This document shows, in pieces, positions 1 through 64,000 of a DNA stretch of 64,000 nucleotides (within the stretch, counting starts at the first letter, position 1; each line of letters starts with the position of its first letter). Origin of the DNA: an uncultured Pelagibacteraceae bacterium (GTDB lineage Bacteria; Pseudomonadota; Alphaproteobacteria; Pelagibacterales; Pelagibacteraceae); the NCBI GenBank assembly GCA_902570695.1, contig CACFZE010000004.1, positions 38,989 to 102,988 of the forward strand. Reading direction: 5' to 3'. The notes beneath the pieces are model-generated. The model searched no databases. It saw only the letters and a list, made by a program, of their open reading frames with translations, and was not told the origin of the DNA. Position numbers and translations under genes: made by a program.

Positions 1-1
1 A

Positions 2-619
2 TTTACAACTAATCCGAGTCTAATGCGAAATGCTGGGGCTAAAAATTATTCAAAGTATTGTAAATCAATTTTAAAATTAACTAACAAACCAGTTTCTTGC
101 GAAGTATTTGCTGATGATATGAAAAATATGATTTATCAAGGAAAAAAAATAAGCAAATGGTCAAAAAATGTATTTGTAAAAGTTCCGGTTACTAATTCTA
201 AAGGCTTATTTATGGGCAAAGTTATCAAAACTTTAAATAACGATAAAATTAAATTAAATATAACTGCAGTTTATAGTTCAAAACAAACTGAGAAGATTTT
301 AAAAAGTATTAATAAAACAACTAAAGTTATTATCTCTATTTTTGCTGGCAGGATGGCTGATGTAGGTAAAGATCCTGTGCCTCAGTTTAAGGAAAGCTTG
401 AAAATTTCTAAGAAATTTAAAAATGTTGAGATACTTTGGGCAAGTACAAGAGAGCCTTATAACTATATTCAAGCAAAAAATTTAGGGTGTCATATTATTA
501 CAGCTCCTCCAGCTATAATTGAAAAAATTGAAAAGTTTGGTAAGAGTTTTTATAATCTTACAACTGATACTGTTAAAGGCTTTCTCTCAGACAGTAAAAA
601 ATCTAAATTTAAAATATAA
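2..619 (+). CDS. Transaldolase family protein, 5' end cut by the window
   Basis: The ORF track starts at an internal Met (position 23), but the frame is open to the window edge and reads FTTNPSLMRNAG, the conserved N-terminal strand of the TalC/fructose-6-phosphate aldolase-type transaldolases, so the true start lies upstream of base 1. VFVKVPVT holds the likely Schiff-base lysine, and IISIFAGRMADVGKDP and ILWASTREPYN are further family blocks. The family moves a dihydroxyacetone unit between sugar phosphates in the non-oxidative pentose phosphate pathway, which fits transketolase encoded at 6891-8846. It ends 2 nt before the convergent initiator tRNA. Whether it acts as transaldolase or fructose-6-phosphate aldolase cannot be decided from sequence alone. 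Confidence 0.88.
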   Translation, partial: FTTNPSLMRNAGAKNYSKYCKSILKLTNKPVSCEVFADDMKNMIYQGKKISKWSKNVFVKVPVTNSKGLFMGKVIKTLNNDKIKLNITAVYSSKQTEKILKSINKTTKVIISIFAGRMADVGKDPVPQFKESLKISKKFKNVEILWASTREPYNYIQAKNLGCHIITAPPAIIEKIEKFGKSFYNLTTDTVKGFLSDSKKSKFKI

Positions 620-621
620 AT

Positions 622-698
622 TGGTTGCGGGGGACGGATTTGAACCGCCGACCTCAAGGTTATGAGCCTTGCGAGCTACCAGGCTGCTCCACCCCGCG
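622..698 (-). tRNA. Initiator tRNA-fMet (CAT)
   Basis: The minus strand folds into a full 77-nt cloverleaf with encoded CCA: acceptor CGCGGGG/CCCCGCA, anticodon loop CTCATAA, and T arm with TTCAAAT. Initiator identity is shown by the C1-A72 mismatch at the top of the acceptor stem and by A11-U24 in the D stem. The anticodon stem is CAAGG/CCTTG, so only two of the three consecutive G-C pairs usual in initiators are present; position 29-41 is A-U. The gene begins 2 nt after the rpsU stop codon on the same strand and is probably processed from the rpsU transcript. Confidence 0.97.
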
Positions 699-700
699 AT

Positions 701-907
701 CTAAATCCTGTTTTTGAGCTTGTTAAGTTTCTTTACTCTTTTAATGTTTTCTTGAAGAATTCTTTTCTTTTTTTCTGATGGCTTTTCATAATTATTTTTG
801 AGTTTAATAATTTTAAAAAAACCATCTCTCTGTAGTTTTCTTTTTAAAACTCTCAGCGCTTGTTCAACATTATTATCTTTAACTTCTATTTTAATAACAA
901 CCTCCAA
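701..907 (-). CDS. rpsU: 30S ribosomal protein bS21
   Basis: The core VKDNNVEQALRVLKRKLQRDG and the basic tail (NYEKPSEKKKR) are diagnostic of bS21, which sits at the 30S platform near the anti-Shine-Dalgarno and helps initiation. The frame extends to a TTG at 907, but that codon has only a T-run upstream. A perfect GGAGG (901-905) lies 5 nt before an in-frame ATT (893-895), and starting there gives the usual family N-terminus, about six residues before DNN. The true start is therefore more likely ATT at 895, giving 64 aa. The stop is 2 nt from the initiator tRNA. It follows trcR and rpmE on the same strand, probably in one transcript. Confidence 0.95.
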   Translation of the reverse strand: MEVVIKIEVKDNNVEQALRVLKRKLQRDGFFKIIKLKNNYEKPSEKKKRILQENIKRVKKLNKLKNRI

Positions 908-929
908 AAAAAATGTTAGTTAGCATTTT
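901..929 (-). promoter_or_regulatory. rpsU ribosome binding site and leader hairpin
   Basis: Read on the minus strand, a weak stem (AAAATG at 924-929 with CATTTT at 910-915, 8-nt loop) is followed by a run of eight T and then GGAGG. The GGAGG is among the strongest Shine-Dalgarno matches in the window, where most genes have none. The hairpin plus U-run directly before the ribosome site resembles a small attenuator, but it has only one G-C pair, so that reading is weak. The GGAGG is what places the start codon at ATT 893-895. Confidence 0.6.
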
Positions 930-957
930 AAATAATATTTGTCTATAAATTTCAATT

Positions 958-1533
958 TTAAGTTTTGTTTAATAGATTTGAGCTTTCTTTATCTTTTTTA
1001 TCTTTTTTTAATCTTCTTTCAGCTTTTTCTAATGCTTGAAGTAAATCTTTTTGAGAAAACAAACCCATTGCAACAGGATCTTTTGCATTTAGGCTGTTAT
1101 AATTCCAATAACTTTTATTCCTAATTAAACTGACAGAATTTTTGGCTATCCCTACAAGTTTAGCAATCTGAGAGTCCTTCAAAATAGAGTGGTTTTTTAA
1201 TAGCCAAAGTGCTGAATCAGGTTTATCTTGTCGTTTTGACAATGGAATATATTTTTTAATTTTACTTTCTATATTTTTTACCATTATCTCCTCATCAACT
1301 ATATTTAGAGGTCGATCTTCTTTCTCTGAAGAGAGCCGTATTTCTTCTTGCGTCAATTGTCCTGACATTATGGGATTATACCCAACTATACCTTTTGCAA
1401 CTTCTCCGTCAGCAATACCTTGAACTTCCACTTCGTGTAATTTACAAAATTCTGCAATTTGCTTAAAAGTCAAAGTAGTGTTCTCCACAAGCCATACTGC
1501 TGTTGCCATTGGCATTAATGGTGCTTTTGACAT
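958..1533 (-). CDS. trcR: Cell-cycle transcriptional regulator TrcR (DUF1013)
   Basis: The 191-aa protein opens with [19 protein letters not shown] and carries the DUF1013/COG3820 pattern throughout: LTFKQIAEFCKLHEVEVQGIADGEV, then a second helix-turn-helix-like segment (DSQIAKLVGIAKNSVSLIRN) and DPVAMGLFSQKDL. The family is largely restricted to Alphaproteobacteria and is annotated as a cell-cycle transcriptional regulator. The C-terminal about 30 residues are Lys-rich and low in complexity. Its ATG overlaps the rpmE stop by one base (TAATG), implying translational coupling to bL31. The function is taken from the family; targets cannot be read from this window. Confidence 0.85.
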   Translation of the reverse strand: MSKAPLMPMATAVWLVENTTLTFKQIAEFCKLHEVEVQGIADGEVAKGIVGYNPIMSGQLTQEEIRLSSEKEDRPLNIVDEEIMVKNIESKIKKYIPLSKRQDKPDSALWLLKNHSILKDSQIAKLVGIAKNSVSLIRNKSYWNYNSLNAKDPVAMGLFSQKDLLQALEKAERRLKKDKKDKESSNLLNKT

Positions 1534-1763
1534 TAGTTTTTATTCTCTGATCTAAAGTTCTGGAATTTTTTGTTAAACTTGCTAATTCTTCCTTTATCCA
1601 AAATTTTTTGCTTTCCACCTGTCCAAGCTGCATGAGACTTTGGATCAATCTCAAGTTTTAAAACATCGTTTTCAGAACCCCAAGTAGATCTCGTTTCAAA
1701 TTGTGATCCATCAGTCATCTCGACTTTAATAGTATGATATTTTGGATGTATATTTTTTTTCAT
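1533..1763 (-). CDS. rpmE: 50S ribosomal protein bL31
   Basis: [25 protein letters not shown] and HAAWTGGKQ are bL31 signatures. The zinc-binding cysteines are absent, so this is the Cys-less form common in alphaproteobacteria. At 76 aa the length is normal. A promoter-like pair (TTGTTT, 16-nt spacer, TATAAG) sits in the 35-nt gap after suhB, with only 6 nt between the -10 and ATG, so the mRNA may be leaderless. It heads the apparent unit rpmE-trcR-rpsU-tRNA-fMet. Confidence 0.97.
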
Positions 1764-1769
1764 CGCAGC

Positions 1770-1797
1770 CTTATAGCAAAAATCATTTTAAAAACAA
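1770..1797 (-). promoter_or_regulatory. Putative promoter of rpmE, leaderless geometry
   Basis: On the minus strand TTGTTT (1792-1797) and TATAAG (1770-1775) are 16 nt apart. The next six bases are GCTGCG and then the rpmE ATG, so a start site about 7 nt downstream of the -10 would coincide with the A of the start codon. The match is by eye against the sigma70 consensus in an AT-rich genome. Confidence 0.45.
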
Positions 1798-1798
1798 T

Positions 1799-2542
1799 TT
1801 AAAATTTTTCCAATTTATCCAACATTTTTTCGTAAATATTTGGATTTGCAGCTCTAATATCAATTTTTTTTTTAAATTCATTGATATTGTTTACTTTACC
1901 TCCAGCTTCCTCGATTATAATTTTTCCAGCAGCCACATCCCACAAATTAATTTTATTATGAAAATATCCATCAAATCTTCCACATCCAACATAGGCTAAA
2001 TCTAAAGCAGCACAGCCAGTATTTCTTAAATTTAAATTTGGATGTATATTTTTTATTCCATCATTATTTGATGCAAATAAACACTCTTCAAGACTTGATT
2101 TATTGGAGACCCTAATTCTATTATTATTGATGAAAGATCCATTGTTTTTTTCTGCATAAAAAATTTCATTTTTTACGGGGTCAACAATTAATCCGATTAT
2201 AATTTCATCATCTTTCTGTAGAGCTATAGATATTGCAAAATGGGGCACACCATGCAAGAAATTCGAAGTACCATCTATAGGGTCTATTATCCAAAAAATA
2301 TTTTTTCTTTTATTAATTATCTTACCTGTTTCTTCGGTAATAAATGAATAATCTTTTTTTGTTTTATCTAATTCTTCAATTAAAATTTTTTCTACCCTTT
2401 TATCCGTTTTTGTAACAAAGTCTTTAGGACCTTTTCTAGAAACTTGTAAATTTTCTAATTCACCAAAATCTCTAATTATCACTTTTGATGCTTTTTCACA
2501 TGCTTTAATCATTAAATTTAAGTTTGCAGATATTGAATTCAT
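1799..2542 (-). CDS. suhB: Inositol monophosphatase family protein
   Basis: This 247-aa protein has both family signatures: metal-binding WIIDPIDGTSNF (about residue 85) and the C-terminal WDVAAGKIIIEEAGG. FITEETG supplies the upstream acidic metal ligand. The family removes phosphate from inositol monophosphate and related substrates using Mg2+. In E. coli the orthologue SuhB also takes part in rRNA antitermination, but that role cannot be inferred here. The ATG directly follows the efp stop (1 nt apart), so it belongs to the tkt-to-suhB transcript. The physiological substrate is uncertain. Confidence 0.92.
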   Translation of the reverse strand: MNSISANLNLMIKACEKASKVIIRDFGELENLQVSRKGPKDFVTKTDKRVEKILIEELDKTKKDYSFITEETGKIINKRKNIFWIIDPIDGTSNFLHGVPHFAISIALQKDDEIIIGLIVDPVKNEIFYAEKNNGSFINNNRIRVSNKSSLEECLFASNNDGIKNIHPNLNLRNTGCAALDLAYVGCGRFDGYFHNKINLWDVAAGKIIIEEAGGKVNNINEFKKKIDIRAANPNIYEKMLDKLEKF

Positions 2543-2543
2543 T

Positions 2544-3104
2544 TTAAATCTTTTTTACATATTCCATTGTTCTTGTGTCTATTATTATAGTGTCACCGCT
2601 TTCTATAAAAGGGGGTACTTGAATATTTAATCCATTTTTTAGCATTGCTGGTTTATATGATGAAGAAACTGTTTGACCTTTAAGAGCAGCATCTGTTGTT
2701 TCAATAACAAAAGTCAGCTGATTTGGTAGTAAAATGCTTAAAGGTTTGTCATTATGAAAATTAATAGTAACTTCTAAATTTTCAGTTAGCATTTTACCTT
2801 TATCACCTACCAGATCTTTATTTAAATTAATTTGCTCAAATGAGCTAGGGTTCATAAAATAATAATCATTCTCGTCATTATATAAAAAATTATATTTTAA
2901 TTCATCTAATGCTGCTTTTTCTATAGTTTCACTTGATCTAAATCTTTCATTCAGTTTTGTTTTTTTGATTAAACTTTTCATTTCTACCTGTGCAAATGCT
3001 CCGCCTTTTCCAGGTTTAACATTATTAATTTTTAATACCTCCCATAAATCATCTTTATATTCCAAGATCATGCCCACTCTTATTTCTGTTGCATTAATTT
3101 TCAT
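2544..3104 (-). CDS. efp: Translation elongation factor P
   Basis: The protein is 186 aa, the usual EF-P length. It has an N-terminal KOW-like domain with NVKPGKGGAFAQVE, where the lysine in GKGG is the residue that enters the peptidyl-transferase centre and is modified in some bacteria. Two OB-like domains follow, ending with GDTIIIDTRTMEYVKK. EF-P rescues ribosomes stalled at consecutive prolines. No EpmA-like modification gene is in this window. The start overlaps the end of thiE by 11 bp. Confidence 0.97.
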   Translation of the reverse strand: MKINATEIRVGMILEYKDDLWEVLKINNVKPGKGGAFAQVEMKSLIKKTKLNERFRSSETIEKAALDELKYNFLYNDENDYYFMNPSSFEQINLNKDLVGDKGKMLTENLEVTINFHNDKPLSILLPNQLTFVIETTDAALKGQTVSSSYKPAMLKNGLNIQVPPFIESGDTIIIDTRTMEYVKKI

Positions 3105-3717
3105 TAAATTTTTTAATTGCTTGATATGGTTTTAACTTTTTATTACTCCAAATGTAGCTTGAAATAGCCAAAAAATCTGCATTATTCAATAATAGATTTT
3201 TATAATTCTTCTCGTTAATTCCCCCAATAGCTACAACAGGCAAATCTATAGATTTTTTTATTTTTCTTAAAGTTTTAATATTTGCTTTATAAATGACTTT
3301 TTTGGTTTTAGTTTTGTAAAATGCCCCAATAGCAATATAATCCGCACCATTTGATGAAGCATTTTTTGCTAGTTTAATTGAATTATGACATGTGACTCCA
3401 ATTATTTTATTTTTTAAAATTTTTTTTGCTTCAATAATATTCATATCTTTTTGGCCTAAATGACAACCATCGGCTTTCACTTTTAAAGCAATATTTGGAT
3501 TATCATTGACAATAAATTTTACTTTATTTTTTTTACAAATTTTTAATATTTTCTTTCCTATTATGACCTTTTTTTTATTATTTTCTTTTTTAAGTCTTAG
3601 TTGAAAAAATTTGACCTTATTTGATTTTAGGACTAAATTTAAGTTATTATAAAATAGTTTATCTGTAATTTTATTAGGCGATATTAAGTATATAAATTTA
3701 TTATTTTGTATTTTCAA
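3094..3717 (-). CDS. thiE: Thiamine-phosphate synthase
   Basis: This TIM-barrel protein of 207 aa carries the ThiE blocks FFQLRLKK, DGCHLGQKD, IIGVTCHNS, YIAIGAFYKTKTK and LPVVAIGGI. ThiE joins HMP pyrophosphate to the thiazole phosphate to make thiamine monophosphate. The protein is very Lys-rich (about one residue in five), more so than its neighbours. It overlaps fba by 17 bp and efp by 11 bp. The HMP kinase ThiD is encoded separately at 22746-23558. Cultured Pelagibacter are known to need external HMP because they lack ThiC, which agrees with keeping ThiD and ThiE. Confidence 0.9.
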   Translation of the reverse strand: MKIQNNKFIYLISPNKITDKLFYNNLNLVLKSNKVKFFQLRLKKENNKKKVIIGKKILKICKKNKVKFIVNDNPNIALKVKADGCHLGQKDMNIIEAKKILKNKIIGVTCHNSIKLAKNASSNGADYIAIGAFYKTKTKKVIYKANIKTLRKIKKSIDLPVVAIGGINEKNYKNLLLNNADFLAISSYIWSNKKLKPYQAIKKFNEN

Positions 3718-4714
3718 TATTTTTAGACCATTTTCCTTGCGCCGCCAAAGAACACATTTTAGCTCTATGATCGAAAATTTTCTGAGTTCCGACTATGTTA
3801 TTTATATCTTTTGACCAAAATCTTAACGCACTTTGTTGTAGAGCTCTTCCATAAGAATAAGTCATTATAAAATCTGTATTATTATTGATATTTATTTGGT
3901 TAAGGTTTGCTGTTGCCTCTATTTCTGTTTGACCACCAGAGAGAAAAGCTATACCTGGGACTGATGAAGGCACATTATTTTTTAAACATTCTAATGTCAG
4001 CCCTGCTATTTCATCATTAGAAATTTTTTCGTTAGAATCTTTACCTGGTAAAATCATGTTCGGTTTTAATATTGTTCCTGATAAATCAATTTTGTACAAT
4101 TCCAATTCTTCATAACATTTACTTATTACTTCAGAAGTTTTTGTTAAACAATCCTTAGCTGAATGATGACCATCCATTAGAACTTCAGGTTCAATTATAG
4201 GAACCATTCCTGCTTCTTGGACTAATGCTGCATATCTAGCTAATGCATGAGCATTTGCTGAAACTGATAATTTACTAGGATATTTATCAGATATAAGGTA
4301 GACACCTCTCCATTTTGTAAATCTTGCGCCAAGTTTGTAATAATCTCTTAGTCGTTCCCTTAAACCATCCAATCCTTCAGTAATTTTCTCATCTTTAGAC
4401 CCTGCCAATATTTTAGCCCCTTTATCAACTTTAATACCAGTTAATGAACCACTTGCATTTATTAATTCAGGTATTGTTTTTCCATAGGAAGTTTTTTGTC
4501 TTATAGTTTCATCATATAGTATTACTCCGCCTATACATTTACTCATTGATGGAGATGAAAAAAGAGTTTGTCTAAAAAGCAGTCTATTATTTTCATCGGA
4601 ATGTACTTTTACCGAATCTAATCTTTTTGTCATTGTGGCTGTACTTTCATCAGCTGCAAGTATACCTTTGCCATTTGACAATATTTGAAGAGCGATTTTG
4701 TTTAGTTCAGACAT
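3701..4714 (-). CDS. fba: Class I fructose-bisphosphate aldolase
   Basis: The class I (Schiff-base) signatures GKGILAADEST near the N-terminus, FTKWRGVY and VPIIEPEVLMDG are clear. LSGTILKPNMILPG contains the lysine expected to form the Schiff base. At 337 aa it is normal for class I enzymes. It interconverts fructose 1,6-bisphosphate with glyceraldehyde-3-phosphate and dihydroxyacetone phosphate. It abuts pgk and overlaps thiE. With GAPDH, PGK and PPDK encoded in the same window and no PFK or pyruvate kinase here, the gluconeogenic direction is the simplest inference. Confidence 0.95.
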   Translation of the reverse strand: MSELNKIALQILSNGKGILAADESTATMTKRLDSVKVHSDENNRLLFRQTLFSSPSMSKCIGGVILYDETIRQKTSYGKTIPELINASGSLTGIKVDKGAKILAGSKDEKITEGLDGLRERLRDYYKLGARFTKWRGVYLISDKYPSKLSVSANAHALARYAALVQEAGMVPIIEPEVLMDGHHSAKDCLTKTSEVISKCYEELELYKIDLSGTILKPNMILPGKDSNEKISNDEIAGLTLECLKNNVPSSVPGIAFLSGGQTEIEATANLNQININNNTDFIMTYSYGRALQQSALRFWSKDINNIVGTQKIFDHRAKMCSLAAQGKWSKNIENTK

Positions 4715-5887
4715 TTAATTTAATGCTTTTATACCAGGGAGAACTTTGCCTTCAAGATATTCTAAAAATGCTCCACCTGCAGTTGAAACAAAATTAAATT
4801 TATCTTTCATATTTAGTGAATTAATTACTGCAACCGTATCGCCACCACCAACAACAGAAAATATTTTGTTTCCTCTGTTTGCTATATATTTTGCAACTTC
4901 TGAGCTTCCTAATGAAAAATTCTTATTTTCAAAGTAACCTAATGGTCCGTTCCATAATATTGTTGAGGAATCGTCAATAATTCTTTTTATTTCAACTAAT
5001 GTTTTTGATCCTACATCAAGTATCATGTCATCATTTTCGATATCTTTAAAATCTTTTTCAAAAGATTTATCGTTCAATTTTTTTCCAATTTTAACATCTT
5101 TCGGGAAATATATTTTACATTTATTTTTTTTAGCATCTGTAAAAATTTCTTGAATTATATAATCAATATTTTTTTCACATACAGAGTTACCAATATTTAA
5201 ACCTTTGTATTTCAATATATTATTCGCCATAGCACCAACTATTATAATACTATTAAATTTTGGTATTAAATTTTTTATTATATTTATTTTCGAAGATATT
5301 TTAGATCCACCAATTATACATGTTATAGGCTTTTTTATTTCAGAAGTTATCTTGTTGAGAGCATTTAACTCTGCATTAATTTGAATTCCACTGTACGATG
5401 GAATATACTTTGTTATTTTTGATACAGAAGCATGATCTCTATGTGAACACGAAAATGCATCATTAACATATATTTCACCTAAGCTTGCTAATTTCTTTGA
5501 AAATTTATCATCGTTGGCTTCCTCTTCAGGATAAAATCTAATATTTTCAAGTAGTACCAACTCATCATTTGAATTCTTAAAAATGTCTTCTTTATTTAAA
5601 TTAAAAATGTTTTCTTTAAGTAATGATACTTCTTTTTTAATTTTACTTTTAATATATAACGATATCAATTCTAGAGAAAGTTCCTTGACTACCTTACCTT
5701 TTGGTCTTCCAACATGAGAAATTATTATAATTTTTGCTTTTTTTTTTAATAGAAATTCTAGTGTAGGCATGATCTTATCAATCCGGTTAGAGTCTGTTAT
5801 TTTTCCATTTTTTATTGGAACATTTAAATCAAGTCTAAGAATTACACTTTTATTTTCAATATTTTCTATATTTTCAATAGATTTCAT
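4715..5887 (-). CDS. pgk: Phosphoglycerate kinase
   Basis: PGK landmarks run in order: RLDLNVPI (residue 18 on), IIISHVGRPKG, NDAFSCSHRDHAS, and the C-terminal nucleotide site SVVGGGDTVAVI with STAGGAFLEYLEG. At 390 aa it is normal. The enzyme interconverts 1,3-bisphosphoglycerate and 3-phosphoglycerate with ATP. It shares one base with gap upstream (stop/start overlap) and touches fba downstream, so gap-pgk-fba form a tightly coupled set. Confidence 0.97.
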   Translation of the reverse strand: MKSIENIENIENKSVILRLDLNVPIKNGKITDSNRIDKIMPTLEFLLKKKAKIIIISHVGRPKGKVVKELSLELISLYIKSKIKKEVSLLKENIFNLNKEDIFKNSNDELVLLENIRFYPEEEANDDKFSKKLASLGEIYVNDAFSCSHRDHASVSKITKYIPSYSGIQINAELNALNKITSEIKKPITCIIGGSKISSKINIIKNLIPKFNSIIIVGAMANNILKYKGLNIGNSVCEKNIDYIIQEIFTDAKKNKCKIYFPKDVKIGKKLNDKSFEKDFKDIENDDMILDVGSKTLVEIKRIIDDSSTILWNGPLGYFENKNFSLGSSEVAKYIANRGNKIFSVVGGGDTVAVINSLNMKDKFNFVSTAGGAFLEYLEGKVLPGIKALN

Positions 5888-6894
5888 TATTTGATCTTAC
5901 TTACATACTCAGCAATATCACACATTCTATTCGAGAAACCCCATTCATTATCATACCAAGCTGAAATTTTACCCATTTTAGTACCAACTACATTTGTAAG
6001 TGAAGAGTCTATGATTGCAGATGCGCTATTGTGATTAAAATCAACTGAGACTAACTTCTCATCTGTAACATTTAGAATATTTTTAAGTTTCGTTTTAGAA
6101 GCTGAAAATAATGAATTATTTAATTTTTTTAAGGTAATATTTTTTTTTACATTGAATACAAATTCTATTAATGAAACATTTGGTGTTGGCACTCTCATTG
6201 CTATCCCCTCTAACTTGCCTTTCAATGAGGGTATAATCTCACCAATAGCTTTTGATGCACCAGTAGATGTGGGTACAATTGATTGACTTGCAGATCTCGC
6301 TCTTCTTGGATCTTTGTGAGAATTATCTAATATTCTTTGATCACTTGTAAAAGCATGTATGGTTGTCATAAAACCATTAAGAATTATAAAATTTTTATTA
6401 ATCACGTCTGCAACAGGAGCTAAGCAATTTGTTGTGCAAGAAGCTGCTGAAATAATTCTATCATTCTTGTTGATCTTCTTATGATTTACGCCAAAAACTA
6501 TAGTTTTATCTGCCATTTTACATGGGGCCGATACAATAACTTTTTTTACACCATTTTCTATATGTGGTAGTAATTGATCTTTAGAATTAAACTTACCTGT
6601 GCACTCAAAAACATAATCTACACCATATTTTTTCCACTTTATGTCATTAATCATAGAGTGTTGTGTGTAAGATATTTTTTCATTATTTATTTTTATGTAA
6701 TTTCCTCCAGATTTTACCAGAGAACTAAAATTACCATGAATTGAATCATATTTTAATAAATTTGCACAAATTTCAGAGCTCGATCTATTATTAATATGTT
6801 TGATAATTATTTTACCTTTGTAATTTTCATAAATTGACCTCACAATCATTCTGCCAATTCTTCCCATACCGTTAATGCCTACTTTTATTGTCAT
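5887..6894 (-). CDS. gap: Glyceraldehyde-3-phosphate dehydrogenase, type I
   Basis: The NAD-binding glycine loop reads NGMGRIGR, where most homologues have NGFGRIGR. The active-site motif ASCTTNCLAP (about residue 152) supplies the catalytic cysteine, and the C-terminus has the usual WYDNEWGFSNRM. Length 335 aa is standard. It converts glyceraldehyde-3-phosphate, phosphate and NAD(P)+ to 1,3-bisphosphoglycerate, reversibly. It overlaps tkt by 4 bp and pgk by 1 bp. The cofactor preference was not determined. Confidence 0.97.
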   Translation of the reverse strand: MTIKVGINGMGRIGRMIVRSIYENYKGKIIIKHINNRSSSEICANLLKYDSIHGNFSSLVKSGGNYIKINNEKISYTQHSMINDIKWKKYGVDYVFECTGKFNSKDQLLPHIENGVKKVIVSAPCKMADKTIVFGVNHKKINKNDRIISAASCTTNCLAPVADVINKNFIILNGFMTTIHAFTSDQRILDNSHKDPRRARSASQSIVPTSTGASKAIGEIIPSLKGKLEGIAMRVPTPNVSLIEFVFNVKKNITLKKLNNSLFSASKTKLKNILNVTDEKLVSVDFNHNSASAIIDSSLTNVVGTKMGKISAWYDNEWGFSNRMCDIAEYVSKIK

Positions 6895-8846
6895 TTTTTT
6901 AAATAAAGTTTAATTTTTTTACTAATTTTTTCACTACTTAAACCAAAATGATCATAGACTTTTTTATAAGGAGCGCTTTTACCAAAGTCTTCTATTGAAA
7001 AAGACAAGCCCTTTTCAATATATTTTTCCCAAGACATTTTTGATCCTGCCTCAATTGAAAAAGTATTTTTGCTTTCTTTTAAGATTTTATCTTTATAGCT
7101 CCTGTTTTGTTTGTCAAAAATTTCTTGGCAAGGCATTGATATTACTTTTGAATAAATTTTTTGTTTGGCCAATTTATGACTAGTCTCAATAGCAAGATTA
7201 ACCTCTGATCCTGAGGCTAAAATAGTTAAATTTATATTTTTTCCAGTCCTTATAACTTCGTAAGCTCCCTTAGAGCATAGATTTTTTTTGCTAAAATTCT
7301 TTCTTATGGGTTTTAAGTTTTGTCTAGTTAAAGCTAATATGCTAGGTGTTTTGTTGCTGTTTAAAGCAATATCCCAACATTCAATTGTTTCAGTTTGATC
7401 TGCTGGCCTTAAAACATTTAAGTTCGGAATAGATCTTAAAGCAGCAAGTTGCTCTACTGGTTGATGCGTAGGTCCATCTTCTCCAAGTCCTATTGAGTCA
7501 TGTGTCATTATATAAATTACTTTCTGTTTCATTATAGCGGACAGTCTTATTGAAGGTTTACAATAGTCTGAAAATATTAAAAAAGTACCTCCATAAGGAA
7601 TGAAATTACTATGAAGAGCTAATCCATTCATTATCCCACTCATTGCGTGCTCCCTAACACCATAGTGAATATAATTACCACCAAAGTTACTTGAATTAAT
7701 AATTTTATGTAACGTAGTTTTTGTATTGTTTGATCCCGCTAAATCGGCAGAGCCACCAATTAAAGTATTTCTCTCTTTTAATATAGCTGATAAAAACTTT
7801 TCTGAGGATTTTCTTGTAGCTATAGTCTTAAAATTTTTTATTGCATCTTTTTTTTGTTTTATAATTGAACTCGAGAATTTATTTTTTATAATATTTTTAA
7901 ATTTTTGTTTGTGTTTGCTAAAAGTTTTATTCCATATTTTTTCTTTTTTGAAACCTTTTTCTCCAATTTTTCTCCATTCAATTAAAATTCTTTGAGGTAT
8001 TTTAAATGGTTTATAATCCCAATTTAATTTTTTTCTAACTAATTTAATTTCATCTATTCCAAGTGGACTTCCATGAGAAGAGGCCTTGCCACCTTTATTT
8101 GGAGATCCAAATCCTATTTTTGTTTTACACGAAATCACAGTTGGTTTTTTTGATGTTTGTGCTTTTTTTAACGCATTATAAATTTCTCTGTAATTATGCC
8201 CATTGATCAAAATATAGTTCCATCCATAGCTTTTAAATCTGTTTTTATAGTCATCTGAGACTGCTAAACTAGTAGGACCATCTATTGAAATAGAATTATT
8301 ATCAAAAAGCATTATAAGATTATTAAGTCTAAGGTGACCGGCTAGACTCATTGCTTCATGACTTATTCCTTCCATAAGGCACCCATCACCAGCCAAGACA
8401 TAAGTTTTGTGATTTATTAAATTACTTCCTAACTTTTTCTTTAAAATTTCTTCTGCAATTGCAAAACCCACAGAATTTGCAATTCCTTGACCTAAAGGAC
8501 CAGTTGTTGTTTCAATACCTGAGTTTGGATGATACTCTGGATGTCCTGCACAAATTGAATTTAATTGTCTAAATTTCTTGATGTCGTTAAGTGATACCCT
8601 TTTATACCCAGTTAAGTACAAAAGCGAGTAAAGCAACATTGACCCATGTCCAGCTGATAAAATAAATCTATCTCTATTAAGCCAGTTTGGATTTTTTGGA
8701 TTAAATTTTAAAAAATATTTAAATAAAATTGTTGCAACGTCAGCCATACCCATTGGCATACCTGGGTGACCAGAATTAGCGTTTTGAACCGCATCCATTG
8801 ATAAAAAACGAATAGCATTTGATAAATTTTTTTCTGTATTTTTCAA
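6891..8846 (-). CDS. tkt: Transketolase
   Basis: At 651 aa this is a full-length transketolase: SAGHGSMLLYSLLYLTGY, the thiamine-diphosphate motif GDGCLMEGISHEAMSLAG ending in NN, the central-domain VREHAMSGIMNG, and THDSIGLGEDGPTHQPVEQ. It transfers two-carbon units between sugar phosphates and partners the transaldolase at the window start. It is the first gene of the long minus-strand block. Upstream it faces the coiled-coil gene across a 52-bp divergent gap. It needs thiamine diphosphate, so the downstream thiE in the same block may be more than chance. Confidence 0.97.
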   Translation of the reverse strand: MKNTEKNLSNAIRFLSMDAVQNANSGHPGMPMGMADVATILFKYFLKFNPKNPNWLNRDRFILSAGHGSMLLYSLLYLTGYKRVSLNDIKKFRQLNSICAGHPEYHPNSGIETTTGPLGQGIANSVGFAIAEEILKKKLGSNLINHKTYVLAGDGCLMEGISHEAMSLAGHLRLNNLIMLFDNNSISIDGPTSLAVSDDYKNRFKSYGWNYILINGHNYREIYNALKKAQTSKKPTVISCKTKIGFGSPNKGGKASSHGSPLGIDEIKLVRKKLNWDYKPFKIPQRILIEWRKIGEKGFKKEKIWNKTFSKHKQKFKNIIKNKFSSSIIKQKKDAIKNFKTIATRKSSEKFLSAILKERNTLIGGSADLAGSNNTKTTLHKIINSSNFGGNYIHYGVREHAMSGIMNGLALHSNFIPYGGTFLIFSDYCKPSIRLSAIMKQKVIYIMTHDSIGLGEDGPTHQPVEQLAALRSIPNLNVLRPADQTETIECWDIALNSNKTPSILALTRQNLKPIRKNFSKKNLCSKGAYEVIRTGKNINLTILASGSEVNLAIETSHKLAKQKIYSKVISMPCQEIFDKQNRSYKDKILKESKNTFSIEAGSKMSWEKYIEKGLSFSIEDFGKSAPYKKVYDHFGLSSEKISKKIKLYLKK

Positions 8847-8898
8847 AAAGTATCCTATCTAGACTTAGGTGATTCAATTTATTAATATAGATATATAT

Positions 8899-9222
8899 AT
8901 GAAAAACATTGATGAAAAAGAAAAAAAATTAAAGGATACTTTAAAAAAATTAGGAGAGATAAACATTCGACATAATGAAGAATTAGATAAAGTTGCAATT
9001 TTAAAAGATCAAAAAAATCAATTAGAAATTGAAAAAAAACAGATAACCACATCTCTACAAAGCTTAGAAGAAGAAAACTTAAAACTTAGAAGTCAAATAA
9101 GTGAATTAAAAAAGGATTACGAAACTTCAAAAAGAAAAGAAAATCAATTTAATGAAAAAATTGATGAATTAAATCAAGAAACAGATAATTTATTGGAAGA
9201 AATAGACAAATGGCAAATGTAA
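8899..9222 (+). CDS. Small coiled-coil protein upstream of zapA (DUF4164-like)
   Basis: The protein is almost entirely a predicted coiled coil: long runs of charged heptads rich in Lys, Glu, Leu and Asn, no membrane segment and no cysteine. I chose the ATG at 8899 (MKNIDEKEKKLKD) over the GTG at 8869 because the ten extra residues (VIQFINIDIY) do not fit the coil. In many alphaproteobacteria a short DUF4164-type coiled-coil gene sits directly before zapA, and here it overlaps zapA by 13 bp. A role in division or chromosome organisation alongside ZapA is plausible from context only. Low-complexity sequence makes the family call tentative. Confidence 0.7.
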   Translation: MKNIDEKEKKLKDTLKKLGEINIRHNEELDKVAILKDQKNQLEIEKKQITTSLQSLEEENLKLRSQISELKKDYETSKRKENQFNEKIDELNQETDNLLEEIDKWQM

Positions 9223-9656
9223 ATATAAAATTTAATGGTAAAGAATATTTATTATCTTGTGAAGATGGACAAGAGGAACATTTGGAAGAATTATCCTTGA
9301 GTTTAAATAAAAAATTTAATGATCTAAAATTTGATCTTGGAAATATTGGAGAGAATAAATTATTACTAATATCTTCTATAAAAGTCATGGATGAGTATTT
9401 TGAAACCAAAAAAAAAGTAGATGCACAAAAAAAAGAGCTTCAAGAATTAAAAGAAAAGTTTAAAGAATTAAAATCTTTAGTTTATCAGTACAAAGATTAC
9501 AAAGAAAATGAAATTAAAAATTTAAGCTCAACACAAGAAGAACTTGAGAATGATATTGAAAACTACAAAATAAGTTATGAAAATTTAATAGACAAAGTAA
9601 CCTTAGAAATAGAAGACTTTGTCAAAAAAAATAGCACAAGTACATCTATTTCATAA
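9210..9656 (+). CDS. zapA: Cell division protein ZapA
   Basis: The N-terminal globular part (NVNIKFNGKEYLLSCEDGQEEHLEEL, about residues 2-27, followed by a helix) matches ZapA, with a long C-terminal coiled coil (residues about 70-145). ZapA tetramers bundle FtsZ filaments at midcell. At 148 aa it is longer than E. coli ZapA (109 aa) because of the extended coil. It overlaps the upstream coiled-coil gene by 13 bp and is 7 nt from fau. The zapA-fau neighbourhood is conserved in many proteobacteria, usually with 6S RNA in between; there is no room for one here. Confidence 0.85.
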   Translation: MANVNIKFNGKEYLLSCEDGQEEHLEELSLSLNKKFNDLKFDLGNIGENKLLLISSIKVMDEYFETKKKVDAQKKELQELKEKFKELKSLVYQYKDYKENEIKNLSSTQEELENDIENYKISYENLIDKVTLEIEDFVKKNSTSTSIS

Positions 9657-9663
9657 AATATAA

Positions 9664-10203
9664 GTGTCAAAATTTAAATTAAGAAAAAAAAATATTAAAT
9701 TAAGAAAAAAAAAATATTTTGAAGTCAAAATAGGCAATAATATTATAAATAGTTTTCATAACAAAATTAATCTTTCAAAAAATAAAATCATTGGAGGTTA
9801 TTTTCCAATAAATTTTGAATTTGATTGTTTGCAAATACTAAAAAAATTTAATTCTAACGGTTATAGTATTTCGTTGCCAATTATAAAAAGAAATCATCAA
9901 ATGGATTTTTATAAATGGAGTCCAAATGATCCTTTAACAATAAGTTCATTAGGAATTCCTCAGCCACTAAAATTGAAAAAAGTATACCCAGATATAATAT
10001 TTGTACCAATAGTTGCTTTTGATAAATTCAGGAACAGAATTGGCTATGGTGGTGGATTTTATGATAGATATTTAGAAAAAATTTCTCAAATTAAAAAATG
10101 TACAACAATTGGACTGGCTTTTTCACATCAAAAAGTTAATAAAATTAATGTTGAAAATTTTGATAGAAAATTAGATTTAATTTTGACAGAAAAATTAATG
10201 TAA
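9664..10203 (+). CDS. fau: 5-formyltetrahydrofolate cyclo-ligase
   Basis: This 179-aa protein uses a GTG start 7 nt after zapA. GYGGGFYDRYL is the family signature and IIFVPIVAFDKFRNRIGYGG gives the conserved approach to it. The enzyme converts 5-formyltetrahydrofolate to 5,10-methenyltetrahydrofolate with ATP, recycling a folate dead end. The first 20 residues are extremely Lys-rich. It is followed after 2 nt by the phosphodiesterase gene. Alternative names are ygfA and mthfS. Confidence 0.9.
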   Translation: MSKFKLRKKNIKLRKKKYFEVKIGNNIINSFHNKINLSKNKIIGGYFPINFEFDCLQILKKFNSNGYSISLPIIKRNHQMDFYKWSPNDPLTISSLGIPQPLKLKKVYPDIIFVPIVAFDKFRNRIGYGGGFYDRYLEKISQIKKCTTIGLAFSHQKVNKINVENFDRKLDLILTEKLM

Positions 10204-10205
10204 AT

Positions 10206-11012
10206 ATGAAAATTTTATTTTTAGGTGATATAGTTGGAGACGCAGGCTTTAAATCAGTAAAAAAAAACTTGCCAAATATAGTCTCAAAAAAAGGTATAGA
10301 TTTTGTTTGTGTTAACGGTGAAAATGCAGCCAGTGAAGGTGTGGGTCTAACTGAAAATATTGCTAATGAACTTTTTAATATAGGTGTAGATGTAATTACA
10401 ACAGGCAATCATGTTTGGGATCAAAAAGAAATTTATGAATATATAAAAACTGAAAAAAAATTATTAAGACCAATAAATATGAGTGGAAATTTACCTGGTA
10501 AAGGTTTCTCCATATTCAATTCAAAAAAAAATCTAAAAGTTGGTGTGCTAAATCTTATGGGTAACGTTTTTATGAAAAAGTGTGATGATGTTTTTAAAAT
10601 TGCTACTGAATTTATTGCAGAAAAAAAAAAATCAAAAGATTATGATTTTTTAATAGTGGATTTTCATGGAGAAATAACAAGTGAAAAAATGGCTATAGGT
10701 AATCTATTTGATGGATATGCAACTTTAGTTGTAGGTACGCATACGCATGTGCCAACAAATGATGCAAGAGTCCTTAAAAATGGAACTAGCTATATTACTG
10801 ATGCTGGAATGTGTGGTGACTATGACTCGGTAATTGGTATGAATGCACAAAATTCAATTAACAGATTTCTAAAAAAAGAAGCTGTAAAACATTTTCCTGC
10901 CAATGGAGAAGCATCTCTAAGTGGGGTAGTTGTAGATTGCGATGTAAGAAATGGGCTAGCAAAAAATATAGAAAGTTTCATTTTTGGTGGGAGTTTAAAT
11001 AACGTAAATTAA
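10206..11012 (+). CDS. TIGR00282/YmdB-family metallophosphoesterase
   Basis: Metal-binding motifs run in order: FLGDIVGDAG at the N-terminus, CVNGENAASEG, TTGNHVWDQKE, DFHGEITSEK and VGTHTHVPTNDARVL. This pattern defines the YmdB/TIGR00282 branch of calcineurin-like phosphoesterases. Characterised relatives hydrolyse 2',3'-cyclic nucleotides or cAMP; the substrate here is unknown. At 268 aa it is normal length. An 11-A run falls inside the gene near 10621. It lies between fau and yebC with 2-nt gaps on both sides. Confidence 0.9.
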   Translation: MKILFLGDIVGDAGFKSVKKNLPNIVSKKGIDFVCVNGENAASEGVGLTENIANELFNIGVDVITTGNHVWDQKEIYEYIKTEKKLLRPINMSGNLPGKGFSIFNSKKNLKVGVLNLMGNVFMKKCDDVFKIATEFIAEKKKSKDYDFLIVDFHGEITSEKMAIGNLFDGYATLVVGTHTHVPTNDARVLKNGTSYITDAGMCGDYDSVIGMNAQNSINRFLKKEAVKHFPANGEASLSGVVVDCDVRNGLAKNIESFIFGGSLNNVN

Positions 11013-11014
11013 TT

Positions 11015-11737
11015 ATGGCTGGACACTCACATTGGGCGGGTATTAAACATAAAAAAGGCAAAGCTGACAAACAGAGATCAAAAATTTTTTCTAAACTCTC
11101 TAGAGAAATCACTGTAGCTGCAAAACTAGGAGATAAGAATCCCGATATGAATTCGAGATTAAGATCAGCAATACAAGCAGCCAGATCAGCTAACATGCCA
11201 AAAGAAAATATTGAGAGAGCAATTGAAAAGTCTTCTAACAATGATCAATCAAATTTTGAAAATATTAGGTATGAAGGTTTTGGACCTAGCAAATCTGCTG
11301 TAATAGTTGAAGCATTGACTGATAATAAAAATAGAACTGCTTCTAATATAAGAACAATATTTTCGAAAAATAACGGTTCTTTAGGAACCCAGGGTTCTGC
11401 ATCACATAATTTTCAAAGATTGGGTGTAATTAAAATAGATAAAAATGAAATTGAACAAGATAAAATTTTTGAATTGGCAATCGAGTCGGGTGCAAATGAT
11501 TGTATATCTCGTGATGAATTTCATGAAGTGCATACGGATATCGATGAAATATATGAAGTAAAAAAAAAATTTGAAAAAGTTATTGCAAATTTTCTTTCTA
11601 CCGAAATCGAGTGGCTACCCATAAATAAGGTATCTCTTAAAGGTGAAGAAAATCAAAATATGGTAAAATTTTTAGAAACTCTTGACGATGAGGATGATGT
11701 ACAAAATGTTTATACAAATGTTAACTTTGAAGATTAA
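11015..11737 (+). CDS. yebC: YebC/PmpR family protein
   Basis: MAGHSHWAGIKHKKGKADKQ at the N-terminus is the YebC hallmark, followed by SRLRSAIQAARSANMPKENIERAI and YEGFGPSKSAVIVEALTDN. The 240-aa length is normal. Members have been reported as DNA-binding regulators and, more recently, as factors helping ribosomes through proline stretches; which applies here is open. The stop codon is immediately followed by the ATG of the RuvC-like nuclease. In most proteobacteria yebC is followed by ruvC, ruvA and ruvB. Confidence 0.95.
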   Translation: MAGHSHWAGIKHKKGKADKQRSKIFSKLSREITVAAKLGDKNPDMNSRLRSAIQAARSANMPKENIERAIEKSSNNDQSNFENIRYEGFGPSKSAVIVEALTDNKNRTASNIRTIFSKNNGSLGTQGSASHNFQRLGVIKIDKNEIEQDKIFELAIESGANDCISRDEFHEVHTDIDEIYEVKKKFEKVIANFLSTEIEWLPINKVSLKGEENQNMVKFLETLDDEDDVQNVYTNVNFED

Positions 11738-12235
11738 ATGATTATTGTTGGAATTGATCCAGGAATAGCAGGTGCTATCTGTTTTTTTTCTAGTGGGAAT
11801 GTTATTGATGTAATCGATATGCCTACAATGGCTGAAGGAAAAAAAAATAAAAAACAAGTTAATGGTAGGCAAATTTATAATGAAATATTGCTAATAAAAA
11901 ATAAATTTAAGAATGAAAAAATGAGTGTAATAGTCGAACAAGTTTCTGCTATGCCAGGACAAGGTGTAACAAGCATGTTTAATTTTGGACAATCATTTGG
12001 AGTAATTAAAGGCATATGTTCTGCAATGGAGCTTCCAATTTTTTATGTTAGACCAGCAAAATGGAAAAAACATTTTAATTTGATTAATTCTGAAAAAGAT
12101 GCCAGTCGAACTAAAGTAATAGATATGTTTCCTAGAATTTCTAATAAGTTATCAAGAAAAAAAGATAATAATAAAGCAGATGCTATTTTAATTGCTCAGT
12201 ATTTTGAAAACACAAGAGAAAACAACGATAACTAG
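11738..12235 (+). CDS. RuvC-like RNase H-fold nuclease, compact type
   Basis: RuvC-type catalytic acids can be placed in order: Asp in IVGIDPGIAGAI (residue 6), Glu in VIVEQVSAMPGQG (about residue 67), and Asp residues in KKDNNKADAILIAQYF near the C-terminus. The middle (SMFNFGQSFGVIKGI, VRPAKWKKHF, KDASRTKVIDMFP) resembles the short phage and bacterial RuvC-like group rather than classical RuvC. At 165 aa it is close to RuvC size. It begins directly after the yebC stop, the normal ruvC position, yet ruvA and ruvB do not follow: tolQ is next. A Holliday-junction resolvase role is inferred. It was probably acquired by displacement of the original gene. Confidence 0.8.
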   Translation: MIIVGIDPGIAGAICFFSSGNVIDVIDMPTMAEGKKNKKQVNGRQIYNEILLIKNKFKNEKMSVIVEQVSAMPGQGVTSMFNFGQSFGVIKGICSAMELPIFYVRPAKWKKHFNLINSEKDASRTKVIDMFPRISNKLSRKKDNNKADAILIAQYFENTRENNDN

Positions 12236-12249
12236 ACTATTAGAGTTTT

Positions 12250-12278
12250 TTGAAGACAAATTAATGACATATTTTAAT
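12250..12278 (+). promoter_or_regulatory. Putative promoter of the tol operon
   Basis: TTGAAG (12250-12255) and TTTAAT (12273-12278) are separated by 17 nt in the 56-bp gap between the RuvC-like gene and tolQ. The predicted start site near 12285 would leave a leader of about 7 nt before the tolQ ATG. Matches are 4/6 and 5/6 by eye. Confidence 0.35.
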
Positions 12279-12291
12279 GGGAAACGATTGA

Positions 12292-12966
12292 ATGGAAGCA
12301 GATATTGCAACGCAAAGTTTAGGTTTAGCAAGTAACACAGATTTTTCTTTAATTAGTTTATTTTTACGTGCGGATATTATTGTCAAGTCAGTAATCATAA
12401 TATTAATTGTAAGTTCTATTTATTCATGGGCAATAATATTTGAAAAAATAAGAATGTTTAGAAAAATTAATAAAAGCGCAGAGGAATTTGAAGAGAAATT
12501 CTGGAAATCAAAGTCTGCTGAAACATTTTATAACAGTCTGCCTTCAAATATTGAGGATCCTATGGCAAAATTATTTAAAAGTTCTATGCAAACAGTTATA
12601 AAAACTAGATCAAAATCAAATTTATCTGAGAGACTATCTAGTGTTTTAGAAGTAAATATTGAAAAACAAATGGTAGCAGTTGAAAAGTATAATAGTTTTT
12701 TGGCAACTGTTGGATCGACAGCTCCATTTATAGGATTGTTTGGAACTGTTTGGGGAATTATGAATTCATTTCAATCGATTGCAATTTCAAGAAACACTAG
12801 CCTTGCAATAGTTGCACCAGGTATTGCTGAAGCCTTATTTGCAACCGCACTTGGATTATTAGCAGCAATTCCTGCTGTAATTGCGTATAATAAATTTAAT
12901 TCAGACTCTAGAAAATACTCACAAAAATTAGAAAATTTTTCAAAAAGATTTTTATCAATTATTTAA
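12292..12966 (+). CDS. tolQ: Tol-Pal system proton channel subunit TolQ
   Basis: This 224-aa member of the MotA/TolQ/ExbB family has three membrane segments: about residues 25-50 (IIVKSVIIILIVSSIYSWAI), 135-160 (VGSTAPFIGLFGTVWGIMNSF) and 170-195 (LFATALGLLAAIPAVIAYNKF). The conserved GLFGTVWGI and the Thr/Ala-rich third helix belong to the proton path. With TolR it energises TolA to drive outer-membrane constriction at division. It directly abuts tolR. No ybgC thioesterase gene precedes it, unlike in many proteobacteria. Confidence 0.95.
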   Translation: MEADIATQSLGLASNTDFSLISLFLRADIIVKSVIIILIVSSIYSWAIIFEKIRMFRKINKSAEEFEEKFWKSKSAETFYNSLPSNIEDPMAKLFKSSMQTVIKTRSKSNLSERLSSVLEVNIEKQMVAVEKYNSFLATVGSTAPFIGLFGTVWGIMNSFQSIAISRNTSLAIVAPGIAEALFATALGLLAAIPAVIAYNKFNSDSRKYSQKLENFSKRFLSII

Positions 12967-13383
12967 ATGGGATTTAAGCTCAAAAGTTCAAAAAACGATC
13001 CAATGAGTGAAATTAATGTAACACCATTTGTTGATGTAATGTTGGTTTTGCTAATTATATTCATGGTCACTGCACCATTGCTTACAGTTGGAGTTCAGGT
13101 AGATCTGCCAGAAACTTCTGCTGATACACTTCCTGAGGAAAATGAACCATTAACTTTAACAATTAATTCTAAAGGTGAAATTTTTATTCAGGAAACAAAA
13201 GTTGAGTTTAACAATTTGATTGTAAAAATATTGGCAGTGTCAAATAATAGAACTGATACAAGAATTTATGTTAGGGGAGACAAAGCTATTAACTATGGAA
13301 GGGTTCTTGAAATTATGGGAATGCTTTCAGGGTCCGGATTTACAAAAGTTGCTTTAATATCTGAGCCGAATAAAGAGAGATAG
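12967..13383 (+). CDS. tolR: Tol-Pal system protein TolR
   Basis: TolR/ExbD family, 138 aa. The N-terminal MSEINVTPFVDVMLVLLIIFMVTA region supplies the single membrane segment with the conserved aspartate (VDVMLVLL) that couples proton flow. A periplasmic domain follows (VQVDLPETSAD, RGDKAINYGRVLEIM). Its start is adjacent to the tolQ stop and it ends 5 nt before tolA. It forms the inner-membrane motor with TolQ. Confidence 0.95.
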   Translation: MGFKLKSSKNDPMSEINVTPFVDVMLVLLIIFMVTAPLLTVGVQVDLPETSADTLPEENEPLTLTINSKGEIFIQETKVEFNNLIVKILAVSNNRTDTRIYVRGDKAINYGRVLEIMGMLSGSGFTKVALISEPNKER

Positions 13384-13388
13384 AGGTT

Positions 13389-14357
13389 ATGTATCGAGGT
13401 CTTTTAATCTCATCTGGATTTCATATTGCTATTGTTATGGTGAGTATTTTGGCTTTACCATTTGTTGCAAAAAAACCTCTGGATATTCCACCTCTTATCT
13501 CTGTTGAGCTTATTCAAATAGCTGAAAAGACAAATATTCCTTTCGCGCCAAAAGCATCAAAAATAATTGAGAAGGCAAAAAAAGAAAATGAAAAGCTTTT
13601 GTCCGAACAGGCTCCTCCTAAAAAAGTAAAAAAAGATGAAAAAAAAGAAGTTCAGACAGATAAAAAAAAAAATGAAATTTCTAAGGTTGCATCAAAAAAA
13701 ACACCAACCAGTGAAAATAAAATAGAAAAGTTAAAAAAAGAAAAATTAAATGCTGTACCTATGCCAGATGAGGATAAACAAAAAATTCAACCTAAAGAAG
13801 AAAAAAAGCAGAAACCTTCAAAAGAAATTAATGACGAAAACATCAAAAAAATAGTTCAAACTAAAAAACCTATTTTAGATGAAAAAAAAGTTAAACAAGT
13901 TTCTGAATTTGAAAAAAAAGAAAAATTAGATTTAAATGAAATTGCAGCTTTAATTGATAAAAAAAAGGAAAATTTAGCAGAAACAAAAAAAGAAGTTGAT
14001 AAGATTTCTCAATCAACTGATGAGACTATGGATTATTCAAAATTAACCCTAAGTGAAGAGGATGCATTAAAGGCCCAAATATTTACATGCTGGAGTGTTC
14101 CTATAGGTTTGCCATTTAGTGAAGATTTATTAGTTAGAGTTAAACTCCAATTAAAGCCAGACGGAACAATTGAAAAACTTGAAATGTTAGATCATGCAAA
14201 AATGAACACACCTGGTAAAGAAAAATTTAGAACACTAGCAGATAGTGTAAGACGAGCTATTCAGTTGTGTAATCCATTAAAAGTTCCCACAAGTGGTTAT
14301 GAAAGATGGAAAAATATGATTTTAAATTTTGACGCTCGTGATATGCTTGGAGGATAA
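13389..14357 (+). CDS. tolA: Tol-Pal system protein TolA
   Basis: Three TolA parts are visible in 322 aa. There is an N-terminal membrane anchor (about residues 3-27, [20 protein letters not shown]) and a long Lys/Glu-rich helical region (about 55-215). A C-terminal globular domain then starts near [17 protein letters not shown] and ends with [21 protein letters not shown]. TolA spans the periplasm and links the TolQR motor to Pal and TolB. The central region is low complexity and likely to drift quickly. Its stop overlaps the tolB ATG by one base. Confidence 0.93.
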
Positions 14358-15703
14358 TGATTAGAATAATTAATATATTTTTTATTATATTTTTTTTATT
14401 GTCATCTAAGGCTTATTCATTAATAGAGATTGATATAACAAGGGGTAATTTAGATCCTTTACCAATTGCAGTTTCTCCATTGTTTCAAGATGACAATTCA
14501 AAAAGAAATTCAATTAATGAACTTAAAATTGAAAATGTTGGATCTGAGATTTCATTAGTTGTGGAAAATAATTTGAAAATTTCAGGTTTATTTAATCCTC
14601 TTAGTAAAGAAGCATTTTTACAAAAGCCAGATATTGCTCATTTAAAACCAAGATTTGAGGATTGGGCATTGATTAAAGCTCAAGCTTTAATTACAGGCAA
14701 AGTAACAATTGAGGACAAAAAATTAAAAGTTGAATTTAGACTATGGGATATTTTAGCCGGAAGAGAAATGATGGCTTTAGCATTTACAACCGTTCCAGGT
14801 AATTGGAGGAGAGTTGGACATATAATTTCTGATAAAGTTTATGAAAGATTAACCGGAGAAAAAGGATATTTTGATACCAGAATTATTTATGTATCTGAAG
14901 AAGGACCTAAGACTGCAAGAGTTAAGAAGTTGGCTATTATGGATCAAGATGGTTTTAACACAAAATATTTAACACTAGGAAATGAATTAGTTTTAACTCC
15001 TCGATTTAATCCGACAAGTCAAATGGTGACTTACCTATCTTATTTTAAAAATCTACCAAGGGTATATTTATTAGATATTGAAACTGGTACCCAAGAAGTA
15101 GTTGGTGATTTTCCGGGAATGACATTTGCTCCACGATTTTCACCAGATGGAAAAAAAATTATTATGAGTTTTGCAAAAGATGGAAACTCAGATATTTATA
15201 CAATGGATTTGGAAAATAGAATTGTTGAAAGAATAACTAATCATCCATCAATTGATACATCGCCTTCTTACTCACCTGATAATCGATTTATAACATTTAA
15301 TTCTGATAGAAGTGGATTTCAACAAATCTATGTAATGAAATCTGATGGTTCAAATGTAAAAAGAATTTCATTTGGCAAAGGATTGTATGGCACGCCTGTA
15401 TGGTCTCCAAGAGGTGATTTAATTGCGTTTACAAAACTACATAAAGGAAAATTTTATATCGGTGTTATGCGAACCGATGGTTCTGGGGAAAGATTATTGA
15501 CTGAAAATTACTATCAAGAAGCTCCTTCTTGGTCTCCAAATGGAAGAGTGTTAATTTTTTATAGAGAGACCAAATCTAACGATAAAGGTGAAGGATTTAG
15601 TGCCAAGTTATGGTCTATAGATCTTACAGGTTATAATGAAAGGCAAGTTCAAACAGAGACAGATGCCTCTGACCCATCTTGGTCGTCTTTATTAAGTAAT
15701 TAG
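14357..15703 (+). CDS. tolB: Tol-Pal system beta-propeller protein TolB
   Basis: A signal peptide (residues about 1-22, ending near SSKAYS) precedes an N-terminal domain and a six-blade WD40-like propeller with repeated blocks such as [40 protein letters not shown] and [16 protein letters not shown]. At 448 aa it is normal. TolB is periplasmic and binds Pal and TolA. Its ATG overlaps the tolA stop. The 99-nt gap to pal carries a T-rich stretch just after the stop but no clear stem. Confidence 0.95.
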
Positions 15704-15791
15704 GGCTTTTTTATTAATTTTTAATATAAATTAAGTTGATTTTTATGCTTGAAACATCTAATTAGTTGTGAAAAAGTTCTAATAAATTATT

Positions 15792-15797
15792 AAGGAG
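15792..15797 (+). promoter_or_regulatory. Strong Shine-Dalgarno of pal
   Basis: AAGGAG lies 5 nt before the pal ATG. Strong Shine-Dalgarno sites are rare in this window, so its presence before an abundant lipoprotein gene with its own 99-nt upstream gap suggests Pal is made at higher level than the TolQRAB proteins. Confidence 0.6.
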
Positions 15798-15802
15798 CAT
15801 TA

Positions 15803-16291
15803 ATGAATTTTAGCAAATCATTTAGAAATACTTTTCTAGTTATATTATTAAGTTTAATCGTATCGGCTTGTGCTACGAAAAAAACCACTACGACAGTTGA
15901 GGGTCAAATGCAAGGTGATGTCTACACAGGAACTGATACAGTTAAATATTTAGCTGACGGTGTTCCGGACAGAGTATTTTTTGCGACAAACGAATCTATT
16001 TTAACAACTAAATCAAGAGACACATTAAGAAAACAAGCAAATTGGTTAAGAGAAAATTCTAGCATCAATGTTGTAGTCGAAGGTCATGCCGATGAAAGAG
16101 GAACAAGAGAATATAACTTGGCATTAGGCGAAAGAAGAGCAAATGCTGCCAAAGATTATCTGATCACTTATGGAATATCCGCTGATAGAATTTCAGTGAT
16201 AAGTTATGGAAAAGAAAGACCAGTTGACTCAGGTTCAAATCCGCTTTCTTGGTCTAAGAATAGAAGATCTGTAACTGTAAAAGCTAATTAA
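15803..16291 (+). CDS. pal: Peptidoglycan-associated lipoprotein Pal
   Basis: A lipoprotein signal ends in the lipobox LIVSAC (Cys about residue 23). The OmpA-like peptidoglycan-binding domain follows: DRVFFATNESIL, then VVVEGHADERGTREYNLALGERRANAAKDYL, with the conserved Asp and Arg that hold diaminopimelate. At 162 aa it is normal. Pal anchors the outer membrane to peptidoglycan and is the target of the Tol motor. The gene is followed by a clear rho-independent terminator. Confidence 0.97.
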   Translation: MNFSKSFRNTFLVILLSLIVSACATKKTTTTVEGQMQGDVYTGTDTVKYLADGVPDRVFFATNESILTTKSRDTLRKQANWLRENSSINVVVEGHADERGTREYNLALGERRANAAKDYLITYGISADRISVISYGKERPVDSGSNPLSWSKNRRSVTVKAN

Positions 16292-16308
16292 AGCTATTTT
16301 AAATATTT

Positions 16309-16352
16309 AAAGACCCTGAAATTATTATAAATAATTTAAGGGTCTTTTTTTT
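16309..16352 (+). terminator. Rho-independent terminator after pal
   Basis: AAAGACCCT (16309-16317) pairs perfectly with AGGGTCTTT (16339-16347). The 21-nt AT-rich loop can extend the stem, and the 3' arm runs into eight consecutive T. This is the best intrinsic terminator in the window and separates tolQRAB-pal from cpoB. Confidence 0.85.
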
Positions 16353-16360
16353 GCCATCAT

Positions 16361-16366
16361 TATAAT
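16361..16366 (+). promoter_or_regulatory. Putative -10 element of cpoB
   Basis: A perfect TATAAT lies 9 nt after the pal terminator T-run and 14 nt before the cpoB ATG, so a start site near 16373 would leave a leader of about 8 nt. The -35 region overlaps the terminator and has no good hexamer. Confidence 0.4.
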
Positions 16367-16380
16367 TAAAGAGTAATTTA

Positions 16381-17385
16381 ATGTTTAAAAAGTTTATTAA
16401 TATTTTTATTTATATAATTTCTATTTTTTTTATTACATTTAGCTCAGGTTCTGAGGAATTAAATATGAGAGAAATCTTAGAAATTATTCAAAAAGATCTT
16501 AGAACATTGGAAAGAGCAGTTTATTCAGAGTCATTTCAGAAAAAAACTGGAGCAGAAACCTCTTTGTCAAATAAAGAAACAGAAGATGTCTTGACAAGAC
16601 ATTTGTTAAAATTATCTGAAATAGAAAAACAATTTCAAAATTTGACTAACAAATTTGAGGAAATTAATTTTAAAGTAGACAAATTATCGTCTAGAATGTC
16701 CAAAACACAAGCTGATAACCAATTAAGATTTCAAGATTTAGAAAACAATTCTAGCCTTGTTCAAAAAAATGAAATTAATGAACAAAATTTATTAACAAAT
16801 GAAAATTCAGAGACAAATCTAGCCAGCAAGAAAATTATGCCAGGCACATCTCAACCTCAAGATTTAGGAACAATATCTTATAAAGATATGACAGACACAA
16901 GTGAGACACAAGCAATTAAATCTGTTGAGACAACTAAAACTGTTTTAACAGAAAATTTTATTAGTGAGGAAAAAATTTTACCTGACGTATCTCCATTAGA
17001 ACAATATGAATTTGCAACAAGTTTTTTAAAAGTTGGAGATTATAATATGGCAGAAAGAGCGTTTAGAGAATTTGTGGACACAAATCCAGATAATGACCTT
17101 TCTGGAAATGCACAATATTGGTATGCAGAGACTTTTAGAATAAGACAGCTTTATACAGATGCAGCATCTGCTTATTTAGAAGGTTATCAAAAATATCCAA
17201 AGAGTGAAAAAGCACCTATTAACCTTTTGAAGCTTGGTGTATCTTTAGTTCAAATAGGAGAGAAAGATCAGGGTTGCTTGATGATAGCTGGTGTTAAAAA
17301 ACAGTATCCAAATGCTACTCAATCAGTTCTTCAAAAAGCTAAATATGAAGAGAAAAAGTTTGAGTGTAACAAAGAAAACTCTTAA
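16381..17385 (+). CDS. cpoB: Tol-Pal-associated periplasmic protein CpoB (YbgF)
   Basis: This 334-aa protein has an N-terminal signal (residues about 1-22), a coiled-coil region (about 70-115, EIEKQFQNLTNKFEEINFKVD), a linker, and C-terminal TPR repeats (LEQYEFATSFLKVGDYNMAERAFREF, GNAQYWYAETFRI). CpoB links outer-membrane constriction by Tol-Pal to cell-wall synthesis in E. coli. The position after pal supports the assignment. It appears to have its own promoter after the pal terminator. Its end overlaps the likely tilS start by about 41 bp. Confidence 0.88.
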   Translation: MFKKFINIFIYIISIFFITFSSGSEELNMREILEIIQKDLRTLERAVYSESFQKKTGAETSLSNKETEDVLTRHLLKLSEIEKQFQNLTNKFEEINFKVDKLSSRMSKTQADNQLRFQDLENNSSLVQKNEINEQNLLTNENSETNLASKKIMPGTSQPQDLGTISYKDMTDTSETQAIKSVETTKTVLTENFISEEKILPDVSPLEQYEFATSFLKVGDYNMAERAFREFVDTNPDNDLSGNAQYWYAETFRIRQLYTDAASAYLEGYQKYPKSEKAPINLLKLGVSLVQIGEKDQGCLMIAGVKKQYPNATQSVLQKAKYEEKKFECNKENS

Positions 17386-18397
17386 TTTTTACCTAACAAA
17401 ATTAAAGGATCCCCAGGTAAGAAAATTATATAACCTATTTTCAAATAATCTCGCATCTATGGATTTGACCAATAAAAAGATTATGGTTGGGGTATCTGGT
17501 GGTGCTGACAGCTTAGCTGTTTTATTTTTCTCTCAGTGCTATGCTTTAAAACATCACACTAAATTGTACCCTGTAATAATAGATCATAAACTAAGAAAAG
17601 AATCTACAATCGAAGCTAAAAACTTAAAGTATAAACTTAAACAAAACTTTAAAATTAATTGTAAAATTCTCTCAAAAAAAATTGTTAAAATTAATAAGAA
17701 TATACAGTCTTATGCAAGAGACTTAAGATATGATTTATTTTTTGAAGAGTGCAATAAACAAAAAATAGACTATCTTATATTAGGCCATCATAAAGATGAT
17801 CTAATTGAAAATTTTTTTATAAGATTTCTGAGAGGCTCTGGTTTAAAAGGACTTGTTTCTTTTGAAAAAAAAGTGGTAATTTATAATGGAATTAATGTTA
17901 TTAGACCATTTCTATCTACTTCAAAAAAAAATCTACTTAAAATAAATAAAAAAACTTTTGGATTTTTTATAGATGATCCCACAAATAATGATGATAAATT
18001 TTTAAGGAGTAGAATTAGAAAACTTATAATAAATTTAGATAAAGAAGGTCTAAAGTTTAATAAATTCTATTTAACTTTAAAAAATTTGTCAAAAAGTGAT
18101 CAAGTAATCGAATTTTATGTTGATAAAAATATTTTAGAAAACTCAAAGTATTTTGTGAAAGATAAGAAAATAATATTAAACCAATCCTTTTTTAATAATC
18201 CTGACGAAATTATTTTGAGAAGTATTATGCAAGTAATTAAACGCATTAGTTGGAAAAAAAACTATCCAAGAGGAAAAAAGGTGAATAGTCTTATAGATTC
18301 TATAAAGTTTTCAAACAAAAACGTAAAATTGACACTTTCTGGATGTATTATCGAAAAAATTCAAGATTCGGTGATTATTTACCCAGAAAAACGATAA
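17345..18397 (+). CDS. tilS: tRNA(Ile)-lysidine synthase
   Basis: The PP-loop ATPase motif MVGVSGGADSLAVLFF and HHKDDLIENFFIRFLRGSG identify TilS, which converts C34 of tRNA-Ile(CAU) to lysidine so that it reads AUA. The ORF is open from 17291. I prefer the ATG at 17345, because the upstream residues are translated from the cpoB frame overlap and look unconserved; an ATG at 17459, just before the PP-loop, is also possible. The C-terminal half is weakly conserved and Lys-rich. Position between cpoB and ftsH is typical for proteobacteria. Confidence 0.88.
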   Translation: MKRKSLSVTKKTLNFYLTKLKDPQVRKLYNLFSNNLASMDLTNKKIMVGVSGGADSLAVLFFSQCYALKHHTKLYPVIIDHKLRKESTIEAKNLKYKLKQNFKINCKILSKKIVKINKNIQSYARDLRYDLFFEECNKQKIDYLILGHHKDDLIENFFIRFLRGSGLKGLVSFEKKVVIYNGINVIRPFLSTSKKNLLKINKKTFGFFIDDPTNNDDKFLRSRIRKLIINLDKEGLKFNKFYLTLKNLSKSDQVIEFYVDKNILENSKYFVKDKKIILNQSFFNNPDEIILRSIMQVIKRISWKKNYPRGKKVNSLIDSIKFSNKNVKLTLSGCIIEKIQDSVIIYPEKR

Positions 18398-18418
18398 TTT
18401 TTTTGTTAAATGATCAAA

Positions 18419-18424
18419 TTGACA
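18419..18424 (+). promoter_or_regulatory. Perfect -35-like hexamer upstream of ftsH
   Basis: TTGACA occurs in the 64-bp gap between tilS and ftsH, 37 nt before the ftsH ATG. A -10 at the right distance is weak (TAATTC with a 16-nt spacer), so this is only a possible ftsH promoter. No clear RpoH-type element was seen. Confidence 0.3.
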
Positions 18425-18461
18425 CTTGTTAATTTACTAATAATTCTTAATTTAATGCTCT

Positions 18462-20354
18462 ATGAATTTTAAAAACTTAGCCATGTGGGGAATAATCGTT
18501 GTTTTAACGATTGGTCTTTATAATATGTTTAAGAACCCACAAGGTTCGATTTCACAAAAAAATAAAATTATTTTCTCAGAATTCTTAACCGAAGTCGATA
18601 ATGGAAGAGTAGTTAAAGTAGAGATACAAGGAAAAAATATAAAAGGTGTATTATCAAATGGAAACCAATTTACCACTTATGCACCTGAGGACCCGAACTT
18701 AATTCAGAAACTAAGCGATAAAGGTGTTAGCATCTCCGCTAGTCCATTAGAGGAAAAAATGCCTTCATTATTAGGAATACTTCTTTCATGGTTCCCAATG
18801 CTTTTATTGATTGCCGTATGGATTTTCTTTATGAGACAAATGCAAGGAGGAAAAGGTGGAGCCATGGGCTTTGGAAGATCGAAAGCAAAAATGATGAATG
18901 AAGTAAAAGGAAAAGTTACTTTTAATGACGTTGCTGGCGTTGAGGAAGCTAAAGAGGAAGTAGAAGAAGTAGTTGAATTTTTAAAAGATCCAAGAAAGTT
19001 TAGCAGATTAGGTGGTAAGATACCAAGAGGTTGTTTGCTAGTAGGCCCCCCAGGAACTGGTAAGACTTTATTGGCAAGAGCGATTGCTGGTGAAGCTGGA
19101 GTTCCTTTTTTCACTATATCTGGATCAGATTTCGTTGAAATGTTTGTTGGTGTTGGAGCTTCGAGAGTTAGAGATATGTTTGAACAAGGTAAAAAACATT
19201 CTCCGTGTATAATATTCATTGATGAGATTGATGCGGTAGGAAGAAGCAGAGGAGCAGGTCTTGGTGGAGGAAATGATGAAAGAGAGCAAACGCTTAATCA
19301 GTTATTAGTTGAGATGGATGGTTTTGATACTAATGAAGGTGTAATTATTATTGCCGCAACTAATAGACCAGATGTATTAGATCCAGCTCTTTTAAGACCA
19401 GGAAGATTTGACAGACAGGTTGTTGTCTCTAATCCAGATCTAATCGGTAGAGAGAAAATTTTAAAAGTACATGCAAAGAAAATATCAATGGCACCCGATG
19501 TTAATCTAAGAACAGTAGCTAGAGGAACACCTGGATTTTCTGGTGCAGATTTAGCAAATCTTGTAAACGAGGCAGCATTGCTAGCTGCAAGAAAAAACAA
19601 AAGAATTGTGACGTATCAAGAATTTGAGGAAGCTAAAGATAAAGTAATGATGGGGTCTGAAAGAAGATCTATGGTAATGTCAGAGGAAGAGAAAAAATTA
19701 ACTGCTTACCATGAAGCTGGACATGCAATTGTAACAATAAATGAAAAAGCCGCTTATCCTATACATAAAGCAACAATAATACCAAGAGGAAGAGCCCTTG
19801 GAATGGTTATGCAATTACCTGAAAGGGATGAAGTTTCTCAAACAAGAGAACAACTTCATGCACAAATGGCCATAGCAATGGGCGGAAGAGTTGCGGAAGA
19901 AATAATTTTTGGAGATGACAAAGTAACTACTGGAGCATCAAGCGATATTGAACAGGCAACTAAAAGAGCACGAGCCATGGTTATGAGAGCTGGATTAAGT
20001 AAAGAAATGGGACCAGTTGCTTATGGTGAAAACGAAGAAGAAGTATTTTTAGGAAGGTCTGTTGCAAGACAGCAAAACATGTCTGAGGAAACAGCTAGAA
20101 AAGTTGATAGCGAAATTAGAAAATTTGTTGATATGGGTTACGAGAGAGCAAGAAAAGTATTGACTGAAAAAATTGATGATCTGCATAAACTAGCAAAAGC
20201 CTTACTTACTTACGAAACTTTAACAGGTGCTGAAATTGAAGATTTAATAAATAAAAATATATATCCTAAGAATAAAGAAGATCTCAAAGTTGAAGATGAC
20301 GATCAAAGCTCAGCACTTGGTTCAATGGGCCTAAAACCAAAGATAGTGCACTAA
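18462..20354 (+). CDS. ftsH: ATP-dependent zinc metalloprotease FtsH
   Basis: Two N-terminal membrane segments (about residues 5-22 and 104-124) flank a short periplasmic domain. The AAA module has Walker [15 protein letters not shown], Walker [13 protein letters not shown] and the second region of homology [19 protein letters not shown]. The M41 protease domain has [10 protein letters not shown], giving the zinc site. At 630 aa it is normal. FtsH degrades misassembled membrane proteins and regulators such as RpoH, which is encoded at 24945-25835. HflK and HflC, its partners, are at 45815-47771. Confidence 0.98.
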
Positions 20355-20360
20355 GCGTTA

Positions 20361-21410
20361 ATGAATAAATATTACACTAGAGCGTGTAATTTTTATTACG
20401 GAACAACATCAAAAACATACATTAAAAAAAAAAAATCTATTCCTCTCAATGGTTACAATCATATTTCTTTTGATAAATTAGAAATCATTGACAGAAAAAA
20501 AAACAAAATAATCAATATTAAAGATATTAGTAAACTTTCAACTAAATTAAAAAAAAAAGTTTATAGAGATTTAAAAAATATAAAAAAAAAGAAAATTTTT
20601 GAACAAATAAATTTATCGGATATCCCTATTTTGATGGGCATAGTTAATTTAACTCCAGATAGTTTCTCAGATGGTGGCAAATATAATAAAAAAAATTTAG
20701 CGTTAAAACATGTAAATAACTTATTATCAAATGGCGCAAAGATAATAGACGTTGGTGGAGAGTCTACAAGACCAGGTGCAAAAGATATTAATCCTAGAAA
20801 AGAATGGGATAGAGTAAAGTTTATCTTAAAAATTTTAAAAAATAAAAAAAGTTTTGTTTCATTAGATACTAGAAAAAGTTTTGTGATGAAGAATGCCTCT
20901 AAAATAAAAGTAGATCTTATAAATGATGTTTCTGGACTAAGTTATGATCCTGAGACTATAAATTATTTAAAAAAAACAAAAAAACCTTTTGTCATTCATC
21001 ACATGAAAGGAACACCAAAAAGTATGCAATTAAAACCATCTTACAATAATGTATTGCTTGATATTTATGATTTCTTTGAAAATAAATTAAAATATTTAAG
21101 AAACGAAGGTATTAAGCATAATAATATTATATTAGATCCAGGTATCGGATTTGGAAAAAATTTGAAACATAATATTACTCTTTTAAAGAATATTTCTATT
21201 TTTCATTCACTAGGCCTTCCTGTAATGTTGGGCTTGTCTAGAAAAAGATTTATTAAGGATATTTCAAGAGAAAATGATACTAAAGAAAGGATTGGTGGAA
21301 CTGTTTCTTCATGTATTCAAGCATACCTTCAAGGAGTTCAAATTCTAAGGGTTCATGATATTAAAGAAATTAATCAAGCATTTAAAGTATTTAAAGAATT
21401 ACAAAACTAA
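20361..21410 (+). CDS. folP: Dihydropteroate synthase with N-terminal extension
   Basis: The catalytic barrel begins near residue 88 with ILMGIVNLTPDSFSDGG and continues with DVGGESTRPGA, VSLDTRKSFV and LDPGIGFGKN, all classical DHPS motifs. The enzyme joins para-aminobenzoate to the pterin pyrophosphate. About 85 residues precede the barrel (FYYGTTSKTYIKKKKSI onward); several alphaproteobacterial FolP proteins have a similar extension, so it is probably not a fusion artefact. A run of 12 A lies within this extension. It follows ftsH by 6 nt and precedes glmM by 2 nt. Confidence 0.93.
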   Translation: MNKYYTRACNFYYGTTSKTYIKKKKSIPLNGYNHISFDKLEIIDRKKNKIINIKDISKLSTKLKKKVYRDLKNIKKKKIFEQINLSDIPILMGIVNLTPDSFSDGGKYNKKNLALKHVNNLLSNGAKIIDVGGESTRPGAKDINPRKEWDRVKFILKILKNKKSFVSLDTRKSFVMKNASKIKVDLINDVSGLSYDPETINYLKKTKKPFVIHHMKGTPKSMQLKPSYNNVLLDIYDFFENKLKYLRNEGIKHNNIILDPGIGFGKNLKHNITLLKNISIFHSLGLPVMLGLSRKRFIKDISRENDTKERIGGTVSSCIQAYLQGVQILRVHDIKEINQAFKVFKELQN

Positions 21411-21412
21411 AA

Positions 21413-22744
21413 ATGATTAAAAAATATTTTGGAACAGATGGAATTAGAGGAAAAGTTAATGGATCTAAAATAAATGGAGAAATGTTTTTCAAATTTGGCT
21501 TAGCAGCGGGAACATACTTTAAAAATTTAAAAAAAAGTCAACAAACAGCAGTTATTGCAAAAGACACTAGATTATCAGGTTATACGCTTGAACCAGCTTT
21601 AGTGTCTGGATTGGCATCAGCAGGAATGCATATTTATACTTTGGGACCACTTCCAACAAATGGTTTAGCGATGCTAACAAAAAAAATGAGAGCTAATATG
21701 GGTATAATGATTACTGCATCTCATAATCCATATCACGACAATGGATTAAAGTTATTTGGACCTGATGGACTTAAATTATCTGATAGAATTGAGAAGAAAA
21801 TTGAAAAATTAATTGATTCAAAGATTACTAAAAATTTATCAAAACCAATAGAATTGGGGAGAGTTAAAAGATTAGAGGATGCTAACGATAGTTATATTAA
21901 AATATTAAAACAAAATTTCCCATCCTCATTTAGTTTAAAAGGTATCAAAATTGCTTTAGATTGTGCCAACGGAGCTGGCTACAAAGCTGGTCCAGCTTTA
22001 TTTAAATCATTAGGTGCTAAAGTATATGACACAGGCACATCTCCTAATGGTTTAAATATAAATCTCAAATCCGGATCTACTTACCCAAGTAAAATTTGTC
22101 AAATGACAAAAAAAAATAAAGCTCATATAGGTATTTCATTGGATGGAGATGCTGACAGAATAATTGTCTGTGATGAAAAAGGAAAGATTATTGATGGAGA
22201 TAAAATTCTTGCAATGTTAGGTGAGAGATGGAAAAGAAAAAAAATTTTAAAAGGAGGCGTCATTGGTACATTAATGTCAAATTATGGTTTAGAAAATTTT
22301 TTTAAAAACAATGGAATTAAATTTTTAAGATCAGATGTGGGAGATAGATATGTAAAAGAAAAAATGAAAAAAAATAAATTTAATTTAGGGGGGGAACAGT
22401 CTGGTCATATAATTCTTGGAAAGTTTGCGACAACTGGTGATGGTTTATTAGTCGCACTAGAAATCCTTTTCTCTTTAAGAAAAACAAAAAAAGCAAGCGA
22501 TCTTTTTAACAAATTTAAACCCACTCCTCAAATATTAGAAAATATAGAGGTTAAAGATAAATCAATTATTAATTCGCCAAAATGCAAAAAAGCGATTAAC
22601 GAAGCAAATAAAATAATTAAAAACAGAGGTAGAATTTTAGTTAGAAAATCTGGTACTGAACCAAAAATAAGAATTATGAGCGAGTCAGAGGATTCAAATT
22701 TAAATAAAATGTGTGTTAACATAATTAAAAAATCTATTCAGTAA
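21413..22744 (+). CDS. glmM: Phosphoglucosamine mutase
   Basis: KYFGTDGIRGKVN opens the protein, ITASHNPYHDNGLK holds the phosphoserine (about residue 102), SLDGDADRII binds Mg2+ and LVRKSGTEPKIRIM binds the substrate phosphate. GlmM makes glucosamine-1-phosphate for UDP-GlcNAc, feeding peptidoglycan and LPS. At 443 aa it is standard. The ftsH-folP-glmM order is common in proteobacteria. Confidence 0.97.
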   Translation: MIKKYFGTDGIRGKVNGSKINGEMFFKFGLAAGTYFKNLKKSQQTAVIAKDTRLSGYTLEPALVSGLASAGMHIYTLGPLPTNGLAMLTKKMRANMGIMITASHNPYHDNGLKLFGPDGLKLSDRIEKKIEKLIDSKITKNLSKPIELGRVKRLEDANDSYIKILKQNFPSSFSLKGIKIALDCANGAGYKAGPALFKSLGAKVYDTGTSPNGLNINLKSGSTYPSKICQMTKKNKAHIGISLDGDADRIIVCDEKGKIIDGDKILAMLGERWKRKKILKGGVIGTLMSNYGLENFFKNNGIKFLRSDVGDRYVKEKMKKNKFNLGGEQSGHIILGKFATTGDGLLVALEILFSLRKTKKASDLFNKFKPTPQILENIEVKDKSIINSPKCKKAINEANKIIKNRGRILVRKSGTEPKIRIMSESEDSNLNKMCVNIIKKSIQ

Positions 22745-22745
22745 A

Positions 22746-23558
22746 TTGAAAATCAAATCTAAAATATTAATTATTGCAGGATCAGACTCCTCTGGAGGAG
22801 CGGGCATCCAAGCAGATATTAAATCAGTTACTTCCCTTGGCTCTTTCGCTATGACAGCAATAACAGCAGTTACAGCTCAGAATACTACTGGTGTAATGTC
22901 TATAATACCAATGCGTAGTAAAGAAATTTCTAATCAAATCGAATTTACCTCAAAAGATATCAGGCCAGATTCAGTAAAGATAGGAATGCTGCATTCTACT
23001 GAGGTTATAAATTCAGTATTAAAATCAATAAAAAAATCAAAATTAAAAAAAATAATATTAGATCCTGTCATGGTGGCTAAAGGTGGAACCAAGCTTATAG
23101 ACAATAAAGCAATTTTAGTATTGAAAAAAAAACTAATAAAAAAAGTTGATTTAATAACACCAAATATACCTGAAGCAGAAATACTAACAAAAATAAAAAT
23201 TAAATCTATAACGGATATGAAAAATGCTGCTAAAATATTATTAGATTTAGGTGCTAAGAATGTTTTAATTAAAGGTGGTCATTTAAGCTCTAAAAACTTA
23301 AAAGATATTTTTGTAAATAAAAAAGAAACTGCAATATTTGTTAATAAAAAAATTGACACAAAAAATACTCACGGAACTGGTTGTACATTATCAAGTGCAA
23401 TTGCAACATATTATGGATGTGGAAAAACTCTAAAGAAATCTTGTGAGTTAGGTATTAGATATGTAAACAATGCCATTAAAACAAGACCAAACTTTGGAAA
23501 AGGAAATGGACCAATTAACCATTTAAATAGTTTTACTATAGATAAGAAATTTAGATGA
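22746..23558 (+). CDS. thiD: Hydroxymethylpyrimidine/phosphomethylpyrimidine kinase
   Basis: The protein uses a TTG start one nt after glmM ([20 protein letters not shown]). Ribokinase-fold ThiD motifs are [50 protein letters not shown] and the ATP/anion-hole [13 protein letters not shown]. It phosphorylates HMP twice to HMP pyrophosphate, the substrate of ThiE (3094-3717). The stop overlaps the purA ATG by 4 bp. Retention of ThiD fits a lineage that imports HMP. Confidence 0.95.
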
Positions 23559-24844
23559 ATAATGTAGTTGTTGTTGGATCGCAGTGGGGTGATGAAGGAA
23601 AAGGTAAGATAGTTGATTGGTTATCAAGCGAAGCAGACGTAGTTGTAAGATTCCAAGGAGGACATAATGCTGGTCATACCTTAGTCATAGATGGTGTTAC
23701 TTATAAACTGAGATTGTTACCATCTGGGATTGTCAGAAAAAATAAAATTTCTATTATAGGAAATGGAGTTGTAGTAGATCCATGGGCGTTGCTAGATGAA
23801 ATCGAGGAAGCTAAAACTAAAGCTGTAGAAATCAATGAAAATAATCTGATTTTATCTGAGGCTGCCACACTAATTTTACCATTTCACAGAGAGATGGATG
23901 AAATAAGGGAAGATACTGCTGGTAAATCAAAAATTGGAACTACAAGAAGAGGAATTGGTCCAGCTTATGAAGATAAAGTCGGACGAAGATCTATAAGAGT
24001 AATGGACCTTGCATCCAAAAAAAATCTAGAAAATAGATTAGCTGTGGTTTTAGAACATCATAATGCTATCCGAAAGGGATTGGGTAAGCCAATATATGAA
24101 AAAGATAAACTAGTTGAGGACTTATTAAAAATAGCCCCAAATATATTAAAATATTCAGCTCCTGTTTGGAGAAAGATAAACCAATTTAAATCGGAAAATA
24201 AAAAAATATTATTTGAAGGAGCTCAAGGAATATTACTTGATGTGGATCATGGGACATATCCATACGTAACTTCATCTAATACAGTAGCAGCTTCAGCAGC
24301 AACAGGATCTGGATGCGGTCCAAATTTAATAAACTATGTGTTAGGAATTACAAAAGCATATACAACAAGGGTAGGTGAAGGACCTTTCCCAACAGAATTA
24401 ACAGATGATATTGGTAATCATTTAGGTGAAAAGGGACATGAATTTGGAACTGTAACTAGTAGAAAAAGAAGATGTGGCTGGTTTGATGGAGTTCTAGTGA
24501 GACAAACTATAAAAATTTCAGGCATTAATGGTATAGCATTAACAAAATTAGATGTATTAGATGAACTTGATGAAATAAATCTTTGCGTAGCTTACGAACT
24601 AAATGGAAAAGAAATAGATTATTTCCCTGCTGCCGTTGAAGATCAATTAAATGTCAAACCAGTATATAAAATATTCAAAGGCTGGAAATCTAAAACCCAA
24701 GGTATTAAAAAATTTGATGATTTACCTACAAATGCAAAGATTTATGTAAATTCAATTGAAGAATTTATTGAGACAAAAATATCAAGTATTTCAACAAGTC
24801 CTGAGAGAGAGGACACAATTCTTTTAATTGATCCATTTAAATAA
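23555..24844 (+). CDS. purA: Adenylosuccinate synthetase
   Basis: [39 protein letters not shown] and [19 protein letters not shown] are PurA signatures. It condenses IMP with aspartate using GTP on the way to AMP. At 429 aa it is standard. It is the last gene of the ftsH-folP-glmM-thiD-purA run, and rpoH converges on it across a 100-bp gap containing several perfect palindromes. Confidence 0.98.
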
Positions 24845-24876
24845 TTTTGATTTATCATTTTTGCTAAAAACTATTT

Positions 24877-24917
24877 ATGAGTACTCATGTAAAATATTTT
24901 AATTCAAACGTTTGAAT
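24877..24917. repeat. Three consecutive perfect palindromes between purA and rpoH
   Basis: ATGAGTACTCAT (24877-24888, 12 bp), AAAATATTTT (24891-24900, 10 bp) and ATTCAAACGTTTGAAT (24902-24917, 16 bp) are each perfect dyads packed into 41 bp. The last could fold in RNA to a 6-bp stem with an ACGT loop on either strand. None is followed by a strong T-run, so they are not classical intrinsic terminators. The gap lies downstream of both converging genes. Function is unknown; 3'-end processing or protein binding are options. Confidence 0.6.
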
Positions 24918-24944
24918 GACATATTATAAGAAAAATTTAAATAT

Positions 24945-25835
24945 TTAATTAGCTGGAAGTAGATTCTTAGATTTTGCTGAGTTCAGCATATGTTTTTGAA
25001 GTTTTTCGAATGCTTTATTTTCAATTTGTCTTATTCTTTCTCTGCTTATCTTAAATTTCTTACTTAAATCCTCTAAAGTTATAGGGTCGTCTGTCAATCT
25101 TCTCGAGTAAAGGATTTCTTTTTCTCTCTCATTTAAAATTTTAATAGAGTCTTGAAGAAGATCTTTTCGTTGTTCCATTTCTTCATTTTGTGCAAATTTA
25201 AGTTCTTGATCCATATTATTGTCAACAACCCAATCTTGCCATTCGTCACCATCTTCTCCAATAGGTGCATTTAAAGACTGCTCTTTTCCTGAGAGTCTTC
25301 TATTCATAGATACTACTTCTTGTTCACTAACATCTAACCTATTTGCTATATCTTTCACGTGTTCATCACGTAAATCACCCTCTGCTCTAGGTGCAATTTG
25401 ATTTTTTAGTTTCTTCAAGTTGAAAAAAAGTTTTTTTTGAGCTGTTGTTGTTCCAATTTTTACTAAGCTCCATGATCTTAGAATATATTCTTGAATAGAA
25501 GCTTTAATCCACCACATTGCATAAGTTGCAAGTCTAAAACCTTTTTCCGGTTCAAATTTTTTGACAGCTTGCATTAAACCTACGTTACCTTCTGAAATCA
25601 TTTCATTAAGAGGCAAACCATAACCTTTGTAACCCATCGCTATTTTAGCAACTAGTCTTAAATGACTTGTAACAAGTTTTTCAGCTGATTTAACATTTCC
25701 TGTGGTTTGCCAGTTTTTAGCAAGCATGTATTCTTCTTCTGCATCTAGCATAGGGAACTTTTTAATCTGAGCTAGATATGCCGCTAATCCACCTTCATTT
25801 GAAAGAGTTGGTAAGTTGTATGTATTATTACTCAT
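24945..25835 (-). CDS. rpoH: RNA polymerase sigma factor RpoH (sigma32)
   Basis: The 296-aa protein contains sigma region 2 (SHLRLVAKIAMGYKGYGLPL, EKGFRLATYAMWWIKASI) and the RpoH-specific stretch QKKLFFNLKKLKNQ just after it. Region 4 follows with the helix-turn-helix LEDLSKKFKISRERIRQIE. The start MSNNTYNLPTLSNEG resembles other alphaproteobacterial RpoH. It directs RNA polymerase to heat-shock promoters and is normally turned over by FtsH. It follows rluD by 43 nt on the same strand. Confidence 0.96.
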   Translation of the reverse strand: MSNNTYNLPTLSNEGGLAAYLAQIKKFPMLDAEEEYMLAKNWQTTGNVKSAEKLVTSHLRLVAKIAMGYKGYGLPLNEMISEGNVGLMQAVKKFEPEKGFRLATYAMWWIKASIQEYILRSWSLVKIGTTTAQKKLFFNLKKLKNQIAPRAEGDLRDEHVKDIANRLDVSEQEVVSMNRRLSGKEQSLNAPIGEDGDEWQDWVVDNNMDQELKFAQNEEMEQRKDLLQDSIKILNEREKEILYSRRLTDDPITLEDLSKKFKISRERIRQIENKAFEKLQKHMLNSAKSKNLLPAN

Positions 25836-25878
25836 CGGAAGTATTTATGTAATAGAGAAATTTTTTTTTACAATCATT

Positions 25879-26859
25879 TTATTTACTTAATTTTCTTAGT
25901 TTTTTTAAGATATCATCTAACTCGTTTGGGATATTTGATGAAAATTCTAATCTCTCTCCTGTCCTTGGATGGTCAAAACCTAACTGTTTTGCATGCAAAA
26001 ATTGTCTGTCTAGATTTAAAATTTTATTATTAAGATCTTCATCAATGTTTTTAAATTTCTTAAATTTCTTTTTATATTTTTTGTCTCCAAGAATATTGTT
26101 ACCTTTGTATGACATATGAACTCTTATTTGATGAGTTCTCCCAGTTTCTAGTTTGCATTGTATAAAACTAAAAGTTGGAACTTTATCATTCTCGAAAACT
26201 TCTAATGTTTCATAATGTGTAATTGCCTTTTTACCTTTGCTAGATGAGACCTCCATCATCTGCCTATTTTTTGAACTTCTTGTTATATAACTTTCAATAA
26301 TCCCTCTTTGAGGTCTGAATTTTCCCCATACTAAAGTTTGATATACTCTTGTTATAGTGTGTTCAGAAAACTGAAGAGATAATTTTTCATGTGTTAAATT
26401 ATTTTTTGCGACTACAATTAATCCTGATGTATCTTTGTCTATTCTGTGAACAATACCTGGCCTAAGTTCTCCACTAATGTTTGATAAATTCTTGCTATTA
26501 TAATTAATTAAAGCATTGACTATAGTATTGTCGTAGTTGCCAGGACCAGGATGCATTGAAATTCCAGAAGATTTGTCAATTACAATTAAGTCTTCATCTT
26601 CATAAATTATGTTTAATTTAAAATTATAAGGTTTTAAGCTTTGTTTCTTAGGTTCAACAATTTCAAGATCAATTTTGTCATTTAATTTTGTTTTAGCCGA
26701 AGGGTCTTTTATAATTTTCTCGTTAATTTTTAATTTACTATCTAGAATTAAATTTTTTACTCTAGTTCTACTTAAGCTTTTATCATGATTTGCTAATATC
26801 GTGTCTACTCTCTTGTTAATATCATCTTCTTTAATAATAAAATTGATGAAATTTTTCAT
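25879..26859 (-). CDS. rluD: 23S rRNA pseudouridine synthase, RluD family
   Basis: An S4 RNA-binding domain (residues about 15-75, KRVDTILANHDKSLSRTRVKNLI) precedes the RluA-type catalytic domain with HRIDKDTSGLIVVAKN, whose aspartate is catalytic, and ETGRTHQIRVHMSYKGN. At 326 aa it matches RluD, which modifies helix 69 of 23S rRNA, though RluC cannot be fully excluded. A TATAAT lies 5 nt before the ATG. It is divergent from tRNA-Arg with 23 bp between them. Confidence 0.93.
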   Translation of the reverse strand: MKNFINFIIKEDDINKRVDTILANHDKSLSRTRVKNLILDSKLKINEKIIKDPSAKTKLNDKIDLEIVEPKKQSLKPYNFKLNIIYEDEDLIVIDKSSGISMHPGPGNYDNTIVNALINYNSKNLSNISGELRPGIVHRIDKDTSGLIVVAKNNLTHEKLSLQFSEHTITRVYQTLVWGKFRPQRGIIESYITRSSKNRQMMEVSSSKGKKAITHYETLEVFENDKVPTFSFIQCKLETGRTHQIRVHMSYKGNNILGDKKYKKKFKKFKNIDEDLNNKILNLDRQFLHAKQLGFDHPRTGERLEFSSNIPNELDDILKKLRKLSK

Positions 26860-26872
26860 AAATTATTATATT
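26843..26872 (+). promoter_or_regulatory. Putative promoter of tRNA-Arg
   Basis: TTGATG (26843-26848) and TATATT (26867-26872) are 18 nt apart, with a predicted start near 26879, 4 nt before the tRNA. The -35 lies inside the divergent rluD coding start, so the two promoters overlap. Confidence 0.35.
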
Positions 26873-26882
26873 AAATTATTAT

Positions 26883-26959
26883 GCGTTCGTAGCTCAACTG
26901 GATAGAGCGCCAGATTTCGGCTCTGGAGGTTCAGGGTTCGACTCCTTGCGGGCGCACCA
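26883..26959 (+). tRNA. tRNA-Arg (TCG)
   Basis: A 77-nt cloverleaf with encoded CCA folds cleanly: acceptor GCGTTCG/CGGGCGC with two G-T wobbles, D stem GCTC/GAGC, anticodon stem CCAGA/TCTGG, loop TTTCGGC giving anticodon TCG, T stem CAGGG/CCTTG. It should read CGA, with wobble to other CGN codons. The last base of CCA is directly followed by the stop codon of the convergent ABC permease gene. Confidence 0.95.
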
Positions 26960-27751
26960 CTATTCTCCCATATTAATAAGCGTTCCTTTTTTTTTTGCGA
27001 CATTGAAAGAATAATAGAATAATGCAATTGATAATACAAAGTAAACCCCATTCCAAATGAATGCATTGTAGATATTTTGAATGTCTACAGTTTGATTAAT
27101 CAAAATATTTCTTGCTTCTTCGAAAATGTATACCAATGGTAATAAGTAAGCTATTTTTTGAAACAATTCTGGCAATATTTCTATTGGATAATATATACAT
27201 CCAAAGGGTGCTAATAGAAACATTGTGGACCATGCTATATTTTCAAAAGAGGGTCCGTATCTCAATAGACCAGCTGACACAAGGATGCCAAGTGTTATTC
27301 CAAATAAATAAAGGCTCAAAAATAAAAAGAATAAAAATATTCCTAAATCTAAAATAGAAATACCAAACAACGGAGAGGTTAAAAGTACTGCTGGTATTAA
27401 ACCTATAAGAGCTCTTATTAAAGCTGTAGCAACAAGTGAAGTTAATATTTCACCAATTTTCATTGGCGCAATAAATAAATTTGTAAAGTTTCTGCTCCAA
27501 ATTTCTTCAAGAAATAGCATATTAAATCCAATACTAGTTCTAAAAAGAAAATCATAAAGGATCGCGCAAGTTAATATAACTCCAACTGCATTATTATAAT
27601 ATGTTGTATGTGTAGCAAAAAAATTTGAGATAAATCCCCACAAAGTAATTTGAATAGTCGGCCAATAAACAAGATCCAAAACTCTTGGGAAAGATCTGGT
27701 AATTAAATAAAAATGTCTTAAAAAAAGACCATACATTCTAGTTAAGCTCAT
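26960..27751 (-). CDS. ABC-2 type transporter permease
   Basis: This 263-aa protein has about six hydrophobic segments (for example GVILTCAILYDFLF, IGLIPAVLLTSPLFGISI, LYLFGITLGILVSAGLL, AYLLPLVYIFEEA) and resembles ABC-2 family export permeases of the NodJ/YadH type. Its ATG overlaps the ATPase gene by 14 bp, so the two form one exporter. The substrate is unknown; polysaccharide or drug export is typical for relatives. The stop codon is flush with the 3' end of the convergent tRNA-Arg. Confidence 0.85.
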   Translation of the reverse strand: MSLTRMYGLFLRHFYLITRSFPRVLDLVYWPTIQITLWGFISNFFATHTTYYNNAVGVILTCAILYDFLFRTSIGFNMLFLEEIWSRNFTNLFIAPMKIGEILTSLVATALIRALIGLIPAVLLTSPLFGISILDLGIFLFFLFLSLYLFGITLGILVSAGLLRYGPSFENIAWSTMFLLAPFGCIYYPIEILPELFQKIAYLLPLVYIFEEARNILINQTVDIQNIYNAFIWNGVYFVLSIALFYYSFNVAKKKGTLINMGE

Positions 27752-28475
27752 TTTTACTCCTTGATAATTTTAAAAAAACTTCCTCAAGGTTTTTTCTTCC
27801 GTGTTTATTCATTAATTCTTCGGGATTTCCTTTATCGATAATAATTCCGTCTTTCATCATAAGAATAGATTTACAAAGTCTAGTGACTTCATTCATATTA
27901 TGAGAAGCAAGAAGTATAGATATTTTTTTTTCTTTTTTATAATCTTCCAAAAAAGACCTAACAAAATCACCTACTTCTGGATCTAATGATGCAGTTGGCT
28001 CATCTAGTAGTAATACTTTTGGTTCGTTGATTAACGCTTTCGCCAAACTAACTCTATTTTTTTGTCCAGATGATAATTCGCCTGTAATGCTATTAAGTAA
28101 TCCTCCCAATCTTAATTTTTCTGATAAAAATTCAATCCTCTCATTAATATTATTTATTTTATATAATTTTCCATAAACGGTTAGATTTTGTTTAACCGTA
28201 AGTTTTTTTGGTAATTCAATATATGGAGATATGAAGTTTATTTGTTCCAAGATTTCAATTCTATTTCCCTCCAATTTTTGACTATTTATCAAAATTTCTC
28301 CACTAGTTGGTTTTAAAAGTCCTAATAACATACCAATGGTGGTTGTTTTGCCTGAGCCATTTGGACCTAATAGGCCTAAAATTTCGTCTTCTTTTATGTT
28401 AAAGCTTATACCTTTCACAGCCTCATTCTTTCCATAATTTTTTTTAATATTTTTTACTTCGACTAAATTTTTCAT
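27738..28475 (-). CDS. ABC transporter ATP-binding protein
   Basis: Walker A GLLGPNGSGKTTTIGML (residues about 33-49), signature GELSSGQKNRVSLAKALI, Walker B VLLLDEPTASLD and the switch histidine in LLASHNMNEV are all present. The 245-aa single domain pairs with the ABC-2 permease immediately downstream. The family includes NodI-like and drug-exporter ATPases; the substrate cannot be told from sequence. It overlaps the end of tsaC by 4 bp. Confidence 0.92.
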   Translation of the reverse strand: MKNLVEVKNIKKNYGKNEAVKGISFNIKEDEILGLLGPNGSGKTTTIGMLLGLLKPTSGEILINSQKLEGNRIEILEQINFISPYIELPKKLTVKQNLTVYGKLYKINNINERIEFLSEKLRLGGLLNSITGELSSGQKNRVSLAKALINEPKVLLLDEPTASLDPEVGDFVRSFLEDYKKEKKISILLASHNMNEVTRLCKSILMMKDGIIIDKGNPEELMNKHGRKNLEEVFLKLSRSKNELN

Positions 28476-29407
28476 TTTTTTGATGCTCTAAGAAGTCTAT
28501 CGTTAATCACTAATCCAAAGTTTCGGTTTGGTATTCTTTGCACAGCTATTTTTCTGTAACCTAGCTTCTTAATTTTTCTTAATGTTTTATACAAATTTTT
28601 ACTACTCTCCATTAGATTATTTGTCTTACTTAAATAAAAATAATTCTTATTATTCTCTTTTTTCTTCTTGATTAGGATAAAAGCCTCATCTTTTTTTATT
28701 TTAATTGCGTTTAATCTAATGGGTATACCTGGTGAATAATGAACCCTGCCTCTTCCTGGAGAATTTATATTGTTTTTACCGTGCAATTTAGTTTTTAAAT
28801 TTATTTTTAATTTTTTTTTTAATATAGAAATATCTAAGCCGCCTAATCTTAAAATTTGGGGTTTTTTTACTAAACTTATTATTGTAGATTCAACACCGAC
28901 TTTTGATCTTCCACCTTCTAGAATAAATTTAATTTTTTCTCCAAATTCATCATATACATCATCTTTTGTAACCGGACTTATCCCTTCAGAAATATTTGCG
29001 CTTGGTGCTGCTAAAGGATATTTTAAAGATTTTAATAATATTCTAGCGGTTCGGTGACTTGGAAATCTTACTCCTAATGTTTTTTTATTATTAGTAACGT
29101 ATTTTGAAATTTTGCTTTCATTTTTTAGTTTTAATACAAAGGTAATTGGTCCAGGGCAAAATGAATTATAAAGTTTATAAAACAAAGTATTTGTCTCACA
29201 ATCTTTTTCCAAATCTTTAATATTATAATAATGAACTATCAAGGGGTTATCAGAAGGCCTTCTTTTTAATTTAAATATTTTTTTAGTGCCTTTATCGGAA
29301 TAGGCATTAGCGGCTAATCCATAGACGGTTTCTGTAGGTATTCCAATACATTCGTTATTATTTAAATATTTTACTGCTTTTTTAATTTTTGAATCATTAA
29401 TTTTCAT
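28472..29407 (-). CDS. tsaC: L-threonylcarbamoyladenylate synthase, Sua5 type
   Basis: The YrdC domain (residues about 1-200) has IPTETVYGLAANAYSD, KLKRRPSDNPL, FCPGPITFVLK and VGVESTIISL. The extra C-terminal Sua5 domain (about 225-311) starts after the linker SPGRGRVHYSPGIPI. The enzyme makes threonylcarbamoyl-AMP from Thr, bicarbonate and ATP for t6A37 of ANN-reading tRNAs. At 311 aa it is the longer Sua5 form. The start codon forms one arm of a mirror-image promoter shared with xseB. Confidence 0.93.
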   Translation of the reverse strand: MKINDSKIKKAVKYLNNNECIGIPTETVYGLAANAYSDKGTKKIFKLKRRPSDNPLIVHYYNIKDLEKDCETNTLFYKLYNSFCPGPITFVLKLKNESKISKYVTNNKKTLGVRFPSHRTARILLKSLKYPLAAPSANISEGISPVTKDDVYDEFGEKIKFILEGGRSKVGVESTIISLVKKPQILRLGGLDISILKKKLKINLKTKLHGKNNINSPGRGRVHYSPGIPIRLNAIKIKKDEAFILIKKKKENNKNYFYLSKTNNLMESSKNLYKTLRKIKKLGYRKIAVQRIPNRNFGLVINDRLLRASKK

Positions 29408-29430
29408 ATAATATTACAAACTATTATATG
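29405..29430. promoter_or_regulatory. Mirror-symmetric divergent promoter of tsaC and xseB
   Basis: CATATAATA (29405-29413) and TATTATATG (29422-29430) are perfect inverted arms around an 8-nt centre. The outer CAT and ATG are the two start codons. Each arm holds a perfect TATAAT (29407-29412 on plus; 29423-29428 on minus) placed to start transcription about 8 nt before the opposite-facing gene. No good -35 hexamers were seen. Confidence 0.5.
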
Positions 29431-29682
29431 AATGAAAAAATTTTGCCAGATGATATTGAATTAAAATCTTTGAGTGAACTCACAGATATAGCAGATCGTT
29501 TAATTCAAAGATTAGAAAATAAAAAAAATTTGGAAGAATCCATTGAAGATTATCAATATTTAATAAAGTTAAACAATATAATAGAAAAAAAATTTCAAAA
29601 GGACTCAAAAAATATATCAGAAAGTACCAAGCTAAAAATAGAAGAATTAACCTCAAAAAAAAATGAAAAAAAAATTAGTTAA
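29428..29682 (+). CDS. xseB: Exodeoxyribonuclease VII small subunit
   Basis: This 84-aa helical protein with LADIADRLIQRLENKKNLEESIEDYQYLIKL-type spacing (here SLSELTDIADRLIQRLEN) matches XseB, which coats the large subunit XseA in exonuclease VII. The gene sits directly before ispA and dxs, the classic xseB-ispA-dxs order, and overlaps ispA by 20 bp. The C-terminus is Lys-rich. The large subunit gene is not in this window. Confidence 0.88.
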   Translation: MNEKILPDDIELKSLSELTDIADRLIQRLENKKNLEESIEDYQYLIKLNNIIEKKFQKDSKNISESTKLKIEELTSKKNEKKIS

Positions 29683-30532
29683 AACTGTTAACGAAGTAAA
29701 TAAATTTTTAAAAAATTACTTAGCAAAACAAAAAAAAACAGATCTAATTATACCTATTAAGTATGGTTTATTTCCAGGAGGAAAAAAAATAAGATCTAAG
29801 CTTATTTTTGATGTTGGAAAAATTTTTAATGTAGAAAAAAAATATCTTTTATATTTAAGTTCAGCTGTTGAATGTATACACGCTTATTCACTAATACATG
29901 ACGATTTACCCTGTATGGATGATGATGATATTAGAAGAGGTAAACTAACTACACATAAAAAATTTGGAGAATCAACAGCTGTTTTAGCTGGAAACTCCCT
30001 TTTGACATTAGCTTTTGAAATTTTATCTGATCCAAAATTCAATATAAATAACAATAAAAAAATATCCCTAATAAATCTAATATCTCAATCATCAGGTCAC
30101 CAAGGAATAGCTGGAGGTCAATTTTTGGATTTAAATTATGAAAGAAAAAAAGTTTCTAAACAAAAAGTTATAGATATGGAAATTAAAAAGACTGGAAAAT
30201 TATTTTCATTCAGCTGTTTGTCTCCTGTTATTTTGACAAATAAAAAAGATCAAATAAAAAAATTCTCAATTATTGGTGAAAAAATTGGTTTACTTTTTCA
30301 AATTGCAGATGATCTAATTGACTATAGCAGTACATCGAAAACTGCAGGAAAAAAAACAAATAAAGATTCAAAAAGGGGAAAAGCAACATTAATAAGTTTA
30401 CTAGGATATAAAAATGCTATTAAATATGCTTCAAAACTAAAAAAAGAAATATTTAATAGTTTAGTTGGCTATGGAAATAATGCTAGTGATTTAAAAGAGA
30501 CAATTGAATTTATATTAAGTAGAAATAAATAA
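29663..30532 (+). CDS. ispA: Polyprenyl synthetase, farnesyl/geranyl diphosphate synthase
   Basis: Two aspartate-rich motifs mark a trans-prenyltransferase: LIHDDLPCMDDDDIRRG (about residue 80) and LFQIADDLIDYSS. The substrate-binding FPGGKKIRSKL is near the N-terminus. The position between xseB and dxs points to IspA, which makes FPP from DMAPP and IPP. At 289 aa it is normal. The start overlaps xseB; an in-frame ATG at 29663 gives MKKKLVKTVNEVN. The stop abuts dxs. Confidence 0.93.
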   Translation: MKKKLVKTVNEVNKFLKNYLAKQKKTDLIIPIKYGLFPGGKKIRSKLIFDVGKIFNVEKKYLLYLSSAVECIHAYSLIHDDLPCMDDDDIRRGKLTTHKKFGESTAVLAGNSLLTLAFEILSDPKFNINNNKKISLINLISQSSGHQGIAGGQFLDLNYERKKVSKQKVIDMEIKKTGKLFSFSCLSPVILTNKKDQIKKFSIIGEKIGLLFQIADDLIDYSSTSKTAGKKTNKDSKRGKATLISLLGYKNAIKYASKLKKEIFNSLVGYGNNASDLKETIEFILSRNK

Positions 30533-32443
30533 ATGCAAAATTACAAATATTTAAATAATATTAATTTTCCTTCAGATATAAAAAAACTCAATAATGAAGA
30601 ATTAAAAGTTCTATCAGAAGAAGTAAGAAGCGAAATGATTGATGCTGTCTCAAAAACAGGTGGTCATCTAGGTGCGGGCTTAGGTGTTGTAGAATTAACA
30701 GTAGCACTTCATCATGTTTTTGACACACCTAAGGACAAATTGATATGGGATGTTGGTCATCAATCATACCCTCATAAAATTTTAACAGGAAGAAAAGATA
30801 AAATACGAACTTTACGACAAGGAAGTGGATTATCTGGTTTTACAAAGCGATCGGAAAGTGAATTTGACCCTTTTGGTGCAGCTCATAGTTCCACTTCTAT
30901 TTCTGCTGGATTTGGTATTGCAACAGCAAATAAATTATCAAATAAATCAGATCAGGTTATAGCAGTTATTGGTGACGGTGCCATGAGCGCAGGAATGGCA
31001 TATGAAGCTATGAATAATGCTGGAGATTCAAAAACAAAAATGATCGTAATTTTGAATGACAATGATATGTCAATTGCAAAACCAGTTGGCGCAATGAAAT
31101 CTTATCTTGCTAAAATTTTTTCAGGTAAGATTTATTTTAGTTTCAGAGAAACAGTTAAAATGATTATTTCATCATTTTCAAAAAGATTTAGCAAAAAGGC
31201 CGGAAAGGCTGAAGATTTTTTGAGATCGGCTGTCACAGGTGGTACATTATTTAATTCATTAGGTTTTTATTATGTTGGTCCAATTGATGGTCATGATTTA
31301 GATGTACTATTGCCAATTTTAAAAAATGCAAAAGAAAGCAATCATAATGGTCCAATACTAATTCATATAAAAACTCAAAAAGGGAAAGGATATAGTTTTG
31401 CTGAAAAATCTGATGATAAGTATCATGGAGTTACAAAATTTGATGTTCAAACTGGAGTTCAACAAAAATCAACAACTAAGACTCCTGCTTTTACAAAGGT
31501 ATTTGCAAATACATTAATAGAGCATGCAAAGAAAGATAGTAAAATTGTAGGTATAACTGCTGCTATGCCATCTGGGACAGGAATGGACGCATTTAGTAAA
31601 GTTTTTCCGGACAGAACTTTTGATGTTGGAATTGCTGAACAACATGCTGTTACTTTTGCTGCAGGTTTAGCAACAGAGGGTTATAAGCCTTATGCAGCAA
31701 TTTATTCAACATTTTTACAAAGAGCTTATGATCAGGTAGTTCATGACGTTGCAATTCAAAGTTTACCAGTAAGATTTGCAATTGATAGAGCAGGTTTAGT
31801 TGGAGCCGATGGAGCCACTCATGCAGGTGCTTTTGATATTACATATTTATCAACTTTACCAAATTTTATTGTTATGGCAGCAAGTGATGAAGCAGAATTG
31901 GTAAGAATGGTCAATACTTCAGTAGATATTAATAATCAACCATGTGCATTCAGATATCCAAGAGGAAATGGAGCAGGTTTAGAATTACCTGATATCAACG
32001 AAAAAATAGATATTGGAAAAGGTAGGGTTATAAGAGAAGGTAAGAAAGTTGCCTTAGTAAGTTTTGGTAACAGATTAAAAGAATGTCTATTGGCTGAAGA
32101 AGGTTTAAAAAAAATGGGAATTAATCCAACAATTATAGATGCTAGATTTGCAAAACCTCTGGATGAAAATCTTATGTGGCAAGTTGCAACAAATCATGAA
32201 GTGCTAATTACGTTGGAAGAAGGCTCTATAGGAGGTTTTGGAGCTCATATAAATCATTTCTTAAATGAAAAGAATTTATTAGATAATAATATAAAATTTA
32301 GATCAATGATTTTGCCTGATAAATTTTTAGACCAAGATAAACCAGAAGAAATGTATAAAGAAGCTGGTCTAGATGCTAAATCTATTGAAGCGAAGGTTTT
32401 AGAAACTCTAAATTCTAAAGTTTTAATTAAAAAAACTAATTAA
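30533..32443 (+). CDS. dxs: 1-deoxy-D-xylulose-5-phosphate synthase
   Basis: Thiamine-diphosphate and substrate motifs are intact: [54 protein letters not shown] followed by [13 protein letters not shown], and [17 protein letters not shown]. At 636 aa it is full length. It condenses pyruvate and glyceraldehyde-3-phosphate, the first step of the MEP isoprenoid pathway. It directly follows ispA and overlaps the convergent aroC by 4 bp. Confidence 0.98.
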
Positions 32444-33525
32444 TTGCCACATTGAGCTTTATTCATTAAGTAGTGATCAAGAATTACACAATGCATCATT
32501 GCTTCGCCAATTGGCACTGCTCTAATACCTACACATGGATCATGTCTCCCTGTGACTGAAATTGAAGTATTTTTTCCAAATTTATTAATTGTTTTTCTTT
32601 GAGAAAGAATTGATGAAGTTGGTTTTACTGCAAAAGAAACTATTATTTCTTGACCACTAGAAATACCTCCAAGAATTCCTCCAGCATTATTCGATTTAAA
32701 TTTTGTTTTCTTTCCTGTTTGGGACATTTCATCAGAATTTTGTTCACCAGAAAGTTGAGCAGAGTTCATTCCTGATCCTATATTTACCCCTTTTACTGCG
32801 TTAATACTCATCATTGCTGATGCTAAATCCATATCTAATTTTGAATAAATTGGAGCTCCTAATCCGACAGGAACACCTCTTGCTCTTACTTCAATAATAG
32901 CTCCACATGATGAGCCAGCTTTTCTTATCCCAAGTAAATATTTTTCCCATAATTTTAAAACTGTTTTATCAGGACAATATAAAGGGTTTTTTGTGATGAA
33001 ACTGTCATTCCATTTTTCTGTGTCACATCCTAGTATTCCTAATTGTGTTACGGCTCCAATTACACTGTACTTTTTCCCAATAATATTTTTCAAAACTTGT
33101 TTTGCTATTGCCCCTGCTGCCACTCTTGAAGCTGTCTCTCTCGCTGACTGTCTGCCTCCACCTCTATAATCTCTAATTCCATACTTTTTAAAATATGTAT
33201 AATCAGCATGACCAGGTCTAAATTTATCTTTAATATTTTTATAATCCCTAGAACGCATATCTTTATTGAAGATAATCATTGAGATAGGTGTACCAGTTGT
33301 TTTGCCATCAAATGTTCCTGATAAAATTTCTACTTTATCATCCTCTTTTCTTTGGGTTGTGAATTTAGACTGACCAGGCTTTCTTTTATTTAATTCTAAC
33401 TGAATGTCTCTGATATTAAGCTTAATATTCGGAGGACAACCATCAACAACACATCCTATGGCTGGACCATGAGATTCACCCCATGTAGTAAATCGAAAAA
33501 ATTTTCCAAATGTATTAAAAGACAT
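32440..33525 (-). CDS. aroC: Chorismate synthase
   Basis: The three AroC signatures are visible: [35 protein letters not shown] and the C-terminal [18 protein letters not shown]. At 361 aa it is normal. It eliminates phosphate from EPSP with reduced FMN to give chorismate, the precursor of aromatic amino acids and folate. It faces pdxH across a 32-bp divergent gap that is almost pure A/T, with overlapping TATA-like hexamers on both strands. Confidence 0.98.
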
Positions 33526-33557
33526 TATATTATTATATAAATTATTTTGGTTAAATT

Positions 33558-34181
33558 ATGAACGAAAAAAATTCTTTAGGGTTAGATAAATGCTTTCTAG
33601 ATGTCGATAATCCAATACTATTATTCACTGAATGGTACAACGAGGCAAAGAAAACAGAAATAAATGATCCAAATGCATTAGCCCTAGGCACTATTAACGA
33701 AAAAGGTTATCCGAATGTAAGAATGGTATTGCTCAAAGATTATGGAGAGGATGGATTTGTTTTTTACACTAACTTTAATAGTAATAAGGGAAACTCTATA
33801 AAGCAGAATCCAAACATTTCGATGTGCTTTCATTGGAAAAGTTTACTCAGACAAATTCGAATAGTTGGTACTGCTGAAAAAGTTTCTGATGAAGAAGCTG
33901 ATAATTATTATAAATCCAGAAGTTACGGAAGTAGAATTGGAGCATGGGCATCAAATCAGAGTTCAATTTTAAAAGATAGAGAAGAGCTAAACCAATCTAT
34001 AAAAAAATTTAAAGATCTCTATAAAGATGAAAATAATGTTCCAAGACCTGATCATTGGTCAGGATGGAGGTTAAAGCACCACGAAATTGAATTTTGGTTA
34101 GATGGTGAAAATAGAATTCACGAAAGATTAAAATATATTAAAGAAAATAATGATTGGAAAAAAATTCTCTTATCACCTTAA
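33558..34181 (+). CDS. pdxH: Pyridoxamine 5'-phosphate oxidase
   Basis: PdxH motifs include NALALGTINEKGYPNVRMVLLKDY, FYTNFNSNKG, FHWKSLLRQIRIVG and the C-terminal WSGWRLKHHEIEFWLDGENRIHERL. At 207 aa it is normal. It oxidises PNP or PMP to PLP using FMN. The gene overlaps the convergent polyprenyl synthase by 4 bp. Confidence 0.97.
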   Translation: MNEKNSLGLDKCFLDVDNPILLFTEWYNEAKKTEINDPNALALGTINEKGYPNVRMVLLKDYGEDGFVFYTNFNSNKGNSIKQNPNISMCFHWKSLLRQIRIVGTAEKVSDEEADNYYKSRSYGSRIGAWASNQSSILKDREELNQSIKKFKDLYKDENNVPRPDHWSGWRLKHHEIEFWLDGENRIHERLKYIKENNDWKKILLSP

Positions 34182-35191
34182 AATTTTCTATTAATACTAA
34201 ATGAAGTTAAATTTTTGAGTATAGTTTTTTCTTTACAATCTTGAAATATACTTAATGAATTTGATGCTAAACTTATATAGTGCTCCGCTTTTTTGTAACA
34301 CTCATTAATTATATTATATTTTTTTACCAATGTAAGCACATAATCAAATTGTTCTTTAGATCTGATATTTTGTTCAAATATTTTTTTTAAAACTAATTTT
34401 TCATCTGAAGATAATTTTTGATGTAATAGAATAATCGGGAGAGTAACCTTGCCCTCAAAGAAATCTTTCCCTATCTCTTTACCAAACATTTTTAATTCTG
34501 AGTTATAGTCAAGTGTGTCATCTGCAATCTGAAATGTTAATCCAAGGTTTTTTCCATAGAATTCTAGTGCATCTTTAAATTTATTGTCTTTATCAGTAAT
34601 TATCGACCCAACTTTTGAAGATGCTGAAAATAAAGCTGCAGTTTTAGAAGAAATTATATTCAAATATGTATCTTCTAGCATTTCAGAGTCACCTTTATGT
34701 TGTAATTGCAAAACTTCTCCTTGAGCAATAGTTGATGATGTAGAAGATAAAAGTTTTAATACTTCAATACTCCCATCCTCAACCATCATTTCAAAACATC
34801 TACTTAATAAATAGTCCCCAACAAGAATTGATGACTGATTTCCCCAAATTTTATTTGTAGTTTTTTTGCCTCTTCTTAAATCTGCGCTGTCAATTACGTC
34901 ATCATGCATAAGAGTTGCTGCGTGTATAAGTTCAACACATGCAGCTAGGTTCACATCTCTACTACCTTTTGTATATCCACACAATTTAGCACACTCCAAA
35001 GTAAGCAATGCTCTTAATCTTTTACCTCCACTTGTCATGTGGTAAGCTGTCATTTCTTTAACAAGCTCAACTTTACTATCTAATTTATAAGAAATTTTGT
35101 CTTCAACTAAACTTAGTTTTTCATCAACAGAATTTACTAAATCTGTGTACGCATTAGTTATTTGCTTTTTTAATTGAACTACTGATCCCAT
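34178..35191 (-). CDS. ispB: Polyprenyl diphosphate synthase, octaprenyl type
   Basis: A second trans-prenyltransferase of 337 aa has GGKRLRALLTLECAKL, LMHDDVIDSADLRRG and LTFQIADDTLDYNSE. Small residues before the first Asp motif (VELIHAATLMHDD) indicate a long-chain product, probably the ubiquinone side chain. It is divergent from the S49 peptidase gene. The precise chain length cannot be read from the sequence. Confidence 0.9.
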   Translation of the reverse strand: MGSVVQLKKQITNAYTDLVNSVDEKLSLVEDKISYKLDSKVELVKEMTAYHMTSGGKRLRALLTLECAKLCGYTKGSRDVNLAACVELIHAATLMHDDVIDSADLRRGKKTTNKIWGNQSSILVGDYLLSRCFEMMVEDGSIEVLKLLSSTSSTIAQGEVLQLQHKGDSEMLEDTYLNIISSKTAALFSASSKVGSIITDKDNKFKDALEFYGKNLGLTFQIADDTLDYNSELKMFGKEIGKDFFEGKVTLPIILLHQKLSSDEKLVLKKIFEQNIRSKEQFDYVLTLVKKYNIINECYKKAEHYISLASNSLSIFQDCKEKTILKNLTSFSINRKF

Positions 35192-35233
35192 AAATTCAAA
35201 ATATTACATTAAGTTTATTAATATACTTATCAA

Positions 35234-35261
35234 TTGACGCACCTAATTCTTCAACTATAAG
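35234..35261 (+). promoter_or_regulatory. Putative promoter of the S49 peptidase gene
   Basis: TTGACG (35234-35239) and TATAAG (35256-35261) are 16 nt apart, each a 5/6 match to consensus. The start site is expected near 35268, giving a leader of about 31 nt to the ATG at 35300, or 4 nt to the TTG at 35273. This is one of the best sigma70-like sites in the window. Confidence 0.5.
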
Positions 35262-35299
35262 TAGCTTTATAATTGAGTAAAATTTTTATAATCATTTGT

Positions 35300-36106
35300 A
35301 TGTTTTCATTTTTTAAAAAAAAAAAAATTGTTAGTCATTTAAGACTTACTGGCGTCATAGGAAATGTTGGAAAGTTTAAACAAGGAATAGAATATTCCTC
35401 TCAAGAAGAAATGATAAAAAAAGCTTTTTCAGTAAAAAAAGCAGAGGCTGTTGCAATTTCAATTAATTCACCAGGTGGTTCACCCGTTCAATCACATCTA
35501 ATATATAAATTTATTAGAGAACAGTCTAAGAAAAACAAAAAAAAAGTAATAGTTTTTGCTGAAGATGTTGCTGCATCTGGAGGCTATCTAATTGCATGCG
35601 CAGGTGATGAGATTTATGCTAATGCAAGTTCTATAATCGGATCAATAGGAGTAATTTATTCTTCTTTTGGTTTTAAAGATTTAATTCAAAAAATAGGGGT
35701 TCAAAGAAGGGTTTATACAGCTGGAAAAAATAAAAGTACTCTAGACCCTTTTTTAGATGAGAAAGAAGAGGACATTCAAAGATTAAAAAATATTCAACTG
35801 GAACTTCATCAAGAATTTATTAATGTTGTAGAGGAAAGTAGATCAACAAAGTTAAACAAGACTGATGTTGAACTTTTTTCTGGAGAATTTTGGTCTGGCA
35901 AAACATCTTTAAAACTTGGTTTGATAGATGGACTAGGGAATGCAGAACAGATATTGAGAGAAAAATTTGGTGAAGATGTTGAAATTAAAAAGTTTGAAAA
36001 GTCTAAAGGATGGCTTGCCAAAAAACTTTCGTCTTCAGAAGATCATGCGGATAAATTGATAAGTGTTTTAGAAGAAAGATCTATTTGGCAAAAATATGGC
36101 TTCTAA
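35300..36106 (+). CDS. S49 family peptidase (SppA-like)
   Basis: S49 features: [39 protein letters not shown] with the catalytic serine in [17 protein letters not shown] and the likely general-base lysine in [13 protein letters not shown] start at ATG 35300 ([11 protein letters not shown]); the TTG at 35273 would add MSKIFIIIC. There is no convincing signal peptide or membrane anchor in the shorter form. Relatives degrade signal peptides. A 13-A run covers codons 5-8. The end overlaps glyQ by 11 bp. Confidence 0.85.
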
Positions 36107-36980
36107 AAAAATAACAAAAAATCCAAAATCATTTATTTCTTTTCAGGATACAATTTTAAATCTTCAAAAGTACTGGTCAAAAAAAGGTTGTGTTATTTTA
36201 CAACCTTATGATTTAGAAGTTGGAGCAGGAACATTTCACCCAGCAACAACTCTAAGATCATTAGGTTCTAAACCATGGAAAACAGCTTACGTTCAACCAT
36301 CAAGAAGACCAACAGATGGAAGGTATGGAGAAAATCCTAATCGTTTGCAACATTATTATCAATTTCAAGTTTTAGTAAAACCTTCACCAAAAGATATTAA
36401 AAAAATGTATCTTAATAGCCTTTCATCAATAGGGATTAAATACGAAGAGCACGATATCAGATTTGTAGAGGATGATTGGGAAAGTCCAACCTTAGGTGCT
36501 GCTGGCCTTGGATGGGAAGTATGGTGCGATGGTATGGAAGTTACTCAATTTACTTATTTTCAACAAATGGCAGGTATGGAATGCAACCCAATATCTGTTG
36601 AAATTACTTATGGTTTAGAGAGATTATGTATGTTTATTCAAGGTAAAAAAAATGTTTTTGATTTAATTTGGAATGATGAGGGAGTTTTATACAAAGATGT
36701 TTTTCATCAAGCTGAAAAAGAATTTTCAGCCTATAATTTTGAGTATGCAAACACAGATAAATTATTTAAAATTTTTGATATGCTCGAAGAAGAAGCAAAA
36801 TCATTAATTGAAAAGAAAATTTCTCTTCCAGCATATGATCAATGTTTAAAATCAAGTCATGTGTTCAATATTTTAGATGCTAGAGGAGTTATAAGTGTTG
36901 CTCAAAGAGCAGAATATATTGCAAGGATAAGAGATCTAACAAGAGAAATTGGAAAAATTTGGGTAGAAACACAAAATTAA
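36096..36980 (+). CDS. glyQ: Glycyl-tRNA synthetase alpha subunit
   Basis: The catalytic alpha subunit of the bacterial alpha2-beta2 type shows [56 protein letters not shown] and [18 protein letters not shown]. At 294 aa it is normal. It activates glycine on class II synthetase machinery and needs GlyS. It overlaps the S49 peptidase gene upstream and is 1 nt from glyS. No glycine riboswitch was seen. Confidence 0.98.
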
Positions 36981-36981
36981 A

Positions 36982-39045
36982 ATGTCTGAATTTTTCCTTG
37001 AATTATTTAGTGAAGAAATACCTTCCAGATTACAAATCAATGCTAGAAATGAATTAACACAAATTTTTAAAAAATTTTTTGATGATAATGAAATTATAGT
37101 TAAAGGTAAAATTAATTCTTATTCAACTCCAAATAGGCTCATTGTTCATATAAGTAAAATATCTAAAGATGTAATAAAAAAAGCTGAGGAAATTAGAGGT
37201 CCTAATATAAATGCTCCAGAAAAGGCTTTGGAAGGATTTTTAAAATCCAATAAAATAAGTAAAGAAAAAGTTATCAAAAAAAGTACTGAAAAAGGCATAT
37301 TCTACTTCTACAACAAACCATCGCAAAAAATAAAAACATACGATTTATTAAAAAAAAGTATTGCAAGTTTACTTTTAAAAATTTCATGGAAAAAATCAAT
37401 GAAATGGGGCAATCATGATTTATATTGGGGAAGACCGTTAAAATCAATATTAGCTTTATTTGATAAAAAAATAATTGAATTTAAATTAAACCATTTACAT
37501 AGTTCAAATAAAACTTTTACAGATAAAGATCTAGAAGATGATGTGAAAAGATTTGATGATTTTAAATCTTATATAAAATTTTTTAAACAAAAAGGAGTAA
37601 CAATTGATCAAGATAAGAGGAAAGAATTTATAATTAAAGAAATAAATAAGGCAACTAATCAAAAAAAAATTCATATAAACGTGAATGAAAAACTTGTAGA
37701 CGAAGTAATAAATATTGTTGAAAAACCAAAAATTTTAGTATGTGAGTTTAATAAGAAATTTTTAGAAATTCCACAAGAAATACTTATTATAACAATGCAG
37801 CATCACCAAAAATATTTTCCTACATTTGATAGCAAAAACAAAATAACAAATAATTTTATAGTTGTAGCAGATTGCAAGGACAAAAAGGGATTAGTTAAAT
37901 TAGGAAATCAAAATGTTGTTGATGCAAGGTTGGCAGATGCAGAATTTTTTTGGAATAGAAATAAGTCTCAAAATTTAGTTAAACAGGTGTCTAGATTGAA
38001 GCAAATTAATTATTTTAAAGGGTTGGGGAGTTATTTTGATAAAATACAAAGAGTAAGAAAACTTAGCGGAATAATATCAGATGAACTTTTAATAAGTAAA
38101 GAAAAGATAGAAATTGCTTCCTCAATTTGCAAAGTAGATTTGATGTCGGATTTAGTTGGAGAGTTTCCCGAATTACAAGGCGTGATGGGTGGATATTTCG
38201 CAAGAGAGCAAGGTTTTGACGAAGAAATAAGTTTAGCAATTTCAGAGCATTACTTACCAAGTGGCATTGATAGCAAAGTTCCAAAAAAACCATACAGCAT
38301 AGCATTATCGTTAAGTGACAAAATAGACTCTTTAGTTGGATTTTTTGGAATTAATCTCAAACCAACTAGTTCAAAAGATCCTTATGCCTTAAGAAGAATG
38401 GCAATTAGTTTATTAAGGTTAATAATTGAAAATCAAAAAAAAATAAAATTAAGAGATCTAATAAATTATTCAATAAATTTATACAAAGAACAAAATTACT
38501 CTTTTGACTCAAAATTGATAAATGATGAATTGGGAGATTTTATTTTAGATAGATTAAAAAATTATTTAAAAGAAAAAAATATTAGGTCGGATATTATTGA
38601 ATGCTCCACTAATTCTTATGGAATAGATGATTTACTAAAAATTTTTAATAAATCATTAAATTTGAATAAAAATATTAAAAAAGATTTCGGTCTTGATGTT
38701 ATTGCAATTTATAAAAGATCTGCAAACATTTTAAACAGCGAAAGTAAATTAAAGTTAGAAATTGTAGGTTCTGCCGATCCTGGTCTCTTTAAAAATGATT
38801 ATGAAAAAAATCTTTATAAAAAAATCCATGCTATAAGAAAGTATTTTTCAAGCATAGGTAGAGACGAGGATTATGATGAAAGTCTTAAAACACTCTCAAG
38901 TGCCAAAATAGAGGTTAATGAGTTTTTTGATAATGTAATAGTTAATGATCAAGAAGAATTAATTAAAAAAAACAGACTAGAACTTTTAAAAATGTTGTGT
39001 AAAAGCTTCGATAATTATTTTAACTTTTCAAAAATAGAAGCATAA
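36982..39045 (+). CDS. glyS: Glycyl-tRNA synthetase beta subunit
   Basis: FFLELFSEEIPSR is the conserved opening of GlyS. Further blocks are SWKKSMKWGNHDLYWGRPLKSI, TMQHHQKYFPTF, DARLADAEFFWNRN, KVDLMSDLVGEFPELQGVMGGYFA and KPTSSKDPYALRRMAI (an HD-like domain region). It binds tRNA-Gly for the alpha subunit. At 687 aa it is close to the usual size. ppdK starts directly after its stop. Confidence 0.96.
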   Translation: MSEFFLELFSEEIPSRLQINARNELTQIFKKFFDDNEIIVKGKINSYSTPNRLIVHISKISKDVIKKAEEIRGPNINAPEKALEGFLKSNKISKEKVIKKSTEKGIFYFYNKPSQKIKTYDLLKKSIASLLLKISWKKSMKWGNHDLYWGRPLKSILALFDKKIIEFKLNHLHSSNKTFTDKDLEDDVKRFDDFKSYIKFFKQKGVTIDQDKRKEFIIKEINKATNQKKIHINVNEKLVDEVINIVEKPKILVCEFNKKFLEIPQEILIITMQHHQKYFPTFDSKNKITNNFIVVADCKDKKGLVKLGNQNVVDARLADAEFFWNRNKSQNLVKQVSRLKQINYFKGLGSYFDKIQRVRKLSGIISDELLISKEKIEIASSICKVDLMSDLVGEFPELQGVMGGYFAREQGFDEEISLAISEHYLPSGIDSKVPKKPYSIALSLSDKIDSLVGFFGINLKPTSSKDPYALRRMAISLLRLIIENQKKIKLRDLINYSINLYKEQNYSFDSKLINDELGDFILDRLKNYLKEKNIRSDIIECSTNSYGIDDLLKIFNKSLNLNKNIKKDFGLDVIAIYKRSANILNSESKLKLEIVGSADPGLFKNDYEKNLYKKIHAIRKYFSSIGRDEDYDESLKTLSSAKIEVNEFFDNVIVNDQEELIKKNRLELLKMLCKSFDNYFNFSKIEA

Positions 39046-41703
39046 ATGTCAAAATTAGTTTTTAATTTTAAATCTAAAGACACAATAAAAATAAAAAACC
39101 CAAAAAATATTTTAGGAGGCAAAGGTGCAAATTTATCAGAAATGGGAAGGATGGGTTTACCTGTCCCACCTGGATTTACGATTTCTACTGAAGTTTGTGA
39201 TTTATTTTATAAAAATAAAAAGAAATTAAAGCCTAAAATTATAAATGAAATAAATAGAGAGTTAAAAAATATTGAAAAAGATTCCGGTAAAAAATTTGGA
39301 GATTTGAAAAATCCTTTGTTGTTATCTGTGAGATCTGGCGCGAGAGTATCCATGCCAGGAATGATGGATACTATTTTAAATCTTGGACTAAATGACAAAA
39401 CTGTAATTGCTTTAGCAAATAAAACATCAAATATGAGATTTGCAAAAGATAGTTATAGACGATTTATACAAATGTATGCAAATGTTGTTATGGGTGTTGA
39501 AAGTTATAATTTTGAAGAACTAATTGAAAATTATAAACTTACAAAAGGTGTTTTGTTAGACACTGATTTGGATGAAGATGACTGGGATGGGTTGATTAAA
39601 GATTTTAAAAATATTGTAAAAGAAAAAACTAAAAAAGATTTTCCACAAAATATAAATGAACAATTACTAGGTGCAATTAGCGCAGTCTTTTTGTCATGGG
39701 ATAGTAACAGAGCAAAGGTTTACAGAAAATTAAATCATATACCTTCAGAGTGGGGAACTGCAGTAAATGTTCAGTCCATGGTTTTTGGTAATATGGGTGT
39801 TGATTGTGCGACAGGTGTTGTGTTTACACGTAATCCATCCAATGGAATGAATGAAATTTATGGCGAATATTTAATAAATGCCCAAGGAGAAGATGTTGTT
39901 GCGGGAACAAGGACGCCTCAACAAATAACTCAGAAAGCTAGAAAAGATGCAAAAGAGACACTTCTTTCAATGGAAGAGTCAATGCCTAGAGTTTACAAAA
40001 ATCTAAAAAAAATTCTTATAAAACTAGAGAAGCACTATAAAGATATGCAGGATGTAGAGTTCACAGTCGAAAATAATAAGTTGTGGATGTTGCAGACTAG
40101 ATCAGGAAAAAGAACTGCAAAATCATCAGTAAAAATTGCTGTCGATATGGAAAGTGAAAAACTCATCACAAAAAAAGAGGCGGTGCTTAGAGTGCAACCA
40201 AATTCATTAGATACTTTGCTTCATCCTACTTTAGATGAAACAGCTAATTTAGAAGTAATAGCCAAAGGCCTTCCAGCTTCGCCAGGAGCAGCTAGTGGAA
40301 AAGTAGTATTTACTTCTGATGAAGCTGAAAGATTAAATGGAATGATGCAGAATACAATATTAGTAAGAGTAGAAACATCACCTGAAGATATCAATGGAAT
40401 GCATGCAGCTAAAGGAATTCTCACCGCAAGAGGAGGAATGACCAGTCATGCTGCAGTAGTTGCAAGAGGAATGGGTAGACCTTGTGTATCAGGCTCAAGC
40501 GAAATAGAGATAGATTACCAAAATAAAATTTTTAAAACGAAAAATAATGAAATTAAAGAAGGTGATTTAATTACCATTGATGGTTCAACTGGTAGAATTA
40601 TAAAAGGAGAGGTTAAAACTGTCAAACCAGAAATATCTGGAGATTTTTCTAAACTTATGAGCTGGGCCGATAAATTTAGAAAACTAAAAATTAGAACTAA
40701 TTCTGAAACCCCTCTAGACAGTAAGACTGCTAGAGAATTCGGGGCTGAAGGAATAGGCCTTTGTAGAACAGAACATATGTTTTTTGATGAAGAGAGAATT
40801 TTATCTGTAAGAGAAATGATATTATCAAAATCAAAAGAAGATAGGGCTAATGCTTTAAAGAAACTCCTTCCTTTTCAAAAAAAGGATTTTATTGATATCT
40901 TTAAAATTATGAATGGTCTTCCTGTTACAGTTAGATTATTAGATCCACCACTTCATGAATTTTTACCCAAAAACCAAAAAGAAATTAGCGATGTAGCAAA
41001 TGCTTTAAAAATTAAAAACTCTGAGCTAGAGGGTAGAATAACGGAACTTCATGAACAAAATCCAATGCTTGGTCATAGGGGTTGCAGACTAGGAATATCG
41101 TTTCCAGAAATATATGAGATGCAGTGCACTGCAATATTTGATGCATTAGTTGAATGTAAAAAGCTCAAGATAAAGCCTATTATTCCAGAGATAATGATAC
41201 CTTTGGTATCAACTGAAGCGGAAATAAAAATAATGAAAGATTTAGTAATTAGAGTTGCAAAAGAAGTTGAAAACAAAACCAAAACAAAACTAAATTTTTT
41301 AGTGGGTACAATGATTGAGCTCCCAAGAGCAGCAATCAAAGCAGATGATATATCTAGACATGCAGAATTCTTTAGTTTTGGAACTAACGATTTAACGCAA
41401 ACCACTTTTGGAATCAGTAGAGATGATAGTGGTAAATTTTTAAATGATTATATTGAAAATAAAATTTTTGATGTTGATCCATTTGTTTCTATAGACGATG
41501 GAGTAGGAGATTTGATTGAAATAGCATCAAAAAAAGGCAGAAAAAATAACAAAAAAATTAAACTTGGTATTTGTGGTGAACATGGAGGGGATCCTAAAAG
41601 TATAGATTTTTGTGCAAGCATTGGTTTAGATTATGTATCCTGTTCACCTTATAGAGTGCCTATTGCGAGACTTGCCGCTGCACAAGCACAACTAAAAAAG
41701 TAA
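39046..41703 (+). CDS. ppdK: Pyruvate, phosphate dikinase
   Basis: At 885 aa all three PPDK domains are present: nucleotide-binding (ILGGKGANLSEMGRMGLPVPPG, LLSVRSGARVSMPGMMDTILNLGLN), the swivelling phosphohistidine domain (TARGGMTSHAAVVARGMGRPCVSG, His about 473) and the PEP/pyruvate domain (GIGLCRTEHMFF, GTNDLTQTTFG, CGEHGGDP). It interconverts pyruvate and PEP using ATP and phosphate. With gap, pgk and fba here it provides the gluconeogenic entry point. It abuts glyS with no gap, an unrelated partner, so co-transcription looks positional. Confidence 0.97.
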   Translation: MSKLVFNFKSKDTIKIKNPKNILGGKGANLSEMGRMGLPVPPGFTISTEVCDLFYKNKKKLKPKIINEINRELKNIEKDSGKKFGDLKNPLLLSVRSGARVSMPGMMDTILNLGLNDKTVIALANKTSNMRFAKDSYRRFIQMYANVVMGVESYNFEELIENYKLTKGVLLDTDLDEDDWDGLIKDFKNIVKEKTKKDFPQNINEQLLGAISAVFLSWDSNRAKVYRKLNHIPSEWGTAVNVQSMVFGNMGVDCATGVVFTRNPSNGMNEIYGEYLINAQGEDVVAGTRTPQQITQKARKDAKETLLSMEESMPRVYKNLKKILIKLEKHYKDMQDVEFTVENNKLWMLQTRSGKRTAKSSVKIAVDMESEKLITKKEAVLRVQPNSLDTLLHPTLDETANLEVIAKGLPASPGAASGKVVFTSDEAERLNGMMQNTILVRVETSPEDINGMHAAKGILTARGGMTSHAAVVARGMGRPCVSGSSEIEIDYQNKIFKTKNNEIKEGDLITIDGSTGRIIKGEVKTVKPEISGDFSKLMSWADKFRKLKIRTNSETPLDSKTAREFGAEGIGLCRTEHMFFDEERILSVREMILSKSKEDRANALKKLLPFQKKDFIDIFKIMNGLPVTVRLLDPPLHEFLPKNQKEISDVANALKIKNSELEGRITELHEQNPMLGHRGCRLGISFPEIYEMQCTAIFDALVECKKLKIKPIIPEIMIPLVSTEAEIKIMKDLVIRVAKEVENKTKTKLNFLVGTMIELPRAAIKADDISRHAEFFSFGTNDLTQTTFGISRDDSGKFLNDYIENKIFDVDPFVSIDDGVGDLIEIASKKGRKNNKKIKLGICGEHGGDPKSIDFCASIGLDYVSCSPYRVPIARLAAAQAQLKK

Positions 41704-41712
41704 AATTAAACT

Positions 41713-42549
41713 CTAGATTTCTAATTTTAAGTCTAATGCATTTATTGAGTGAGTTAAAGATCCTACGGAAATTCTATCTACACCAGAAGATGAAACTTTT
41801 TTAACATTTTTTAAGTTAATTCCTCCTGATGCTTCAGTCTCATAAAATTTCTTAGACATTTTGACTGCTTTTTTTAAATTTTTCGAATTCATATTATCTA
41901 ATAGAATTCTATCAAATTTCAGACCTAATACTCTCTTTAACTGAGATAAATTATCAACCTCTACTGTAATTTTTTTTCTTCCCTTTTTTTTGATAGCTCT
42001 ATGAATTAAATTTTCAAAATTTTTTTCTGAACTTATATGATTATCTTTTATTAAGAATTCATCACTTAAGTTAAATCTGTGGTTTGTTCCACCACCTAAT
42101 TTAACAGCATATTTTTGAATTACTCTAAGATTTGGGATCGTTTTTCTTGTGCAGCATATTTTAGTTTTTTTTCCAACCTTTTTTACAAACATATTTGTTT
42201 TTGTTGCTATTCCAGAAATATGAGAAACAAAATTTAACGCCACTCTTTCACCAATTAAAATATTTCTTAGGTTACCATCAATAGTAGCAATTACCTCACC
42301 TTTTTTAATTCGAGATCCATCTTTTTTTTTATTTTTAAAATTTATTTTATTATCAACTAATTTAAATGTTTCTTTAGCAAATTCTATCCCACCTAAAATT
42401 CCATTTTGGTTACATATCATTTTAACTTTTTTTTTAATATTTTTTTTAATTAATTCTGCGGTAATATCGCCTGATGGATATAAGTCCTCATTCAAAGCTA
42501 ATTTACATGAAGATTTTATAAAATTTTTACTTAATTGAATTTTAGACAC
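41713..42549 (-). CDS. nadC: Nicotinate-nucleotide diphosphorylase (quinolinate PRTase)
   Basis: NadC motifs: EDLYPSGDITAELI, RVALNFVSHISGIATKTN, CCTRKTIPNLRVIQKYAVKLGGGTNHR (read here in short blocks), LLDNMNSKNLKKAV and EASGGINLKNV with GVDRISVGSLTHS. It converts quinolinate and PRPP to nicotinate mononucleotide. At 278 aa it is normal. It lies 5 nt downstream of nadA. The first part is notably Lys-rich. Confidence 0.95.
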   Translation of the reverse strand: MSKIQLSKNFIKSSCKLALNEDLYPSGDITAELIKKNIKKKVKMICNQNGILGGIEFAKETFKLVDNKINFKNKKKDGSRIKKGEVIATIDGNLRNILIGERVALNFVSHISGIATKTNMFVKKVGKKTKICCTRKTIPNLRVIQKYAVKLGGGTNHRFNLSDEFLIKDNHISSEKNFENLIHRAIKKKGRKKITVEVDNLSQLKRVLGLKFDRILLDNMNSKNLKKAVKMSKKFYETEASGGINLKNVKKVSSSGVDRISVGSLTHSINALDLKLEI

Positions 42550-42554
42550 AGATT

Positions 42555-43544
42555 TTATCTGCCTATTTCTGCCATTCTCTCTACAGATTTTCTTGCTTTT
42601 TGAATTATCTCATTATCCATTATTAATTCGTTAGTTTCATTTTCTAAACAATCTAATATTTTAGGCAATGTAATTTTTTTCATATGAGGACAAAGATTGC
42701 ATGGTCTAATAAATTCAACATTTGGATTATCAATTTGTACATTATCGCTCATCGAGCATTCCGTGACCATCATAACTTTTTCTGGTTGATTGTCTTTTAC
42801 GTATTTAATCATCCCACTTGTAGAACCTGCAAAATCAGATGCTTGTATTACATCAGGAGGACATTCAGGATGTGCTATTATTTTTATACCTGGGTTAGCT
42901 TTCCTAATATCATTAATTTCTTGATCATTGAATTGTTCATGCACTTCACAAGTTCCCTTCCAAGAAATAATTTCTATATTAGTTTGTGATGCAACATATT
43001 TAGCTAAAAAATCGTCAGGTAAAAATATTACTTTTTTTACTCCTAATGACTCTACAATTTTTACTGCATTCGCAGATGTACAGCAAATATCAGTTTCAGC
43101 CTTAACATCAGCAGATGTATTTACATACGAGACCACTGGAACACCAGGATATTGTTTTTTTAGATTTCTAACATCATCGCCTGTTATAGACGAAGACAGT
43201 GAACAGCCTGCCTTCATATCTGGTAATAAAACTTTTTTTTCAGGGCTCATTAATTTTGCAGTTTCAGCCATAAAATGAACTCCACACATGACAATTATAT
43301 CCGCTTTTGTTTTTGCGGCCTCTACTGCTAATGCTAAAGAATCCGCAGAAAAATCTGAAATGCCGTGATAAATTTCTGGTGTTTGATAATTGTGTGCAAG
43401 AATTACTGCGTTCTTCTCTTTCTTTAATTTATTAATTTTATAAATGTAAGGTGCATGTGTAGCCCACTCTATCTCCGGAATTTTTTTTGATACCTTGTTA
43501 TAAATTGAGCTTGTTGCTTTTTTTATTTCACTAGTAAATTCCAT
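42555..43544 (-). CDS. nadA: Quinolinate synthase A
   Basis: NadA blocks: AVILAHNYQTPEIYHGISDFSADSL, MCGVHFMAETAKLMSPEKKVLLPD, AGCSLSSSI, and the cluster-ligating cysteines in VMCGVHF, HPECPPDV and RPCNLCPHMK. It condenses iminoaspartate with dihydroxyacetone phosphate using a [4Fe-4S] cluster. At 329 aa it is normal. No nadB (aspartate oxidase) lies between nadA and nadC, so iminoaspartate must come from a gene elsewhere. Confidence 0.97.
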   Translation of the reverse strand: MEFTSEIKKATSSIYNKVSKKIPEIEWATHAPYIYKINKLKKEKNAVILAHNYQTPEIYHGISDFSADSLALAVEAAKTKADIIVMCGVHFMAETAKLMSPEKKVLLPDMKAGCSLSSSITGDDVRNLKKQYPGVPVVSYVNTSADVKAETDICCTSANAVKIVESLGVKKVIFLPDDFLAKYVASQTNIEIISWKGTCEVHEQFNDQEINDIRKANPGIKIIAHPECPPDVIQASDFAGSTSGMIKYVKDNQPEKVMMVTECSMSDNVQIDNPNVEFIRPCNLCPHMKKITLPKILDCLENETNELIMDNEIIQKARKSVERMAEIGR

Positions 43545-43561
43545 AAAAAAAACTTATCAAC

Positions 43562-43590
43562 TTGAAATAGAATTGTCATTCATTTAATCT
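43562..43590 (+). promoter_or_regulatory. Putative promoter of tRNA-Leu
   Basis: TTGAAA (43562-43567), a 17-nt spacer and TAATCT (43585-43590) precede tRNA-Leu, with a start site expected about 5 nt before the mature 5' end. The -10 match is only 3/6. Confidence 0.3.
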
Positions 43591-43602
43591 GCCGCATAAC
43601 AT

Positions 43603-43688
43603 GCGGTCATGCTGAAACTGGTAGACAGGCACGGTTGAGGGCCGTGTGGGCCTAGCCCATGAGAGTTCGAGTCTCTCTGACCGCACCA
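43603..43688 (+). tRNA. tRNA-Leu (GAG)
   Basis: An 86-nt class II tRNA with encoded CCA: acceptor GCGGTCA/TGACCGC pairs perfectly, anticodon stem CACGG/CCGTG, loop TTGAGGG with anticodon GAG (reads CUC/CUU), a long variable arm (TGGGCCTAGCCCA) and T arm GAGAG/CTCTC. It is convergent with ssrA, whose 3' end is roughly 15 nt away. Confidence 0.96.
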
Positions 43689-43699
43689 AAAACAAATCT

Positions 43700-43963
43700 T
43701 TATTAAGGGGCGTTCTGTTGCCAGGTGCCCCAAACCCCGTAACTTAATTAATAAATTAATTAAGCTGCAAGTGCGTAACTTTCGTTAGCATTTATAAATT
43801 AGCCCTTCACGGCGGAACAATACCGAACGAAAGAATAACTTTTAGTCATCCGTCGATCCTAATTCACCCCCATAAGTTGAAAATGGTGGAGGTGGTGGGT
43901 ACTGCCCCCACGTCCGTAATGGTTATTACGAAATTCGTTTATCGTCATAGTTGGAAAACCAAC
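43700..43963 (-). ncRNA. ssrA: tmRNA, circularly permuted two-piece form
   Basis: The 319-bp space between tRNA-Leu and thyX holds ssrA on the minus strand. The acceptor piece comes first and ends CACCTCCACCA (CCA at 43884-43886). After a 12-nt intervening loop, the coding piece begins at 43871 with GGGGGTGAATTAGGATCGACGG, the permuted equivalent of the normal tmRNA 5' end. GGGGGTG pairs with CACCTCC to rebuild the acceptor stem. AACGAA..AATAAC in the acceptor piece pairs with GTTATT..TTCGTT in the coding piece as the long helix. The tag reads ANESYALAA then TAA (43760-43789). A GGGGC/GCCCC hairpin (43707-43731) closes the 3' side. Exact ends are inferred. Confidence 0.9.
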
Positions 43964-43969
43964 ATTAAT

Positions 43970-43997
43970 AATATAAAACCAAACTCAACAGATTCAA
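43970..43997 (-). promoter_or_regulatory. Putative promoter of ssrA
   Basis: On the minus strand TTGAAT (43992-43997), a 16-nt spacer and TATATT (43970-43975) predict a start at about 43963, exactly where a GTTGG-TTTT-CCAAC hairpin begins. The promoter lies inside the short thyX upstream region, so the two genes share this segment. Confidence 0.45.
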
Positions 43998-44007
43998 TAT
44001 ATTATTC

Positions 44008-44955
44008 ATGAAGTTAACCGAAGAACAAATAAAAGAAATAAAAGACCAGCAATCTCAACAAAATTCAACAAAAAGAGTGACGGCACCAGAACTTGAAAAA
44101 ATTCTGTATGATGCAATTCCAATATTAGACCACGGTTTTATAAGAGTTGTTGACTATATGGGTGATGATACCTCTGTAGTTCAATCAGCAAGAGTTTCTT
44201 ATGGAAAAGGCACAAAAAAAGTTTCAACAGATGCTGGTTTAATAAAATATTTGATGAGACATTGGCACAGCACTCCTTTTGAAATGTGTGAAATAAAATA
44301 TCATGTAAAACTACCTATATTTATAGCAAGACAATGGATTAGACATAGAACAGCAAATGTAAATGAATATTCTGCAAGATACTCGATTTTAGATAAAGAA
44401 TTTTATCTACCAGAGCCGCAACATCTTGCTGCTCAATCACAGAGTAATAGACAAGGTAGAGGTGATATTTTAGATGGAGAAAAAGCAAAAAAAGTTTTGA
44501 ATTTATTAAAAGGAGATGCTGAACAAACTTATAATAATTATGAAACTATGCTTAATGAAAGATATGATGGATCAACCATAGATGAAAATGCTGTAGGTTT
44601 GGCAAGAGAGCTTGCTAGAATGAACCTAACACTAAATACTTACACCCAATGGTATTGGAAAACAGATTTATTAAATCTAATGAATTTTTTGAGACTCAGA
44701 GCAGATCATCATGCTCAGTACGAGATTAGAGCTTATGCTGATGCTATGCTTGATACTGTTAAAAAATGGGTACCTGTAACTTATGAAGCTTTTATGGATT
44801 ATAGGGTTGGTGGAACAGAAGTTTCTGCAAAAGGAAAAGTTATTATTCAAAAACTTATAAAAGGAGAAAATGTTTCCATCGATGACACAGGTTTGTCCAA
44901 AAGAGAATGGAACGAACTTATGGAAGCTTTTGATCTTAAAGATAAATTGATTTAA
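44008..44955 (+). CDS. thyX: FAD-dependent thymidylate synthase
   Basis: The ThyX motif is clear in [21 protein letters not shown], with [13 protein letters not shown] upstream and [20 protein letters not shown] downstream. The enzyme methylates dUMP using methylene-tetrahydrofolate with reduced FAD, replacing ThyA and avoiding the need to recycle dihydrofolate. At 315 aa it matches alphaproteobacterial ThyX, including the N-terminal extension before the core. It overlaps the convergent mrp gene by 20 bp. Confidence 0.97.
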
Positions 44956-45760
44956 CCTTTTTAGCGAATTTTAAATAAGTTTTTGATATTTCGTGATCCG
45001 GTTTACTTTCAACAATAGGTGAACCCATATCACCTTGCTTTCCGACTTCTGGATCAATTGGTATTTCGCCTAGAAAGTCTTTTTGAAAATCTTTAGCAGT
45101 CTTTTTGACACCACCTTCTCCAAAAATTGCATACTTTTTTCCATCATCCCCTACAAAGTGACTCATATTATCTATAAGACCTAATATTTTTACTTTAAGT
45201 TTATCAAACATTCTAATTCCTCGCTTTACATCCTGTAAGGCTATTTCTTGAGGTGTAGATATAATTATTACTCCATCCATGTTTATTTCTTGCGCAAATG
45301 TAAGTTGTGTATCTCCAGTTCCTGGTGGCATATCAACAATTAAAAAATCTAAATTTTCCCATAAAACTTTTTGGGTAAAAGTTTTTATTGCAGATATAAC
45401 CATGGGACCTCTCCAAATCATTGGAGTTTGCTCATCTGTTAAAAACCCAATTGACATACATTGAATTCCATATTTTAAAATTGGCTTTAGTTTTTGCCCA
45501 TCACTTTCAGGCTTCTCATTTATTGCGAATAATTTTGGCAGTGATGGTCCATATATATCTGCGTCAAGCAAACCAACATTCAAGTCCATTTTTTTTAATG
45601 CCAGAGCAAAATTTGAGGCAAATGTTGACTTTCCAACTCCTCCTTTTGCACTTGATATTGCAATTGTAAACTTTGTTCCAATAATTGGGTTCCGTCTGAA
45701 GGTTTTTGGCTCAATTTTTGCCTTTGTTGTGTCACTTAAACCTTCTTTTTTATTGTCCAT
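44936..45760 (-). CDS. mrp: Mrp/NBP35-type P-loop ATPase, iron-sulfur carrier
   Basis: The deviant Walker [39 protein letters not shown] and [16 protein letters not shown] define the Mrp/ApbC family, which carries or loads Fe-S clusters. The 274-aa protein lacks the N-terminal MIP18/DUF59 domain found in longer Mrp proteins. The usual CxxC after NMS is absent ([13 protein letters not shown]), which I believe also occurs in other alphaproteobacterial Mrp. Its start faces hflK across a 54-bp divergent gap. Cluster binding is inferred from the family only. Confidence 0.88.
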
Positions 45761-45774
45761 AATCTACCATTACC

Positions 45775-45809
45775 TTGTTTTTACTAATAAAGACACTATA
45801 TAGAGTGTC
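45775..45809 (+). promoter_or_regulatory. hflK promoter with overlapping inverted repeat
   Basis: TTGTTT (45775-45780), 16-nt spacer and TATATA (45797-45802) form a sigma70-like site 12 nt before the hflK ATG. GACACT (45792-45797) and AGTGTC (45804-45809) are perfect arms of a dyad centred on the -10, the classic placement for a repressor operator. It could alternatively fold as a hairpin if transcription starts further upstream. Confidence 0.45.
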
Positions 45810-45814
45810 GTATT

Positions 45815-46900
45815 ATGAATGATTTTAAAAATCAAAGCCCATGGGGAGCTCCTCCAGGTGGAGGTGGTAATGGTGGATTTAGAAAAGGTCCTACTCCCCC
45901 AAATATTGATGAAGTTATAAGTAAACTACAATCAATAATAAATAGATTTTTAGGTGGCGGTAAAGGTGGTGCTAAGCCAATAATAATTGGTCTAATAATT
46001 CTACTAATTGTTTGGACTTTAAGTGGTCTTTATAGAGTTTTACCAGATGAACAAGGCGTTGTATTAAGATTTGGAAAATTTATTAAAACTACTCAACCTG
46101 GATTAAATTATCATCTTCCTTTTCCAATAGAAAATGTACTAACCCCTAAGGTCACAAAAGTTAATCGAATGGATATTGGATTTAGGTCAGAAAGAGATAG
46201 CGGATTTTCCTCAGGCGGAGTTGCAGATGTTCCAGAAGAAAGTTTAATGTTAACAGGTGATGAAAACATAGTTAACATAGATTTTTCAGTATTTTGGGTA
46301 ATTAAAGATGCTGGTAATTTTTTATTCAAAATTCAAGATCCAGAAGGAACAGTAAAAGCAGCTGCTGAAACAGCGATGAGAGAGGTTATCGCAAGATCTG
46401 ATATTCAACCAATTCTGACTGAAGGTAGATCTCTCATAGAAGCTGATACTCAAGAAATAATTCAAAAAATTTTAGATGAATACACAAGTGGTATTCAAAT
46501 TACGCAAGTTCAAACTCAAAAAGCTGATCCACCAGACCAAGTTATTGATGCATTTAGAGATGTACAGGCAGCTAGAGCGGATATGGAAAGATCTAAAAAC
46601 GAAGCAGAGGCATATGCTAATGATGTAATACCACGAGCACGAGGAGAAGCAGCGAAAATTCTACAGGCGGCAGAAGCTTATAAAAAAGAAGTTGTTGCTA
46701 AGGCAGAAGGAGAAGCAAGTAGATTTTTATCAATTTATAATGAGTATGCAAAAGCTAAAAAAGTAACTCAAGAAAGAATGTATCTTGAGACAATGGAAGA
46801 AGTATTGGCTGATATTAATAAAATAATAATCGACAAAAATTCAGGTGAAGGTGTAGTACCATATCTACCATTACAAGAATTAAAGACAGGAACTAATTAA
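45815..46900 (+). CDS. hflK: FtsH protease modulator HflK
   Basis: A Gly/Pro-rich cytoplasmic N-terminus (WGAPPGGGGNGGF, typical of HflK) precedes one membrane helix (about residues 53-72) and the SPFH/band-7 domain with VLPDEQGVVLRFGKF and PGLNYHLPFPIE. The C-terminal half is helical (RSKNEAEAYANDVIPRARGEA). At 361 aa it is normal. HflK and HflC form a membrane cage around FtsH and modulate proteolysis. It is 1 nt from hflC. Confidence 0.95.
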   Translation: MNDFKNQSPWGAPPGGGGNGGFRKGPTPPNIDEVISKLQSIINRFLGGGKGGAKPIIIGLIILLIVWTLSGLYRVLPDEQGVVLRFGKFIKTTQPGLNYHLPFPIENVLTPKVTKVNRMDIGFRSERDSGFSSGGVADVPEESLMLTGDENIVNIDFSVFWVIKDAGNFLFKIQDPEGTVKAAAETAMREVIARSDIQPILTEGRSLIEADTQEIIQKILDEYTSGIQITQVQTQKADPPDQVIDAFRDVQAARADMERSKNEAEAYANDVIPRARGEAAKILQAAEAYKKEVVAKAEGEASRFLSIYNEYAKAKKVTQERMYLETMEEVLADINKIIIDKNSGEGVVPYLPLQELKTGTN

Positions 46901-46901
46901 A

Positions 46902-47771
46902 ATGAAAGCTGGAAAATTTTTATTACCAATAATAATACTAATAGCTGCAACAATTTACTTTTCAGTTTTTATAGTAAAAGAGGTTAATCAAGCCATAGTA
47001 CTTCAATTTGGTGATCCTAAAAGAATTATATCAAAACCAGGAATTAATTTTAAAATTCCATTCATACAAAACGTTGTATTCTTAGATAAAAGAATTTTAA
47101 ATCTTGATACACCACCAGAAGAGGTCATTGCATCAGATCAAAAAAGACTTATTGTTGATGCATTTGCTAGGTTTCAAATAATTGATCCTCTTAAATTTTA
47201 TATATCAGTTGGAAATGAGAGAGTTGCAAGATCAAGACTGGCAACAATTATAAATTCAAGAATAAGAAACGTGCTTGGTCAACAAGAACTACAAACACTT
47301 TTATCAGAAGACAGAACAAAACAGATGTCTCTAATTCAAGAAGGTGTAAATAACGAAGCGGAAAATTTTGGTATTAGTATTGTTGATGTTAGAATTAAAA
47401 GAGCAGACCTTCCTCAAGCAAACAGTGATGCAATTTTTAGAAGAATGCAAACTGAAAGGGAAAGAGAGGCAAAGGAATTTAGAGCAAAAGGTGCAGAGAT
47501 GGCAGTAACAATTACCTCAACTGCTGACAAAGAAGTAACCGTTATACTTGCGGATGCACAAAAAAAATCTGAGATTATGAAGGGTGAAGGTGATGGTTTG
47601 AAAAATAAGATTTTTGCTGATGCCTTTGGACAAGATCCTGAATTTTTTGCATTTTATAGAGCTATGCAGGCATACCAAAAAGCTTTGATCGGTGGTGAGA
47701 CCTCAATGATACTTTCACCAGACAGTGAATTTTTTAAATTTTTCGGAAATATTGATCAAAAAGCAGAGTAA
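46902..47771 (+). CDS. hflC: FtsH protease modulator HflC
   Basis: An N-terminal membrane helix (residues about 5-25) is followed by the SPFH domain: VNQAIVLQFGDPKRIISKPGINFKIPF (quoted only as the conserved region up to KPG), IVDVRIKRADLPQANSDAIFRRM and the C-terminal FFAFYRAMQAYQKAL. At 289 aa it is normal. It partners HflK. The operon continues into DUF2065 and degP, the usual alphaproteobacterial order. Confidence 0.95.
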   Translation: MKAGKFLLPIIILIAATIYFSVFIVKEVNQAIVLQFGDPKRIISKPGINFKIPFIQNVVFLDKRILNLDTPPEEVIASDQKRLIVDAFARFQIIDPLKFYISVGNERVARSRLATIINSRIRNVLGQQELQTLLSEDRTKQMSLIQEGVNNEAENFGISIVDVRIKRADLPQANSDAIFRRMQTEREREAKEFRAKGAEMAVTITSTADKEVTVILADAQKKSEIMKGEGDGLKNKIFADAFGQDPEFFAFYRAMQAYQKALIGGETSMILSPDSEFFKFFGNIDQKAE

Positions 47772-47776
47772 ATTTC

Positions 47777-47962
47777 ATGAGAGAATTGATCATAGCATTT
47801 GGTCTATTCCTTTTTATTGAAGGTATTCTTTACGCCATATTTCCATCAAAAATGAAAAATATGATAATGAAATTAAAAGAAGCCACTGACAATCAATTAA
47901 GAACTGGTGGATTAATATTTGCAGTGATTGGTTTTTTTATTATTTGGTACTTAAAAAGATGA
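47777..47962 (+). CDS. DUF2065 family small membrane protein
   Basis: This 61-aa protein has two hydrophobic helices (ELIIAFGLFLFIEGILYAIF and TGGLIFAVIGFFIIWYL) separated by a basic loop ending in LRTGG. DUF2065 proteins typically sit between hflC and degP, as here. Their function is not established. The TGA stop overlaps the degP ATG in an ATGA arrangement. Confidence 0.88.
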   Translation: MRELIIAFGLFLFIEGILYAIFPSKMKNMIMKLKEATDNQLRTGGLIFAVIGFFIIWYLKR

Positions 47963-49362
47963 GATTCATAAAAATTTTATTACTAATATTATTTTCAATT
48001 AATATTCAAAATACTACTAACGCAGCAAATATGCCTGCATCTTTTGCAGATTTAGCTGAAAAATTAATGCCGTCAGTAGTAAATATCTCGACTACAACAA
48101 CAGTAACCACAAGGTCTAATCCATTTCCATTCGAATTTCCCCCAGGGTCTCCTTTTGAAGATATGTTCAAGGATTATGGTACTCCTCAAAAAAGACAGAC
48201 AAGTGCACTTGGATCAGGGTTTATCATTGATGAAAAAGGAATTGTTATTACAAACAATCATGTAATCCAAGGTGCGGAAGATGTTTTTGTCAGAGTTAAT
48301 GGTGAAAAAAATATAAAGGCAAAAGTGATTGGAGCTGATCCTGGTATGGATTTGGCAGTTCTTCAAATAGAGTCAGATCAAAAATTCACACCAGTTAAGT
48401 TTGGAGACTCTGATACAGCAAGAATTGGTGATTGGGTTATTGCAATTGGGAATCCATTTGGCTTAGGTGGAACAGTTACTGCTGGAATAATCTCAGCAAG
48501 AAACAGAAGTATTGGTCTTTCTAGATATGAAGACTACATTCAAACTGATGCATCTATAAACCAAGGTAATTCAGGAGGCCCATTGTTTAACATGGATGGT
48601 GATGTAGTTGGAATTAATACTGCAATATTAGGTCAATCAGGTTCAATTGGAATTGGTTTTGCAATTCCATCTAATAGTGCACAAAAAGTAATTAATCAAT
48701 TAATTGAATTTGGTGAAACTAAAAGAGGATGGCTAGGTGTAAGAATCCAAACGGTAACAAAAGACATTGCAGATGTTGAAAAATTAGATGAACCAAGAGG
48801 GGCACTTGTTGCAAGTGTAGCTGAAAATAGTCCATCAGATAAAGGAGGAATTAAAGCTGGAGACATAATTTTAGAATTTGATGGTAAAAAAATTAATGAA
48901 ATGAGTGAACTTCCAAGAATAGTTGCAGAAACAGAAGTTGGAAAAAAAGTAAAATTAAAAGTTTGGAGAAATAAACGTGAAATAACAAAAGAAATTACAC
49001 TTGGAAGACTGGAAACATCTGAAGACTTTAAATCTCAAGGTTTAGTTACAGAAAAACCTAAAGAAGATATAATAGATGGTTTGAAAATAAAAGTGAGATT
49101 GCTTAACAAAGAGGATATTAAAGAAAGAAATTTACCAAAAAATACCACAGGATTAGTTATCACAGAAATCGATAAAAACAGCCCAGTTAATTATCTTCAA
49201 GTAAATAATATTATTGTTGAAGCACAAAAGAAAAAGATCAACACCATTGGAGATCTAGATAACATTGTAAAACTAGCTCTAAAAGGTAATGATAAAAGTT
49301 TACTAATTGCAATTTATAATAATAATAACCAAAGAAGATATATTGGTGTTAAATTAAATTAA
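47959..49362 (+). CDS. degP: Periplasmic Do/DegP-type serine protease
   Basis: I use the ATG at 47959 (MRFIKILLLILFSINI), which overlaps the DUF2065 stop as ATGA, instead of the TTG at 47944. A signal peptide ends near TTNA. The trypsin-like domain has NNHVIQGAEDV (His), DPGMDLAVLQIE (Asp) and QTDASINQGNSGGPLFN (Ser). Two PDZ domains follow (from about 265 and 370); the second is shortened relative to E. coli DegP. It is a periplasmic chaperone-protease. The stop overlaps the miaA ATG by one base. Confidence 0.95.
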   Translation: MRFIKILLLILFSINIQNTTNAANMPASFADLAEKLMPSVVNISTTTTVTTRSNPFPFEFPPGSPFEDMFKDYGTPQKRQTSALGSGFIIDEKGIVITNNHVIQGAEDVFVRVNGEKNIKAKVIGADPGMDLAVLQIESDQKFTPVKFGDSDTARIGDWVIAIGNPFGLGGTVTAGIISARNRSIGLSRYEDYIQTDASINQGNSGGPLFNMDGDVVGINTAILGQSGSIGIGFAIPSNSAQKVINQLIEFGETKRGWLGVRIQTVTKDIADVEKLDEPRGALVASVAENSPSDKGGIKAGDIILEFDGKKINEMSELPRIVAETEVGKKVKLKVWRNKREITKEITLGRLETSEDFKSQGLVTEKPKEDIIDGLKIKVRLLNKEDIKERNLPKNTTGLVITEIDKNSPVNYLQVNNIIVEAQKKKINTIGDLDNIVKLALKGNDKSLLIAIYNNNNQRRYIGVKLN

Positions 49363-50282
49363 TGGACTTAAAGTCCAAAATAATTCTTATTTCAGGACCA
49401 ACAGCATCTGGAAAATCAAAATTTGCTATACAACTTGCAAAAAAAATAAATGGAGAAGTTATAAATGCAGATAGTATGCAAATATTTAAAGAATTAAAAA
49501 TTCTTACGGCAAGACCACAGCGAAATGATTTAAAAAATATAAAACATCATTTATACGGATTTAAAAGTGTAAAGGATAACTATTCCACAGGAAATTGGCT
49601 TAACGATGCCAAGAAAAAAATTAATAATATTAAGAAAAAGAACAAAATTCCAATCCTTGTTGGTGGCACTGGTTTGTATTTTAAAGCACTTATTGATGGT
49701 ATAGTTAAAATTCCTGATATTCCATTTACTATTCGAAATAGAATAAGAAAAAAACAATCAAAAATAGGACAAACTAAATTTTATTCTGCACTTATTAAGC
49801 TTGATCCACTTTGCAAAAAAAAAATCAACAAAAATGACTCTCAAAGATCAATAAGAGCCTATGAAGTAAAAAAGTTTACAAATAAATCTTTGTTTGATTG
49901 GTATAGTGAAACTTATTCTGATTTTACTCAGGACAGCTTTATAAAGTTACATATTGATTATCCTAGAGATAGGTTAATTGAGAAAATTTCCTTAAGAACA
50001 AATGAAATGTTAAGAGATGGTGCAATAAAAGAGGCTAAGAGGTTTTATAAATTAAGAATAAAGAAAGATTTATCATCTAATAAAGTTATTGGTCTAAGTG
50101 AGATTAAAGATTATCTGGAAAAAAGAATAAATCTTGATGAACTTAAAGAAAAAATATCAATAAAAACAAGGCAATATGCCAAGAGACAGTCTACATGGGC
50201 AAGAGGACAAATGTCTGATTGGCAAAAAATAAAATTTGATAGAGTTAAATCATTTATAAAAAAATTTCCCAAATCCGCATAG
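49362..50282 (+). CDS. miaA: tRNA dimethylallyltransferase
   Basis: The P-loop ISGPTASGKSKFAIQLAKK, VINADSMQIFKELKILTARP, IPILVGGTGLYFKALIDG and the C-terminal TRQYAKRQSTWAR match MiaA. It adds the dimethylallyl group to A37 of UNN-reading tRNAs, drawing DMAPP from the MEP pathway that starts with Dxs. At 306 aa it is normal. The start overlaps the degP stop by one base. Confidence 0.96.
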   Translation: MDLKSKIILISGPTASGKSKFAIQLAKKINGEVINADSMQIFKELKILTARPQRNDLKNIKHHLYGFKSVKDNYSTGNWLNDAKKKINNIKKKNKIPILVGGTGLYFKALIDGIVKIPDIPFTIRNRIRKKQSKIGQTKFYSALIKLDPLCKKKINKNDSQRSIRAYEVKKFTNKSLFDWYSETYSDFTQDSFIKLHIDYPRDRLIEKISLRTNEMLRDGAIKEAKRFYKLRIKKDLSSNKVIGLSEIKDYLEKRINLDELKEKISIKTRQYAKRQSTWARGQMSDWQKIKFDRVKSFIKKFPKSA

Positions 50283-50287
50283 ATTGC

Positions 50288-50317
50288 TTGACCTATTAGC
50301 ACAACTTCAGCTAGATT
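50288..50317 (+). promoter_or_regulatory. Putative promoter of ilvB, leaderless geometry
   Basis: TTGACC (50288-50293), an 18-nt spacer and TAGATT (50312-50317) lie in the 41-bp gap after miaA. Only 6 nt separate the -10 from the ilvB ATG, so the transcript would begin at or next to the A of AUG. There is no room for an attenuator leader peptide. Confidence 0.45.
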
Positions 50318-50323
50318 GTCTGA

Positions 50324-52090
50324 ATGTCAAAATTATACTCTGGAGCTGAAATCGTATTTAAGTGTATGGAAGACCAAAATGTTGATCATATTTTTGGTTA
50401 TCCAGGCGGCGCAGTCCTACCAATTTATGACGAATTACAAAATTTTAAATCTATTAAACACGTTTTAGTTAGACATGAACAAGGAGCAGGCCATGCAGCA
50501 GAAGGATATGCAAGATCATCAGGTAAACCAGGTGTTATTTTAGTAACATCAGGACCAGGCGCAACAAATGTAGTTACAGCTTTGACTGATGCGTATATGG
50601 ATTCTATTCCGCTAGTTTGTATCTCAGGACAAGTTCCAACTCACTTAATAGGTACAGATGCATTTCAAGAATGTGACACAACTGGAATAACAAGGCCTTG
50701 CACTAAACATAATTGGTTAGTCAAAGATATAAATGATTTAGCTAGCACAATACATAAAGCATTTGAGGTAGCAACTACTGGCAGACCAGGACCAGTTTTA
50801 GTTGATATACCAAAAGATATTCAGTTTCAAAAAACAAAATATAAGAAACCCAAAAAAGAAAAAAAACTTAACGGTAAATCTCACAACCATTTTAATCAAA
50901 ACAGCATTGATGAGTTAATTGAATTAATGAGTAAATCGTCAAAACCTATTTTTTATACTGGCGGTGGAGTGATTAATTCTGGACCTAGGGCTAGTGAACT
51001 TTTAAGAGAACTTGTTTATGCAACAGGTTTTCCTATCACATCAACTTTACAAGGATTGGGATCTTTCCCAGGTGATGATAATCAATTTTTAGGAATGTTA
51101 GGTATGCATGGAACTTATGAAGCGAATAATGCAATGCATGATTGTGATTTGATGATCAACATTGGTGCACGTTTCGACGATAGGATAACTGGTAAAATAG
51201 ATGAATTTTCTCCAAAATCAAAAAAGGTTCATATTGATATAGATCCATCGTCTATTAATAAAAATGTTAAAGTTGATTTAGCTATTGTAGGAGATGTAAA
51301 AACTGTGCTTTCATCTACTTTAAAAAGTTTAAAACAAAAAAAATCAAAATTTTTAAAATCAAATAAACAAAAGACTTCTAATTGGTGGGAAAAAATTCAA
51401 AGATGGAGGTCAGTCAGATCTTTAGATTATATTGGAAGTGAAGAGACTATAAAACCCCAACATGCAATTGAAAGATTATATGAATTAACTAAAGACAAAG
51501 ATGCTTACATCACGACGGAGGTTGGACAGCATCAGATGTGGGCCGCACAACACTATAAATTTAACAAACCAAATCGTTGGATGACATCTGGTGGTTTAGG
51601 TACTATGGGATATGGTTTACCAGCAGCAGTGGGTGTACAAGTTGCTCATCCAAAAAAATTAGTTATTGATATTGCGGGAGAGGCTTCAGTATTAATGACA
51701 ATTCAAGAAATGTCTACAGCTGTACAATACAACCTTCCGATTAAAATATTTATATTGAATAATCAATACATGGGAATGGTTAGACAATGGCAAGAACTGT
51801 TGCATGATAAAAACTACTCTGAAAGTTATACTGCTGCTCTACCAGATTTCGTTAAATTAGCAGAAGCATATAACTGTGTTGGTATAAGAGCAAAAACTCC
51901 AGAAGAGTTAGATGATAAAATTATTGAAATGTTGAATACAGATAGGCCTGTAATTTTTGATTGTATGGTTGATAAAGTAGAAAATTGTTTTCCAATGATA
52001 CCATCGGGAAAGCCTCATAATCAGATGATTTTAGGGCCTAAAGATCAAGAAAGTAAGAAGATTACTGGCAAAGGTAAGTCTTTAGTTTAA
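50324..52090 (+). CDS. ilvB: Acetolactate synthase large subunit
   Basis: A 588-aa ThDP enzyme with AEIVFKCMEDQNVDHIFGYPGG, HEQGAGHAAEGYARSSGKPG, SGPGATNVVTALTDAYMDSIP, the FAD-region GMLGMHGTYEANNAM and ThDP-binding DIAGEASVLMTIQEM followed by NNQYMGMVRQWQ. The usual GDG...NN motif reads GEA...NN here (AGEASVLM). It makes acetolactate or acetohydroxybutyrate for Val, Leu and Ile. It shares one base with ilvH. Confidence 0.96.
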   Translation: MSKLYSGAEIVFKCMEDQNVDHIFGYPGGAVLPIYDELQNFKSIKHVLVRHEQGAGHAAEGYARSSGKPGVILVTSGPGATNVVTALTDAYMDSIPLVCISGQVPTHLIGTDAFQECDTTGITRPCTKHNWLVKDINDLASTIHKAFEVATTGRPGPVLVDIPKDIQFQKTKYKKPKKEKKLNGKSHNHFNQNSIDELIELMSKSSKPIFYTGGGVINSGPRASELLRELVYATGFPITSTLQGLGSFPGDDNQFLGMLGMHGTYEANNAMHDCDLMINIGARFDDRITGKIDEFSPKSKKVHIDIDPSSINKNVKVDLAIVGDVKTVLSSTLKSLKQKKSKFLKSNKQKTSNWWEKIQRWRSVRSLDYIGSEETIKPQHAIERLYELTKDKDAYITTEVGQHQMWAAQHYKFNKPNRWMTSGGLGTMGYGLPAAVGVQVAHPKKLVIDIAGEASVLMTIQEMSTAVQYNLPIKIFILNNQYMGMVRQWQELLHDKNYSESYTAALPDFVKLAEAYNCVGIRAKTPEELDDKIIEMLNTDRPVIFDCMVDKVENCFPMIPSGKPHNQMILGPKDQESKKITGKGKSLV

Positions 52091-52638
52091 TGCCTAATTC
52101 AAAATCAGCGTATAGTTTTTCAAATAAAAAAGAGAAATTTGATACACATATTATAGTCGTTTGGGTAGACAATGAAGCCGGTGTATTGGCTAGAGTAGTC
52201 GGTCTATTTTCTGGTAGAGGTTATAATATTGAATCTTTAGCAGTTGCCCAAGTTGACGAAAAGTTAAAGATATCAAGGATAACAATTGTAACTACAGGAA
52301 CACCACAAGTTGTTAATCAAATTAAACTTCAATTAAGAAAACTTGTACCTGTTCATAAGGTTGCAGATTTTAAAAGAGAAGATAAAGCAGTCATCTTTAA
52401 GGAGATGGCTTTATTTAAAATAGTTGGTTCAAATAATAAATTAGAAGGTGCTTTGAAAGCTTGTAAAAAATATAATCCTGTACTACTAGACAAAACAAAA
52501 AAATCGAATGTTATTCAAATAACAGCTTTAAGACGAGAAATAGACAAAATGTCAAAGGATTTAAAAAAATTTGGATTGGTGAGTGTTTCAAGAACAGGAG
52601 CCGTAGCTATGACAAGAGGTGCAGATATATTTAAATAA
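52090..52638 (+). CDS. ilvH: Acetolactate synthase small (regulatory) subunit
   Basis: An N-terminal ACT domain (residues about 17-90: VVWVDNEAGVLARVVGLFSGRGYNIESLAV) and a C-terminal ALS regulatory domain (about 95-180) match IlvH, which activates the large subunit and mediates valine inhibition. At 182 aa it is slightly longer than E. coli IlvH. It overlaps ilvB by one base and is 18 nt from ilvC. Confidence 0.96.
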   Translation: MPNSKSAYSFSNKKEKFDTHIIVVWVDNEAGVLARVVGLFSGRGYNIESLAVAQVDEKLKISRITIVTTGTPQVVNQIKLQLRKLVPVHKVADFKREDKAVIFKEMALFKIVGSNNKLEGALKACKKYNPVLLDKTKKSNVIQITALRREIDKMSKDLKKFGLVSVSRTGAVAMTRGADIFK

Positions 52639-53679
<1,041 letters not shown>

Positions 53680-53716
53680 CTTGATGCTAAAATTGGGTTA
53701 ATTCTCTCAAATTATT

Positions 53717-53748
53717 TTGCAATCTGAGCGAGAGCATGTATTATGCTC
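53717..53748 (+). promoter_or_regulatory. Putative leuA promoter with dyad over the -10
   Basis: TTGCAA (53717-53722), 16-nt spacer and TATTAT (53739-53744) predict a start near 53751. GAGCAT (53732-53737) and ATGCTC (53743-53748) form a perfect 6-bp inverted repeat spaced by 5 nt and centred on the -10. The first in-frame ATG (53743) lies inside this element, which favours the ATG at 53764 as the real start. Confidence 0.4.
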
Positions 53749-53763
53749 GAGCTAAAAAATACA

Positions 53764-55338
53764 ATGTCAGATAAAGAAAAATTATACATATTTGATACTA
53801 CCATGCGAGATGGTGAGCAATCCCCAGGCGCATCTATGAGTGTTGAAGAAAAAATTCAGATTTCAAGAGTATTTGACGAAATGGGAATAGACATCGTTGA
53901 AGCAGGTTTTCCAATAGCATCACCAGGAGATTTTGAAGCAGTTTCTGAAATTAGTAAAATAATGAAAAACTCAATCCCATGCGGCCTTTCAAGAGCACTT
54001 AAAAAAGATATTGATGCATGCCATGAGTCGTTGAAACATGCACCACGATTTAGAATTCATACTTTTATTTCCACAAGTCCTTTACATATGAAACACAAAC
54101 TTGAAATGACAAACGATCAGGTTCTAGATGCAATTAAAGAAAGCGTTACATATGCAAGAAACTTTACTGATGATGTCGAGTGGTCATGCGAAGATGGAAC
54201 TAGAACTGATATGGATTTTATGTGTAAAACAGTCGAGCTTGCAATTAACTGTGGAGCCAAAACTATAAATATTCCAGATACAGTTGGATATTCTATTCCA
54301 GAAGAATTTGCAAAAACAATCAAACATCTAAAGAATAATGTTCCAAACATAGACAAAGCAATATTATCTGCACACTGTCACAATGATCTTGGCCTAGCAG
54401 TAGCAAATGCATTGGCTGGAGTATCAGAGGGTGTAAGACAAATAGAGTGTACAATTAATGGAATAGGCGAAAGAGCAGGTAATGCTGCATTAGAAGAAGT
54501 AGTTATGGCAATTAAAACTAGAAATGATTTGATGCCTTACAATACAGGCATTAAAACAGAATTAATAAGTAAAGCCTCCAAAATAGTTTCAAATGCAACT
54601 GGCTTTCCAGTTCAATTTAATAAAGCAATAGTTGGAAAAAATGCTTTTGCTCATGAGTCAGGAATTCATCAAGATGGGATGTTAAAGAATAGAGAAACTT
54701 ATGAAATTATGACTCCAGAGAGTGTAGGTGTTAAGAAAACCTCACTTGTTATGGGTAAACATTCAGGACGGCATGCTTTTAAAGACAAATTATCTGACTT
54801 AGGTTATTCAGATCTTACAGATGATATTATCCAAGCTGCTTTTGGAAAATTTAAAGTTTTAGCTGATAAAAAGAAACATATATACGATGAAGATATAGTC
54901 GCGTTAGTTGATGATAGTTTAATTGTAGATAATAAAATAAATGCAATTAATTTAAAATCTTTAAAAGTATTTGCTGGAACAGGGGAACCACAAAAAGCGG
55001 AAATGACATTAGATGTTTACGGTGATATTAAAAATACAACTGAAACAGGGGATGGACCAGTTGATGCAATATTTAAATGTATAAAAAAATTATTTCCTCA
55101 CGATGTAAAATTATCTCTTTACCAAGTACACGCAGTAACAGAAGGCACAGATGCTCAAGCAACAGTTAGTGTAAAAATTGAAGAAAATGACAGAACAACA
55201 GTAGGCCAATCAGCTGATACTGATACTTTGGTTGCTTCTGCAAACGCATATTTAAATGCATTGAATAAAATGCTTATAAAACGTGAGAAAAAAGCACCTT
55301 CTCAAAATATTAAACATCAAAAAGTGAAAGGAATATAA
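53764..55338 (+). CDS. leuA: 2-isopropylmalate synthase
   Basis: I start at ATG 53764 (MSDKEKLYIFDTTMRDGEQSPG) because the ATG at 53743 overlaps a probable -10. The HMGL-like catalytic domain has FDTTMRDGEQSPGASM, LSAHCHNDLGLAVANALAG (metal-binding His) and the NGIGERAGNAALEEVVMA block, followed by a C-terminal LeuA regulatory domain (from about residue 390) that senses leucine. At 524 aa it is normal. It condenses 2-ketoisovalerate with acetyl-CoA. mreB starts 4 nt after its stop. Confidence 0.96.
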   Translation: MSDKEKLYIFDTTMRDGEQSPGASMSVEEKIQISRVFDEMGIDIVEAGFPIASPGDFEAVSEISKIMKNSIPCGLSRALKKDIDACHESLKHAPRFRIHTFISTSPLHMKHKLEMTNDQVLDAIKESVTYARNFTDDVEWSCEDGTRTDMDFMCKTVELAINCGAKTINIPDTVGYSIPEEFAKTIKHLKNNVPNIDKAILSAHCHNDLGLAVANALAGVSEGVRQIECTINGIGERAGNAALEEVVMAIKTRNDLMPYNTGIKTELISKASKIVSNATGFPVQFNKAIVGKNAFAHESGIHQDGMLKNRETYEIMTPESVGVKKTSLVMGKHSGRHAFKDKLSDLGYSDLTDDIIQAAFGKFKVLADKKKHIYDEDIVALVDDSLIVDNKINAINLKSLKVFAGTGEPQKAEMTLDVYGDIKNTTETGDGPVDAIFKCIKKLFPHDVKLSLYQVHAVTEGTDAQATVSVKIEENDRTTVGQSADTDTLVASANAYLNALNKMLIKREKKAPSQNIKHQKVKGI

Positions 55339-55342
55339 TTAA

Positions 55343-56374
<1,032 letters not shown>

Positions 56375-56379
56375 ATATT

Positions 56380-57216
56380 ATGTCAACAGAATCGAGTAGA
56401 GATGATTTTATTATTGCTATTCGTTCAGCATTTTTAAAAAAAGGAAATAGACAAAAATTTTCTTTATTTACATTATTAATTATATCTATTTTAGTTTTAT
56501 CTTTAGAGTATTTTAAAACTGGTCCAATTAATCAATTTAGGTCTATCACAAAAGACATAATATTCAGAGGATCGTATGTTGCATCAAGTCCATTCAAATA
56601 TGTGAAAGATAAATATTATCTTTTTCAAGATCATATGAGCATGTATGAAGAGTTTTCAGTTTTAAGGGATAAAGATCTTGATTTAGAAACACTTAGAAAA
56701 GAAGTCGTTTTTTATAAATCTGAGAATGCTCTTTTGAAAAAGTTAATTGAAGAAAGAGATTTGTACTCTAAAGAATATATGTTAACTAAAATTTTATTGG
56801 ATAAACAAAGCCCCTATTTAAAGTCTTTAATAATTAACAAGGGTCAAAAAAATGGAGTTAAACTAGGATCTGCTGTAAAAGATCGACTATATTATATCGG
56901 AAAAGTTGTAAATGTTAACTTTTTGAGCTCACGGGTATTGCTTGCTAATGATCTTAATAGCAAAATCCCTATTATTATTGAGCCAAGTGGTATTAATGCA
57001 ATACTATCAGGAAACGGAAATGATCAGTATGCAGAGTTAGAATACTTACCTAAAGATAATCAAATAAAAGAAAACGAAATTGTATACACCTCAGGGTCAG
57101 ATGGCATAATTCCAGATACAATTCCTGTTGGAAAAATAATAATTCAAAATAACAAGAAGTACGTAAAGTTCTTTAGTAACTTAAATCAGCTTAATTATGT
57201 GCAGGTGAATAAGTAA
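56380..57216 (+). CDS. mreC: Rod shape-determining protein MreC
   Basis: A membrane helix (about residues 25-43, FSLFTLLIISILVLSLEYF) and a coiled coil (about 88-125) precede the beta-barrel MreC domain with GQKNGVKLGSAVKDRLYYIGKV and SSRVLLANDLNSKIPIII. At 278 aa it is normal. MreC bridges MreB and PBP2 in the periplasm. It is 5 nt from mreB and 1 nt from mreD. Confidence 0.93.
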   Translation: MSTESSRDDFIIAIRSAFLKKGNRQKFSLFTLLIISILVLSLEYFKTGPINQFRSITKDIIFRGSYVASSPFKYVKDKYYLFQDHMSMYEEFSVLRDKDLDLETLRKEVVFYKSENALLKKLIEERDLYSKEYMLTKILLDKQSPYLKSLIINKGQKNGVKLGSAVKDRLYYIGKVVNVNFLSSRVLLANDLNSKIPIIIEPSGINAILSGNGNDQYAELEYLPKDNQIKENEIVYTSGSDGIIPDTIPVGKIIIQNNKKYVKFFSNLNQLNYVQVNK

Positions 57217-57217
57217 A

Positions 57218-57739
57218 ATGGCCAGAGGAGATATAAAAATTTATCAATACCTATTAAATGGTTTTCCAATTATTTTATTATTTTTCTTTGCTTTAACAGG
57301 CTACTCATTTTCATTCAATATATTTAAAATTAATATTTCATTTAATTTTATTCACTTAATTGTTTTTTATTGGGTTTTAAGGAAACCCGAAATGCTTGGA
57401 TACGGACTTATTTTTTTTGCAGGTATTATAAATGATGTTGTACAAAACTTACCCATTGGAGTTTCATCAATAAATTATCTTTTACTCTGTGTTATTGCAT
57501 CTTTTTTTAGGACAAGAACTCTAGTTCCTAATTTGATTTATGATTGGATATTATTTTTTATCGCGATATTAATTATTAGCTCAATTCATTTTACAGTATT
57601 AGCAATTTTTTTTGATGGAAATATTAGTTATGGGGCTTTAATGTCAACAGCCTTTTTTTCATTTTTGATTTATCCAGCAGTGGCAAAAATATTTAATCAA
57701 ATTTATTTACTAGGTTTAAGACAAGAAAATGTTGAATAG
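57218..57739 (+). CDS. mreD: Rod shape-determining protein MreD
   Basis: A 173-aa protein made almost entirely of about five membrane helices (for example LNGFPIILLFFFALTGYSFS and YDWILFFIAILIISSIHFTV). GIINDVVQNLPIGVSSINYLL matches the conserved MreD segment. It is identified mainly by topology and by position between mreC and the PBP2 gene, which it overlaps by 11 bp. Confidence 0.88.
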   Translation: MARGDIKIYQYLLNGFPIILLFFFALTGYSFSFNIFKINISFNFIHLIVFYWVLRKPEMLGYGLIFFAGIINDVVQNLPIGVSSINYLLLCVIASFFRTRTLVPNLIYDWILFFIAILIISSIHFTVLAIFFDGNISYGALMSTAFFSFLIYPAVAKIFNQIYLLGLRQENVE

Positions 57740-59678
57740 AGGAAGAAACATAGAAAAGGGTAGAGTTATAACTAGGAGGATGTTTATCCTAGCTGCTGCA
57801 AAAATATTACTTTTTGCTGGTATATCTTCAAGGTTATATAATTTACAAATTTCTGACAGAGAAAAGTATGAAATTTTATCAGATAAAAATAGAATACGTG
57901 AGTGGAAAACTCCTCCTCAGAGAGGCATAATTCTAGATAACTTTAATAAAGTACTAGCAAGCAATGATAGAGTTTTTCAGCTACACTTAATATTAGATGA
58001 AATTAATGATTTTGATGTAACAATATTCAAAATTAAAAATTTAATTGGTTTAGATCAATTTGAAATTAAAAAATTATATAAAAAAAAGGAGAGATTAAAA
58101 CCTTGGGATACATTAGTAGTTTCAGATAATTTAACTTGGGAACAATTCTCAAAAATTAATCTATATTTACATGAATTAGAAGGTGCAAAACCTGTATTAT
58201 CGACATCTAGGTTTTATCCCTATGCGAATGACTTAGTACATATAGTTGGTTATGTTGGTGACGCTAGTCTAAAAGATCTTGAGAAACCCGAGATAAAAGA
58301 AAATTTTGTTCCAGGTCTAAAAGTTGGAAAATATGGAATAGAAAATTCACAAGAAAAAATGTTAATAGGTAATTACGGTATCAAAAGATATGAAGTTAAT
58401 GCATCTGGAAAAAGAATAAGCCAAATAGATTATATAAAAGAAAGACAAGGCAATAAAGTTAACTTAACTATAGATATAGAAATTCAAAAATATGCTCAAG
58501 AGCTGCTTAAAGGAAAAGCAGGCTCAATATGCGCAATGGACATATATACTGGAGAAGTTGTTGCAATGGCATCATCACCAACCTATGATCCAAATAAATT
58601 TACACATGGAATTAATCAAAAAGATTGGCAAGAAATTAGAAATAATCCTCTAAAACCATTGATAAATAAGTCTATTGCAGGACTTTATTCTCCCGGTTCG
58701 ACTTTTAAGCCATTAGTTGCTCTAGCAGCTCTAGAATATGGAATTTTAGATCCCGATAAAACAATAAGATGTAAAGGTCATAAGCATCCATATGAACTAT
58801 ATGGAGTTAAATATCATTGTTGGAAAAAAGAAGGTCACGGTTACATGAAGTTGAGAAATGCAATCAAACAATCTTGCGATATTTACTTTTATGAAATGGC
58901 AAGATTACTAGGTGTTGATAAATTATCTATAATTGCAAAAAGATATGGGCTAGGGGCTAATGTACTTGGAGATCTTTATAACGATGAAAAAAATGGATTG
59001 GTTCCAGACACTAAATGGAAGAGACGTGCGTTGGAGCAAAGTTGGTATTTAGGAGAAACTGTTATCAATGGTATTGGGCAAGGATATATCCAGACTACTC
59101 CACTTCAACTTTGTCTAATGACTGCACAAATTGCAAATGGAGGATATAAAATAAAACCTCATATTATAAAAGATGACTCAATAAATTATAAGGATGTAAT
59201 AAATAAAATTAAATTAGATCAATCTAATTTTCCTTTGCATGAAAGAAATTACTTAGATGACATAAAAGTTGAATTTTATCAAAGAATGTATCATAGAAAA
59301 TCTAATATTAATTTTGTTTTAGATGCAATGTTTGGCTCTACAAATGAGCAATATGGAACATCCTACAAATCTCGCTATGATGATCCCAAATATCAATTTG
59401 CTGGTAAAACTGGAACATCACAAGTTAGAAGAATAACTGATCTTGATAGAGAACTAGATTTAGATACTGATCAAATTGAGTATAAAAAAAGAGATCATGC
59501 ACTGTATGTTGCTTTTGCGCCATATAAGGATCCACGATATGCAATAAGTGTTATTATTGAACATGGAGGCTCTGGTAGTAAAGCTGCAGCCCCACTTGCA
59601 AGTAAATTAATTAAAAGAATTATTGACAGACATAAATTAAGAGAACGATATAATAACGGAAATACAAGTTTAGCATAA
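57729..59678 (+). CDS. mrdA: Peptidoglycan transpeptidase PBP2
   Basis: An N-terminal membrane anchor (residues about 17-35) and PBP dimerisation domain (WKTPPQRGIILDNFNKVLASN) precede the transpeptidase domain with SxxK in YSPGSTFKPLVALAALEYG, SCDIYFYEMA for the SxN region, and the KTG box in FAGKTGTSQV. At 649 aa it fits PBP2. It crosslinks side-wall peptidoglycan with RodA. It overlaps rodA by one base. Confidence 0.96.
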   Translation: MLNRGRNIEKGRVITRRMFILAAAKILLFAGISSRLYNLQISDREKYEILSDKNRIREWKTPPQRGIILDNFNKVLASNDRVFQLHLILDEINDFDVTIFKIKNLIGLDQFEIKKLYKKKERLKPWDTLVVSDNLTWEQFSKINLYLHELEGAKPVLSTSRFYPYANDLVHIVGYVGDASLKDLEKPEIKENFVPGLKVGKYGIENSQEKMLIGNYGIKRYEVNASGKRISQIDYIKERQGNKVNLTIDIEIQKYAQELLKGKAGSICAMDIYTGEVVAMASSPTYDPNKFTHGINQKDWQEIRNNPLKPLINKSIAGLYSPGSTFKPLVALAALEYGILDPDKTIRCKGHKHPYELYGVKYHCWKKEGHGYMKLRNAIKQSCDIYFYEMARLLGVDKLSIIAKRYGLGANVLGDLYNDEKNGLVPDTKWKRRALEQSWYLGETVINGIGQGYIQTTPLQLCLMTAQIANGGYKIKPHIIKDDSINYKDVINKIKLDQSNFPLHERNYLDDIKVEFYQRMYHRKSNINFVLDAMFGSTNEQYGTSYKSRYDDPKYQFAGKTGTSQVRRITDLDRELDLDTDQIEYKKRDHALYVAFAPYKDPRYAISVIIEHGGSGSKAAAPLASKLIKRIIDRHKLRERYNNGNTSLA

Positions 59679-60808
59679 TGTTAAGAGAGAGAATACGAGC
59701 TAGCAATTACAGTTTTTTAGATAAATTAAGGTCTATTGATTATTTATTAATATTGTTAATCATTGCTATTGGATCAATTAGTGTATTTGCAATTTACTCT
59801 ACCGAAGGGGGTAAATTTTCTTTTTACACAAAAAATCATATAATTAGATTATCCATATTTTTTAATTTATTTTTAGTTTTATCTTTTGTAAGAGTTTCTA
59901 CATGGTATAAAAATGCTTACTTATTTTATGTTGTTGGATTAGTTTTATTAATAACAGTTTTATTTTTTGGAATTTCAGCCTCAGGAGCAACAAGATGGAT
60001 AAACTTATACTTTCTAAATTTACAACCGTCAGAATTAATGAAGATCGCTGTAATAGTATGTTTTGCAAGATATTATCATAGAATTCAAAATTCAGATATT
60101 CAAAGCTATAAGTTTTTAATCCAACCAATTATACTTTTAATAATTCCTTGCTATCTTGTTATACAGCAGCCTGACTTAGGAACTTCTATTTTAATTGCTG
60201 GAAGTGGAATCACTATAATTTGGTTGGCAGGATTAAATATTAAATACTTTGTTTACTCAGGATTGTTGTTATTAGTATCATTGCCTTTTGTTATATCTGT
60301 TTTAAAACCTTATCAAAAGTCTCGAATTCTAACTTTTTTTAATCCAGATAGAGATCCTTTAGGAGCAGGATATCAAATAATTCAATCAAAAATAGCTATT
60401 GGATCTGGTGGTTTTTTTGGGAAAGGATATTTAAAAGGTACACAAAGTTATCTGGAGTTTTTACCTGAAAAACACACAGACTTTATATTCACACTATTTT
60501 CTGAAGAATTTGGATTTCTTGGATCAATTATACTTTTATTTTTGTACATATTATTAATTTATAGAATAATAAATGTTGGACTGGTCTCAAGGAGTTTCTT
60601 TGCAAAATTATATTGCTTTGGTTTTGCTACAGCAATTTTTTTATATGTATTTGTTAACATAGCAATGGTTTTAGGAATGCTCCCAATTGTTGGTGCACCA
60701 TTGCCGATAATGTCTTATGGTGGATCATCTTTGTTATCTATAATGTTGGGATTGAGTATAGTTATGAGTTGTAAAATTTATAATCAGGAACAGATATCAG
60801 CCTATTAG
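59678..60808 (+). CDS. rodA: Peptidoglycan glycosyltransferase RodA
   Basis: A SEDS-family protein of 376 aa with about ten membrane helices. Key blocks are GASGATRWINLYFLNLQPSELMK (quoted only as the family region around LQPSE), QQPDLGTSILIAGSG with the catalytic aspartate, FLPEKHTDFIFTLFSEEFG and the C-terminal GAPLPIMSYGGSSLLSIMLG. It polymerises lipid II for elongation together with PBP2. It ends directly against the convergent phosphatase gene. Confidence 0.96.
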   Translation: MLRERIRASNYSFLDKLRSIDYLLILLIIAIGSISVFAIYSTEGGKFSFYTKNHIIRLSIFFNLFLVLSFVRVSTWYKNAYLFYVVGLVLLITVLFFGISASGATRWINLYFLNLQPSELMKIAVIVCFARYYHRIQNSDIQSYKFLIQPIILLIIPCYLVIQQPDLGTSILIAGSGITIIWLAGLNIKYFVYSGLLLLVSLPFVISVLKPYQKSRILTFFNPDRDPLGAGYQIIQSKIAIGSGGFFGKGYLKGTQSYLEFLPEKHTDFIFTLFSEEFGFLGSIILLFLYILLIYRIINVGLVSRSFFAKLYCFGFATAIFLYVFVNIAMVLGMLPIVGAPLPIMSYGGSSLLSIMLGLSIVMSCKIYNQEQISAY

Positions 60809-62098
60809 TTATTTTCCATCTATAGCAACAATTGTTAAATCATCTTTTTGTGTGTGGCCCGCTCCCAAAATATCATCTATCATGGTTTTAAGTCTTTCAT
60901 TAATTGGAGTTGACTGATATTTTTTAATATAATTTTCAAATCCTTCAGATCCTAACATTTCTCCACTTGGATTTTTTATCTCTGTAATTCCATCAGTAAA
61001 AATATACATTGAGCTTTTTTCAAAAGTAATAGTATGCTCAGGATATTTCGTTTTAGGCATGATGCCTAGTGGTGGACCCGCTTCTGAAAAATTACTAAAA
61101 GTACCATCAGAAGAAAGTATCAAAGGAGGTTCATGACCTGCACTTGAAAGAAGTAGCTCTTTTTTATTTGAGTCGTATATACCTATTAGCATAGTAACAA
61201 ACATACCTCTTGAAATAGTTTCACATATTTCATTATTTAGTTGAAATAATAAATCTGATGCTGAAAAATTAGTTTTACTTAAACATCTATAAAGACTAGA
61301 TGCCTTTGACATCAACAAAGATGATTTAATACCTTTACCAGATACATCTGCTACTCCAAATCCATATTTTCCATCCCCTAGGTCTGAAAAATTATAAAAG
61401 TCACCTGAGACAACTTTAGCAGGAATATTAATTCCTGAAATTGGAAAGTCTTTTTCTTTATTTTTCGACAATAAAGATCTTTGAATTTCACCAACGATTT
61501 CTACTTCTTTTTGAATTTTATTTTTCTCAACCATTTCCTTTGCCATCTTTGCATTTCTAATTGCTAATGCAGCAGGAGCAGAAAGTGTTTCCAAAAGTTT
61601 TCTATCATCTTCGATAAAAAGTTTATCTTGGGTTTTCTTATTCAAGCAGTGTATTACTCCAATACATTCATTTGCAGCAATCAAAGGAGAACACAGAACT
61701 GAATATGTAGTAAAATTTGTTTTATTATCTAGATCAAAATAAAATTCTGCTATTTCTCTAACATCTTTTCTAACATTTCCTACACGAATACATTTTCTTT
61801 GCTGAACAGCCTTTCCCATAACACCATCTTTTAGATCTAATTCATATTCATCTAAATAATCTTGATGAAGTGAAGCAATACACTCAAATTTTTTCTTTTG
61901 ATCATTTATTAAAAAAATGTTTGCAGCTTCTGCATTTAGTCTTGCAATAATTACCCGCAATGCATTCATAAGAGTGTCATTTAAATCAAGAGATAAAGCA
62001 AAGTCTTGATTCATTTTTGTAACTAGCTCTAAATCAACGTTAACTTGTTCAGCTTCTTTTTTAGGTTCGATCGGTTTTTTTGATTTAAATAGAAACAT
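60809..62098 (-). CDS. GAF domain / SpoIIE-type PP2C serine phosphatase
   Basis: The 429-aa protein has a short N-terminal Lys-rich lead, a GAF domain (residues about 35-185, with SVLCSPLIAANECIGVIHCLN) and a PP2C/SpoIIE phosphatase domain (about 200-428). Metal-binding aspartates lie in VSGDFYNFSDLGDGKYGFGVADVSGKG (around SGDFYN and GVADVSGKG) and in YIFTDGITEIKNPSGEMLG. Such RsbU-like proteins dephosphorylate anti-anti-sigma factors in stress or surface signalling. No STAS or anti-sigma partner is encoded nearby, so the target is unknown. The ligand sensed by GAF cannot be predicted. Confidence 0.9.
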   Translation of the reverse strand: MFLFKSKKPIEPKKEAEQVNVDLELVTKMNQDFALSLDLNDTLMNALRVIIARLNAEAANIFLINDQKKKFECIASLHQDYLDEYELDLKDGVMGKAVQQRKCIRVGNVRKDVREIAEFYFDLDNKTNFTTYSVLCSPLIAANECIGVIHCLNKKTQDKLFIEDDRKLLETLSAPAALAIRNAKMAKEMVEKNKIQKEVEIVGEIQRSLLSKNKEKDFPISGINIPAKVVSGDFYNFSDLGDGKYGFGVADVSGKGIKSSLLMSKASSLYRCLSKTNFSASDLLFQLNNEICETISRGMFVTMLIGIYDSNKKELLLSSAGHEPPLILSSDGTFSNFSEAGPPLGIMPKTKYPEHTITFEKSSMYIFTDGITEIKNPSGEMLGSEGFENYIKKYQSTPINERLKTMIDDILGAGHTQKDDLTIVAIDGK

Positions 62099-62106
62099 TT
62101 ATTTAA

Positions 62107-62178
62107 CTAGTATTTTAAGCAATTTTTGGTAAATTTTTCAACAATGGAGATTATAATTAATACACCTAATTTATACAT
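62107..62178 (-). CDS. Possible 23-aa hydrophobic small protein
   Basis: On the minus strand a perfect GGAGG (62182-62186) lies 3 nt before an ATG that opens a 23-codon frame, MYKLGVLIIISIVEKF to NCLKY, ending 8 nt before the phosphatase ATG. The middle could span a membrane. The GGAGG sits in the loop of a CATCC/GGATG hairpin. The spacer is shorter than usual and the frame overlaps the predicted phosphatase promoter, so this may be chance. I recognise no family. Confidence 0.2.
   Translation of the reverse strand: MYKLGVLIIISIVEKFTKNCLKY
62112..62141 (-). promoter_or_regulatory. Putative promoter of the GAF-SpoIIE phosphatase gene
   Basis: Read on the minus strand, TTGAAA (62136-62141), an 18-nt spacer and TAAAAT (62112-62117) predict a start near 62105, leaving about 7 nt before the ATG. 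Both hexamers match consensus at 5/6. Confidence 0.45.
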
Positions 62179-62228
62179 CCACCTCCAGGATGCAATCTTA
62201 ATGGTTCAGTATGTAATAGACGGATTCA

Positions 62229-62258
62229 TTCACATTACATCAAACATTAAATTATAAT
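62229..62258 (+). promoter_or_regulatory. Putative promoter of the prepilin peptidase gene, leaderless geometry
   Basis: TTCACA (62229-62234, 5/6), an 18-nt spacer and a perfect TATAAT (62253-62258) place the transcript start within about 0-2 nt of the GTG codon at 62267. The GTG has no Shine-Dalgarno, consistent with a leaderless mRNA. Confidence 0.5.
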
Positions 62259-62266
62259 CATATTCT

Positions 62267-63031
62267 GTGGACTTCATATTTGTACTTGTTCTAGGAGCAC
62301 TTTGGGGAAGTTTTGCGAATGTATGTATATATCGTTTGCCTTTAGGAAAAGGAGTTGTGTCAGGAAGATCATTTTGTACAATTTGTAATAAATTAATAAT
62401 TTGGAAAGATAATATTCCGATAATTTCTTTTTTACTTTTAAAAGGTAAGTGTAGACAATGTAACAAAAAAATCTCTTCCCAATACTTATTGGTAGAGGTA
62501 ATAAGTATTTTACTATTTTTAATTATATACTTCCTATATGGAATTAGTATTACAACGTTACTTTTATTAATTTTAAGTTTAAGTTTTTTAATAATTTTTT
62601 TTATTGATTTTAAACATTACATCATTCCAAATATTCTATCATTTTCAATGATGTTTCTGGGTTTTATAAAATCTTTTATACCAAGTTTAAATCCAATGTT
62701 TCCTAATTATATTAATTCTTTAATTGGCGGAATATTTGGATATGGAATTATTTGGTCTATAATTTTTTTTTATAAACAAATAAGAAAAAAAGAAGGCATG
62801 GGTTTAGGAGATGCTAAACTACTATCTGCAGTTGGATTTTGGTTTGGATGGTTTTCCATACCTTTTGTGATTTTTTTATCTTCGATAATTGCATTATTAT
62901 CGGTAACACCAAGTTTGATAAATAAATCAAAAAAATTTTCTTCTCAAATTCCATTTGGGCCTTATATTATTCTTGGAACATTGATATATTTGGTATTTGA
63001 AAGTAATATCAGATCAATAATTTTTTATTAA
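62267..63031 (+). CDS. pilD: Prepilin peptidase (A24 family)
   Basis: A GTG start gives MDFIFVLVLGALWGSFANVCIYRLP, the usual PilD/GspO opening. Two CxxC pairs (CTIC and CRQC) form the zinc site of the methylase domain. The two catalytic aspartates are in FFIDFKHYIIP and GMGLGDAKLL. At 254 aa with about seven membrane helices it is normal. It cleaves and N-methylates type IV pilin or pseudopilin precursors. No pilin gene is in this window, so the substrates are encoded elsewhere. Confidence 0.94.
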   Translation: MDFIFVLVLGALWGSFANVCIYRLPLGKGVVSGRSFCTICNKLIIWKDNIPIISFLLLKGKCRQCNKKISSQYLLVEVISILLFLIIYFLYGISITTLLLLILSLSFLIIFFIDFKHYIIPNILSFSMMFLGFIKSFIPSLNPMFPNYINSLIGGIFGYGIIWSIIFFYKQIRKKEGMGLGDAKLLSAVGFWFGWFSIPFVIFLSSIIALLSVTPSLINKSKKFSSQIPFGPYIILGTLIYLVFESNIRSIIFY

Positions 63032-63043
63032 TCATTAAAATTT

Positions 63044-63922
63044 ATGTTTGAAAAAATAATAAGTTATACTTCTGCAATTGTTGTTGGCAATTCTGAGAAA
63101 ATTAAATTGACTTTAGCAGCAATCGTTTCAGAAGGAAGCATACTGATAGAAGATTACCCAGGATCAGGCAAGACAACTTTTGCAAAAGCTATCACACAAA
63201 GTTTAGGTCTAAATTTTAAAAGAGTTCAATTCACTTCAGATCTTTTGCCAAGTGATATACTTGGATTTAATATTTTTTTAGATGGTAAATTGAATTTCCA
63301 GAAAGGTCCAATTTTTACTAATATTGTTTTGGCAGATGAATTAAATAGGGGTAGTCCAAAATCTCAAAGTGCTTTTCTTGAAGCGATGGAAGAAAAAAAT
63401 GTTTCAATTGATGGAATAAGCCATTCTCTTCCAGAGCCTTTTTTTGTAATTGCCACACAAAATCCTATGGATTCATCTGGCACAAGCTCTCTTCCAGATT
63501 CTCAACTAGATAGATTTATGATTTCCTATTCTTTATCAGATTTAAATGATGAAGACAAAATAGAGATGTTAAAGAAAGAAATTAATTTTGATCAACAAAA
63601 ATCTGAAAATATAGATTGGCAAAAAATAAAAGAAAGAAAAAATATGATAACTGTTAAAAATGAGATTTATAAATATGTTGTAAGTGTAGAGCAAAGAATT
63701 CAAAGTCTTGATCAAAAAATTTATGTTTCTGCCAGATGTTTAAAACAAATAATTGATTTAGCTAGGGGTTGGGCAATTATTAACAATAAAGATTATGTAA
63801 CTCACCAGGATATCAAAGATACAATTCCTTATATTTTAAGGCATAGAATAAGGTTTTTAAATCAAGAGGAAAAAATAGAATTCGTTAATAAAGAGATACT
63901 TGATAAGATTGATATTAGTTAA
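63044..63922 (+). CDS. MoxR-family AAA+ ATPase
   Basis: Walker A IEDYPGSGKTTFAKAI (about residues 35-50), Walker B NIVLADELNRGSPKSQSAFLEAMEE and sensor region FVIATQNPMDSSGTSSLPDSQLDRF identify a MoxR ATPase. The first Walker A glycine position reads YPGSGKT where most have VPGVGKT. MoxR proteins act as chaperones for metal insertion or complex assembly, usually with DUF58 and VWA proteins. Its TAA overlaps the start of the next frame by one base, which fits such an operon. Confidence 0.93.
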   Translation: MFEKIISYTSAIVVGNSEKIKLTLAAIVSEGSILIEDYPGSGKTTFAKAITQSLGLNFKRVQFTSDLLPSDILGFNIFLDGKLNFQKGPIFTNIVLADELNRGSPKSQSAFLEAMEEKNVSIDGISHSLPEPFFVIATQNPMDSSGTSSLPDSQLDRFMISYSLSDLNDEDKIEMLKKEINFDQQKSENIDWQKIKERKNMITVKNEIYKYVVSVEQRIQSLDQKIYVSARCLKQIIDLARGWAIINNKDYVTHQDIKDTIPYILRHRIRFLNQEEKIEFVNKEILDKIDIS

Positions 63923-64000
63923 TGTTAATTCAATCTCTAAATAGATTTAATCAAATAAATTTTAAAAATTTCTTCAAATTAAAAAACAATTCAAAAATAT
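63922..64000 (+). CDS. Start of a further gene, cut by the window (possibly DUF58)
   Basis: An ATG overlapping the MoxR stop by one base opens a frame that runs uninterrupted to the window end (26 codons: MLILSL-like start, here MLIQSLNRFNQIN, then Lys/Asn-rich). In MoxR operons the next gene is usually a DUF58 protein, so that is the expectation. The visible residues carry no diagnostic motif. Confidence 0.5.
   Translation, partial: MLIQSLNRFNQINFKNFFKLKNNSKI

Follow-up and report, generated by a model that had tools for sequence, protein, structure and literature searches.

RuvABC is near-universal in bacteria; phage-type resolvases are able to debranch structures other than the Holliday junction. 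Among the described systems closest to the locus considered here is MOC1, a chloroplast enzyme of plants, whose catalytic residues in tobacco (NtMOC1) are D116, E175 and E258, with Tyr180 and Asp183 responsible for base recognition (PMC7078210), and whose catalytic lysine in maize (ZmMOC1) is K229 (PMC11183143). A different precedent is offered by the phage-type resolvase RusA of E. coli, which efficiently replaces RuvABC if RecG is present (PMC5055574, PMC4125073), RecG itself being able to process junctions (PMC4125073). No description of a resolvase replacement in SAR11 was found in the published literature searched, beyond whose reach most subscription papers lay.

In Pelagibacteraceae, the place and the job of ruvCAB have very probably both been taken over by a resolvase of the phage/MOC1 type, metal-dependent, putatively dimeric and with an RNase H fold, which would operate without RuvAB and leave RecG as the remaining candidate for branch migration. 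The window, a 64,000-nucleotide stretch of DNA from an uncultured member of the family, belongs to a genome of 1.30 Mb (27 contigs, 97.4% complete), and within it the ruvCAB slot is flanked upstream by yebC (TACO1/YebC family; 11015..11737, + strand; Pfam PF01709, E 5e-53, and PF20772) and downstream by tolQ (12292..12966, + strand; Pfam MotA_ExbB, E 7.5e-38), which is followed by other tol-pal genes. Between these flanks lies an open reading frame encoding a 165-residue protein (11738..12235, + strand), which begins at the base next past the yebC stop, with no gap, and is separated from tolQ by 56 bp (12236-12291). Open reading frames and Pfam matches thereby confirm the order given by an earlier note on this DNA, in which yebC is followed without a gap by a RuvC-type nuclease and then tolQ; of the span assigned there to the nuclease (11738-12291), the start stands, and the end takes in the 56-bp gap beyond the stop of the reading frame at 12235. 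The gene ybgC, expected in the earlier note after ruvB, is absent from the window locus (12236-12291). Elsewhere in the window, a two-piece (permuted) alphaproteobacterial tmRNA gene is found on the minus strand (43704-44001; Rfam RF01849, 228 bits).

The slot protein is a predicted Holliday junction resolvase of the MOC1/phrog_1770 type, as assigned from the reading frame, profile matches and a fold model. Residues 1-159 match phrog_1770, annotated ‘Holliday junction resolvase’ (E 1e-36), and the scores against RuvC families fall below the cut-off for Pfam PF02075 (19.9 versus 22.2 bits) and far below it for NCBIfam NF000711 (29.5 versus 163 bits). Plant chloroplast MOC1 enzymes are the best PDB relatives by single sequence (E 2e-16, versus 0.025 for bacterial RuvC), as is NtMOC1 by profile (E 5.5e-34, versus 0.0015), and Foldseek comparison of the AlphaFold (AF2) model (pLDDT 94.1, pTM 0.90) with the PDB placed MOC1 structures in all of the first 12 matches (TM 0.77-0.85; ZmMOC1, 0.85), with RuvC next. 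MOC1 (NtMOC1, PDB 6kvn; ZmMOC1, 6jrf) thus has in common with the SAR11 protein its predicted fold, the length of the nuclease domain, and the catalytic acids and lysine, although the two are only ~26-30% identical, and the one is a chloroplast enzyme whereas the other is encoded on a bacterial chromosome beside yebC. RuvC of the RuvABC resolvasome has in common with it the chromosomal slot, an RNase H fold and catalytic acids; the SAR11 protein differs in lying under both RuvC family cut-offs, in a genome without RuvA or RuvB.

Conservation of the active site was read from an alignment of 34 divergent rows, with codon positions checked. The MOC1 tetrad D116/D118/E175/E258 and its lysine are matched at four of these five positions: D7 (codon 11756..11758, + strand), the first catalytic acid, aligned with D116 of NtMOC1; E67 (11936..11938, + strand), aligned with E175; D148 (12179..12181, + strand), the third catalytic acid to be kept, aligned with E258; and K120 (12095..12097, + strand), aligned with K229 of ZmMOC1. 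D7, E67 and K120 are invariant across the 34 rows, and D148 is invariant in SAR11 and either D or E in phage relatives, the predicted roles following by homology (PMC7078210; PMC11183143 for the lysine). The second metal-binding Asp (D118 in tobacco) is replaced by Gly9 in the SAR11 protein and in the whole phage group; RuvC, too, is without an equivalent of this residue (PMC11183143). The acids on which the earlier note made its reading depend (D7, E67 and D148) are hence present in alignment and AF2 model alike. At the position of the base-recognition loop (M72-P-G-Q75, codons 11951..11962, + strand; placed from alignments, with loop residues from PMC7078210), Met72 stands in place of Tyr180 and Gln75 in place of Asp183; with these base-reading residues altered, the specificity of MOC1 is not transferable to the SAR11 protein, the cutting-site preference of which should differ from that of the tobacco enzyme.

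The gene is carried by 61 Pelagibacteraceae genomes of the order sample. Named relatives that carry it, Candidatus Pelagibacter ubique HTCC9565 included, belong to Pelagibacteraceae, which places the window in SAR11. In 122 of 122 Pelagibacteraceae loci, a count that includes some genomes twice, yebC lies directly upstream and tolQ directly downstream, with a yebC-resolvase gap of -10 to +11 bp (mostly -1 to +9); in a few of these loci, from some other SAR11 genera, ybgC is retained between resolvase and tolQ, as would be expected if the slot is where ruvCAB once lay. Three Pelagibacteraceae genomes without the resolvase were first read as losses, a reading rejected in favour of assembly gaps, two of them being without yebC too and one having yebC at a contig end. 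The resolvase is under purifying selection in the family, with dN/dS values of 0.05-0.17 against close relatives (pairs with more than two changes).

SAR11 appears to have lost RuvA, RuvB, RuvC and RadA. No profile match to RuvC was obtained in the window genome, nor in any of 117 genomes of the order; RuvA (TIGR00084) was found neither in the window genome nor, above cut-off, in 58 order genomes, and RuvA fragments of 18 bits, covering only profile residues 109-140, were set aside as helix-hairpin-helix motifs. RuvB (TIGR00635) had no match at E<=1e-40 in the window genome, and by profile search the full protein is absent from the four Pelagibacteraceae genomes of the class sample, in which RuvB was found in 330 of 367 Alphaproteobacteria. 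RuvB_N gave only weak matches in the window genome (no more than ~31 bits, within long AAA+ frames); such matches, present in all but one of the 117 order genomes, were rejected as RuvB at <=34 bits versus ~450 bits for genuine RuvBs in the class-search listing, and sit in AAA+ frames of ~425 and ~555 residues, the sizes of ClpX and DnaX. RadA/Sms is likewise without a profile match in the window genome and in the 58 order genomes (0/58). RecG, on the other hand, was identified in the window genome (G000:C7:73242-75092, E 5.7e-192) and is full-length in nearly all 58 order genomes, missing only from some assemblies of the sister family f2 with 83-92% completeness or less. The absence of ruvA and ruvB, which the earlier note had seen at the locus, therefore extends to the whole genome as searched with the RuvA, RuvB_N and RuvB TIGR00635 profiles, with no complete ruvCAB locus elsewhere, and with RecG alone present of the four proteins it had named (RuvA, RuvB, RecG, RadA). 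In f2 genomes (G006:C11, G004:C2 and others), recG adjoins a divergent gene of ~800 codons, whose product matches the RecG model strongly in the helicase domain.

Relatives of the SAR11 protein occur in 119 phage records and at least 573 viral stretches, identical at up to ~46% of positions along almost the whole protein; together with the phrog_1770 match, these bear out the phage-like character first read from the sequence. The phage phrog_1770 proteins (Salmonella phage epsilon15, Planktothrix phage PaV-LD and others) also have in common with the SAR11 proteins the motifs AMPGQGVTSMF and KDxSR, which are not those of RuvC, although the SAR11 proteins form one clade of their own (support 99/98) and are fixed housekeeping genes. 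In the best tree, a 100/100 branch separates RuvC from the SAR11 proteins; as the AU test does not reject a tree that places the two side by side (p 0.21), a phage origin of the SAR11 resolvase is likely, not proven. The protein could instead be the ancestral alphaproteobacterial RuvC, fast-evolving after the loss of RuvAB and merely phage-looking, and its chromosomal slot, its weak matches to PF02075 and NF000711 and the unrejected tree are all compatible with such a descent; this is nevertheless unlikely, given that those matches lie below curated cut-offs, that the motifs are common to phage proteins and not RuvC, that the 100/100 branch intervenes in the best tree, that MOC1 is ahead of RuvC both by profile and by fold, and that the PDDEXK proteins filling the slot in other lineages cannot be RuvC.

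Outside SAR11, MOC1-like proteins are found in only 4 of 367 class genomes, of which f119 alone has the yebC slot context, at least two of the other three carrying the gene on a phage- or integrase-like stretch. The f119 protein is placed elsewhere among phage sequences in the tree, and one shared acquisition with SAR11 is disfavoured, though not rejected (AU p 0.055). Sporadic alphaproteobacterial MOC1-like genes (L070, L071) have integrase, SSB-like or recombinase genes in their vicinity, a setting like that of mobile elements.

The contents of the slot were read in those class genomes that gave no RuvB match, which were then checked for RuvC. The sister family f2, without RuvC, RuvA and RuvB, has in its yebC-tolQ slot a protein of 123-127 residues matching PDDEXK_15 above cut-off, Hjc weakly and phrog_244 (E 2e-20), with viral relatives of up to 58% identity (53% for a Roseobacter phage protein); from these matches, it is a predicted Hjc-like PDDEXK nuclease, of another fold than the SAR11 resolvase. 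In f25 and f32, which have neither RuvB nor RuvC, the slot protein (102-122 residues) matches phrog_2002, annotated ‘Holliday junction resolvase’; archaeal Hjc resolvases make up the top 17 matches (E 0.01-0.1) to the model of this type of protein, itself moderate, and viral contigs carry relatives of 59-68% identity, in some cases next to a gene resembling a terminase. Two further lineages without RuvB or RuvC are f51, where the slot protein matches PDDEXK_15 (E 2e-21) and has 44% identical relatives in jumbo phages, and f119, where a second MOC1-like protein is followed by ybgC and tolQ. In f46, f120, f109 and f86, with RuvC in the slot, yebC is followed by the ordinary ruvC gene; f135 (G249, L157; 1.9 Mb, 99% complete) has no match to RuvC or RuvB, and no resolvase was seen after its yebC, on a short contig.

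Taken over Pelagibacteraceae, f2, f25, f32, f51 and f119, the slot thus holds, at one chromosomal position, resolvases of three families or more and of no fewer than two folds. In-place displacement of ruvC with loss of ruvAB, one of two explanations put forward in the earlier note, is supported by the position of the gene and strengthened because resolvases of different folds fill the same slot in related RuvABC-lacking lineages; SAR11 is probably one case of the repeated replacement of ruvCAB in place by phage-type resolvases. A single clade of RuvABC-lacking lineages in the YebC tree has an AU p of 0.11, and ruvABC may accordingly have been lost once or several times. More broadly, the yebC-tolQ interval is probably an exchange slot in streamlined Alphaproteobacteria, where RuvABC (together with RadA in SAR11) was lost and its place filled by unrelated resolvases of phage type (at least two folds, three families), yielding a one-gene system for junction resolution in which branch migration has no dedicated helicase but RecG.

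Under the proposed takeover, an ancestor of Pelagibacteraceae would have acquired the resolvase gene from a phage or from a mobile element of another kind. Joint molecules would presumably be made by RecA; RecG, beside which no dedicated branch-migration helicase was identified, may then move or remodel the junctions; and the resolvase, as a putative dimer without a RuvAB platform, would cut two opposing strands at the crossover, resulting in symmetric cleavage of the four-way junction. E. coli RusA follows the same proposed logic of a stand-alone phage-type resolvase with RecG instead of RuvABC (PMC5055574), but belongs to an unrelated family, is prophage-encoded and is normally silent, whereas the SAR11 gene is fixed in a housekeeping slot. 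The gene content of this bypass is matched in the window genome, with RecG present and RuvABC absent, and that of SAR11 would by analogy match the RusA-plus-RecG state made permanent, the resolvase functioning in cells without RuvAB and with RecG. It is very unlikely that the gene is a phage-derived nuclease kept for defence, phage interference or another purpose, while another enzyme resolves the junctions or RecG and topoisomerases dissolve them: the debranching ability of phage-type resolvases, the junction processing by RecG and the omission of the YqgF/RuvX, RusA and RecU families from the resolvase profile searches of the genome give this some room, but the gene is present in every sampled Pelagibacteraceae genome with an assembled locus, is packed right up against a housekeeping gene upstream, evolves under purifying selection itself, and occupies a slot that in other lineages is filled by other resolvases.

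SAR11 ranks with the most abundant of cell lineages, and much recombination has been reported for it; the link between its high recombination rates and this resolvase set-up, suggested in the earlier note, is a hypothesis. The readings of the slot provide function predictions for several unnamed small proteins, and its repeated filling suggests that a core function was donated by phages or other mobile elements; one slot filled repeatedly by different phage resolvases constitutes a natural experiment on the minimal needs for finishing recombination.
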